The translations under genes and the position numbers were made by a program. This document shows positions 1 to 39,712 of a stretch of DNA of 39,712 nt, one piece after another. The DNA comes from Balneolales bacterium (GTDB taxonomy: Bacteria > Bacteroidota > Rhodothermia > Balneolales > Cyclonatronaceae): NCBI GenBank assembly GCA_020832405.1, contig JAFIET010000034.1:1-39712 (forward strand), read 5' to 3'. Under the pieces are notes generated by a model. That model searched no databases. It saw nothing but the letters and a program-made list of their open reading frames with translations, and was not told the DNA's origin. Every line of letters starts with the position of its first letter. Position 1 is the stretch's first letter.

Positions 1-36
1 TTTTCTTTTTGATGAACTTCAATTTTTTTCGCCGTT

Positions 37-696
37 TTGTCTCCCTCCTCCCGCTATCAGAACCCTGCGCTTGTCGTCATCCGAAACAGCATCATGGCAT
101 CTTTCGCCCTGCTGTTTATGACCGTCGCGCTCGTAAGCTATGCTGATGTGCCGGCTGTGCGTTTTTTCAGCAGCATGGAGTACACGGTCTGGCATGAGGG
201 GCTACGGCTGCTGGCGCTGTACATCAACCCCTACACGATTTTTGCCGGTACGGCCGGACTTCTGGGGATGCACGCCTACAGCCTTCAGCAGCAGGGGGAG
301 CGCATCGAAACCGACCGCACGGTGATTTTGCTTGGGGGCGTGCTGGTGAGCCTGATCCTCACCCTGCTGCTGAAGGTTTCGATCGGGCGGGCGCGGCCGG
401 TCGTTTTGTTCACGGAGGGCTATACGGGATTTTTCGGCTTTCAGACCGAACGCAGCTTCAACTCTTTCCCCTCGGGTCATGCAACGGCAGTAACGGCGGC
501 CTGCGCCGCGGTTTTTGCCCTGCGGGAGGAGGTTTCATACCGGGTTATTGCTGTTATGCTCACGGTGCTGATTTTGAGCAGCCGCCTTGTGCTGGGCGAG
601 CATTTCCCCGCTGATGTGCTGGCAGGTATCTGGCTGGGCGGACTCGTGATGTACTGGGCACAGCTTTTTGCAAACCTGGCGGAAGAGCGGCTATAA
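37..696 (+). CDS. PAP2-family membrane phosphatase
   Basis: This is an integral-membrane lipid phosphatase of the PAP2 superfamily, the type that dephosphorylates undecaprenyl pyrophosphate, phosphatidylglycerol phosphate or lipid A. All three family motifs are present: K113 with R120-P121, PSGH at 145-148, and S182-R183 with H189 and D193 (SRxxxxxHxxxD). Hydrophobic segments lie around residues 17-36, 57-78, 97-112, 150-162, 170-183 and 193-213. The start used is TTG at 37, because an in-frame stop lies at 13-15. An in-frame ATG at 94 is the alternative and would shorten the first membrane helix. The substrate cannot be told from sequence. A role in recycling undecaprenyl carrier next to a cell-wall cluster is attractive but is only an inference. 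Confidence 0.86.
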   Translation: MSPSSRYQNPALVVIRNSIMASFALLFMTVALVSYADVPAVRFFSSMEYTVWHEGLRLLALYINPYTIFAGTAGLLGMHAYSLQQQGERIETDRTVILLGGVLVSLILTLLLKVSIGRARPVVLFTEGYTGFFGFQTERSFNSFPSGHATAVTAACAAVFALREEVSYRVIAVMLTVLILSSRLVLGEHFPADVLAGIWLGGLVMYWAQLFANLAEERL

Positions 697-787
697 CATA
701 ACTCCGTTTTTTCCGGAGTGACAGTGTATCGTGCGGTTCTGAGGCCAGCATAATCCTCGGGCCTTTAGTCTCATGCCCTGTAAACAA

Positions 788-831
788 AACAAGGATTTCC
801 CGGCACGGACCAGGAAATCCTTGTTCTTTTT
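788..831. terminator. Bidirectional intrinsic terminator between PAP2 gene and ftsZ
   Basis: A perfect 13-bp inverted repeat (788-800 with 813-825) encloses a 12-nt loop. A T-rich run follows on the + strand and a T-rich run also follows on the minus strand. It lies between two converging genes and would end both the PAP2 transcript and the long dcw transcript. Confidence 0.88.
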
Positions 832-871
832 GGGTTTAGCAATCAGGGGTTTAGAGCAAACTGCGGATCTT

Positions 872-2281
872 TTAGTCCATCAGATTACGCAGAAACGGAG
901 GCTGATCGCCCCCTGCTTTTTTAATGTTAAAGCGCGACTGCCCGCTGTCGTCAGCCGGGCGGTCATCGTCGCGGGAAACGCCTTCTTCGTTCAGTTTACG
1001 AACAACGGCCTTGCGCCGGGTGAAAGCCGGCGTATCGAGCTTTTTGAGGTTATCTTCGCCTTTGTAGTATTTATCGTCAGCCGGCGTATCATCCTGCCGC
1101 TTAAAGCGCTGCGGTGAAGGCAGCGGCGCGGCATTCGTGGCTGCGGCATTCATTTTAAAACCGGGTGCTTTAGGAGCCATGCCCGGCAGCCCCGGCAAAG
1201 CGACTTTTTTCTTCTCGCCGTTTTCTGCTTTGGCAGTGTAGCCCGGCTCCGCTTTGCGACCCGGTACGAGATTGGTTTTGGCATCGCCGTTGCTGAGTTC
1301 AAAACCGGTAGCAATCACCGTAATACGAAGCTCCTCGCCGTATTCCTCATCGAGCACGGTACCCCAGATAATCTCGGCATCTTCTCCGACTTCATCCTGA
1401 ATAATTTTGGTGGCAAGGTTAATTTCATTCATCTTCAGCTGACTGCTGGAGGAGATGTTCAGCAGCACGTTGCGGGAACCGCGGATGCTCAGGCCGTCGA
1501 GCAGCGGCGAGTTGATGGCCTGCCGCGTAGCCAGTTCGGCACGATCGGTACCGGAAGCGGAAGCCGAGCCCATAATGGCCGCGCCCCCGTCGAGCATGGT
1601 TGTGCGCACATCCGCAAAATCCACGTTCACAATACCCGGCATCAGAATCAGGTCGCAGATACCGCGGGTCGCGTTCAGCAGCACATCATCGGCCATTTTG
1701 AAAGCTTCAACCAGGGTTGTGTTTTCTTCGCTTACTTCAAACAGGCGCTGATTCGGTATCACGATAAGGGTATCGCAGTTTTTCTTCAGCTCTTTGATGC
1801 CTTCCATGGCGTAGCGCATGCGGGGTTTGCCTTCAAACTCGAAGGGTGTAGTTACCACGCCTACCGTAAGGATGCCTTTGCGCTTGGCAATGCCGGCTAC
1901 TACAGGCGCTCCGCCTGTACCTGTACCGCCGCCCATGCCTGCTGTTACAAAAATCATGTCGGAGCCTTCGATGGCATCCTCAATTTCGTGGCGGTTTTCT
2001 TCTACCGCTTCCCGACCCACTTCGGGGCGGGCACCGGCACCAAGACCGCTGGTAAGGCTTGCACCAACCTGAATTACGCGGTCGGCCTTGCTTTTATTCA
2101 GAGCCTGACTGTCGGTATTCAGAGCAATATATTCCACGTTATTCAGGCCATTGGCAATCATTGTGTTGATGGCGTTACCGCCGCCGCCGCCTACACCAAT
2201 AACCTTAATTCTCGCATTATCGACGCTTTCGCTGTCGAATACAAATCTTGAAGCTGTGTTTCCGTTTTGATTCGTTTCCAT
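872..2281 (-). CDS. ftsZ: Cell division protein FtsZ
   Basis: FtsZ is the tubulin-like GTPase that forms the cytokinetic Z ring. The N-terminal nucleotide-binding glycine run (GVGGGGGNA, about residues 29-37) and the tubulin signature GGGTGTG (117-123) are intact. The second polymerisation domain runs to about residue 320. A variable linker rich in Pro, Ala and Lys follows, and the protein ends in a short conserved tail ([10 protein letters not shown]) of the kind that binds FtsA. The 469-aa length is long because of the linker, as is usual in Bacteroidota-like lineages. It is the last gene of the dcw cluster, 30 bp downstream of ftsA, and ends before a strong terminator. Only a weak GGGA precedes the ATG. 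Confidence 0.98.
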
Positions 2282-2311
2282 AACGTTTTCCCTGATTGGT
2301 TTCTCTGTTTG

Positions 2312-3727
2312 TTAAATCTCTCTGAACCAGATTTTCATCTGCTTCGTAATTTTCTGCATCAGACTTTCAGCCATTTGCTTTTCGCCTGCCTGCGAAGGAT
2401 CCCCGGCTGCTGCGGGTGCTGTAGTGTCGTTTTGTGATAGGGTTTCGGGTTTGTTAGTTTCAGTTGTTCCTGCAGCATGGCCGTTACGCTGGCCGCTGTC
2501 TGCTGCTGCTGATCCGTGAGGCCTGGCTGCCGACATCGGATTCATCTGTGCCAGGTAGGCATTCTGCGCGCTCTCGAAAGCATGCATCACAAGCCCCACC
2601 CCTGTACTGTGGATCGGGCTGTTCACTTCTTCAATCAGGCCGCCGGTTAGCCCGCGGGGTATGCCCAGTTTGGTATCAAGCCCCAGGTATTCGGCAGCGA
2701 GCGGCACAATCCCCTTTATGAGAGAGCCGCCCCCGGTGAGCACCACGCCCGCACTCAGCTGATTGCCCAGCCCGCTGCGCTTGATTTCAATGCCAACGAT
2801 CTCGAGAATTTCCTCAATTCTTGGCTGAATGATGCCCGACAGTATGGTTTTTCTGACTTCCTTTGGCGGCCGGCCGGCTATGCCGGGTACCGGTATCACC
2901 TGCTCTTCATCTATCAAATCCGCCCAGGCATGGCCGTGCTCGTGCTTAAGGCGGTGCGCCTGATCTTCCAGAATACTCAGGCCGTCTTTGATATCATCCG
3001 TAACTTTTTGTCCCGCAATGGCACATACCGCAGTATGGCGGATGGTATTGCCTTTAAAAATGGCGATATCCGTGGTGCCTCCGCCAATATCAACCAGCAC
3101 AACGCCGGCTTCTTTTTCATCTTTTTCAAGCACCGCAAAAGAGGATGCCAGCGGCTCCAGGATCATGTCCTGCACTTTGTAGCCGGCTTTTTCCACACAG
3201 CGGTACATATTTTTGATGGCAGACACCATGCCCGTTATGATATGAACATTGGCCTCCAGCCGGATGCCGCACATCCCGATAGGGTCGGTGATGCCGTCCT
3301 GCCCGTCCACGATATATTCCTGCGGAATCACGTGTATGATTTGCTGACCCGCAGGCAGCATTACCTGCTGACAATCAATGAGCAGGCGCTCCACGTCTTT
3401 GGCTGTAATTTCAGAGTCCTGATTGGTGTTGGTAACCGCACCCCGGCTGCGCATGCTGCTTATATGATCGCCTGCAATACCCACGTTCACGGCCCGCACA
3501 CGAATGCCCGAAGCCAGCTCAGCCTTCTCAATGGCCGTTCGGATGGCATTCACCGTTTTATCGATATTGACCACAACCCCCCGGTTCAGCCCGTCGCTCG
3601 GTGCCTTCCCCACACCAAGAATGTTGATGGTCCGGTCCTGATTAACCGAGGCCACGATCGCACACACTTTAGTTGTGCCGATATCAAGGCCAACCACAAT
3701 TTGTTCTTCTTTTTGTTCAATATTCAT
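2312..3727 (-). CDS. ftsA: Cell division protein FtsA
   Basis: FtsA is the actin-fold ATPase that tethers FtsZ filaments to the membrane and recruits later divisome proteins. The phosphate-1 motif (GLDIGTTKVCAIVA, about residues 13-26) and phosphate-2 motif (VDIGGGTTDIAIF, about 212-224) are visible. A Gln/Ala/Gly-rich linker near residues 395-450 leads to a C-terminal amphipathic helix (MQKITKQMKIWF), which is the membrane-targeting sequence. The 471-aa length is longer than the roughly 420 aa of E. coli because of that linker. It lies between ftsQ (65-bp gap) and ftsZ (30-bp gap). No Shine-Dalgarno sequence is seen before its ATG. Confidence 0.97.
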   Translation of the reverse strand: MNIEQKEEQIVVGLDIGTTKVCAIVASVNQDRTINILGVGKAPSDGLNRGVVVNIDKTVNAIRTAIEKAELASGIRVRAVNVGIAGDHISSMRSRGAVTNTNQDSEITAKDVERLLIDCQQVMLPAGQQIIHVIPQEYIVDGQDGITDPIGMCGIRLEANVHIITGMVSAIKNMYRCVEKAGYKVQDMILEPLASSFAVLEKDEKEAGVVLVDIGGGTTDIAIFKGNTIRHTAVCAIAGQKVTDDIKDGLSILEDQAHRLKHEHGHAWADLIDEEQVIPVPGIAGRPPKEVRKTILSGIIQPRIEEILEIVGIEIKRSGLGNQLSAGVVLTGGGSLIKGIVPLAAEYLGLDTKLGIPRGLTGGLIEEVNSPIHSTGVGLVMHAFESAQNAYLAQMNPMSAARPHGSAAADSGQRNGHAAGTTETNKPETLSQNDTTAPAAAGDPSQAGEKQMAESLMQKITKQMKIWFREI

Positions 3728-3770
3728 TTCGTAAGAGTGTCGCTAAGGGTGATGGGTTTTTGGGTTTTGG

Positions 3771-3786
3771 TCATTCATTCATTCAT
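3771..3786. repeat. (TCAT)4 microsatellite between ftsQ and ftsA
   Basis: Four perfect TCAT units lie in the 65-bp ftsQ-ftsA gap, only 6 bp past the ftsQ stop. On the coding strand they read as ATGA repeats, each containing overlapping start and stop triplets. No protein frame is affected by unit gain or loss. Confidence 0.8.
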
Positions 3787-3792
3787 TCAGAT

Positions 3793-4638
3793 TCAGGACT
3801 GCAGGGCAACTACCTGATTGCGGAACCGGAAATCAAGCCGGGTGAAGGCCGCCATGCCTTTCACCGGGGCAAGCTGCCGGTAAAACTGTTCCCAGCGGTC
3901 CACTTTTTCCGGGAAATCGCCGGCGCCGAATACCAGCCGCACAGCGTTCTCCCGGCTCAGCGCAATCACGCCTTCTTCAGGGTGCCAGCCTACCTCACTG
4001 ATTTTCATGCCTGCCACCGGCGCCTGCTGCAGCGCCTGCAGAAATTCAGACAGGGCCTCAAATTCCGGTGCCTGCAGCCTGTTGCCATGCTCCGGCAGGC
4101 TGAAACCGTACAGCAGGGGCAGGTCAGGCATGTAGCCGGCAGGGATGCGCAGCGCCATGCCTTCAGCATCCACAAGCATGGTTCGGCTGCCGGAAACCAA
4201 CAGGGCGAGCGGGTTGCGCTCGCGCACATCCACGAGCACCCTGCCACCGGGCAGCAGGCGCACGCGGCTTTCAGCCACCCACGGCAGCGCATCGATACGC
4301 TCCTGAACTTCCAGCGGACGCACTCCATCGGCAGACATCCCCTGCGTGAGGCCGCTTTGCGCCAGTACCTGTTCCGCAGAGGTGAAACCGGGCGCATGCA
4401 CCTCAATCTGCTGCACCACACTATGGCCCTGCAGCAGCCACGAAGCCGCGAGCGAAGCCGCAACGAGCAGCAGCAGCGCCGCCGGATACATCAACCCCTT
4501 CAGAAAATCACCTTTCCCTTTCCCTTTAGCTTTGCCCTTTCGGCTGCGCTTTTTGGGAGGTTCGGGGGAAGGCATCACGCCCTGAACGCCGCTTTCAGGC
4601 AGTTCCGGCTCCGGTGTATCATAAATAAACTTACTCAT
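3793..4638 (-). CDS. ftsQ: Cell division protein FtsQ/DivIB
   Basis: FtsQ is a bitopic inner-membrane divisome protein that links early and late division proteins through its periplasmic domain. The sequence shows a Lys/Pro-rich cytoplasmic N-terminus (about 1-47), one membrane helix (about 50-70), a POTRA domain starting at VQQIEVHAPGFTSAEQVL and continuing through the WVAESRVRLLPGGRVLVDVRERNP segment, and a C-terminal beta domain. The 281-aa length is normal. The start overlaps the murC stop by 8 bp. A strong Shine-Dalgarno (AAAGGAGGT, 4644-4652) sits inside the 3' end of murC and supports this ATG. FtsQ is poorly conserved in sequence, so the call rests on the POTRA pattern, the topology and its exact place in the dcw cluster. 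Confidence 0.93.
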   Translation of the reverse strand: MSKFIYDTPEPELPESGVQGVMPSPEPPKKRSRKGKAKGKGKGDFLKGLMYPAALLLLVAASLAASWLLQGHSVVQQIEVHAPGFTSAEQVLAQSGLTQGMSADGVRPLEVQERIDALPWVAESRVRLLPGGRVLVDVRERNPLALLVSGSRTMLVDAEGMALRIPAGYMPDLPLLYGFSLPEHGNRLQAPEFEALSEFLQALQQAPVAGMKISEVGWHPEEGVIALSRENAVRLVFGAGDFPEKVDRWEQFYRQLAPVKGMAAFTRLDFRFRNQVVALQS

Positions 4639-6124
4639 CCTGAACCTCCTTTGCGCCCGGTTTAAGCTTGAGCTTCAGAGACTGTACAAACAGCTCGCCG
4701 TATTTATAAATGTCGCCCGCGCCCATAGTTATCACAAGATCGCCCGGCTGTACAATGCCGCGCAAAGATGACGGCAGCTCGCGCTTATCGGCCACGAAAT
4801 GTACATCGCGATGACCGTAGCGGGCGGCCACATCGGCCACAAGCTGCCCCGTTACGCCTTCGATCGGCTTTTCACGGGCAGGATAAATATCGGTGACCAC
4901 CATCACATCGGCATCAAAAAACGACGAGCCGAACTCTTCACACATGTCGCGGGTGCGCGAGTACAGATGCGGCTGAAACACGGCCACAATCCGGCGGTCG
5001 GGCCAGCCTTTGCGGGCCGCGGAGAGCGTTGCGCTCACCTCTGTCGGGTGATGCGCGTAGTCATCAACCACCATGATATCGCCGTCATCGTATTTAGACT
5101 GGAAACGCCGGAAAACCCCGCTGTAGGTTTCGAGTCCGGCGGCGATATCCTCAAAATTCATATTCAGCTCAAGGCCCACCCCTACCGCGGCAAGCGCATT
5201 GCGCACATTGTGCTCACCGGGCGCATTGATGGTTACACGACCAAGCTTTTCACCGTCGAGTTTCACATCGAAACTTGTGATGAGGCCGGTAAGCTCGGTT
5301 TTGGACGGCCGCAGCCTTGCCTGAGGCGTATAGCCGTAGGTGAGCGTGCGGCGCTCAATACCCGGAAGGATGCTGCGCACTTCCTCATCATCAAGACACA
5401 AAATCACCGAGCCGTAAAACGGAACCTTGTTGGCAAACTCCAGAAAAGCGCGTTTGATGTCGTCCACATCTTCATAAATATCAAGATGCTCCGCTTCGAT
5501 GTTGGTAATCACCGCCATAGAGGGCGAAAGCTTGAGGAAGGTGCGGTCGTACTCGTCGGCCTCTACAATAATGATGTCGCCTCCGCCTACTACGGCATTG
5601 GTTTTGTCGAAGCTGTGCACGCGCCCGCCCACAATAATGGTCGGGTCGAAGCCCCCGCGCTGTACCACATGGCCGGCCATGGTCGTCGTTGTCGTTTTGC
5701 CGTGCGTACCGGCAATACCGATACCGAATTTCATGCGCATCAGCTCGGCGAGCATCTCCGCCCGCTTGATAGTCGGGATGCGCTGTACAAGGGCCGCGCG
5801 GGTTTCCACGTTTTCGGTGGCCTGAACAGCGCTTGTGTAAACCACCACATCGGCACCTTCAATATTTGCGGCCTCATGCCCGATAAACACCTTGGCGCCA
5901 ATACTTTCCAGGCGCTCGGTTGTTTCTGACTGTGCCCCGTCAGAGCCGCTCACTTTGTATCCCCGGCGAATCAGAATCTCGGCCATGCCGCTCATGCCAA
6001 TGCCGCCAATGCCCACCATGTGTATGTGGCGGGTATTGCCAAAAATAGGCTGCGGAATAATTTTCTTGTTCACAGCAGATTCAGATTCAGTATTAGGATT
6101 CGTTTGAGCCATAAAGGAAATCAT
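4631..6124 (-). CDS. murC: UDP-N-acetylmuramate--L-alanine ligase MurC
   Basis: MurC is the cytoplasmic ATP-dependent ligase that adds the first amino acid, L-Ala, to UDP-MurNAc. The N-terminal UDP-binding Rossmann domain begins with HMVGIGGIGMSGMAEIL (about residues 35-51). The ATP P-loop GTHGKTT is at 139-145. The Mur central-domain motif EADEYDRTFL and the C-terminal DDYAHHPTE (nucleotide/peptide-binding) segment are present. The 497-aa length is typical. It overlaps murG by an ATGA and has no Shine-Dalgarno, which suggests translational re-initiation. A second in-frame ATG four codons in (starting MAQTNP) is a possible alternative start. Confidence 0.98.
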   Translation of the reverse strand: MISFMAQTNPNTESESAVNKKIIPQPIFGNTRHIHMVGIGGIGMSGMAEILIRRGYKVSGSDGAQSETTERLESIGAKVFIGHEAANIEGADVVVYTSAVQATENVETRAALVQRIPTIKRAEMLAELMRMKFGIGIAGTHGKTTTTTMAGHVVQRGGFDPTIIVGGRVHSFDKTNAVVGGGDIIIVEADEYDRTFLKLSPSMAVITNIEAEHLDIYEDVDDIKRAFLEFANKVPFYGSVILCLDDEEVRSILPGIERRTLTYGYTPQARLRPSKTELTGLITSFDVKLDGEKLGRVTINAPGEHNVRNALAAVGVGLELNMNFEDIAAGLETYSGVFRRFQSKYDDGDIMVVDDYAHHPTEVSATLSAARKGWPDRRIVAVFQPHLYSRTRDMCEEFGSSFFDADVMVVTDIYPAREKPIEGVTGQLVADVAARYGHRDVHFVADKRELPSSLRGIVQPGDLVITMGAGDIYKYGELFVQSLKLKLKPGAKEVQDE

Positions 6125-7254
6125 CGTTTCGGGGGGTACAGGGGGATGATGGTGTTCAGAATGTCGGTTGCCACGAGCTGAGCGGCTTTTGGTTTTGCAG
6201 CTTCACGGGCTGCGGCCTGCATTTTACCCATGCGGCCTTTTTCCACGAAAATATCGTTGAGAAAATCGGCCATCACCTGCGGGCCTTCATCATCTTCCAT
6301 CATGATGGAAGCCCCGAGGCCTACCATATCGGCCGCGTTGTGGAACTGATGGTTGCCGGCCACGTGTGGTGAAGGCATCAGGATGGAAGGCTTTCCGGCA
6401 ATCAGCAGCTCGGTACAGGTTCCGGCACCGGCGCGGGCAAAAACGACGTCGGCGGCTTTGTAGGCCGCAGCCATATCGTCGATAAAGGGCGTAAGGTGTA
6501 CGCGGGGCCAGCGTTCAGGGTCGGTTTCAGCTTTTAGTTTTTCGTAGTAGGCCGGGCCGCACTGCCATAAAACCTGCAGCTGCATATCGTCGTGCATCCT
6601 TTTGAGGTGTGCAACCACCGTATCATTGATGGCTTTTGCCCCGCCGCTGCCACCAAGTACGAGCAGTGTCCGCCGGCCCTTTTCCATGCCGTAAGGCATT
6701 TCTGTAAGCTCCCCTTCAAACGAAGCCACAATATCCCGCCGGGTCGGGTTTCCGGTGAGGCGTAGCTTATCTTTAGATTTTTGCAGCCATTCATCGGCAC
6801 CGGCAAAGGCGAGGTAAATTTTCCGGGCAAAGCGTGCGAGCAGCCTTGTCGTTACGCCGGGGTAGCCATTCTGCTCCTGCAGGAAAAGGGGCACGCCGAG
6901 CAGTCCTGCCATAAACCCTACCGGACCCGACACATAGCCGCCTGTGCAGATAACCGCATGCGGACGCAGCCGCCGGATGATGACCAGGCTCTGGAACAGG
7001 CTCACAAGCAGTTTTACCGGCACCAGCAGGTTCGAAAGGGTGAGCCGACGCTGTACGCCGCTGATCCAGATGGGCGAAATCCCGTAGCCCGCTTTGGGCA
7101 CAGCTTTCCACTCGATGCGCTCAGGCGAGCCGGCAAAGCGGATCACCGCATCAGGAATGCGCTCACGAAGGGCGTCAGCAATGGCGATGGCCGGGTACAC
7201 GTGTCCGCCGGTACCGCCGCCGCTCAGCAGAAAGGTCCATTTTTGCTCAGGCAT
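6121..7254 (-). CDS. murG: Lipid II synthase MurG (UDP-GlcNAc:undecaprenyl-PP-MurNAc-pentapeptide GlcNAc transferase)
   Basis: MurG is a peripheral inner-membrane GT-B glycosyltransferase that adds GlcNAc to lipid I to give lipid II. The N-terminal glycine loop SGGGTGGHVYPA and the second glycine loop LGGSGGAKAIND are present. The UDP-GlcNAc-binding segment near FARAGAGTCTEL, with HQFHNA downstream, completes the pattern. Two in-frame ATGs are available, at 7260 and 7254. The second is preferred because the GGGAGGAG element (7262-7269) lies 7-9 nt upstream of it but almost touches the first. The gene overlaps the end of ftsW in either case and overlaps murC by an ATGA. Confidence 0.97.
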   Translation of the reverse strand: MPEQKWTFLLSGGGTGGHVYPAIAIADALRERIPDAVIRFAGSPERIEWKAVPKAGYGISPIWISGVQRRLTLSNLLVPVKLLVSLFQSLVIIRRLRPHAVICTGGYVSGPVGFMAGLLGVPLFLQEQNGYPGVTTRLLARFARKIYLAFAGADEWLQKSKDKLRLTGNPTRRDIVASFEGELTEMPYGMEKGRRTLLVLGGSGGAKAINDTVVAHLKRMHDDMQLQVLWQCGPAYYEKLKAETDPERWPRVHLTPFIDDMAAAYKAADVVFARAGAGTCTELLIAGKPSILMPSPHVAGNHQFHNAADMVGLGASIMMEDDEGPQVMADFLNDIFVEKGRMGKMQAAAREAAKPKAAQLVATDILNTIIPLYPPKR

Positions 7255-8431
7255 CTTCATGCTCCTCCCGGCGGTGTTTGGAAATATTCATCAAAACGCC
7301 CATCATAAATCCGGCAGTGAGCATGCTCGTACCTCCGTAACTGATAAACGGCATCGGCAGCCCCGTAACCGGAAAAAGACCGGTCGCAACGGCCGCATTC
7401 ACGAGCCCATACACCACAATGGTGATCGTGCAGGCCATGGCCATGTAGGCACCGAGGTCGTCGCGGGCACGGTTTGCAATAAAAATGACGCCGCGGATCA
7501 GAATCACCACGTAAATCAGCAGCAGTGCAAATGCACCGAGCAGGCCGTACTCTTCGGCTATAATGGCATAAATAAAATCGTTGTAAGGAGCCGGCAGAAA
7601 GTCGCGCTGTGTGCTTTTGCCCACACCAACACCCAAAAGGCCGCCACGCGCTATAGCAATGTGCGCCTGCTGCGCCTGATAGCCACCGGGATTGCCCACC
7701 AGCTGACTGCTCTGAATGTTGAGAACCTGATTCACATAGTTGTTGAGCCGCGATTGGCGCTCTTGTGTTTGTGAAACCAGCAGCCCGCCCAGCAGCGCAC
7801 CGCTTAGCACCAGCAGCCCCAGATGCTTCACACTCATTCTGCCCACAAACATCATAATGAAGCTGAGCAGCAGTATAAGAGCCGCGCTCGAAAAATCTTC
7901 CAGACCCACAAAAAGGGCCGTACCGCAAATCCAGAACAGAGCCGGGAAAAAGGATTTGCCAAAATCTTCGATATAGGTCCTTTTTTGGAACATCATGTGG
8001 CACAGATACATCAGCAAAGCCACCATCGCCACCGACGACGGCTGAAACGCCACGCCGGCCAGGCTTAGCGAGCGCTTTGCACCGTGTACTTCCACCCCGT
8101 TATAGCTCACCCAGATCAGCAGCACCCAGCTCACAATCAACACCACCTTACTCCATTCGGCCACGATGCGATAGTTCACCTTGGCCGCTACAAACATGGT
8201 GATGAAAGCCAGGCTCAGCTTAAAGCCGTGCTTAAATAAAAAAGCACCGGCCGTCTCGCCCCTGTTCTCAGCGAAATAAGCGATGGATGAGTAAACAGCC
8301 AGACAGCCGAAAACCATCAGGGCAATCACGCAAAACAGCAGCACACCGTCACTGCCACTGCGCATGCCGGTATCCTCCGCCTCAGGGGAGGGGATGCTGC
8401 CAAAGCCGGTATGTGGGGTTGCAGTACTCAT
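7247..8431 (-). CDS. ftsW: Peptidoglycan glycosyltransferase FtsW
   Basis: FtsW is a SEDS-family polytopic membrane enzyme that polymerises lipid II into glycan strands at the septum, paired with FtsI. About ten hydrophobic segments are visible. The SEDS periplasmic loop (VGNPGGYQAQQAHIAIARGG) with the downstream segment GVGKSTQRDFLPAPYNDFIYA is intact, as is the C-terminal PMPFISYGGTSML signature. The first 30 residues are a hydrophilic cytoplasmic tail. The 394-aa length is normal. A 60-bp gap separates it from murD with no Shine-Dalgarno, whereas its own 3' end (EHEDA, GAGGAG codons) supplies the Shine-Dalgarno for murG. Confidence 0.97.
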   Translation of the reverse strand: MSTATPHTGFGSIPSPEAEDTGMRSGSDGVLLFCVIALMVFGCLAVYSSIAYFAENRGETAGAFLFKHGFKLSLAFITMFVAAKVNYRIVAEWSKVVLIVSWVLLIWVSYNGVEVHGAKRSLSLAGVAFQPSSVAMVALLMYLCHMMFQKRTYIEDFGKSFFPALFWICGTALFVGLEDFSSAALILLLSFIMMFVGRMSVKHLGLLVLSGALLGGLLVSQTQERQSRLNNYVNQVLNIQSSQLVGNPGGYQAQQAHIAIARGGLLGVGVGKSTQRDFLPAPYNDFIYAIIAEEYGLLGAFALLLIYVVILIRGVIFIANRARDDLGAYMAMACTITIVVYGLVNAAVATGLFPVTGLPMPFISYGGTSMLTAGFMMGVLMNISKHRREEHEDA

Positions 8432-8491
8432 GAAACAGTTGTGATGGTGTTTTTCGGGGGAAGGCTTTCCGGGCCGGGTCTCAGCTTCTGG

Positions 8492-9859
8492 CTATTCCGG
8501 CAGCGCCATTACGGCCTGCTTGAAGACCCTTCCGCGATGTTCATAATTTTCAAACATATCAAAGGAAGCACAGGCCGGACTTAGCAGCACCACTTCGCCC
8601 TTACGGGCCTGACGGCTTGCAATCTGCACTGCTTCCTTCATGCTCTCTGCCTCAAAAAAGTAGAGCGCATCCCGCGAAACCTGCTCGCGGATGGCCGCCC
8701 GTGCCTCGCCGATGGCGATGAGGCTGTGCACTTTTTTCTTGAGCTGATCAGTGAGTTCGCGGTAGTTGTTGCCTTTATCCTGACCGCCGAGAATCAGCAC
8801 AACCGGTGCCTTTATGCCCTGAAGCGCGTACCACACGGCATTCACATTGGTTGCCTTACTGTCGTTGATGTAGCGCACCCCGTTGAGGATGCGTACCTGC
8901 TCAAGGCGGTGCTCCACGCCTTCAAAAGTTTTCAGGCTCTGCCGGATGTGCTCCGAAGCAATGCCGTTGAGGCGCCCGGCGAGGGCAACGGCCATGCTGT
9001 TGGCCAGGTTATGGCGGCCGCGCAGGCTCACCTCATCCTTATGCAGCAGCACCTCTTCCTGCCCGTCGAATCGCAGCACAATATGATCATCGCGCAGGAA
9101 AGCGCCGGTTTCGGGCTCTTCTGTGAGCGAAAACGGAATCCGCGCCGGGCCGTCGGGCCTTACACCGATCACGCCGATCTGCTCTTTGAGTACGGGGTCG
9201 TCGTAATTGTAAATCAGGAAATCGGATGGCAGCTGATTCCGGATGATGCGCATCTTGGAAGCCACGTAGTACTTAAACTTGTTCTGATAGCGGTTCAGGT
9301 GATCCGGGGTGATGTTGAGAATCATGCTCACCCGCGGGCGAAAGCTCCGGATATGATCGAGCTGAAAACTGCTCACTTCCAGGATGAGGTCCTTATCGGC
9401 AGCCGTTTGATGTACCAGCTCGGAAACCGGTACGCCGATGTTTCCGCCAACCAGGGCCGGCCGCTGCGCGGTTTCCCACAAATGGCGCATCCAACTCGTT
9501 GTAGTGGTTTTACCGTTGCTTCCGGTCACTGCTGTAAGCGGACTCTTGCTGAACCAGCAGGCCACCTCCATTTCGCTGTACACCTTTATATCGTTGAAAA
9601 AGAAATACTGAATCAACGGAGCTTCATCGGGCACGCCGGGGCTCACTACCGCAAAATCAGCCACCTTAGCCCGGTCTGAGTGCCCCTTTTCTTCAAACGG
9701 AATACCTTTTTCGGTCAGCACCGCCCTCGACTGCTCCGAAAGAAAGCCGGCATCGGTCACGAACACAGTAGCGCCCATACCGTGCAGCAAAACAGCTGCC
9801 GCAACACCGCTGCGCGCGCCACCAACAATCACAATAGTTTTACCGCTGATCTCTTTCAT
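8492..9859 (-). CDS. murD: UDP-N-acetylmuramoylalanine--D-glutamate ligase MurD
   Basis: MurD is the cytoplasmic ligase that adds D-Glu to UDP-MurNAc-L-Ala. With the start at 9859 the protein is 455 aa and begins MKEISGKTIVIVGGARSG, the N-terminal UDP-binding fold. The P-loop GSNGKTTTT and the central and C-terminal Mur ligase segments (SSFQLDHI; NDSKATNVNA; LSPACASFDMF) follow in the expected order. The open frame extends upstream to 10195, but that extension is simply mraY read out of frame. The ATG at 9859 gives an ATGA overlap with mraY and puts the Rossmann fold at the N-terminus. There is no Shine-Dalgarno, which fits coupled re-initiation. Confidence 0.97.
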   Translation of the reverse strand: MKEISGKTIVIVGGARSGVAAAVLLHGMGATVFVTDAGFLSEQSRAVLTEKGIPFEEKGHSDRAKVADFAVVSPGVPDEAPLIQYFFFNDIKVYSEMEVACWFSKSPLTAVTGSNGKTTTTSWMRHLWETAQRPALVGGNIGVPVSELVHQTAADKDLILEVSSFQLDHIRSFRPRVSMILNITPDHLNRYQNKFKYYVASKMRIIRNQLPSDFLIYNYDDPVLKEQIGVIGVRPDGPARIPFSLTEEPETGAFLRDDHIVLRFDGQEEVLLHKDEVSLRGRHNLANSMAVALAGRLNGIASEHIRQSLKTFEGVEHRLEQVRILNGVRYINDSKATNVNAVWYALQGIKAPVVLILGGQDKGNNYRELTDQLKKKVHSLIAIGEARAAIREQVSRDALYFFEAESMKEAVQIASRQARKGEVVLLSPACASFDMFENYEHRGRVFKQAVMALPE

Positions 9860-10992
9860 CGCAATTTGAGGGTTATAATGGTGAATACGGCCAGCATGAC
9901 GGCAATAATCCAGAAGCGGACCACGATTTTGGGTTCCTGCCAGCCTTGTTTTTCGAAATGATGATGGATGGGTGCCATCAGGAAAACCCGCCGCCCTTCG
10001 CCGTAGCGTTTTTTGGTGTATTTGAAGTAGGTAGTCTGAATAATTACTGAAACCGTCTCCATCAGAAATACGCCGCAAAGCACCGGCAGCAGCAGTTCCT
10101 TGTGTACCATCAGGGCAACAGCGCCGATGGTACCGCCCAGCGCAAGCGAGCCGGTATCGCCCATGAAAACCTGCGCGGGATAGGTGTTGTACCACAAAAA
10201 TCCGAAACAGGCACCGACCAGTGCAGCGCAGAAAATGGCCAGTTCGCCCACACCGGGCAGAAACAGCAAATCGAGGTATCCCGAATAATCGACCCGGCCC
10301 GAAACGTAGGCCAGCACGCCAAGCGCCATACCCGCAATAGCGGTAGTGCCAGCCGCAAGCCCGTCGAGTCCGTCAGTGAGGTTCACCGCGTTGCTCAGGG
10401 CCGTAATGATGAAAATGACCACGGGGATGTAAATCAGCCATCCCAGCTCGTCGCCCAGAATGGCATAGTTCAGGTTCACATCCTTCAGAAAAGGAACCGT
10501 CGTGATGGTGTTATAATCGCTGAAAGCGGGGTAGAAATAAAGAAACGAACCCAGCACCAAGCCTACGGCAATCTGCCCGATCAGCTTAAAGCGCGCCATC
10601 AGTCCGTCTTTATTTTTTTTGATGATCTTGATGTAATCATCCAGAAACCCAACGGCCCCAAGGCCAATTACAACAAATAGTATCAGCCACTTGTACACGC
10701 TCGAGGGGTTCATCCACAGCAGGCTTGGCACTACGACTGCCAGAATAATGATGAGGCCGCCCATGCTCGGTGTTCCGGCTTTGGACTTATGGTTATCCAG
10801 GCCGATATCTTCGCGGATGGTTTCCCCGAGCTGCAGCCGCTGCAGCAGCCGGATGATGCGCTTGCCAAACACAATGCTGATAATCAGCGCCATACCCGCC
10901 GCCATTGCCGCGCGCACGGTAATAAATCCGAAGGCCCCGAAACCGGGCACCCCAAACTCCTGACGGAGGTATTCAAGCAGCAAATACAGCAT
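9856..10992 (-). CDS. mraY: Phospho-N-acetylmuramoyl-pentapeptide-transferase MraY
   Basis: MraY is the ten-helix membrane transferase that moves phospho-MurNAc-pentapeptide onto undecaprenyl phosphate to make lipid I. Visible motifs are KAGTPSMGGL near the N-terminus, FLDDYIK (catalytic Asp-Asp), NAVNLTDGLDGLAAG, and the cytoplasmic APIHHHFEKQGW loop. The 378-aa length is slightly longer than in E. coli. The start is set by a strong Shine-Dalgarno (GAGGAGG, 10999-11005) six nt upstream, embedded in the last codons of murE (QEEA). Only 1 bp separates it from the murE stop. Confidence 0.98.
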   Translation of the reverse strand: MLYLLLEYLRQEFGVPGFGAFGFITVRAAMAAGMALIISIVFGKRIIRLLQRLQLGETIREDIGLDNHKSKAGTPSMGGLIIILAVVVPSLLWMNPSSVYKWLILFVVIGLGAVGFLDDYIKIIKKNKDGLMARFKLIGQIAVGLVLGSFLYFYPAFSDYNTITTVPFLKDVNLNYAILGDELGWLIYIPVVIFIITALSNAVNLTDGLDGLAAGTTAIAGMALGVLAYVSGRVDYSGYLDLLFLPGVGELAIFCAALVGACFGFLWYNTYPAQVFMGDTGSLALGGTIGAVALMVHKELLLPVLCGVFLMETVSVIIQTTYFKYTKKRYGEGRRVFLMAPIHHHFEKQGWQEPKIVVRFWIIAVMLAVFTIITLKLR

Positions 10993-10993
10993 C

Positions 10994-12550
10994 TTAAGCC
11001 TCCTCTTGGCGGGCGTTTTGGTGAGTGTTTCCGGTGCGGGCTGCGCGCGCCTTCAGGGCTTCCGCTGCGAGGGCGGCATCGTCCATCGGGTAGCGGACCC
11101 CCTTTATTTCCTGATAGGTTTCGTGCCCTTTGCCGGCGATAAGCACGATGGTGCCCGGCTGCGCCTGCGCGATGGCGGAGGCTATGGCCTTACGCCGGTC
11201 GGCCTCGGTAAGCACACCTGCCCTGCTGATGCCGGCTTCAATTTCGGCGATAATCTGCGCCGGATCTTCCGTGCGGGGGTTGTCGGAGGTGATCACAACC
11301 ACATCGGCCAGTTCGGCGGCAATGCGGCCCATCACCGGGCGCTTGGTTTTGTCGCGGTCGCCTCCGCAGCCAAAAACGACGCTGAGCTCACGCGGACCGG
11401 CAATCGCCCGCAGGGTTTCGAGCACGTTGCGAAGGGCATCGGGCGTGTGCGCATAATCCACAAAAACTTCCGGGAGCTGCAGGGTGATGGGTCCTGTGCC
11501 CTCAGCCGGGCTTCCGGCTTGTTCAGGCTGCGGCTGCGGCACGCGCTCAAGACGGCCGCGGGCGCCGGGGCATGCCGAGAGTGCCGCTGCAGCGCTCTGA
11601 GGCGCACAGCCAAAGGCGCGCAAAATGAGCCAGGCCATGGCCACATTGTACACATTGAAATGCCCGCTCAGGGGCGATTCAATGCGGGTATCATCAATTT
11701 CAAGCACAATTCCGGCGGCGTCGCTGCGCAGCACCTTCAGGCTGCTGTCTTTCAGGCTGAGCTCCCAGACAGAGGCGCGGCAATCGCGCACCATCTCAGC
11801 GGTGTGCGCATCATCGGCATTCACCACAGCAACGGCATCTTCGCTGAGCCCGTCAAAAAGCCGCTTTTTGGCCTGCACATAGGCCGCCTCGGTTTTGTGA
11901 TAGTCCAGGTGATCGTGGCTGAGGTTGGTGAAGGCCGCCACATCAAACGACAGGGCGTCGGTGCGCTTCTGATCGAGGGCATGGGAGGAGACTTCCATCA
12001 CGAGATGGGTACAGCCGGCCTCCGCCATATCGGCCATGGCCGATGCAATCTGCTCCGGGTCGCCGGTCGTGAGCCGGCTTTCGGTACTGCGGCTGCCCAC
12101 GGCAATCGAGATGGTGCCCATCAGTCCGGCGGTGTAGCCGAGCTGCGTAAGCGCCTGATGCACGAGCGTACTCACGGTCGTTTTGCCGTTGGTACCGGTA
12201 ATGCCCGCAATTCTGAGCCGGCGCTGCGGGTTACCGGCAAAAGCGAAAGCAAGCTGCGCAACGGCAGCGCGGATGTCGGGCACCTGCATCACCCCAACAT
12301 CATCACGGCCGGTTTCAGCGAGCACTTCAGCCGGATTGCGCTCGGTAAGGATGAGGCGCGCACCGGCGTCGAGGGCCGCCGGGATAAAACGGTGCCCGTC
12401 GGTACTGTAGCCCGAAACAGCCGCAAAAATGCCGTTTTCGCGCACTTTGGCGGAATTAACACTCACCCCGCTGTAAAACGCAAGAAGCTGCCCGGTTTCA
12501 CGGTCAGCTTTGGAGAGGTCTCGGATGGTCTGTAAACTCAGTTTCCGCAT
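10994..12550 (-). CDS. murE: UDP-MurNAc-L-Ala-D-Glu--meso-diaminopimelate ligase MurE
   Basis: MurE is the cytoplasmic ligase that adds the third stem-peptide residue. The P-loop GTNGKTT is at 119-125, the carbamylated-lysine region AKKRLFD follows with K228 as the likely modified residue, and the substrate-choosing motif DNPR is at 423-426. DNPR is characteristic of enzymes that add meso-diaminopimelate, so the peptidoglycan is predicted to be of the diaminopimelate (Gram-negative) type. The 518-aa length is normal; a Gln/Pro/Glu-rich insert is seen at about 338-352. The Shine-Dalgarno AGGAGGG (12557-12563) is made by the Gly-Gly-Gly codons at the end of ftsI. Confidence 0.98.
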   Translation of the reverse strand: MRKLSLQTIRDLSKADRETGQLLAFYSGVSVNSAKVRENGIFAAVSGYSTDGHRFIPAALDAGARLILTERNPAEVLAETGRDDVGVMQVPDIRAAVAQLAFAFAGNPQRRLRIAGITGTNGKTTVSTLVHQALTQLGYTAGLMGTISIAVGSRSTESRLTTGDPEQIASAMADMAEAGCTHLVMEVSSHALDQKRTDALSFDVAAFTNLSHDHLDYHKTEAAYVQAKKRLFDGLSEDAVAVVNADDAHTAEMVRDCRASVWELSLKDSSLKVLRSDAAGIVLEIDDTRIESPLSGHFNVYNVAMAWLILRAFGCAPQSAAAALSACPGARGRLERVPQPQPEQAGSPAEGTGPITLQLPEVFVDYAHTPDALRNVLETLRAIAGPRELSVVFGCGGDRDKTKRPVMGRIAAELADVVVITSDNPRTEDPAQIIAEIEAGISRAGVLTEADRRKAIASAIAQAQPGTIVLIAGKGHETYQEIKGVRYPMDDAALAAEALKARAARTGNTHQNARQEEA

Positions 12551-12553
12551 CGG

Positions 12554-14704
12554 CTACCCTCCTCCCCTGTCGCTAATGAGTACATCCATTCCGGGGGCGC
12601 GGCCGCGGATGCTTACCGCTCTGCCGCGCTGCATAACTGCCCCGGCCTGCGGGAACTGTGCTGCAACCGTACCGGAACCGGTTTGCTGAATTTCATAACC
12701 GGCTTCACGCAGCACGGCAAAGGCCTCACGCATGCTCAGCCCGGTTACGTCGGGTACAAGCGGTCGCGCGCCTTCGGTAATTTCGGTGCGGGCTGCGTTA
12801 TTCAGGGTGATGCGGATCGGCTCACCGGCAGCAAGCGGCTGCCCGGCAGCAGGTTGCTGTTCAGAAACCCGGGTGCCTTCCCCCTGCACCACAAGCCTGA
12901 AACCGAGACTTGCAGCAAGATTGCCGGCATTATCGGCCTGTAAGCCTGTAAGTTGAGGGGTGCGGCGCTCGTAAATATCACGAAGGTCGCGCTGCACAAG
13001 GTTGCGCACATTATGATCCACACCCATAATGCGGCGCGTAATTTCCCGGAAAACGATGCCGGCTGTTGTACCGCCAAAGATGCTGGTCTGCGGTTCGTCG
13101 AGCAGCACAATCATGGCATACTTGGGTGCTTCGGCCGGGAAGTAGCCAACAAATGAAGCCCGGTACCGCTGCTGATAGCGGCCGTCGATAAATTTTTGTG
13201 CCGTTCCTGTTTTGCCGGCAATGGAAAGCCCGGCAACGGAAGCAAGCCGGGCGGTGCCGTCTTCAGAAACCACGTTCTGAAATGCGGGTTGCAGGGCACG
13301 CACAGTTTCGGGCCGAACGGCCTGCCGGATAACGGTCGGGCGGTTTTGCTGCACCACACGGCCGGACTCATCCACTACGTGGTCCACTACGTAGGGTCGC
13401 ATGAGCCGGCCGTCGTTGGCAATTGCAGCATATGACATCACCATTTGCAGTGCGGTTACCTGTACTTCATAGCCGATAGACATCCACGGCTGTGTTACGC
13501 CGCTCCAGTGCAGGGGGCGGCGCAGGCGCCCGCTTTCCTCACCGGGCAGGTCGATACTCGAAAGGGCTCCGAAGCCAAAATTGCGCACATACTGAAAAAA
13601 CACATCGCGGTCGAGGCGCATGGCAGCTTCGGCCGTTGCGATATTCGAGGAGCGCTCAATCGCCTGCCTGAATGTGATATCCCCGAGCGGAATATGATCA
13701 CGCATCAGCTGCCCGCGAATGAGGCGGGTTCCGCTTTCCGGGGTGTTAAACACTTCATCGAGCTGAACGGCGCCCTGCTCGAAAGCCGCAACAGCAGTCA
13801 CGAGTTTGAAAGTAGAGCCCGGCTCAATCATATCCGAAATAGCGGCATTACGGCGGGTTTCGCGCCCGATGGTGCCTGGCCGGTTCGGGTTAAAGTCAGG
13901 ATAGTTGGCCATAGCCACAACCTGCCCGTTTTCGGGGCGCACAATAATTACGGTGCCCTGCCTGGCACCTGTGCGGCGCAGGCCTGCCTGAAGCTCTTCC
14001 TCAGCTATGGCCTGAATGTGCGCATCAATGGTTGTGATGAGGCTGTGCCCCTGCTGCGGCCGGCGGCTGGGAGCGCCGACATACTGTCGGATTCTGCGCT
14101 GGCTGTCGAGGCGCACATGCTGCTGCCCGTCGCGGCCTCTAAGCAAATCGTTGTAGGCCCGCTCAAGACCATCCATCCCGCTGCTTTCATGGTTCACATA
14201 GCCCAGCACGTGCGATGCCATGTTATCATGGTTGAAGTGCCGCCTGAAGCGCTCTTCCAAAATAATACCACGGAAGCGGTGTGCGCGCAGACTGTCAAAA
14301 ACGGCCCGGTCAAAATCACGCCCGAGCACAATGTATCGGGAACCCTGTGGGGCCTGCCGGATGGTGCGCAAAAACTCAGCCCGGCTTCGGCCGGTGAAGT
14401 ATTCCAGAATAGCGGCAATGCGTTCCGTTTCATTCGGCTGCGGGTTCGTCACCAGCGGATCAACGGCAACCGAGTAGCTCACAGTGTTGGTAACGAGCAG
14501 CCGGCCGTTGATGTCGTAAATATTCCCGCGCTGTGCCGGGATGGCAATCTGATGCGTGCTTTGCAGGTTTCCGAGTTCGCGAAGGGCATCCCCCTCAGCA
14601 AACTGAATGCGGAGCATCTGCACCAGAATGGCAGCAGGCAGAATGAGCAGGGCGCCAAAAACCAATAAAAGTCGTGCCGCCAGCACGTTACGGTCAGATT
14701 TCAT
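12554..14704 (-). CDS. ftsI: Septal transpeptidase FtsI (PBP3) with two PASTA domains
   Basis: FtsI is the monofunctional class B penicillin-binding protein that cross-links septal peptidoglycan. There is an N-terminal membrane anchor (about 10-32), then a pedestal domain, then the transpeptidase domain with S297-x-x-K300, S352-S-N354 and K498-T-G500. Two C-terminal PASTA repeats follow, at about 582-636 and 648-702. The 716-aa length is about 130 residues longer than E. coli FtsI, and the PASTA repeats account for it. PASTA-tailed FtsI is known in Bacteroidota and Firmicutes lineages. A Shine-Dalgarno-like AAAGGGGG (14712-14719) lies in the end of ftsL. It works with FtsW encoded four genes downstream. 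Confidence 0.97.
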   Translation of the reverse strand: MKSDRNVLAARLLLVFGALLILPAAILVQMLRIQFAEGDALRELGNLQSTHQIAIPAQRGNIYDINGRLLVTNTVSYSVAVDPLVTNPQPNETERIAAILEYFTGRSRAEFLRTIRQAPQGSRYIVLGRDFDRAVFDSLRAHRFRGIILEERFRRHFNHDNMASHVLGYVNHESSGMDGLERAYNDLLRGRDGQQHVRLDSQRRIRQYVGAPSRRPQQGHSLITTIDAHIQAIAEEELQAGLRRTGARQGTVIIVRPENGQVVAMANYPDFNPNRPGTIGRETRRNAAISDMIEPGSTFKLVTAVAAFEQGAVQLDEVFNTPESGTRLIRGQLMRDHIPLGDITFRQAIERSSNIATAEAAMRLDRDVFFQYVRNFGFGALSSIDLPGEESGRLRRPLHWSGVTQPWMSIGYEVQVTALQMVMSYAAIANDGRLMRPYVVDHVVDESGRVVQQNRPTVIRQAVRPETVRALQPAFQNVVSEDGTARLASVAGLSIAGKTGTAQKFIDGRYQQRYRASFVGYFPAEAPKYAMIVLLDEPQTSIFGGTTAGIVFREITRRIMGVDHNVRNLVQRDLRDIYERRTPQLTGLQADNAGNLAASLGFRLVVQGEGTRVSEQQPAAGQPLAAGEPIRITLNNAARTEITEGARPLVPDVTGLSMREAFAVLREAGYEIQQTGSGTVAAQFPQAGAVMQRGRAVSIRGRAPGMDVLISDRGGG

Positions 14705-14705
14705 T

Positions 14706-15161
14706 CTACCGCCCCCTTTCGATTACAAAATCGGCCGGACCGATATGTTCAAAACCTTGTGCCCTTGCTCTCGAAAACACTTCTGAGGGGCCTGTAAGCT
14801 GCTGATACCGCAGCACACGGGCCTCATGAATCATCTGAACCCGATCCAGCTCACGCTGCGACTGCCCAACCTCATCAAGCAGCTGTTGCATGGCGTACTG
14901 ATGGGTGATGTAAGCCATAGCGAGCAAACCGACGGCAAACAGAATACCGTAGATTTTTAAAACGCCTGATTTTTTTTCCTGCTTTTTCGCGGCCTGCTTC
15001 TTCGCCGCAGCTGCTGTAATAAATGTATCCTGCGGCTTGGCGGGTGTATCGGCAACCGGCATACGCTCTCCGAACACAGAGGCGGGGTTGCCTGCAAAAG
15101 GCTCATAAGCCTTGCCTGCCTGCGACGGGCTGAAAGGAGTCCGCTCAATATAGCTGCTCAT
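14706..15161 (-). CDS. ftsL: FtsL-like divisome protein
   Basis: This is a small bitopic membrane protein in the ftsL position of the cluster. It has a hydrophilic N-terminus of about 75 residues with a Lys/Ala-rich stretch, one membrane helix (about 70-90), and a periplasmic segment with heptad-like spacing (LLDEVGQSQRELDRVQMIHE) as expected for a coiled coil that pairs with FtsB. The final segment (SRARAQGFEHIGPADFVIERG) resembles the C-terminus of FtsL/septum-formation-initiator proteins. The 151-aa length and diverged sequence are typical of Bacteroidota FtsL. The start is well supported: a GAGGAGGT Shine-Dalgarno (15168-15175) six nt upstream plus an ATGA overlap with rsmH. Confidence 0.85.
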   Translation of the reverse strand: MSSYIERTPFSPSQAGKAYEPFAGNPASVFGERMPVADTPAKPQDTFITAAAAKKQAAKKQEKKSGVLKIYGILFAVGLLAMAYITHQYAMQQLLDEVGQSQRELDRVQMIHEARVLRYQQLTGPSEVFSRARAQGFEHIGPADFVIERGR

Positions 15162-16084
15162 TTTGGGACCTCCTCGGTGTTTTTTTCAGCGGCGCGAAGG
15201 CGCGCACTGCGGGCACGGGGGTTTAGCTGAATTTCAGCATCACCGGCCGTAACCGGCCTGTTGTGCAGCGGTTGGAGCGGACGGATGATATTTCCGTAAA
15301 AATCTTTTTCCTGCTTACCCCCGAAGTTTCCGGTACGGAAGAAGTTCTTCACAAGCCGGTCTTCAAGCGAGTGATAGGCGATGGTAACAATGCGACCGCC
15401 CGGTTTGAGCAGCTTCAGGCTTTGGTCGAGGCCGTTGCGGAGCATTTCGAGTTCACGGTTCACCTCAATACGAATCGCCTGAAATACGCGGGCGAGGCTT
15501 TTAACCAGGTGAGGGCCCCGAATAACGGCTTCTACACATTTGCGCAGGTCGGCTGTACTTTCGAGAGGGCGGCTTTCGGTAATTTGCCGGGCAATAGCCG
15601 AAGAGCGTCGTTCCTCGCCATACTCAAACAGCAGGTTCCGCAGCCTTTCGAAGGGATAGGTGTTTACTACATCACGGGCCGTGAGGCTGCTGAGGTTGCC
15701 CATGCGCATATCAAGGGGGCCGTCTTCCCGGAACGTAAAGCCGCGTTCCGGTGCATCGATCTGATGGCTCGATACGCCGTAATCGAATAAAATGCCCGAA
15801 ATCTTCCCGTGAAGCCCGGGGTGCATAAGGGTAGCGATAAACCCAAAATTGCCCTTTACTGTTTTCAGGCGCTCATCATCAATACGGCGGGCTGTTTCGG
15901 CCAGAGCTTCATCATCCTGATCAATTCCAAAAACCTGAGCACCGCTGCCCAACTGCTGAAGCAGCAGTGCGGAATGCCCCCCTGCACCGAGCGTAGCGTC
16001 GATATACACGCCGTCGGAGTCAGTAACCAGCCATTCAATGGTTTCGGCCGGCATAACAGGTATGTGCCAGGTTTCACTTGTCAT
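15158..16084 (-). CDS. rsmH: 16S rRNA (cytosine1402-N4)-methyltransferase RsmH
   Basis: RsmH (MraW) uses SAM to N4-methylate C1402 in the decoding site of 16S rRNA. The SAM-binding motif DATLGAGGHSALLL near residue 30, the segment GILFDYGVSSHQID and the later motif GGRIVTIAYHSLEDRLVK are all present. The 308-aa length is normal. It overlaps mraZ by an ATGA without a Shine-Dalgarno and overlaps ftsL by 4 bp. Its last codons (EEVPK) carry the ftsL Shine-Dalgarno. Confidence 0.98.
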   Translation of the reverse strand: MTSETWHIPVMPAETIEWLVTDSDGVYIDATLGAGGHSALLLQQLGSGAQVFGIDQDDEALAETARRIDDERLKTVKGNFGFIATLMHPGLHGKISGILFDYGVSSHQIDAPERGFTFREDGPLDMRMGNLSSLTARDVVNTYPFERLRNLLFEYGEERRSSAIARQITESRPLESTADLRKCVEAVIRGPHLVKSLARVFQAIRIEVNRELEMLRNGLDQSLKLLKPGGRIVTIAYHSLEDRLVKNFFRTGNFGGKQEKDFYGNIIRPLQPLHNRPVTAGDAEIQLNPRARSARLRAAEKNTEEVPK

Positions 16085-16551
16085 TGTTCGTCAGGTAAGA
16101 AAACATCAGCGCCAAGAATTTTTTCGAAGGTTTCGGCAAACATTTCGTCCGTAAACTCTTCATCCTCTTTAGCGAGATACTCAGGCGACCAGATTTCGAT
16201 GTGGTCGTTACATCCTATAAAAATGGCTTTGTCGTTAAGGCCGGCGTGCGCCATCTGCTTAGGTGAGAGGGCAATCCGGTTTTGGTTGTCCAGCACGATA
16301 TCAACAGAGTTTCGCATGATTCGCCGCTTGAGTTTTCCTGCAAATTTATTTGCAGGGTTGAGCCGGCTTATTCCTTTTTCAAAAATTTTCCAGTTGTCCT
16401 GCGGATACAGAGACAGGCAGGATTCTTTACCAATTAAGATGGTGTACTTATCCTGAAATTCGGGATTGACAATTTTACGCAGTCTGGCAGGCAGGCACAC
16501 ACGTCCTTTGTTGTCAATGGCATTCTCATATTCGCCTTTGAAACTCGCCAC
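16081..16551 (-). CDS. mraZ: Transcriptional regulator MraZ
   Basis: MraZ is the DNA-binding regulator that represses its own dcw promoter in E. coli. It has two SpoVT-AbrB folds. The first starts at FKGEYENAIDNKGRVCLPARL and the second at DIVLDNQNRIALSPKQM. The 156-aa length is usual. The start is GTG at 16551, which gives the canonical N-terminus of the family. An AAGG just upstream is a weak ribosome site. It is the first gene of the 13-gene minus-strand cluster and has a matching triple-repeat box about 50 bp upstream. Confidence 0.96.
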   Translation of the reverse strand: MASFKGEYENAIDNKGRVCLPARLRKIVNPEFQDKYTILIGKESCLSLYPQDNWKIFEKGISRLNPANKFAGKLKRRIMRNSVDIVLDNQNRIALSPKQMAHAGLNDKAIFIGCNDHIEIWSPEYLAKEDEEFTDEMFAETFEKILGADVFLPDEQ

Positions 16552-16600
16552 AACCTTAGAAACCTGCGTTTATGTGTCATTTTCAGTGATTTGGGATATT

Positions 16601-16630
16601 CTACCACTTTCTCCCACTTTCTACCCCAAA
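16601..16630 (-). promoter_or_regulatory. MraZ box: three 10-bp tandem repeats upstream of mraZ
   Basis: On the minus strand three consecutive 10-mers read TTTGGGGTAG (16630-16621), AAAGTGGGAG (16620-16611) and AAAGTGGTAG (16610-16601). MraZ is known to bind tandem repeats of about 10-bp period with a TGGG or AAAGTG core upstream of its own gene. Period, core and position (50 bp before the GTG start) all match. The binding itself is inferred. Confidence 0.8.
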
Positions 16631-16657
16631 GTAGGTGTTTAAGGTTGATATAGTCAA
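16628..16657 (-). promoter_or_regulatory. Possible mraZ/dcw promoter
   Basis: On the minus strand, TTGACT (16657-16652) is followed after 18 nt by TACTTT(G). This is a fair sigma-70-like -35 element, or the TTTG/TAnnTTTG-type elements of Bacteroidota with imperfect spacing. It abuts the MraZ repeats, so bound MraZ would occlude it. The match is modest and other promoters are possible. Confidence 0.3.
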
Positions 16658-16732
16658 ATTAAAAAAAACACATCGGTCAGGTTTTACGAACAGGGCCTTT
16701 CTGTTAAGCCTCAAATAATTAACAGCTTGGTT

Positions 16733-16771
16733 TTCCCCACATCATCCACAAAACGATACACAAATTGCACA
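16733..16771 (+). promoter_or_regulatory. Array of four DnaA-box-like 9-mers
   Basis: Four same-orientation 9-mers end in CACA: ttccccaca (16733), tcatccaca (16742), cgatacaca (16754) and aattgcaca (16763), with start-to-start steps of 9, 12 and 9. Against the consensus TTWTNCACA they carry 2, 1, 2 and 2 mismatches. They lie in the dnaN upstream region beside AT-rich DNA. They could be a DnaA-regulated promoter site or part of an origin. None is a perfect box, so this is tentative. Confidence 0.35.
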
Positions 16772-17092
16772 TATATTTTTACCTGTGTTCGTAATCCATT
16801 TATTGCACTGCCTGATGCGTTACATGAAATTATGTTCGCTTAAAATACGGATTCCCGTATAAAATGCCTGCTTTTTAGTTTCAGGCGCCAACTTCCGGGT
16901 TGATACTGCCCAAAATTTCCGGACTGAATTGCGGTAATCTGATCCCTTCACAGCCTTAAGCAGCAGGCGCGATTACGTTTGGAAGCACCTTTTTAATTTC
17001 TTACTATTACCATTTAGACTTATGGCTGATTCCGGGCCGCCTAACTATTTGTTTTTTCTGATTCACCATTTTAATCCTATTCCCTCTTTCCC

Positions 17093-18205
17093 ATGAAATT
17101 TACAGTTTCAAGCGGTGAGCTTGTCAAGAGTCTCTCAGCCGTTGCAGGAGCCGTACCGGCCAAAGCAACTATGCCCATCCTGGAGATGGTTTTGTTCGAA
17201 AGCGAAGGCGGTAAATTAAAGCTTTCAGCAACTGACCTTGAAGTTACTATAGTTGAATATGTAAGCGCTGAAATTGAAGAGGAAGGTTCTGTTGCCGTAC
17301 CGGCCCGCCGCCTGCTCGATACCCTTCGGGCCCTGCCTGATATTCCGGTTTCATTTTCTATTGATGAGCGCTACAACGTCCTCTTTAAAACAGACAAAGG
17401 CTCTTACCGCCTCGCCGGCGAAGACGGAGATGAATTCCCCGCAACCCCAACGCTCGATGAGGCTACTATTATTGAAACCTCAACCGGCCTTATCCGCGAT
17501 GCCATTGCGAAAACAAGCTTTGCCGTTTCTTCCGATGATTTACGCCCGGCTATGATGGGTGTGTATTTTCAGATCGGTACCGAGCAAAGCAAAGTTGTTG
17601 CGACCGATGGCCACCGGCTTGTTAAGCTTACCCTCAATGAGCTGAAAGCCGAATTCGACATCAATTTTATCGTGCCGGACAAAGCGCTCAACCTCACCAA
17701 TAAATCGCTTGATTCGCTTGAGTGTCAGATCAGCGTTACCGATCAGCATGTGAGTTTCAAGAGCGGCAACACGCAGATTATCGCACGCCTTATTAATCAG
17801 CAGTACCCGAACTATGAAACCGTTATCCCGCGGGATAATGAAAAAACGCTGATTGTAACCAAAGATGAGCTTCTCGCAACCGTAAAACGGGTTGCCATTT
17901 TCTCCAGTTCGAGCACACGGCAGATTCGTCTGAGGCTTGAAGCCGACGAGCTCAACATCAAAGCTGAGGATATCGACCTGAGCAGCGAAGCCGAAGAAAG
18001 GCTCACTGCTGAATATTCAGATGAACCGATGGAAATCGGATTCAACGCGCGTTATCTCGCAGATGTAATCAGCAATGTGAACGACTCAGAAGTAAAGTTC
18101 GAGTTTTCCACTCCCAACCGTGCAGGCATCGTGAAACCTGCCGAACAGGAGCCGGGCAAAGAAATTCTGATGCTCGTTATGCCTGTAATGCTGAACACGT
18201 ACTAA
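17093..18205 (+). CDS. dnaN: DNA polymerase III sliding clamp (beta subunit)
   Basis: DnaN forms the ring-shaped dimer that tethers the replicative polymerase to DNA. The 370-aa length matches the family (about 366 in E. coli) and holds three similar clamp domains. It begins MKFTVSSGELVKSLSAV and ends with the typical PVMLNTY C-terminus. Recognisable segments are PVRRLLDTLRALPD-like text near residue 85 (VPARRLLDTLRALP), DGHRLVKL near residue 173 and the third-domain FNARYLADV. It leads a + strand gene series divergent from the dcw cluster. dnaA, dnaN's frequent neighbour, is not in the window. Confidence 0.98.
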   Translation: MKFTVSSGELVKSLSAVAGAVPAKATMPILEMVLFESEGGKLKLSATDLEVTIVEYVSAEIEEEGSVAVPARRLLDTLRALPDIPVSFSIDERYNVLFKTDKGSYRLAGEDGDEFPATPTLDEATIIETSTGLIRDAIAKTSFAVSSDDLRPAMMGVYFQIGTEQSKVVATDGHRLVKLTLNELKAEFDINFIVPDKALNLTNKSLDSLECQISVTDQHVSFKSGNTQIIARLINQQYPNYETVIPRDNEKTLIVTKDELLATVKRVAIFSSSSTRQIRLRLEADELNIKAEDIDLSSEAEERLTAEYSDEPMEIGFNARYLADVISNVNDSEVKFEFSTPNRAGIVKPAEQEPGKEILMLVMPVMLNTY

Positions 18206-18253
18206 TCCGGCCATCGGTCAGCGGCCTTTAGCCTTTTCACCAACCTCTCTTTC

Positions 18254-19048
18254 ATGCGTGAAACCTCTGCTGTTATAACGCTCACGACCGACTTCGGCTA
18301 CCAGGATTATTACACTGCCGCCATGAAAGCGGCTATTCTGCGCATCAGCCCGCGGGCAACTCTGATTGATATTTCTCACGCGCTCCCGCCTCAGGACATC
18401 ATGGCGGGAGCCTGGGTTGTTAAAAATGTGGCTTTTGATTTCCCGCCGGGCAGCATACACCTTTGTGTTGTTGATCCCGGTGTCGGGAGTGCCCGCCGCC
18501 CTTTGATCTGCGAAATCGAAGGGCATTTTTTTGTGGGTCCGGATAACGGGCTGTTCCCCCTCATTGCCGACGGGAAACCGCTCATTGCACGCGAAATTAT
18601 CAATCCGGATTTCATGCTGGCTGAGGTATCCAATACCTTTCACGGGCGCGATATTTTTGCCCCGGCAGCCGCGCATCTGAGCACAGGTATCGCCGCTGAG
18701 CGGTTTGGTCCGCTTGTGGAAACGCCCCTGTACTTTCGCTGGGCGCAGCCTATTTCTGATGATGAAGGCATTCAGGGCTGGGTGAACCACATCGATACCT
18801 ACGGCAACCTCATCACCAACATTCCGCACAAACTGCTGCCTCAAAACGGCCAAACCGCACTAAAAATTTATGCCGGTACAACCATCCTCAAATCCGTTGA
18901 CCGCTGCTACAGCTCGGTTACCGAAGGAGAGCCCGTAGCCCTGATCGGCAGTTCCGGTATGCTGGAAATTTCCGTGCGCAACGGCAATGCAGCCGAACTC
19001 CTGAATGTGCGCAAAGGGATGACCGTATCGGTAGTGTATCAGAAATGA
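18254..19048 (+). CDS. DUF62-family SAM hydroxide adenosyltransferase
   Basis: This belongs to the fluorinase/chlorinase-like DUF62 family. Characterised members hydrolyse S-adenosylmethionine to adenosine and methionine with a conserved Asp-Arg-His triad. That triad can be assigned here to D74 (VVDPGVGS), R81 and H130 (FHGRDIFAP). The N-terminal TTDFG (D13), VGPDNG (94-99) and NHIDTYGNLITNIP segments are also typical. The 264-aa length is normal. It starts 48 bp after dnaN and may be co-transcribed. Its physiological role is unsettled across bacteria. Halogenating activity is unlikely given the hydroxide-type triad. Confidence 0.92.
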   Translation: MRETSAVITLTTDFGYQDYYTAAMKAAILRISPRATLIDISHALPPQDIMAGAWVVKNVAFDFPPGSIHLCVVDPGVGSARRPLICEIEGHFFVGPDNGLFPLIADGKPLIAREIINPDFMLAEVSNTFHGRDIFAPAAAHLSTGIAAERFGPLVETPLYFRWAQPISDDEGIQGWVNHIDTYGNLITNIPHKLLPQNGQTALKIYAGTTILKSVDRCYSSVTEGEPVALIGSSGMLEISVRNGNAAELLNVRKGMTVSVVYQK

Positions 19049-19113
19049 TGCGCGCCCTGCCGGTGTTCCCTTTCCCAACACATAAACCACATCTTTAAAC
19101 TAAGCAAACTCCG

Positions 19114-19812
19114 GTGGATGTAAAACACGCAATTCTGCTTCTCGAAGACGAAAAAGAAGCCGCTGACATGCTGGCCAACTATCTTGAAATGCATAATTTC
19201 GAAGTACTGCAGGCCTACGACGGCAAGCAGGCGATGGAATACGTTACACAGCGGCCGGATAAAATAGATCTGGCCATTCTTGATATTATGGTGCCGGCTG
19301 TAAACGGCATGGAAATCTGCAAGCGGATGCGGGAGAACCCCATCCTCGCAAGTGTGCCCATCATTTTCCTCACGGCCAAAGACCGCGAAAGCGACGAAAT
19401 TTCGGGTCTCGAAGCCGGCGCCGACGACTACATCGCCAAGCCTGCAAGCTTCAAGCTGATCGAAGCCCGGGTCAAAAGCCTGCTCCGCCGGCAGCCGGCC
19501 CGTACCTCCGGCTGGCTGCACTTCCGCAATATTTACCTCGATAACACCAACTTCGAGGTGCAGGTCGATAATCAGCGGGTTGACCTCACGCACACCGAGT
19601 TCCGGATTCTGGAGCTCTTCCTGCAGCAGCCCAACAAGGTTTACACGCGGCAGGAAATTCTGGAGCACATCTCCGACGATCAGAAATTCGTATTCGACCG
19701 CACCGTTGATGTGCACGTTAAGAACCTTCGTATCAAGCTCGGCTCAGCAGGGGAAGCCATCAAAACCTACCGCGGTACCGGCTACGGCATGAACCGGGAA
19801 ATGGCGGGATAA
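19114..19812 (+). CDS. OmpR/PhoB-family response regulator
   Basis: This is a two-component transcription factor. The receiver domain holds acidic pair E11-D12, phosphoacceptor D57 (LDIMVP), T87 and K109 (AKP). The C-terminal winged-helix DNA-binding domain (about 135-230) carries the DLTHTEFRILELFLQ and DRTVDVHVKNLRIKLG segments diagnostic of the OmpR/PhoB family. The start is GTG at 19114; the next in-frame ATG would cut into the receiver fold. It is followed after 9 bp by a histidine kinase, which is its likely partner. The signal and regulon cannot be deduced. Confidence 0.95.
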   Translation: MDVKHAILLLEDEKEAADMLANYLEMHNFEVLQAYDGKQAMEYVTQRPDKIDLAILDIMVPAVNGMEICKRMRENPILASVPIIFLTAKDRESDEISGLEAGADDYIAKPASFKLIEARVKSLLRRQPARTSGWLHFRNIYLDNTNFEVQVDNQRVDLTHTEFRILELFLQQPNKVYTRQEILEHISDDQKFVFDRTVDVHVKNLRIKLGSAGEAIKTYRGTGYGMNREMAG

Positions 19813-19821
19813 AGCACCGCC

Positions 19822-21240
19822 ATGAGAATTCAGTTCAAGCTCTCGATTACCTTCGTACTGCTGCTCGTTTTCGGCGTTACAGCCATCAGCAGTTATTCCA
19901 TCGTATTCATCCGCGGTTATCTGGTGAATCAGGCCGAGCAGGATATGCGGGCCGATGCCAATCAGATTCTGGTAACGCTGCAGCTCACGAGCAAAACTGA
20001 GCGCGATCTTACGGAAGTACTGCCCGTAATCGGGCGCGAATCGATTTACGACATCCGCGTATTCGACGCCGAAGGGCAACTGTTTCTCCGGCCGGTTCGC
20101 ACACAAAACTGGCAGTCTGATGTGTACACGAGCCTTTCCTCCGAACTTCAGCAATTGCTCAGCGAAATGCATGCAACCTCCCTTGCTGTGCACTACCGCG
20201 ATCAGCACGAACGGGTTTTCGTGTACGGAAACCTGCACCTGCAGCTCGAAGACTCCCGTTATACCATAGAAGTAAGCCGCCTGAAATCTGAAATTTACCG
20301 CCCGGTACATACCATCCGCTGGATTATCTACTCGGGCATGTTTGTCTCCATCGCCATTATTTTATTTGTGAGCTTCATCTTCAGCAACTATCTGGCGAAG
20401 CCCATCACACAGCTCACAACAGCGGCCAAGCGCATCGCGGGTGGCGAAACCGAGCACCGCATCGAGCTGAACCGCTCCGACGAATTCGGCACCCTGGCAA
20501 GCTCCCTCAATCAGATGTCGGAACGGCTGCGCGAGGAAAACGAAAAGCTGCTGGCAGCAAGCAGGCGTCAGAAGCAGTTTTATGCCGATATCGCCCATGA
20601 AATCCGCAACCCGCTGCACACCATTTCGGGTGCGCTCGAAATGCTCGACATGAGCAACCTCCCTGCCGAAAAACGCGCCCGCTTCCTGCAAAGCGCCCGA
20701 AATCAGTCGGAGCGCATGAACCGGCTCTTTCAGGACCTGATGACCCTGCAGCGCTCCGATCTCGATCCCAATTTTGTTCATCCCCGCGTTTTTGTGCTAA
20801 GCAGGGTGATGCAGAATCTCGAGCAGGCATACAGCACCCTTGCCGATGAAAAAAAGCTGAAGCTCAGGTTCAGCGGATGCGCGGACTGCCGCGTGATGGC
20901 CGATCCCAACAAGATTGAGCAGGTACTCGATAACCTCATCAGCAACGCCATCAAGTACTCCTCCGAAGGGCAGATCGAGGTGAGCTGGCAGAATACGGCC
21001 GGCGGCAAGGTTGAAATCAGCGTGAAGGATTCCGGCATCGGCATACAGGCCGAACATATTCCGTATCTTTTTGATCGCTTTTACCGCACCGACAAAGCCC
21101 GCTCCCGCGACAGCGGCGGTACGGGTCTGGGTCTGGCCGTTGTGAAAAGCATCCTCGATGCGCATCAGACCCGCATTTCCGTTGAAAGCGAGCCTGGCAA
21201 AGGTACCATCATGAAATTCACCCTGCCCGCCGCAGGCTGA
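19822..21240 (+). CDS. Sensor histidine kinase (HAMP-HisKA-HATPase)
   Basis: This is a membrane two-component sensor kinase. It has a first membrane helix (about 8-30), a periplasmic sensor of roughly 130 residues with no recognised fold, and a second membrane helix (about 166-188). HAMP follows at about 190-242, then the HisKA dimerisation helix with phosphorylatable H259 (HEIRNP), and the ATPase domain with N-box N375, D403-x-G and the GGTGLGL lid (432-438). The complete set of motifs indicates an active enzyme. It lies 9 bp after the response regulator gene. The periplasmic sensor gives no hint of ligand. A cell-envelope role is plausible only because ddl follows. Confidence 0.95.
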   Translation: MRIQFKLSITFVLLLVFGVTAISSYSIVFIRGYLVNQAEQDMRADANQILVTLQLTSKTERDLTEVLPVIGRESIYDIRVFDAEGQLFLRPVRTQNWQSDVYTSLSSELQQLLSEMHATSLAVHYRDQHERVFVYGNLHLQLEDSRYTIEVSRLKSEIYRPVHTIRWIIYSGMFVSIAIILFVSFIFSNYLAKPITQLTTAAKRIAGGETEHRIELNRSDEFGTLASSLNQMSERLREENEKLLAASRRQKQFYADIAHEIRNPLHTISGALEMLDMSNLPAEKRARFLQSARNQSERMNRLFQDLMTLQRSDLDPNFVHPRVFVLSRVMQNLEQAYSTLADEKKLKLRFSGCADCRVMADPNKIEQVLDNLISNAIKYSSEGQIEVSWQNTAGGKVEISVKDSGIGIQAEHIPYLFDRFYRTDKARSRDSGGTGLGLAVVKSILDAHQTRISVESEPGKGTIMKFTLPAAG

Positions 21241-21346
21241 GTGGCTTCGTTTTCACACTTTCCCTTCCCAACATTAATCTCACCCGGAAAACTTCCGCAG
21301 GTCCGGAAGCCCATCACCCGGAAAAACCTTCTTTTTTATTGACGCT

Positions 21347-22528
21347 ATGTATCAGCATGTTTTAGTTGCTTTCGGGGGCGTATCGCCCGAGCACGAAGTT
21401 TCGGTCATAACCGCGGTTCAGGCGGCAAGCGCCCTGAAGGACAGCGGACTAAGCCTCACGCCGCTGTACGTGAGCAAAAGCGGCCGCTTCCTCACGGGTC
21501 CGCAGCTGCTTGAGCTTGAATCGTACAAAGACCTCAAAACGCTTGAGCAGCAGGCCGTGCCCTGCGCGTTTCAGACCGATGCCCTCGGGCGAACGGTACT
21601 CAGCGAAACCCGCAAGGGCGGACTTTTCAGCAAACCCAAAGTATGGCCGGTGGATGTGGTGCTTGTGGCCTTTCACGGCTCGGAAGGTGAAAACGGCGCC
21701 TTTCAGGGGCTATGCGAGCAGTACAACCTGCCTTACACGGGCAGCGGGGTGATGGCCTCCTCGGTGGGGATGGACAAACGCGCGGCCAAGGTTCACGCGG
21801 CGGCCTGCGGGGTGCCCGTAGTTGAAGGCCTCGACTTTACCGAAGCAGAATGGGCTGCCGGGAGCGAAGCACTGCTCGAAAAAATCCTCGCCCTCGACAC
21901 GACTGTTGTGGTGAAGCCGCTCCGGCTCGGCAGCAGTATCGGCGTGGAAGTGGTGAGCGGGCGCGACGCCATCGTGCGCGCTGTGGAAACCGGCTTCCGC
22001 TACGATGCACATCTGCTCATCGAGAAAGCGGTGCGTCCGCTGCGGGAGGTAAACTGCTCGGTTCTGGGCAATGCCGCCGACGCGCAGGCGAGCGTGTGCG
22101 AGCAGCCCAAAGGCTCGGCCGAACTGCTCTCCTTTCAGGACAAATACATGGGCGACTCCGGCAAGGGCATGGCTTCGGCCAGCCGCATCATCCCCGCTCC
22201 GATTCCGGAGGCGCTCACCGAAGCCATTCAGCAGGCGTCGCTGCGGCTGTTCCGCGAACTCGACGCCTCCGGCGTGGCCCGGTTCGACTTTCTGGTGAAC
22301 GACGAAACCGGCCAGTTCTATTTCAATGAAATCAACACCATACCCGGCTCCTTTTCTTTTTACCTGTGGGATAAAACCGGAATCAGCTTTCCGCAACTCA
22401 TGAAAAAACTGCTGGATATCGCCGTTGCCCGGCACCGTGAGAAAAACGGCCGCGTTCGCAGCTACGAAACGAACCTGCTGAGCACAAAGGCGGTTAAAGG
22501 TATCAAAGGTCTGAAAGGCAAAGGCTGA
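21347..22528 (+). CDS. ddl: D-alanine--D-alanine ligase
   Basis: Ddl is an ATP-grasp enzyme joining two D-Ala for the peptidoglycan stem. The N-terminal substrate motif GGVSPEHEVS holds E15. The ATP-binding loop PLRLGSSIGVEV (191-202), the DKYMGD omega-loop region (265-270) and the metal/oxyanion segment with R312, D314, E328 and N330 (NEINTIPGS) are present. The last motif reads NTIPGSFSFYLW rather than the NTxPGMTxxS of E. coli-type enzymes, which marks a known-looking but divergent Ddl subgroup. The 393-aa length is long, with an insert in the first domain and a Lys/Gly-rich tail (381-393). It is absent from the dcw cluster and sits here alone. Confidence 0.93.
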   Translation: MYQHVLVAFGGVSPEHEVSVITAVQAASALKDSGLSLTPLYVSKSGRFLTGPQLLELESYKDLKTLEQQAVPCAFQTDALGRTVLSETRKGGLFSKPKVWPVDVVLVAFHGSEGENGAFQGLCEQYNLPYTGSGVMASSVGMDKRAAKVHAAACGVPVVEGLDFTEAEWAAGSEALLEKILALDTTVVVKPLRLGSSIGVEVVSGRDAIVRAVETGFRYDAHLLIEKAVRPLREVNCSVLGNAADAQASVCEQPKGSAELLSFQDKYMGDSGKGMASASRIIPAPIPEALTEAIQQASLRLFRELDASGVARFDFLVNDETGQFYFNEINTIPGSFSFYLWDKTGISFPQLMKKLLDIAVARHREKNGRVRSYETNLLSTKAVKGIKGLKGKG

Positions 22529-22564
22529 TTTATTTCTCATACAAACCCAACACATCCCAAAGCT

Positions 22565-24055
22565 ATGCGCAAAATTTTATCTCTGTCCGCCATTTTGGCC
22601 GCCATCCTGCTGCTGCAGGCCTGCGGTTCTACTCCGGAAACCGTTCAGGTAAGGGATCAGGCCCGTACAATTGAGCCTTCCGGGGTAGTGCCGGCACAGG
22701 AAGAACAATCAGACCCCTTCACCCTGCGCATAGGCGATACGCACAAACCCGGCAGCATGGACCCCCTGTTTGCACACAACACAAGCGCACAGCGGCTCAT
22801 CCGCTTCGTGTACGACGGCCTCACCGGCCTTGATGCCGATGGCCGGGCGGTTCCGCTGCTGGCCGAAAGCTGGGAAGTGAGCGCCGATTCGCTACAGTAC
22901 ACCTTCACCCTGCGCGATGACGCCTTCTTCCACGACGACCCGGCCTTCGCAGCCGGCCGGGGCCGCAGCGTGCTCGCCTCGGATGTTGAGTTTGTTTTTG
23001 CGCGTATGGCGCTGTACAACGTACCCGTTTATGCCGGAGCTTTTTTCAGCAACTATATTAAAGGGATGGAGGCTTTCCTGCTGGAAGAACGCCATACCTT
23101 TTTTGACCGTGATATTTTATTCGGAGAAATCAGCGGCATCGAAGCTCTTGACGAGAGTCGGGTGCGCTTCACCCTGAATCAGCCTGAGCCGGACTTCCCG
23201 GCTTTTCTTGCCCACCCTTACGCCGTGATTTATCCGCGCGAAGTGTTTGACCACCGCAGCACAGGGCTGCATTCGCAGCCGGTGGGCACTGGCGCGTTTC
23301 AGTTTGCTTCTGCTTCGGGCGATACGCTGATTGTACTGGAGCGTAACTTCATCGACTTCAGCCCTGCACGGGCGGGTGAGCGCCTCACCGCTGTGGAATG
23401 GAAATATTTTGAAAGCGAAGCCGCGCTGTTCACCGCAATGGGCTCCGCCCGTGTGGACCTCATCCCGCAGATTGGCCCTCAGACCGCAAAAACGCTGCTG
23501 GCTGAAACCCTGCACGGGCTCGCGCCGGGTTATGCTGCACAATACGAGCTGCTCCCCGCCTTTACATCCCGCTTTGGGCTTTACTTTATGGAAAACAACT
23601 TTGCGGGAACACAGGCCGGAACTGCGGCAGGCATCCTCAGGCCCATGCTGCAGGATGATTTTGCCGCCGAACTGCCTCCAAACCTCTCTTTCGAGCTGCA
23701 CCCCCACTGGGCAGATCTGGCAGCCGGCACAGACGATGCAGCCTTTAACGATGGCTTTGAAGTGCTCACCGGTGCCTGGCCCGCGGGCTATGCCACCTAC
23801 GCAGCCGCATATTGGCTGAATCAGATTTCAGACACGCATGATGTCAGCCTGCTGATTGTGAACCGCCCGAACCGCGATATGCTGTTCTACATGGCCGCCG
23901 ACACCCACAGCCGAAGCCTCGGCCTCGGCACGAGCAACCCGCCCGCCGTACAATTCACCCAGCAAAACTTCGGCCTGCACCGAACAGGCATCAGCGGCAT
24001 CACCTTAAATGAGGTACCCTGGTGGATTTCGCTCTCGGAATTTGAAGTTGAATAA
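22565..24055 (+). CDS. ABC transporter substrate-binding lipoprotein, family 5 (peptide type)
   Basis: This is an exported solute-binding protein of the oligopeptide/dipeptide/nickel family (SBP_bac_5). A lipoprotein signal peptide ends in lipobox LQAC with the lipidated cysteine at residue 20. The mature part carries the family opening (LRIGDTHKPGSMDPLFAHN) and the RFVYDGLTGLDADGRAVPLLAESWEVS segment. The 496-aa length fits, though the C-terminal lobe is short and weakly matched. No permease or ATPase genes are nearby, so its transporter is unlinked or it works in sensing. It starts 36 bp after ddl and may share the transcript. The ligand is unknown. Confidence 0.88.
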   Translation: MRKILSLSAILAAILLLQACGSTPETVQVRDQARTIEPSGVVPAQEEQSDPFTLRIGDTHKPGSMDPLFAHNTSAQRLIRFVYDGLTGLDADGRAVPLLAESWEVSADSLQYTFTLRDDAFFHDDPAFAAGRGRSVLASDVEFVFARMALYNVPVYAGAFFSNYIKGMEAFLLEERHTFFDRDILFGEISGIEALDESRVRFTLNQPEPDFPAFLAHPYAVIYPREVFDHRSTGLHSQPVGTGAFQFASASGDTLIVLERNFIDFSPARAGERLTAVEWKYFESEAALFTAMGSARVDLIPQIGPQTAKTLLAETLHGLAPGYAAQYELLPAFTSRFGLYFMENNFAGTQAGTAAGILRPMLQDDFAAELPPNLSFELHPHWADLAAGTDDAAFNDGFEVLTGAWPAGYATYAAAYWLNQISDTHDVSLLIVNRPNRDMLFYMAADTHSRSLGLGTSNPPAVQFTQQNFGLHRTGISGITLNEVPWWISLSEFEVE

Positions 24056-24168
24056 GTGGGAAGGACTGCGCAGTTTTTTGCAGGACAGACAGATTTCTCA
24101 AACCTGACCTAAAGCACGGTTGGGTATTGAGGTTAGCCTATGGCTGACTGAGTTATTCTGAATTAGCG
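24056..24168. other. Short intergenic region after the binding-protein gene
   Basis: This gap separates the convergent binding-protein gene and the HNH-linked small gene. A short GACTGCGCAGTTTTTT dyad with a T run at 24064-24079 could act as a weak + strand terminator. An imperfect 7-bp hairpin lies at about 24133-24149. Nothing else was recognised. Confidence 0.35.
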
Positions 24169-24345
24169 CTAAACGTCATTTTTTTCATGGATTACCCCTT
24201 CAATAATTTCGAACCAGGGAATTCTTTCAGCAATTGAATCCTCAATTTTGAGTATCTCCGCTTCTGTCAAAGCCCGACCGATAGCTTCGCGCGCTACTGT
24301 CTGAAGATCTTCGGTTTTGATTGAATAAATTATTCTGTCACTCAT
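24169..24345 (-). CDS. Small conserved-looking protein downstream of HNH nuclease (58 aa)
   Basis: This is a 58-codon frame from ATG (24345-24343) to TAG (24171-24169), starting 6 bp after the HNH gene stop on the same strand. The protein is acidic and mostly helical in appearance. It has a middle segment REAIGRALTEAEILKIEDSI and ends EGVIHEKNDV. The pattern 'DLQ-VA-E-IGR-LTEAEI-KIEDSI' recalls small uncharacterised bacterial proteins, but I cannot name a family. No cysteine, membrane helix or DNA-binding motif is evident. Its tight spacing implies co-transcription and perhaps a partner or modulator of the nuclease. That role is inference. Confidence 0.72.
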   Translation of the reverse strand: MSDRIIYSIKTEDLQTVAREAIGRALTEAEILKIEDSIAERIPWFEIIEGVIHEKNDV

Positions 24346-24351
24346 CACTTT

Positions 24352-25269
24352 TTATTTTAAAACGTGGTTTCTGTGCCATTCCAATGCACTTTCATCGGGC
24401 CATAAATTGGGGTTGAGCGGCAAGGTTATCTCCTTTTCTTTCAGCTGGGCCAGCACATTATTACCAAACATCTGAGCTGATTCATCCGGCAAATCAGCTA
24501 TTTTCTCAGAAACAATGATTTTCCGGTTATTAGCCACACTAAACCAGCCAACATCAAATGTCCAGTGATGTAATCTGCAAAGTGACAGACCATTCCATAT
24601 ATCATCCTTTCCTTTAGCACTATGAGGAATGATGTGGGCCGCCTCAGCTTCCCATATTTCAGAGTCAGGCGCCCTGAGCTTTAGACCGCAGACCGCACAA
24701 GAACAGTTGTAAGCCTGCATAACAGCTCTCCTGAAACTTCTGAGTCTTACGCTTTGAAGTGATGGCTTAACGGATGCTTCATGGATACTAAAAGGCTTGT
24801 AGTTTGCCGGCTTACGCTTACTTATCAGCCTTTGCGAATATCGCTCAACTTCAAATGATTTAATGGGAAGGACTTCTTTTTCAGATTCAGGTAATCCTCT
24901 CAGTTTCAATGCTTCATCAAAGCCATTCTCAGTGAGCATCCACTCTTTTTGACCTGTAATTTTGAATGTTTGCGATGGCAGTGAAACGAAACTCTGCTTT
25001 GAAAGACTGTGCGCGGCCCGGTACAGCAGCCGATTCCACAAATTAGATTTTTTGATGCGGTTTTCTTTCCTGTAAACGGTTTGCAGTTCGAACGACCGCT
25101 GCTCGCTGTTAAGCATAAAAAAGTCAGCTATTTGGGTAACGACTTCATCTCCCTTCGCAAACTCCTTCACAACGCCCCCATTTTTGAAAAGCGCAATCAG
25201 CAGCTGCTCTTCAACCTCCTCCCTTGAAGGCATACGCATTTTCGCAAACATCTCCGCCTCATAGCTCAT
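24352..25269 (-). CDS. HNH endonuclease with Mrr-N-like winged-helix domain
   Basis: This is a predicted restriction-type DNA endonuclease. Residues about 15-122 look like the Mrr N-terminal winged helix (LLIALFKNGG...; LWNRLLYRAAHSLSKQSFVSLP; WMLTENGF). Residues about 175-240 form an HNH_2-type module: C191-x-x-C194, H212 in AEAAHIIPH, N226 in WNGLSLC, C231 and H234-H235, consistent with a beta-beta-alpha metal site. The linker (125-170) is basic. The 305-aa length suits a stand-alone enzyme. No methyltransferase gene is in the window, so a modification-dependent (type IV-like) mode is possible. Base composition is clearly more AT-rich than the flanking genes, which suggests acquisition by transfer. 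No Shine-Dalgarno is visible. Confidence 0.85.
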   Translation of the reverse strand: MSYEAEMFAKMRMPSREEVEEQLLIALFKNGGVVKEFAKGDEVVTQIADFFMLNSEQRSFELQTVYRKENRIKKSNLWNRLLYRAAHSLSKQSFVSLPSQTFKITGQKEWMLTENGFDEALKLRGLPESEKEVLPIKSFEVERYSQRLISKRKPANYKPFSIHEASVKPSLQSVRLRSFRRAVMQAYNCSCAVCGLKLRAPDSEIWEAEAAHIIPHSAKGKDDIWNGLSLCRLHHWTFDVGWFSVANNRKIIVSEKIADLPDESAQMFGNNVLAQLKEKEITLPLNPNLWPDESALEWHRNHVLK

Positions 25270-25927
25270 GCGATGCAGCCTCTACAAAAATAGATTAATG
25301 TTCCGTTTTCATCACCTAAATTAGCATAAATCAACTAAAGAACAACAGACCCGGCCGCTTCTGTTACCCCCTCCCTTGCGGTGATGTTTCACGGCTTAAC
25401 CCCGCAAAGCACAGCTAACCCACATTTGGGTGCCCTATTTTTTGGGGATGGGGTTTGGCCTGTACCCTGCAGCCCAACAGCACCCGAATTACCGGAGTTT
25501 TGATTTTTTGGGTTGAACCCCGTGCGCATCAGGAGCAGCGGTGTAAAAGAGCACGCACGCCCCTACGGCTAATCCCGTGCTTTTGGGGATGCCAAAACAA
25601 TTTTCATCACAGGGATAATACCGCAGGCATGACTGTAAAATAGACCCGATTTCACTGACGCTTTACTTGGATCCTGTTTGGTTAGCTCGGAGGCCAGACC
25701 AAATCTGCTTAATGGACTAAGCAACACCAGCCTTTTTTGGCACTAACCGACACGCGGAACAAAAAGCAAGGCGTTTTCCGCAGGGCCCGTCGTTCAGTAT
25801 CCGCAAAGCTGACAGTGATGCGCACGGAGTCGCCCTAAAAAAAAGAAAACGAAAACTGCCGTGTAAGCGGGTCCAAAAATGACCCTCTTTTCACGCTTTC
25901 CGGTTTCGGGCGCTTGGAGTACTTGGG
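25270..25927. other. 658-bp intergenic region without a recognisable gene
   Basis: No supported gene was found. A 62-codon frame at 25455-25643 has atypical composition and no family pattern. The stretch contains two copies of TTTTGGGGATG (about 25441 and 25581), small dyads (GGGTTGAACCC near 25510; TGCTTA/TAAGCA at 25706-25723), and a GGGTC/GACCC hairpin near 25869-25885 that might help end hisC. Its patchy composition looks like degraded sequence beside an inserted nuclease cassette. Confidence 0.5.
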
Positions 25928-27034
25928 TCAGGATTGGTTCACGCTTTCGTAAACGGCTTCGAAGGCTTCTTCGAAGTGATCCATTTCGGCATCGAGGCCG
26001 ACGGTTACGCGTACGCAGTTCGGGAGTCCGAAGCCGGGGAGCCTGCGCAGGATGACGCCCTTCTTGAGCATTTCTTCGGTGAAATGCGCGGCCTGCTCTT
26101 CGGTCTCAAACACCATCATCACAGAGTTGGAAGCCGAGGGCACGAAGGTCACTTCCTTTTCCGTGAGGAAGCGGTACAGGCGGTTGCGGCCGCTTTCGAC
26201 CATGTGCTGGGTTTTGCGCAGGAAATCATCATCCTCGAGCGCGCCCATCGCGGCATACTGAGCGGGCAGGCTTGGCTCGAAAGGCAGCTTCACCTTCATC
26301 AGGGTTTTGATGATTTCCGGATGCGCAAGCCCGTAGCCGATGCGGTAACCGGCGAGTCCGTAGGCTTTCGAGAACGTGCGCAGGGTGATGAGGTTGTCGA
26401 AATCGTAGCGGGTCGCATCGGGGTAATCATCGAGTCCGGCGGCAAATTCGTAGTAGGCTTCATCCATAATCACCATCACATGCTCCGGCACGCGTGCCAT
26501 AAAGGCTTCGAATTCGGTTTTGGTGATGTAGGTGCCGGTCGGGTTGTTCGGGTTGGCGATGTACACCATGCGGGTATCCGGGGTGATGGCATCGGCGAGG
26601 GCAGCGGTATCGAAGCGGTACCCGGCGGTGAGCGGAAGCTGCCGCAGGCCAACGCCCCGGCTGTTAATAAGCACCGTGAAGCCGATGAAAGTGGCGGAAG
26701 CCGTGAGGGCGTGCTCGTGCGGCTCGAAAAAGGTTTTGATGATGAGCTGCATCACGCCTTCCGAACCGCTGCCGGGCATGATGCGCTCAGCCGGGATGCC
26801 GGTCTTTTCCGAGATTTTCTGCCGGAGCAGGGTGCAGGCCGGGTCCGGATAGTTCATGATCACCGGCAGGGCTTTGAGGGCGGCTTCGTTGGCTTTTTGG
26901 CTGCAGCCGAGGCGGTTTTCGTTGGAAGCCAGTTTGGAAATACGCGGGGGGTTGTACTGCGCTACGACTTCTTCGATGGTTTTGCCGGCTACGTAGGGTT
27001 TGAGCTGCTGAATATGTTTCGGAACGGGAATCAC
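25928..27034 (-). CDS. hisC: HisC-type aminotransferase (histidinol-phosphate/aromatic)
   Basis: This is a PLP-dependent fold-type I aminotransferase of the HisC family. Seen are the N-terminal LASNENRLG substrate segment (35-43), NPNNPTG (161-167), the DEAYYEF Asp (D191), the Schiff-base lysine K223 in FSKAYGLAGYRIGYG, and the R231 phosphate or carboxylate ligand. The 368-aa length is normal. HisC converts imidazole-acetol phosphate to histidinol phosphate; close paralogues transaminate Phe and Tyr. No other his gene is present, while an aromatic amino-acid hydroxylase is divergently encoded 313 bp away, so an aromatic role is possible. The symbol reflects family rather than proven substrate. 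Confidence 0.88.
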   Translation of the reverse strand: MIPVPKHIQQLKPYVAGKTIEEVVAQYNPPRISKLASNENRLGCSQKANEAALKALPVIMNYPDPACTLLRQKISEKTGIPAERIMPGSGSEGVMQLIIKTFFEPHEHALTASATFIGFTVLINSRGVGLRQLPLTAGYRFDTAALADAITPDTRMVYIANPNNPTGTYITKTEFEAFMARVPEHVMVIMDEAYYEFAAGLDDYPDATRYDFDNLITLRTFSKAYGLAGYRIGYGLAHPEIIKTLMKVKLPFEPSLPAQYAAMGALEDDDFLRKTQHMVESGRNRLYRFLTEKEVTFVPSASNSVMMVFETEEQAAHFTEEMLKKGVILRRLPGFGLPNCVRVTVGLDAEMDHFEEAFEAVYESVNQS

Positions 27035-27347
27035 AGTGAATCAGATAGGTTAGATAAATAGTTGCAATTTGTGCGGGATTGCGGGTTTGCCGGGTCAGTT
27101 TCCGGATTCAGCCCTTCCCTTTTCTGAAAGTAAAAAAATACAGCTTTCAGGCTTGTAATTTGCGTCACGTACCGCCCTGAAAGGCTGCCTTAAATCTTTA
27201 TTACAAATGATGGCGCACAGGGCAGCCATACATCTGATATATTGAAGGGAATTAACAAGATAAATATTAAATCCGTGCGTGTTCTGCGTATTTTTGGCCT
27301 GTGTAATTCAAAAAAGCGCTTTTATTCAAACTTAATCATCTCAAGCA
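27035..27347. other. 313-bp divergent intergenic region (hisC / aromatic hydroxylase)
   Basis: No gene was found. It must hold promoters for both divergent genes. An exact TAnnTTTG element (27289-27296) lies 52 nt before the hydroxylase start. The remainder near hisC shows no clear element. A frame opening at 27242 runs across the hydroxylase start and is rejected as spurious. Confidence 0.6.
27289..27296 (+). promoter_or_regulatory. Candidate Bacteroidota-type -7 element upstream of the hydroxylase gene
   Basis: TATTTTTG fits the TAnnTTTG consensus known for Bacteroidota housekeeping sigma factors. It sits 52 nt upstream of the ATG at 27348. A TTTG-type -33 element at the expected 19-21 nt upstream is not evident, so support is partial. 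Confidence 0.35.
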
Positions 27348-29099
27348 ATGGAACTAACCCAAGATCAGGTTATCGCATCAATTCCGTCGTACCTGCGGCA
27401 GTTCGTGGTGAAACAGCACTACAGCGAGTACACGCCCGAGCATCACGCTACCTGGCGGTACATCATGCGCCGCAATGTGGATTATCTCAAGAATGTGGCA
27501 CACGAAGCCTATCTCGAAGGGCTCAAAAAAACGGGGATCAGCATCGATACGGTGCCGCACATCAACGAGATGAACGACCGGCTGGGGCAGATCGGCTGGC
27601 GGGCTGTTGTCGTGGATGGCTTTGTGCCTCCGGCCGCCTTCATGGAGTTTTCGGAGCACAAAATTCTGGTAATCTCCGCCGACCTGCGCAATATCGGCAA
27701 CATTCTGTACACCCCCGCACCCGATATCGTGCACGAAGCGGCGGGTCATGCCCCCATCATCGCTGATCCCCTTTACGCGGAATACCTGCAAAAATTCGGG
27801 CAGTACGGCGCCAAGGCCGTCTTCTCCAAGCTCGATTACGACATTTATGAGGCCATCCGCTACCTCTCCATCATCAAAGAATACCCCAACGCTACGGAAG
27901 AGCAGATTGCCGAAGCCGAGCGCGTGCTCGAAGAGAAAACCGCGGCCAATACCGAACCTTCTGAGGCCGCGCTGCTTTCGCGCATGCACTGGTGGACGGT
28001 AGAGTACGGGCTGGTAGGCACCCCGGAAGACTTCAAACTTTACGGCGCCGGACTTCTTTCCTCCGTAGGGGAAAGCAAGGCCTGTATGAGCCCTGAGGTG
28101 AAGAAAATCCCGCTTACCGTTGACTGCGTAAACACCAACTACGACATCACCAAAATGCAGCCGCAGCTGTTCGTGGCCCGCGATTTCCAGCACCTGCTGG
28201 ATGTGCTTGAGGAGTTTGCCGATCAGATGTGTTTCCGCACGGGCGGGGCGAAATCAATTCAGCGCGTAATCGGCAGCGAAAATGTAGGCACCTGCGTGTA
28301 CAGCTCCGGCATTCAGGTTTCAGGGACCTTCACCGAGCTGATGACCGACGAAGCCGGCCACGAAATCTACCTCAAAACCAGCGGTCCTACGCAGCTTTCG
28401 TACACCGATACCGAGCTTGAGGGTCACGGCACTGACTATCACGCCGACGGCTACAGCTCCGTAGTCGGAAAGCTTTCCGGAACCGGCAAAGCCCCCGAGG
28501 ACCACAGCGACGGCGATCTCGAAGCCCTGGGCATCGTTGCCGGCAAACACAGCCGCCTGGCTTTTGCTTCGGGGATCGTGGTGGAAGGCATCCTCAACCA
28601 CAGCATCCGCCGCGACGGCAAACTGCTGCTGATGCAATTCAGCGACTGCACGGTTACCGGGCCCAAAGGCGAAACCCTGTTTGCGCCCGACTGGGGCGTT
28701 TACGACATGTGCGTTGGCGAACGGATTGCTTCCGTGTACAGCGGCAGCGCCGATAAGGAGAAGTTCAACGTGTATCCGCCGAAGTCCACCAAAACGACGA
28801 TTAAGGATGAGTACACCCCGCAGCAGCTTCGCCTGTTCGAGATCTATCAGGAAATCCGGGACCTGCGCGATTCAGGCAAGGTGAATGTGGCGGCGCTATC
28901 CTCGCTGCATGCCGAGCTGAACATCGCCTACCCGCTTGCCTGGCTGCCGCGCCTTGAGATTCTGGAGCTGGTAAACAAAAACCTGAACGGCTCGGGTGAA
29001 ATGCTCCGCACGGCCCTCACCGCCGAGCTGGAAGCGCTCAAATCGCATTCTGATCAGCTGGAAAACGTGATATCAGCCGGTCTGGAGCGGCTCGTATAA
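27348..29099 (+). CDS. Long-form aromatic amino-acid (phenylalanine) hydroxylase
   Basis: This is a pterin-dependent non-heme-iron monooxygenase, probably converting Phe to Tyr. The iron facial triad is clear: H129 and H134 (HEAAGH) and E219 in HWWTVEYGLVG. The segment DRLGQIGWRAVVVDGFVPP (about 77-95) matches the catalytic-domain pterin region. The catalytic part ends near residue 305. An extra 280 residues (about 305-583) follow, including a predicted beta-rich segment and a helical tail, with no domain I can name. Short bacterial PhhA is about 260-300 aa, so this is the long form seen in Bacteroidota-like genomes. It is divergent from a HisC-type aminotransferase and followed by a strong terminator. 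Confidence 0.9.
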   Translation: MELTQDQVIASIPSYLRQFVVKQHYSEYTPEHHATWRYIMRRNVDYLKNVAHEAYLEGLKKTGISIDTVPHINEMNDRLGQIGWRAVVVDGFVPPAAFMEFSEHKILVISADLRNIGNILYTPAPDIVHEAAGHAPIIADPLYAEYLQKFGQYGAKAVFSKLDYDIYEAIRYLSIIKEYPNATEEQIAEAERVLEEKTAANTEPSEAALLSRMHWWTVEYGLVGTPEDFKLYGAGLLSSVGESKACMSPEVKKIPLTVDCVNTNYDITKMQPQLFVARDFQHLLDVLEEFADQMCFRTGGAKSIQRVIGSENVGTCVYSSGIQVSGTFTELMTDEAGHEIYLKTSGPTQLSYTDTELEGHGTDYHADGYSSVVGKLSGTGKAPEDHSDGDLEALGIVAGKHSRLAFASGIVVEGILNHSIRRDGKLLLMQFSDCTVTGPKGETLFAPDWGVYDMCVGERIASVYSGSADKEKFNVYPPKSTKTTIKDEYTPQQLRLFEIYQEIRDLRDSGKVNVAALSSLHAELNIAYPLAWLPRLEILELVNKNLNGSGEMLRTALTAELEALKSHSDQLENVISAGLERLV

Positions 29100-29161
29100 G
29101 TCCGCCTCCGGTCTGAGCGGATTCCGGAAATTTCAGAAGTCTTTGAAATGCCGTAAGTTCT

Positions 29162-29195
29162 AAGGGTGTTTGCCTTCGCAGACACCCTTTTTTTA
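29162..29195 (+). terminator. Intrinsic terminator after the hydroxylase gene
   Basis: A 12-bp stem (29162-29173 with 29178-29189, one G-U wobble) closes a CTTC tetraloop and is followed by a run of seven T on the + strand. It would isolate the hydroxylase transcript from the SDR gene. Confidence 0.9.
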
Positions 29196-29251
29196 TGCTA
29201 TGACCTTTTTACCGTCACGAAACACATCACCCTAATAAAAAAACATTCATC

Positions 29252-29944
29252 ATGAAAACGATACTTGTAACCGGAGCAAGCCGGGGGATCGGCCGCGAAA
29301 CCGCGAAATGGCTGCTTGAAGCGGGGCATCGCGTAATCGCGCTGGCGCGCAGCGAAGACAAACTACAGCAGCTCAAAAATCAGTGGCCCGAAACCGCCGA
29401 CATTCTGGCGGGCGACTTGTGTGAAACCCAAACGTATGAAGCCCTGAGCAGCATGCTCGAATCCGCTGACCTCAGCCTGGACGGCATCATCCACAATGCG
29501 GGGGCGCTGCTCAACAAGCCCTTTGGCGAAACCACCGATGCCGACTGGCAGTACCTGCTCGATGCCAACCTGATGTCGGCCGTGCGGCTGGTACAAAGCT
29601 GCAGCGGCCGGCTAAGCCCGGGTTCGCACGTCGTATTTATCGGCAGCATGGGCGGCTTTCAGGGCAGCAGCAAGTTCCCGGGCCTTGCTGCCTACTCGGT
29701 CTCCAAAGGCGCGCTGAGCATCCTCACAGAGTGCCTGGCGGCCGAACTCGCTGCCGGCAAAATATGCGTGAACTGTTTGTGCCTCGGCGCAGTACAAACC
29801 GAAATGCTGGATGCGGCCTTTCCCGGATTTAAAGCCCCTGTGGAAGCGCACCAAATGGGTGCGTATATTGGGCACTTTGCTTCGGAAGCCCATCAGTTTT
29901 TTAACGGCCGGGTTCTACCCGTTTCCCTGGCAGACCCAACCTAA
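29252..29944 (+). CDS. SDR-family oxidoreductase
   Basis: This is a classical short-chain dehydrogenase/reductase. It has the N-terminal cofactor motif TGASRGIG (about residues 7-14), an NAGA motif, the catalytic Ser region (VFIGSMGGFQGSS) and the YSVSK Tyr/Lys pair. R11 near the glycine motif and the RSED-type segment after strand 2 suggest an NADP preference. The 230-aa length is normal. The C-terminal substrate-binding part is short and uninformative, so the substrate is unknown. Its stop lies 22 bp before the next gene, so the two may be co-transcribed. Confidence 0.92.
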   Translation: MKTILVTGASRGIGRETAKWLLEAGHRVIALARSEDKLQQLKNQWPETADILAGDLCETQTYEALSSMLESADLSLDGIIHNAGALLNKPFGETTDADWQYLLDANLMSAVRLVQSCSGRLSPGSHVVFIGSMGGFQGSSKFPGLAAYSVSKGALSILTECLAAELAAGKICVNCLCLGAVQTEMLDAAFPGFKAPVEAHQMGAYIGHFASEAHQFFNGRVLPVSLADPT

Positions 29945-29966
29945 ACCTATTCCATTGTTCACAAAG

Positions 29967-30680
29967 ATGAGACTTTTTTCATACAGCGTACCTGCCCTGA
30001 TCATTTTGCTGCTGCTGGGCTTTCAGCCGGCACAGCCGGCACAGCAGGCACAGGCACAATCCCTGAACGTTGTAGCCGGTAACACCCTGATGGGTGCAGC
30101 AACGGGGGCAGCTCTTGGCGGCGCAGGCATGGCCCTGGCAAACAGCAACAGTCACCGCCCGATTATGGTAGGCGTTGGTTTCGGAACCCTGTTCGGTTTC
30201 GGGGTCGGTATCTACGATGCGGCAACTATCGCGCAGGGCAACAGCCTGAACGGCTTTTTTAATGCAGCACCATTTTCCGGCGCCATCATTTTTATCGACA
30301 CGATTTACGGAGCCGGCACAGGCGCGCTGCTTGGGATTGCCATCGCGCTGATCGGCGATACGCGCATCCTTAAGGGGGTGCAGTACGGCGCGGGTGTTGG
30401 TGCATTTGGCGGCTTCGCTTTCGGGCTTTATGATGCGTTTTACCACGCCGCGCCGGGTTCCGGTGCAAATGGTGAGTTCTTTGATTACGCGCATCAGGGC
30501 GCCTCAGCGCAGGGTCAGGCGTCTACCGGCCTGATATCGCTCGGCCGCATCGGGAACAGCAGTTTCAGCGCCCTTCAGCCCACGGTGTACGGGCAGACAG
30601 CCATCACCCCAAACGGAAACCTGGCCACTATAAACCAGACCGCCGGACTTGAGATGATCCGGTTTTCAGCACGATTCTGA
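29967..30680 (+). CDS. Exported glycine-rich protein with a duplicated 47-residue unit
   Basis: I do not recognise a family. The chosen ATG (29967) gives a 237-aa protein with a signal peptide (MRLFSYSVPALIILLLLGF) and likely cleavage near AQA at 28-30. The open frame extends upstream to 29811 inside the SDR gene, but that part is out-of-frame shadow. The mature part has two similar units, 39-85 and 111-157. Each holds a G-x-x-T-G-A-x-x-G run and ends in a glycine-rich segment followed by G-I/L-Y-D-A, separated by a hydrophobic spacer. This looks like paired glycine-zipper membrane hairpins. The C-terminal 70 residues are polar. An outer-membrane or periplasmic role is a guess. Confidence 0.75.
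   Translation: MRLFSYSVPALIILLLLGFQPAQPAQQAQAQSLNVVAGNTLMGAATGAALGGAGMALANSNSHRPIMVGVGFGTLFGFGVGIYDAATIAQGNSLNGFFNAAPFSGAIIFIDTIYGAGTGALLGIAIALIGDTRILKGVQYGAGVGAFGGFAFGLYDAFYHAAPGSGANGEFFDYAHQGASAQGQASTGLISLGRIGNSSFSALQPTVYGQTAITPNGNLATINQTAGLEMIRFSARF
30024..30059 (+). repeat. 9-bp minisatellite in the signal-peptide region
   Basis: CAGCCGGCA occurs twice in perfect tandem, followed by CAGCAGGCA and a degenerate CAGGCACAA. It encodes a Pro/Ala/Gln run just before the predicted signal cleavage site. Unit gain or loss would keep the reading frame. Confidence 0.8.
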
Positions 30681-30970
30681 ACCGGGCAGGTAAAGCAGCC
30701 GTCAGTACCGTAGATTTGGGGGGGGCGATGATCGGTTTTCATTCTTTCCTTCAGTTATCTCAGGCTGATAGCCGGCACAAAAGGCGTGATTTGTTTTTTT
30801 ATGATGCCATATTGTAAGCCTCCGGCAGCCGCAGGTGTAGCCTGTTCTTTAGGTACTCTTCGGGATTGCTTCTCTGAAAACCGGATTTTTACCCGCTAAT
30901 CAGTTTCAAAACAAAAAGGCTGCTCCCGGAAAGAAGCAGCCTTTTTGCATAAAACTGATTGAAAGGTGAA
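30681..30970. other. Intergenic region between convergent genes
   Basis: No gene was seen. It includes a G-run (about 30718-30725) and ends in a strong bidirectional terminator (30913-30946). Confidence 0.6.
30913..30946. terminator. Bidirectional intrinsic terminator
   Basis: A perfect 12-bp stem (AAAAAGGCTGCT at 30913-30924 paired with 30935-30946) with a 10-nt loop ends in a T run on both strands. It lies between the convergent glycine-rich protein gene and the transglutaminase-like gene. Confidence 0.92.
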
Positions 30971-32902
30971 TCAGTCAGCCTGCACCAGAACAAGCTGCGC
31001 CTGATCATTTCGTGCCACAACGGCAGTGAAATCAATAAAAAGCTCATATTTTTCAGCCGGCAATACGGCAGGCTCAAAACGTAACTCGCGGGTATAAATC
31101 AGGCTGTGGGTTTCATCATCATACCTGTACGTTACCTCATACCGGCCAAATGAGGTTTCATGAGAAACGGATGCCGGTAAGGCTTCAATCACGAAATTAT
31201 CCGGCAGCTTATAAACGAGCTCGTCTCTATCGGAATAGTTCATGTTCAGGTGCACCGCCTGCTGCCTGTTCTGTACAGCAGGGGCAACCCTCATGTGGTT
31301 TTCGAACATATTCGGAACTATAAAAATCCGGTTTCCCATGCGTCTGCCGAATGAGGGCACTTCCAGTTCAGCAAATACTCCGGCGAACGCAGCAAGCGGG
31401 TCTGCTTCAACCTGAAACTCCCTGATCTCAGCTCTGTTAAGGGCCAGCAGCCTTTCAACCCTTGTTGCCTGCGCACCGCGCTGCAATCCGGCTATGTAGC
31501 GGATGCTTTCATGCTGATGGCCGCCGTATCGGGTGTTAATACGGGCGCTGGCCGTTCCGTTTGGCAGGATGCTGATATCCGCCTTACGCTGCTGAAAGTT
31601 TTGCTCGGGACCTAAAAACGGCGTACGCACGAGGGTACCTCCGTTATCATTAAAAACCAGCGTGTAACGGTCGTGATTTGCCCTGCCGATGTAACCCGGC
31701 GGGAAAATATTACTGGTTGATTCAATCCAGAGTGTATCGCTCTCCAGCGGTACCATCAGAATAGCATGGTTGAAAGAGTTGAACGGAAACGCGGGATCAA
31801 TTTCCCTGTGCGCATCACCTGACGCAATCAGGGCAGGGTAAGAGGGGATTCCGGCTACATCGAGCATGGCCTTGAGCATGTTTGTAAGCGCCTTACAATC
31901 CCCATACCGGTTTTGATCCGTGAATAAGGCTGTTTCGGTCTGCCAGCCTCCGATTCCGAGCTGAATGCTCACATAGCGGGTGTTTCGCTGCAAATAGGAA
32001 TACAGCGCCATGATAATTTCTTCCTGAGACTGATGGGAAGCTGCGATTTGTTCGATTCGTGAAATGGTTTCGGGTGTGAGCCCCTGCCTGCCGCTCCAGA
32101 GTCCGTTAACCCAGGCACCAAAGTCGTTCCAGCTTTGCAGAGAGCCATTTTCACCGTTCATGCTGAACTCATCGCTTTTGATCAGTATCAGCGGTATCAA
32201 ATCACGTACCCGGGGGCCGTAGGCTTCACGCCTGATTACGGGCAGATTATTCAGCTCCCAGCTTAGCTTGCGGTTACCTCCCCGAAGCTCTTCCGCCGGT
32301 TCCGCATTTTCAATATTAAACGTGCGGAACTCAACCGGCTGTAGTACGGGCAGCGTTACTTCAAAACTTGCGTTTTGTACCGACAAGCGCTCGTTTGCCT
32401 GAGGTACAAAACCCGGCAGATTAATAAACCCTCTAAACCGAATAGTATATTCGAGCTCGATGGTGTAGGGGTACTGATTGTGAAACAGTTCGAAAGATTT
32501 CAGCCGTGCATCATCCACGAAATTAATGTTGCTGAAGGCCGGGCGGTCGTCAATATCACGGTTCCTGATTCGCCTTATGCGGTTTCCGTCTGAATCATAC
32601 AATGCAGCGCTGATATTGTGTACCGACGTGAACGAGTCATATCTGAGTGAGACCTCCCCGTGTGTGCGCGCCTCCCGGTTCAGCACGGTAATTACCCTGC
32701 GCACGTGCAACTCCCCCCTGCCGGGCTGCTCGTACACAAACCTCATGCTGTGCTCGCGTACAACAGCATCTGCATCGGTCAGCAGTTCAGCCGGCACCTG
32801 GCTTACGGGCAAATCGTTGCTTCCGGCATATACTGTGCTGTGGGCGAAGAGGCCCTGAATAAATAAGGCTGCGATATAAAGCGCGAAAAGTTTCCTGCTC
32901 AT
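30971..32902 (-). CDS. Exported DUF3857/transglutaminase-like protein, catalytic Cys present
   Basis: This is a secreted protein with an N-terminal DUF3857 beta domain and a transglutaminase-fold core. The ATG at 32902 gives a 643-aa protein with a clean signal peptide (MSRKLFALYIAALFIQGLFA); the longer frame to 32965 would overlap the upstream gene's 3' end. The core holds catalytic C336 (RYGDCKALTNML) and H379 (FNHAILMV), with E394 (WIESTSN) where the triad Asp usually lies. A C-terminal beta domain (about 440-643) resembles the DUF3858 type. It starts 10 bp after the stop of a related gene, so the two form an operon. The function in Bacteroidota-like bacteria is unproven; peptidase or cross-linking roles are possible. 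Confidence 0.86.
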   Translation of the reverse strand: MSRKLFALYIAALFIQGLFAHSTVYAGSNDLPVSQVPAELLTDADAVVREHSMRFVYEQPGRGELHVRRVITVLNREARTHGEVSLRYDSFTSVHNISAALYDSDGNRIRRIRNRDIDDRPAFSNINFVDDARLKSFELFHNQYPYTIELEYTIRFRGFINLPGFVPQANERLSVQNASFEVTLPVLQPVEFRTFNIENAEPAEELRGGNRKLSWELNNLPVIRREAYGPRVRDLIPLILIKSDEFSMNGENGSLQSWNDFGAWVNGLWSGRQGLTPETISRIEQIAASHQSQEEIIMALYSYLQRNTRYVSIQLGIGGWQTETALFTDQNRYGDCKALTNMLKAMLDVAGIPSYPALIASGDAHREIDPAFPFNSFNHAILMVPLESDTLWIESTSNIFPPGYIGRANHDRYTLVFNDNGGTLVRTPFLGPEQNFQQRKADISILPNGTASARINTRYGGHQHESIRYIAGLQRGAQATRVERLLALNRAEIREFQVEADPLAAFAGVFAELEVPSFGRRMGNRIFIVPNMFENHMRVAPAVQNRQQAVHLNMNYSDRDELVYKLPDNFVIEALPASVSHETSFGRYEVTYRYDDETHSLIYTRELRFEPAVLPAEKYELFIDFTAVVARNDQAQLVLVQAD

Positions 32903-32912
32903 ACCCGGCACC

Positions 32913-34934
32913 TTAGTTGTTTTCACCGGCACTCTCAGGAGCATCTGAAGCCGGAGCTTCAGCAACTTTTCTAAGGATTATCTGCTCGTTGTTCAAATCC
33001 ACAATATCAGCATAAAAATTACGAATATCGTCGTATTTGCCGGCATCAAAGAAAACGTCATTACGAATCAGGCGCGAGTTTAGCTGAATGATGTTCCCCA
33101 ATTGCTCAATCTGAAGCAGGTAGGCGGTTTGGTCGCCAAGCCTTATAATCTGAGATTCCGGCATATACTCTAATTCATAGCCATCAGGCAGATTAAGGGT
33201 AACGCTGTAGTTGTTTTCGATTCCATAAGGAAACTCAACCGGAAAATTACGAACCCTGTTTCGGAAAGGGTTACTTGTCCGCTGTGAAATCATAAACGGG
33301 TTTATATACATCATATCACCTGCGACCGACACAAAACTGCCGGATTTAATCTCGAGGCGGTGCCTAAGTGTCTCATCCGGATTATCCAGATTCCGTATAT
33401 CGTGCGAAATCAATTCAACATCAGGATTATTTCCGAGAATATGCTCCCTAAAATAGGCCTCTTCTTCTTCATTCTTAATACGCATACGCTGTGCTATTGC
33501 AGCATAGCCTGAATAGCGCATCTGCATCTGAAGGCTAATCATACCGTCGGTATCAATGTTTCCGACAGCAATTGTTTGAATAACACTACCCTGCTCCGCA
33601 CTTATACCAATTTTTCTCGCACTTTTGTTATCGATAACAAGACCGTCATAATTCAGCGACGCAATATTAAGCAAGCCGAACGGAACTGCATCAACTAGCG
33701 GGTCGAGCAGGAAGCTGCCTTCTTCCAGGTTGGTTTTAATAAGCACATGGCTAAAATTATTAAGGGAAGGATTATTCCAGTTTACATAGCCCCTGTTTCT
33801 TGTATTTATGAGCACCGGGTTAGCCTCAATTCCGGCGTCGCGCAGCAAAACAAGCAGCGTGAGCGCTTTTTCTGCCGAGTTACCGCTGAGGTTTTTCATG
33901 GCATCGCGCACACCGTTACGGTCGGTAGCATAAATACTGTATCTGTTATTCCAGGTGATTTCGCCGGCCACATAATTATACAGCGCCCTCGCTTTCTCCA
34001 AATCAGTGCTGCTTCCGGCAGTAAGCCTTTCAGCAAGTTCTCTGGTTTCTCTTGTGGAGCGGATTTGCCCGTCAAATACGGGGATATCACCAAGCCGCTC
34101 TGCAATGTCATCCCAGGTTTGGGCAAGGTCTCTCCGGTAGAGGCCGCGTTCGAGATAAGCGGTTAACGTAAACGTAACCCGGTTGAGGTAATTTGCCCTC
34201 GACGACATGTTGGGCTCGTTGCGAATGGCCGGCGCATCTTTCAAAACCATACGATGAAGCGTGTACGACTCGCTTCTGAAGGTATTTACGCCAAAGTCCC
34301 TGCCCGAATTCACCTGTGAGGTTTCATCGGTATCGAAGAGTTCAAAGCCCATAAGGTGCCTTTGGAAAATGAGCTCCTCAGGAATCAGAATCCGGTATTC
34401 GCTGTGCAGCGTAGGCTCATTTCTTTGGAAATGCCAGCCCTGAATAATGAACCGGCCTCTGGTCGTTAACTCATAGGAATACTCGATTACAGAACCTTCC
34501 CGTACATTTGGTAACGAGAACCGGGTTATTTCATACCTCCCGTCGGGCTCACTGTCAAAGTCTCTGCGGCGCAGCCGGTCGCGGCTAACGCTGCCGTTTT
34601 CATCACGGTTAAATGTTTGTGCCCTCAGGTTACTGAGGCTCTGCCGGCGGTCTTCCCGTATTGTAGAAAGTACAACATCGGTAAACTCTGACTCATCCGG
34701 GTTTAGGATTTTGATGCGCACATGCCTTCTGAATATAGAATTACCATTTTCATCGATATAGTTTTCACCGTAATCAGCAAGAATAATGGCCTTAGCCTCA
34801 TCATCGTCCCGGAAAGACATTACTTCCCATTCCTGATCTGAAATATCGCCCCATGATATCGGGCTGTCAGCAAACAATTTTGAGGTTAATATAAAGAGGA
34901 CTACAAAAATCAGAAACGATAATCGGATTGGCAT
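32913..34934 (-). CDS. Exported DUF3857/transglutaminase-like protein, Cys replaced by Ser
   Basis: This is a paralogue of the next gene in the same operon. The ATG at 34934 gives a 673-aa protein with signal peptide MPIRLSFLIFVVLFILTSKL; an upstream in-frame ATG at 34976 would add 14 residues before it. The DUF3857 region spans about 35-290. In the transglutaminase core the catalytic cysteine position reads GNSAEKA (S353) instead of GDC. H396 (FSHVLIKT) and D411 (LLDPLVDA) are kept, so it is probably inactive as a transglutaminase or uses a different chemistry. A C-terminal beta domain follows. The pairing of a Cys form with a Ser form suggests complementary structural and enzymatic roles, which is inference. 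Confidence 0.85.
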   Translation of the reverse strand: MPIRLSFLIFVVLFILTSKLFADSPISWGDISDQEWEVMSFRDDDEAKAIILADYGENYIDENGNSIFRRHVRIKILNPDESEFTDVVLSTIREDRRQSLSNLRAQTFNRDENGSVSRDRLRRRDFDSEPDGRYEITRFSLPNVREGSVIEYSYELTTRGRFIIQGWHFQRNEPTLHSEYRILIPEELIFQRHLMGFELFDTDETSQVNSGRDFGVNTFRSESYTLHRMVLKDAPAIRNEPNMSSRANYLNRVTFTLTAYLERGLYRRDLAQTWDDIAERLGDIPVFDGQIRSTRETRELAERLTAGSSTDLEKARALYNYVAGEITWNNRYSIYATDRNGVRDAMKNLSGNSAEKALTLLVLLRDAGIEANPVLINTRNRGYVNWNNPSLNNFSHVLIKTNLEEGSFLLDPLVDAVPFGLLNIASLNYDGLVIDNKSARKIGISAEQGSVIQTIAVGNIDTDGMISLQMQMRYSGYAAIAQRMRIKNEEEEAYFREHILGNNPDVELISHDIRNLDNPDETLRHRLEIKSGSFVSVAGDMMYINPFMISQRTSNPFRNRVRNFPVEFPYGIENNYSVTLNLPDGYELEYMPESQIIRLGDQTAYLLQIEQLGNIIQLNSRLIRNDVFFDAGKYDDIRNFYADIVDLNNEQIILRKVAEAPASDAPESAGENN

Positions 34935-35484
34935 AGCATAATTAGTTTTGCCGCGTAGCTTAAGCCAGAGCTGCACGACTATGATTTAAGTGGATTAAGT
35001 AGAGATTGAGCTGATAATCCGGCAAACAATACCCGACTCATAGCAGATATTTTATTCATAAACCTGCGAAATCAGTAGCTGTAGGGAGATTCAGAGAAGT
35101 TATTGGTCTGTTAATCAGGTTTTCGGGAATCTGTGAATACCCGGGCAGAACCGAAGAGTGGCTTTACCTGAGCTTTAATTCCGGTTCAAAATAAACGGCT
35201 TAATACCGGTACATACTCATTCTTTTATATGTTTATTTACACCAAAATAACTTATAAATTTATTTAAGCACATTCAATATAAAATTAATATTTTAATTTA
35301 TAACCCAATCCATTTAGTAAATCACTTTTGGGCCGTTATAATTTACGGCATTTAATATACGGCGCCATTAAACACCCTGCCTGTAAAAGGTTCACGAATA
35401 AACGCTCGACAACTTTTTCCTTCCAAATCAACAGATACCGGGCGGGTTGTAATCAAATTCATGAAGATTAGTTAGCTTTTTCAA

Positions 35485-35595
35485 ATGTCAGTTATGAAGT
35501 TTCGGTTCCACGCAGCTGTTTTTTGGCTATACATTTCAATCGCATTAACCCTTGCTAAGGGGGCTATTATCCGGGATTATTCCCGATTGCCGTGA
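35485..35595 (+). CDS. Possible small membrane peptide (36 aa)
   Basis: The frame starts MSVMKFRF, has one hydrophobic stretch (about residues 9-29) and ends in a basic tail (RDYSRLP). It stops 33 nt before a strong terminator and has a possible promoter about 150 nt upstream. No Shine-Dalgarno is visible and no homologue is known to me. It may be a chance frame. Confidence 0.18.
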   Translation: MSVMKFRFHAAVFWLYISIALTLAKGAIIRDYSRLP

Positions 35596-35628
35596 ACCTG
35601 CGATTTATATTCACCGGCATTTCGATAC

Positions 35629-35674
35629 AAAAAAGCCGGACTGCAACTTTTAGCGTGCAGGCCGGCTTTTTTTT
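35629..35674. terminator. Bidirectional intrinsic terminator
   Basis: A long near-perfect stem pairs AAAAAAGCCGG-A-CTGCA (35629-35645) with TGCAG-G-CCGGCTTTTTT around a 10-nt loop, with a single internal mismatch. T runs lie on both sides. It ends the minus-strand sirtuin/SGNH operon and anything read on the + strand from the AT-rich gap. Confidence 0.9.
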
Positions 35675-35700
35675 ATTCGGGGGAAGTGTTTCCGGGCAGA

Positions 35701-36615
35701 TCAGTTCTCCTCATCTACAAAGAAAGCATCGTTGATGCCAAAATCGAGGGGGGAGCTTTTGACGGACTTTCTTTCGTAAAGGGTTTTGAGCACACTCTTC
35801 ACCGTGAGGGAATGCCCTGCAACGGAGGGATGAAGACCGTCAGCGAGATAATTCCATACATCAGGAGGGGTGCCGAAGCGTCGGCCCTGCGGGTCAACAA
35901 TAAAGCCTTTGCGCCCGGCAAAAACTTCCCTGAACTGATTGAGGTCGGTATTTTCGATGATGCCTTCAAAAATGGCGAACTTCTCCATCTCTGCCGTCAG
36001 AACCGGCGTTGGCGTAACCCACACTGCCGGATTTCCGGTTACGTCATCACAAACCTGCCCGATGGAGTTCAGGTTCTCCCAGAAATCTGTAAGGGAAACC
36101 AGGGTACGCTCCGGAGTAGCCCCAAGCCGCATGGCGTCGTTTGCACCAAGGCTTACGAAAACCCAGGAGGCCTTTGCATCCACAACGGCGCGGTTAAGCC
36201 GCCGGAGCACATCGTAAGACGTATCTCCGCGAACGGCTGCATTCCGGAACCGGAGCTCAAGCCCGGGGCGGCTGATTTCCAGCACATGCCGCAAAATTTC
36301 GAACCAGCCCTGAAGGTCACCCGTAGCAGCATCTCCCAAAGCAACCAGCAAATCGCCTTTTTTAAACGGCAGGCGCGTGGTTAGCTCAGCGAAGGCTTCG
36401 TCTTTCAGGAGCTCCTCCGCAGCAAGCTCGGCCTGCTCATCGCAGCCGGCCCGTGCATCGGCAAGGTCTTTGGGGCTGATGCCTATAAAACCGGCAACGC
36501 CTTCCGCAGTTTGGGCACCCGGCAGCAGCGGGAATTCCTTTTCAAGGTTGAGGTAAGGCAGCAGGTATTCCCTGATGACCTGCTGTTCCTGTTCTTTTTT
36601 GGTAAGTTCAGACAT
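35701..36615 (-). CDS. SGNH-hydrolase-fold protein lacking the nucleophilic Ser
   Basis: This is a cytosolic-looking SGNH/GDSL-fold protein of 304 aa with an N-terminal helical extension (1-85). Block I reads GDAAT (94-98) where active members have GDS; A96 replaces the nucleophile. The other blocks are intact: G130 (NAAVRGDTS), N159 (LGAND), and D259/H262 (DGLHP). The codons at the site are unambiguous (GAT GCT GCT). The protein therefore keeps an oxyanion hole and Asp-His pair but has no standard Ser, so it may be a binding protein or pseudoenzyme. No signal peptide is seen. Its start overlaps the sirtuin gene by 8 bp, so the two are translationally linked. Confidence 0.82.
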   Translation of the reverse strand: MSELTKKEQEQQVIREYLLPYLNLEKEFPLLPGAQTAEGVAGFIGISPKDLADARAGCDEQAELAAEELLKDEAFAELTTRLPFKKGDLLVALGDAATGDLQGWFEILRHVLEISRPGLELRFRNAAVRGDTSYDVLRRLNRAVVDAKASWVFVSLGANDAMRLGATPERTLVSLTDFWENLNSIGQVCDDVTGNPAVWVTPTPVLTAEMEKFAIFEGIIENTDLNQFREVFAGRKGFIVDPQGRRFGTPPDVWNYLADGLHPSVAGHSLTVKSVLKTLYERKSVKSSPLDFGINDAFFVDEEN

Positions 36616-37315
36616 AATTTTGGATCAAATGTGATACAAGCTCCGGAACACCTTCCGAAGCCCGTTTTTCAATAAAAGTAATTTCGCGGTCGAAAATAAA
36701 TTCCGCAGGTTTGGAGGGGTCAACTACAAAAACCGGGGCCTGCACCGGAACATCGTAAACCAGCGCGGCGGCCGGGTACACTACAAGAGACGTGCCAACA
36801 ATCAGGCAGATGTCGGCTTTGGCCATAATACGCTGTGCATTCGGAATTTCCGGAACCTGCTCGCCAAACCACACCACATTAGGTCGCAGCTGAGAACCTT
36901 TCGGGCACTTATCCCCAAGGTGAACGGGCTTATCGCCCACATCGAAAATGAGGCTGTCGTCAACGGAGCTTTTCACTTCCGACAGTTTGCCGTGCAGGTG
37001 CAGAACCTGAGAAGAACCTGCCCGCTCGTGAAGAGAGTCCACATTTTGGGTAACGATATGCACGTTAAAATGCTCTTCCAACTCCCGAAGGGCCAAATGT
37101 GCCGCATTTGGTTCTACAGAAGCGGCCTGTGCCCTGCGCTGATTATAGAATTCCAGCATTTTTTCTTTGTTCCAGCGCCAGGCATCAGCAGTTGCTACTT
37201 CATCAACGTTGAAGCCTTCCCAAAGGCCGTCAGAGTCCCTAAAGGTTTTGATGCCGCTTTCAGCACTTACACCGGCGCCGGTAAGTACGACTATGGTCTT
37301 TTTTTTATGGGCCAT
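36608..37315 (-). CDS. cobB: Sir2-family NAD-dependent protein deacylase (class III, CobB/SIRT5-like)
   Basis: This is a cytoplasmic sirtuin that removes acyl groups from lysines using NAD. The NAD loop GAGVSAESGIKTFRD (13-27), TQNVDSLHERAG (89-100) and catalytic H108 (HLHGK) are present. Y57 and R60 (FYNQRR) match the Tyr/Arg pair that gives SIRT5 and E. coli CobB desuccinylase/demalonylase preference. The zinc module normally made by two Cys-x-x-Cys pairs is missing: only C137 occurs between residues 108 and 145. Short zinc-less sirtuins of this type are seen in Bacteroidota. It is first in an operon with the overlapping SGNH-fold gene. Confidence 0.93.
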   Translation of the reverse strand: MAHKKKTIVVLTGAGVSAESGIKTFRDSDGLWEGFNVDEVATADAWRWNKEKMLEFYNQRRAQAASVEPNAAHLALRELEEHFNVHIVTQNVDSLHERAGSSQVLHLHGKLSEVKSSVDDSLIFDVGDKPVHLGDKCPKGSQLRPNVVWFGEQVPEIPNAQRIMAKADICLIVGTSLVVYPAAALVYDVPVQAPVFVVDPSKPAEFIFDREITFIEKRASEGVPELVSHLIQNYV

Positions 37316-37419
37316 AAATTGCTTATTTTCTGAGTCAGATATTCAAATAATTAAGTACTAATATAAACAATAACCATCAGGAAACTGCCTCAATGAGCGC
37401 TTCCGGAGGTTGTTTCTAA

Positions 37420-37433
37420 GTATTCAAGAATAC
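37420..37433. promoter_or_regulatory. Palindrome at the start of the OsmC-like gene
   Basis: GTATTC-AA-GAATAC is a perfect 6-bp dyad with a 2-nt centre ending 2 nt before the ATG at 37436. The 2-nt centre is too short for an RNA hairpin, so a protein operator is the more likely reading. It could be chance. Confidence 0.3.
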
Positions 37434-37435
37434 AA

Positions 37436-37888
37436 ATGGCACAAAATAAAATTATTTCAGTTCTCGAATCTGAGAAAGGCTTTTATACCGAAATCAAGGC
37501 AGGATCACATACTTCAATCGCTGATGAACCCATCGAGGCCGGCGGCACCGATAAAGCAGCTGATCCGGTATCCATAGCGCTGGGTGGTCTTGGCGCCTGT
37601 ACGGCAATGACCCTCAAAATCTACTTTGCCCACAAAAAGCTGGACTGGGAAAAGATTGAAGTGCACATCAACCATGAGCTGATGGCTATCGATAAAGATA
37701 CAGCCTCTGAAGAGCTCAAAGCCATGGCCAACAATGGCAAAGTGCGCAAGATTTTTAAGAAAATCTACATCAAATCAGACATGGAAGATAAGCTCCTGAG
37801 CCGTGCTGCAATTATTGCCGAAAAATGCCCGGTAAATCTGATGATGAAACGAAGCTGCCCAATGGAAAGCATTGTGGAACGTCTTTAA
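37436..37888 (+). CDS. OsmC-family protein
   Basis: This is a member of the OsmC/Ohr family, cysteine-based thiol peroxidases acting on organic hydroperoxides or related stress proteins. The family segment GGLGACTAMTLKIYFAHKK holds C55, and the second cysteine is C131 (KCPVN). A third, C141, lies nearby. The 150-aa length fits the YhfA/OsmC type rather than Ohr. A perfect dyad sits directly before the start, a possible operator. It ends 5 bp before a strong bidirectional terminator. Confidence 0.9.
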   Translation: MAQNKIISVLESEKGFYTEIKAGSHTSIADEPIEAGGTDKAADPVSIALGGLGACTAMTLKIYFAHKKLDWEKIEVHINHELMAIDKDTASEELKAMANNGKVRKIFKKIYIKSDMEDKLLSRAAIIAEKCPVNLMMKRSCPMESIVERL

Positions 37889-37893
37889 ATAAA

Positions 37894-37938
37894 AAAAAGC
37901 CATTTTGCCGCAAAAAGAAACCGGCAAAATGGCTTTTT
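37894..37938. terminator. Bidirectional intrinsic terminator
   Basis: A perfect 17-bp stem (37894-37910 with 37922-37938) with an 11-nt loop ends in T runs on both strands. It separates the convergent OsmC-like and acyl-CoA-dehydrogenase-like genes. Confidence 0.95.
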
Positions 37939-37971
37939 AATATCGCACAGTGAAAGCTTAGAGCTTAGACT

Positions 37972-39492
37972 TTATAAGTAATTCGCCCAGTTACTTTCAT
38001 CGTGATAATCTGCTACGACGCTCAGTTCTTTTTTATTCTGAAATGCATTCACAAACTGACTGATTTCCTGAGATAAATGATCGATGCTGTTTTGAATAAG
38101 ATCGCTGCGGAAACCTTTTTCACCGAGCGTTATCACAAAATTCATTGAAAATACGCGTGCCAGCGCACGTCCAAGGTCAACGAGCTTACGCTGACTCAGG
38201 TTAGCATAATCAATATTAATATCGAGCACTTTAGTAAGCCGGTCAGAAGACTTAAGACTAAGTTCGTGCTGCTTAAGGAAGCTAAGCAGGTTTGTTTCCT
38301 TCATTTTGCGCATCGATTTAACCACAGACTCCGTGATTTGCTGATAGAGGATGTCGTTTGATCCTTCAAAAATCTGAAACGGGCGGCTGTCAATCGTGCC
38401 TTTTCCGGCTACGTGCTCCTGCCGGTACCCGATGGCACCTACAAGCTGAAGCAGTGATTGTGCAGATTCCTGCATGTAATCTGTAACAAGTGTTTTGATC
38501 GTATTAGCCTGAAGATCAGCTCTTGCAAGATCCATGTTCATTTTGGCGTTTTCAGAAGTGTAAGCGCACATTGCCGAACAAGTTGTAAAGAACGATTGAA
38601 GCTTGGAAATACGCTCTTGCACCTGATCGTAACTGAAAAGAGGCTTATTCCCGACCATCCGTTCAGAGCAATGCTTAATTGCCTCATCCATATTCCGTTT
38701 GATAAAGCCCATGGCCATACCAGGGAACTGCAAACGTGAACGATGAAGAATATCGAGCATCATCTTTACGCCGGTCGTTCTGGGTTCAAGTTTAGATTCT
38801 GGACTGAGTGAGGTATTAATCTTATTTCGGCCATACGGAAGCATATATAGCCCCAGATTATTAAATACCTCGGTAACTTCAATGCCCCCAGCCTCCTTAT
38901 TGTGTACAAAGAATTCAATATCCCGGCTAAGGTTACCATTCTTATCCTCTCTGCGTGCGGTTAGCAACCAGTAATCAGCCCAGCCTGTAAGACCGGCCCA
39001 ATGCTTGGTACCTTCAATATGGAAACCCTTGTCACTTTCAGAAAATTTGGTCTGCATGTGAAGGGCATCAGAACCGTATTTTGGCTCGGTAATCATCAAA
39101 CCGCCCATTTTGCGGTTATGAATAAAATCGTAGTAAACCTTTTTCTTTAAGGATTCCTGTCCATAAAGAGATAAAGGCTGCAGAAAAAGAGCGCCGTTGA
39201 TACCGATCATCAAACTGAGCGGCAAACTGTGATAAGAGGCAACTTCAAGAACTTTAAGACACTCAGCCGTGTCTGTGCCTCTTCCTTCATATTCTTGCGG
39301 GATGAAAACCGACAATGGTTTACAGTCCAAAACATCTCGCATTACCATACCGGGAACACCCCGGTTGATACTCGTATCCTTAACATTCTTTTCTTCACTA
39401 AAAACAGAAGAAAGTGTTTCCTGAAATTTTTGAATAAAAGCGGAAAAAGCTTCCACAGAATAGGTACCTGTATTTGTTTCCTGTTGATTCAC
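37972..39492 (-). CDS. Acyl-CoA dehydrogenase family protein
   Basis: This is a FAD-dependent acyl-CoA-dehydrogenase-fold protein. The FAD/substrate motif MITEPKYGSDALHMQT (133-148), the helical C-terminal domain and the segment FEGSNDILYQQ with candidate catalytic base E376 are present. The 506-aa length exceeds the usual 380-390. The extra part is a helical C-terminal tail (about 395-506) plus N-terminal residues, as in some very-long-chain or uncharacterised family members. No partner electron-transfer flavoprotein or beta-oxidation gene is nearby, so substrate and pathway are open. The gene is more AT-rich than the dcw genes. No Shine-Dalgarno is seen. Confidence 0.88.
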   Translation of the reverse strand: MNQQETNTGTYSVEAFSAFIQKFQETLSSVFSEEKNVKDTSINRGVPGMVMRDVLDCKPLSVFIPQEYEGRGTDTAECLKVLEVASYHSLPLSLMIGINGALFLQPLSLYGQESLKKKVYYDFIHNRKMGGLMITEPKYGSDALHMQTKFSESDKGFHIEGTKHWAGLTGWADYWLLTARREDKNGNLSRDIEFFVHNKEAGGIEVTEVFNNLGLYMLPYGRNKINTSLSPESKLEPRTTGVKMMLDILHRSRLQFPGMAMGFIKRNMDEAIKHCSERMVGNKPLFSYDQVQERISKLQSFFTTCSAMCAYTSENAKMNMDLARADLQANTIKTLVTDYMQESAQSLLQLVGAIGYRQEHVAGKGTIDSRPFQIFEGSNDILYQQITESVVKSMRKMKETNLLSFLKQHELSLKSSDRLTKVLDINIDYANLSQRKLVDLGRALARVFSMNFVITLGEKGFRSDLIQNSIDHLSQEISQFVNAFQNKKELSVVADYHDESNWANYL

Positions 39493-39661
39493 ACTATTAT
39501 GGGTTGATTTAGAGTAAGGACGAAAGATAAATATGCAATACTTAAATCAAAGTAGTGATGATTAAATTTTACATATGAATAGTGTTATTTCTTGAACACT
39601 CTTATCCAATAATACGACAAAAGAATACTCATTATCGTTCTGTTCAACATATTGAAAACAA

Positions 39662-39699
39662 AAAAAGCTCTGTACCGGATATTAGGGACAGAGCTTTTT
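39662..39699. terminator. Bidirectional intrinsic terminator at the window end
   Basis: A perfect 12-bp stem (AAAAAGCTCTGT at 39662-39673 paired with 39688-39699) with a 14-nt loop has T runs on both strands. It lies upstream of the minus-strand acyl-CoA dehydrogenase, so it probably ends a gene beyond the window. Confidence 0.88.
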
Positions 39700-39712
39700 G
39701 TTGTATAGAGAA

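Follow-up and report, generated by a model that had tools for sequence, protein, structure and literature searches.

An HNH nuclease gene and a small partner gene that recur in place of the interior of PmeII/EcoO109I-type restriction-modification operons

A gene pair between an ABC solute-binding protein gene and hisC

The window analyzed here is a 39,712-nucleotide stretch of a Balneolales contig (JAFIET010000034.1), and it contains two closely spaced minus-strand genes coding for an HNH nuclease and a protein of 58 or 59 residues. The features of the locus are as follows:

24056-25927, no strand: inserted interval of 1872 bp, from the convergent ABC solute-binding protein gene to hisC
24352-25269, minus strand: HNH nuclease gene, 305 aa, ATG start (open reading frame, Pfam HNH_2)
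24880-25269, minus strand: N-terminal part of the nuclease (approximately residues 1-130), predicted winged-helix reader of DNA or its modification (AlphaFold2 model, weak Foldseek matches)
24535-24699, minus strand: HNH catalytic domain, residues 191-245, with zinc-ligand-like Cys and His residues (Pfam HNH_2, Foldseek)
24169-24345 (ATG start, 58 aa) or 24169-24348 (GTG start, 59 aa), minus strand: small accessory gene, predicted three-helix bundle (homologous open reading frames downstream of HNH genes, AlphaFold2)

The initial annotation of this DNA described an HNH nuclease gene with a tiny gene 6 bp downstream, both within an AT-rich insert, and the arrangement and composition are as it stated. 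The gap is 6 bp if the small gene starts at the ATG at 24345, and 3 bp if it starts at the GTG. The pair has a GC content of 43.5%, against 58% in each flanking gene (a comparison that had been proposed beforehand), and GC3 values of 0.46 and 0.36, against 0.65 and 0.75 in the flanking genes. Low GC is not unique to the pair, with a second AT-rich spot (34501-35500) at 40% GC. The stretch at 30971-34976, which is AT-rich and partly below 45% GC, encodes two DUF3857/transglutaminase-like proteins in tandem (664 and 687 aa).

The ABC solute-binding protein gene and hisC are separated by 8 to 97 bp in three relatives (G003, G004, and G005), compared with 1872 bp in the window, and in the sister species G001 the same point is occupied by 1228 bp of other, noncoding DNA. 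The HNH gene is present in two of the six genomes of the genus, at different sites and with 53% identity, and it is not a core gene held at one locus, the finding that would have counted against the initial annotation. Because the flanking genes lie so close together in relatives, the HNH gene is scattered within the genus, and the GC content differs, we conclude that the pair is a foreign, horizontally acquired insert. The region between the HNH start and the hisC stop (25270-25927) consists of ~660 bp without a convincing gene, and the corresponding interval in G001 is rich in repeats.

No methyltransferase adjoins the pair within the window, no restriction-modification (R-M) remnant was found around it in a profile search of its flanks, and a search of the window's genome for the methyltransferase family described below gave no match. 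With no cognate methyltransferase beside it and no match to this family in the genome, the HNH protein does not look like a type II R-M endonuclease. The window copy is a stand-alone nuclease gene, catalytically intact as judged by residue conservation, with a small partner, situated between two housekeeping genes.

The HNH nuclease and its small partner

Pfam HNH_2 matches residues 191-245 of the HNH protein above its cut-off (E 1e-11), which bears out the nuclease assignment, and in a 61-sequence alignment of homologues C191, C194, H212, N226, C231, H234, and H235 are invariant. The N terminus had been called an Mrr-N-like winged helix; a winged helix is indeed predicted by an AlphaFold2 model built from 61 sequences (pLDDT 89), with weak Foldseek matches outside the HNH domain to F93/MarR-type winged helices (E >0.1), but Pfam Mrr_N does not match. 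None of the known reader domains SRA, EVE, McrA-N, and SBD was matched in the protein, a winged helix being predicted instead, and we infer from the model that this domain may read DNA or its modification.

Only TagI (1e-5) and VcaM4I (2e-5) were recovered below an E value of 0.001 when the model was compared with the PDB using Foldseek, and the next matches are EcoKMcrA and ScoMcrA; all four are modification-dependent HNH endonucleases. The HNH protein has both the fold and the intact catalytic residues that characterize type IV modification-dependent HNH endonucleases, and this suggests that its cutting is likewise modification dependent (type IV-like). The NCBIfam model NF045808, which describes phosphorothioate-dependent enzymes, aligns with residues 141-305 only (E 4.9e-29), scoring 101 bits against a cut-off of 180.

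There are four full-length HNH homologues among ~400 genomes of the phylum, and a scan of genome contigs revealed 79 loci, which together span Bacteroidota, Ignavibacteria, Verrucomicrobia, Planctomycetes, Chloroflexi, Proteobacteria, Spirochaetes, and others; most of the loci surveyed are contigs of metagenome-assembled genomes (MAGs). The full-length protein was not found on plasmids, where the C-terminal half alone matches other HNH enzymes, and no viral or phage carriage of the cassette was found in IMG/VR. The HNH gene is under strong purifying selection, with dN/dS of ~0.05 to 0.2 in close pairs.

A homologous open reading frame of 58 to 70 aa lies directly 3′ of the HNH gene in 52 of 68 full-length loci; in two others the small gene has a different or unusual start, and in one it is frameshifted. 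About one-fifth of HNH homologues lack the small gene, although the HNH gene itself is intact. Absence of the small gene beside HNH homologues would have counted against the initial annotation, and its conservation instead bears out a truly linked partner. The initial view of a horizontally acquired, defense-type, stand-alone HNH nuclease with a reader-like winged helix is supported as well. It has dN below dS, and the AlphaFold2 model of its product is a confident three-helix bundle (pLDDT 91.5). The window protein has no NCBIfam, PADLOC, or PHROGs match, and no PDB relative with an E value below 0.001 either by sequence or by fold; the 52 family members give scattered single matches to Pfam, and no match was found in phages or plasmids.

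Among 394 genomes of the phylum, 12 carry the small family without this HNH gene, mostly in the order M-R-small, M-small-R, or R-small (M, methyltransferase; R, endonuclease) with endonucleases of the RE_TdeIII type. Conversely, it adjoins the endonuclease in 6 of 28 TdeIII loci surveyed. In L169, L172, L173, L174, L177, and L181, small-protein homologues are found next to TdeIII-type endonucleases and the methyltransferases of these systems, with variable gene order. A divergent branch of the family adjoins queC in L180, L183, and L185, and in the first two of these it lies between queC and a 307- to 309-aa protein without a Pfam match. Because it sits beside TdeIII endonucleases without this HNH, the small protein is an accessory that restriction nucleases of unrelated kinds may have or lack, and for the same reason a role as a specificity factor for the HNH nuclease, one of the functions suggested at the outset, is unlikely. 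Its most likely role is to modulate the activity of the nuclease. TdeIII and EcoO109I are, we presume, both GGNCC-type enzymes, and a sequence context common to the two kinds of system is only an idea.

Replacement of restriction-modification operon interiors

In roughly one-half to two-thirds of the loci, the cassette takes the place of the inner part of a type II R-M operon, always of the same kind, composed of an N4/N6 methyltransferase gene (M) and a PmeII/EcoO109I-type endonuclease gene (R). Directly upstream of the HNH gene in many loci is the 5′ part of a PF01555 methyltransferase gene, cut at varying points, with a TSPPY motif that we take to denote N4-cytosine methylation; directly downstream of the small gene is the 3′ part of a PF14511 (EcoO109I) endonuclease gene, designated 'PmeII family' in plasmid records. 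Intact operons, in which M (~290 aa) and R (~250 aa) overlap at their ends, are common in Bacteroidota genomes and on small mobilizable plasmids, and never have an HNH or small gene inside. Such intact operons were seen on small, often mobilizable plasmids of Salmonella (p1795-1, L144), Acinetobacter (L145), Klebsiella, and Aeromonas. The initial statement that no methyltransferase accompanies the pair is thus true for the window, but its homologues often sit inside a broken methyltransferase-endonuclease operon; in all of the loci examined, no full-length methyltransferase lies beside the HNH gene, and those present are truncated.

Profile searches of the flanks identified a methyltransferase remnant (M′) upstream in 33 of 68 loci and an endonuclease remnant (R′) downstream in 33 of 68, and M′, HNH, small, and R′ are in that order and on one strand in all remnant-bearing loci. 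M′ always starts at model residue 1 to 6 (through a second piece in L100), and R′ always extends to the C-terminal end save where the contig stops first, whereas the last residue of M′ varies between 36 and 254 and the first residue of R′ between 2 and 207. Losses from M and R are always on the inner side, and the extents of M′ and R′ are correlated (Spearman -0.58, p 0.001, 27 loci). At the least-affected loci, codon 2 to 12 of R follows within tens of bases of the small gene's stop, and the R start codon and M C terminus are lost together; none of the loci examined has the HNH gene within R next to an intact M. About one-third of loci, including the window, have no R-M remnant, and the link to R-M operons is not obligatory. 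The 53%-identical copy in G001 (L031; HNH, 8610-9527; small, 8422-8598), which is at a different site from that in the window, has 53 codons of M′ (1-53) and a weak 16-codon trace of R′ (225-240, E 0.003), and these remnants support an R-M operon origin within the window's genus. We found no published description of this replacement pattern in the open-access literature, to which the search was confined.

In four loci (L038, L064, L068, and L096), R′ survives as an almost complete frame, although no intact M lies beside it. The HNH gene is followed directly by the full endonuclease frame, with no small gene, in L038, L068, and L096 (Bacteroidota and Treponema MAG loci), and in the last two of these the first ~85 endonuclease residues are strongly diverged and the catalytic part is conserved. 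G429, the MAG carrying L068, contains two intact M-R loci of this family at other sites.

Synonymous divergence differs between the cassette and its flanks. For the pair L072/L075, dS is 0.34 for HNH, 0.59 for small, 1.25 for M′ (dN/dS 0.04), and 1.11 for R′; for L047/L057 the values are 0.29, 0.21, 0.57, and 1.16, and for L036/L050 they are 0.15, 0.10, 0.26, and 0.43, respectively. Synonymous-codon identity is greater for HNH than for M′ in 41 of 42 comparisons and greater than for R′ in 42 of 42, from 45 listed pairs that overlap and correspond to roughly six independent ones; in L072/L075 it is 0.82 for HNH, compared with 0.59 for M′ and 0.65 for R′. Codon bias or composition was rejected as the source of the high HNH values, as synonymous-codon identity falls to, and levels off at, 0.36 to 0.41 in HNH pairs of 45 to 55% identity. 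By these measures the cassette is younger than its M′ and R′ flanks. On a methyltransferase tree, M′ sequences are interspersed with intact M and do not form one clade, requiring six changes, at least three of them forced, although these counts are approximate as L103 and L109 were counted as intact but are HNH loci. Because the cassette is younger than its flanks and M′ is not one clade, the cassette must have moved into different working R-M alleles on several occasions, or else recombination with such alleles has renewed the flanks; the low dN/dS of M′ (~0.04) indicates that M′ diverged as a working gene.

A hairpin-rich repeat (GGGCGTTA...TAACGC) is present just upstream of HNH in ~8 Bacteroidota loci; it was noted in L061 (~7885-7960), with similar stretches in L037, L042, L057, L064, L075, and L100. 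It is possibly integron-attC-like, but was rejected as part of the mobile unit, being a dispersed repeat in at least one genome, G422 (five matches), and not specific to the cassette.

Interpretation and relationship to known systems

The explanation that we favor, with a probability of about 0.58, is that of a mobile type IV-like restriction cassette that repeatedly displaces the interiors of PmeII/EcoO109I-type R-M operons, with the window holding a stand-alone derivative. The HNH nuclease would cut incoming DNA bearing a base modification, consistent with its fold, the lack of an active adjacent methyltransferase, the selected stand-alone copies, and the paired loss of M and R; the three-helix protein would modulate its activity as a general accessory of restriction nucleases. 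In many phyla, the cassette repeatedly replaces the 3′ part of M and the 5′ part of R together and leaves both outer ends of the operon in place, where they might act as homology arms in later replacements. If the nuclease attacks the mark made by M, then it could not coexist with an active M, which would therefore have to go, and with its methyltransferase gone R would have to be lost too. The gene pair, its conservation and selection, the predicted fold, the replacement pattern, and the younger age of the cassette are computational findings; the modification dependence, the mark, the homology arms, and the role of the small protein are proposals. Strict incompatibility of HNH and M is countered by G429, in which an HNH gene and two intact M-R loci occur together. 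The almost complete R′ frames in L038, L064, L068, and L096, the loci without an R-M remnant, and the predominance of MAG contigs also weigh against this explanation.

R-M operons are mobile and selfish, and the overall pattern gives the impression of one bacterial immune system taking over, again and again, from a competing one. A more specific version is tentative, and we would put the odds somewhat against it: the cassette would itself be an immune allele, selfish or in rivalry with the R-M operon, that spreads through homologous replacement with the outer ends as arms and, by attacking the mark of the methyltransferase, kills cells in which that enzyme is retained.

Intronless homing endonucleases place their gene at a fixed target and replace the neighboring target sequence. 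A sequence-specific HNH enzyme of this sort would cut the M-R overlap, repair would copy the cassette in with the M and R ends as arms, and the small protein would assist or temper the cutting. Such homing would account for repeated invasion of the same operon with its outer ends always retained, for a cassette younger than its flanks, and for the clustering of the least-loss loci at the M/R overlap. We nonetheless consider it unlikely, as the HNH domain resembles type IV enzymes and not the usual homing HNH families, stand-alone copies such as that in the window keep their catalytic residues though the genome shows no target operon, uninvaded M-R loci coexist with HNH in G429, and eight loci contain no group I or group II intron. 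A mobile intron of either group was rejected on this last ground, since an Rfam search of the eight loci at gathering thresholds returned only tRNAs and one riboswitch.

The constant order and single strand of M′, HNH, small, and R′ could also reflect decay of an ancestral four-gene M-HNH-small-R system, with M and R eroding, perhaps under the protection of a methyltransferase encoded elsewhere, and the related loci L072 and L075 do show unequal loss beside the cassette. This is improbable given that HNH and small never occur within intact M-R operons, that losses are always inner, that M′ is not one clade, and that the flanks are older than the cassette, M′ having diverged under the constraint of a working gene. 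We give equally little weight to a phosphorothioate-dependent McrA-type enzyme acting on dnd-modified DNA: the NF045808 match to residues 141-305 (4.9e-29) and the fact that sulfur-binding domains are themselves winged helices (PMC10853773) would allow the N terminus to be a diverged domain of this type, but the score (101 against 180) is well short of the cut-off, the reader domain lies outside the match, and this reading would not explain why the cassette is tied to m4C/m6A R-M operons. A toxin-antitoxin-like arrangement, with the small protein neutralizing a nonselective HNH nuclease that is released on infection, fits the tight linkage, the HNH/small overlap in some loci, and the small, predicted helical-bundle partner, but is an improbable account of the one-fifth of homologues that lack the small gene though HNH is intact, and of its presence with unrelated TdeIII R-M systems having their own methyltransferase.

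What we conclude for the window copy is modest, and it is the family of the pair that is of interest, since a type IV-like cassette recurs there in place of the middle of one R-M type in many phyla while the ends of the operon are retained. Should the nuclease recognize the mark of that operon, two opposed immune strategies would be replacing each other directly at a single locus, and genomics alone would allow the reader specificity of this family of winged-helix HNH proteins to be tested. The small protein, common also to unrelated TdeIII R-M systems, is an uncharacterized general accessory of restriction nucleases.

Among known systems, TagI and VcaM4I (SRA-HNH and EVE-HNH type IV enzymes) and EcoKMcrA share the HNH fold and are the best Foldseek matches, but their readers are PUA-superfamily or McrA-type domains, where a winged helix is predicted here. 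The C-terminal HNH half likewise aligns with the PT-DNA_restrict family of ScoMcrA and SprMcrA (NF045808), although below the curated cut-off, with the N-terminal reader unmatched and no SRA domain. The cassette differs from intronless homing endonucleases in its HNH type, its accessory gene, and the existence of stand-alone copies. Published winged helix-HNH proteins likewise join the two domains in a single protein and mostly lack an active methyltransferase beside them; the same study describes winged-helix fusion nucleases that read m6A, some of which adjoin a frameshifted, dead methyltransferase (PMC11037411). The proteins described here differ from these in length (305 aa rather than 224 to 283), in having a 58-aa partner, in being widespread among bacteria, and in replacing a single type of R-M operon time after time. 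A conflict between the two kinds of system has a precedent in PcaRCII, a proven methylation-dependent HNH nuclease that is at odds with the PcaRCI R-M system of the same genome (PMC8989522); there the R-M system silences the HNH gene, whereas here the HNH cassette occupies the place of the R-M genes.
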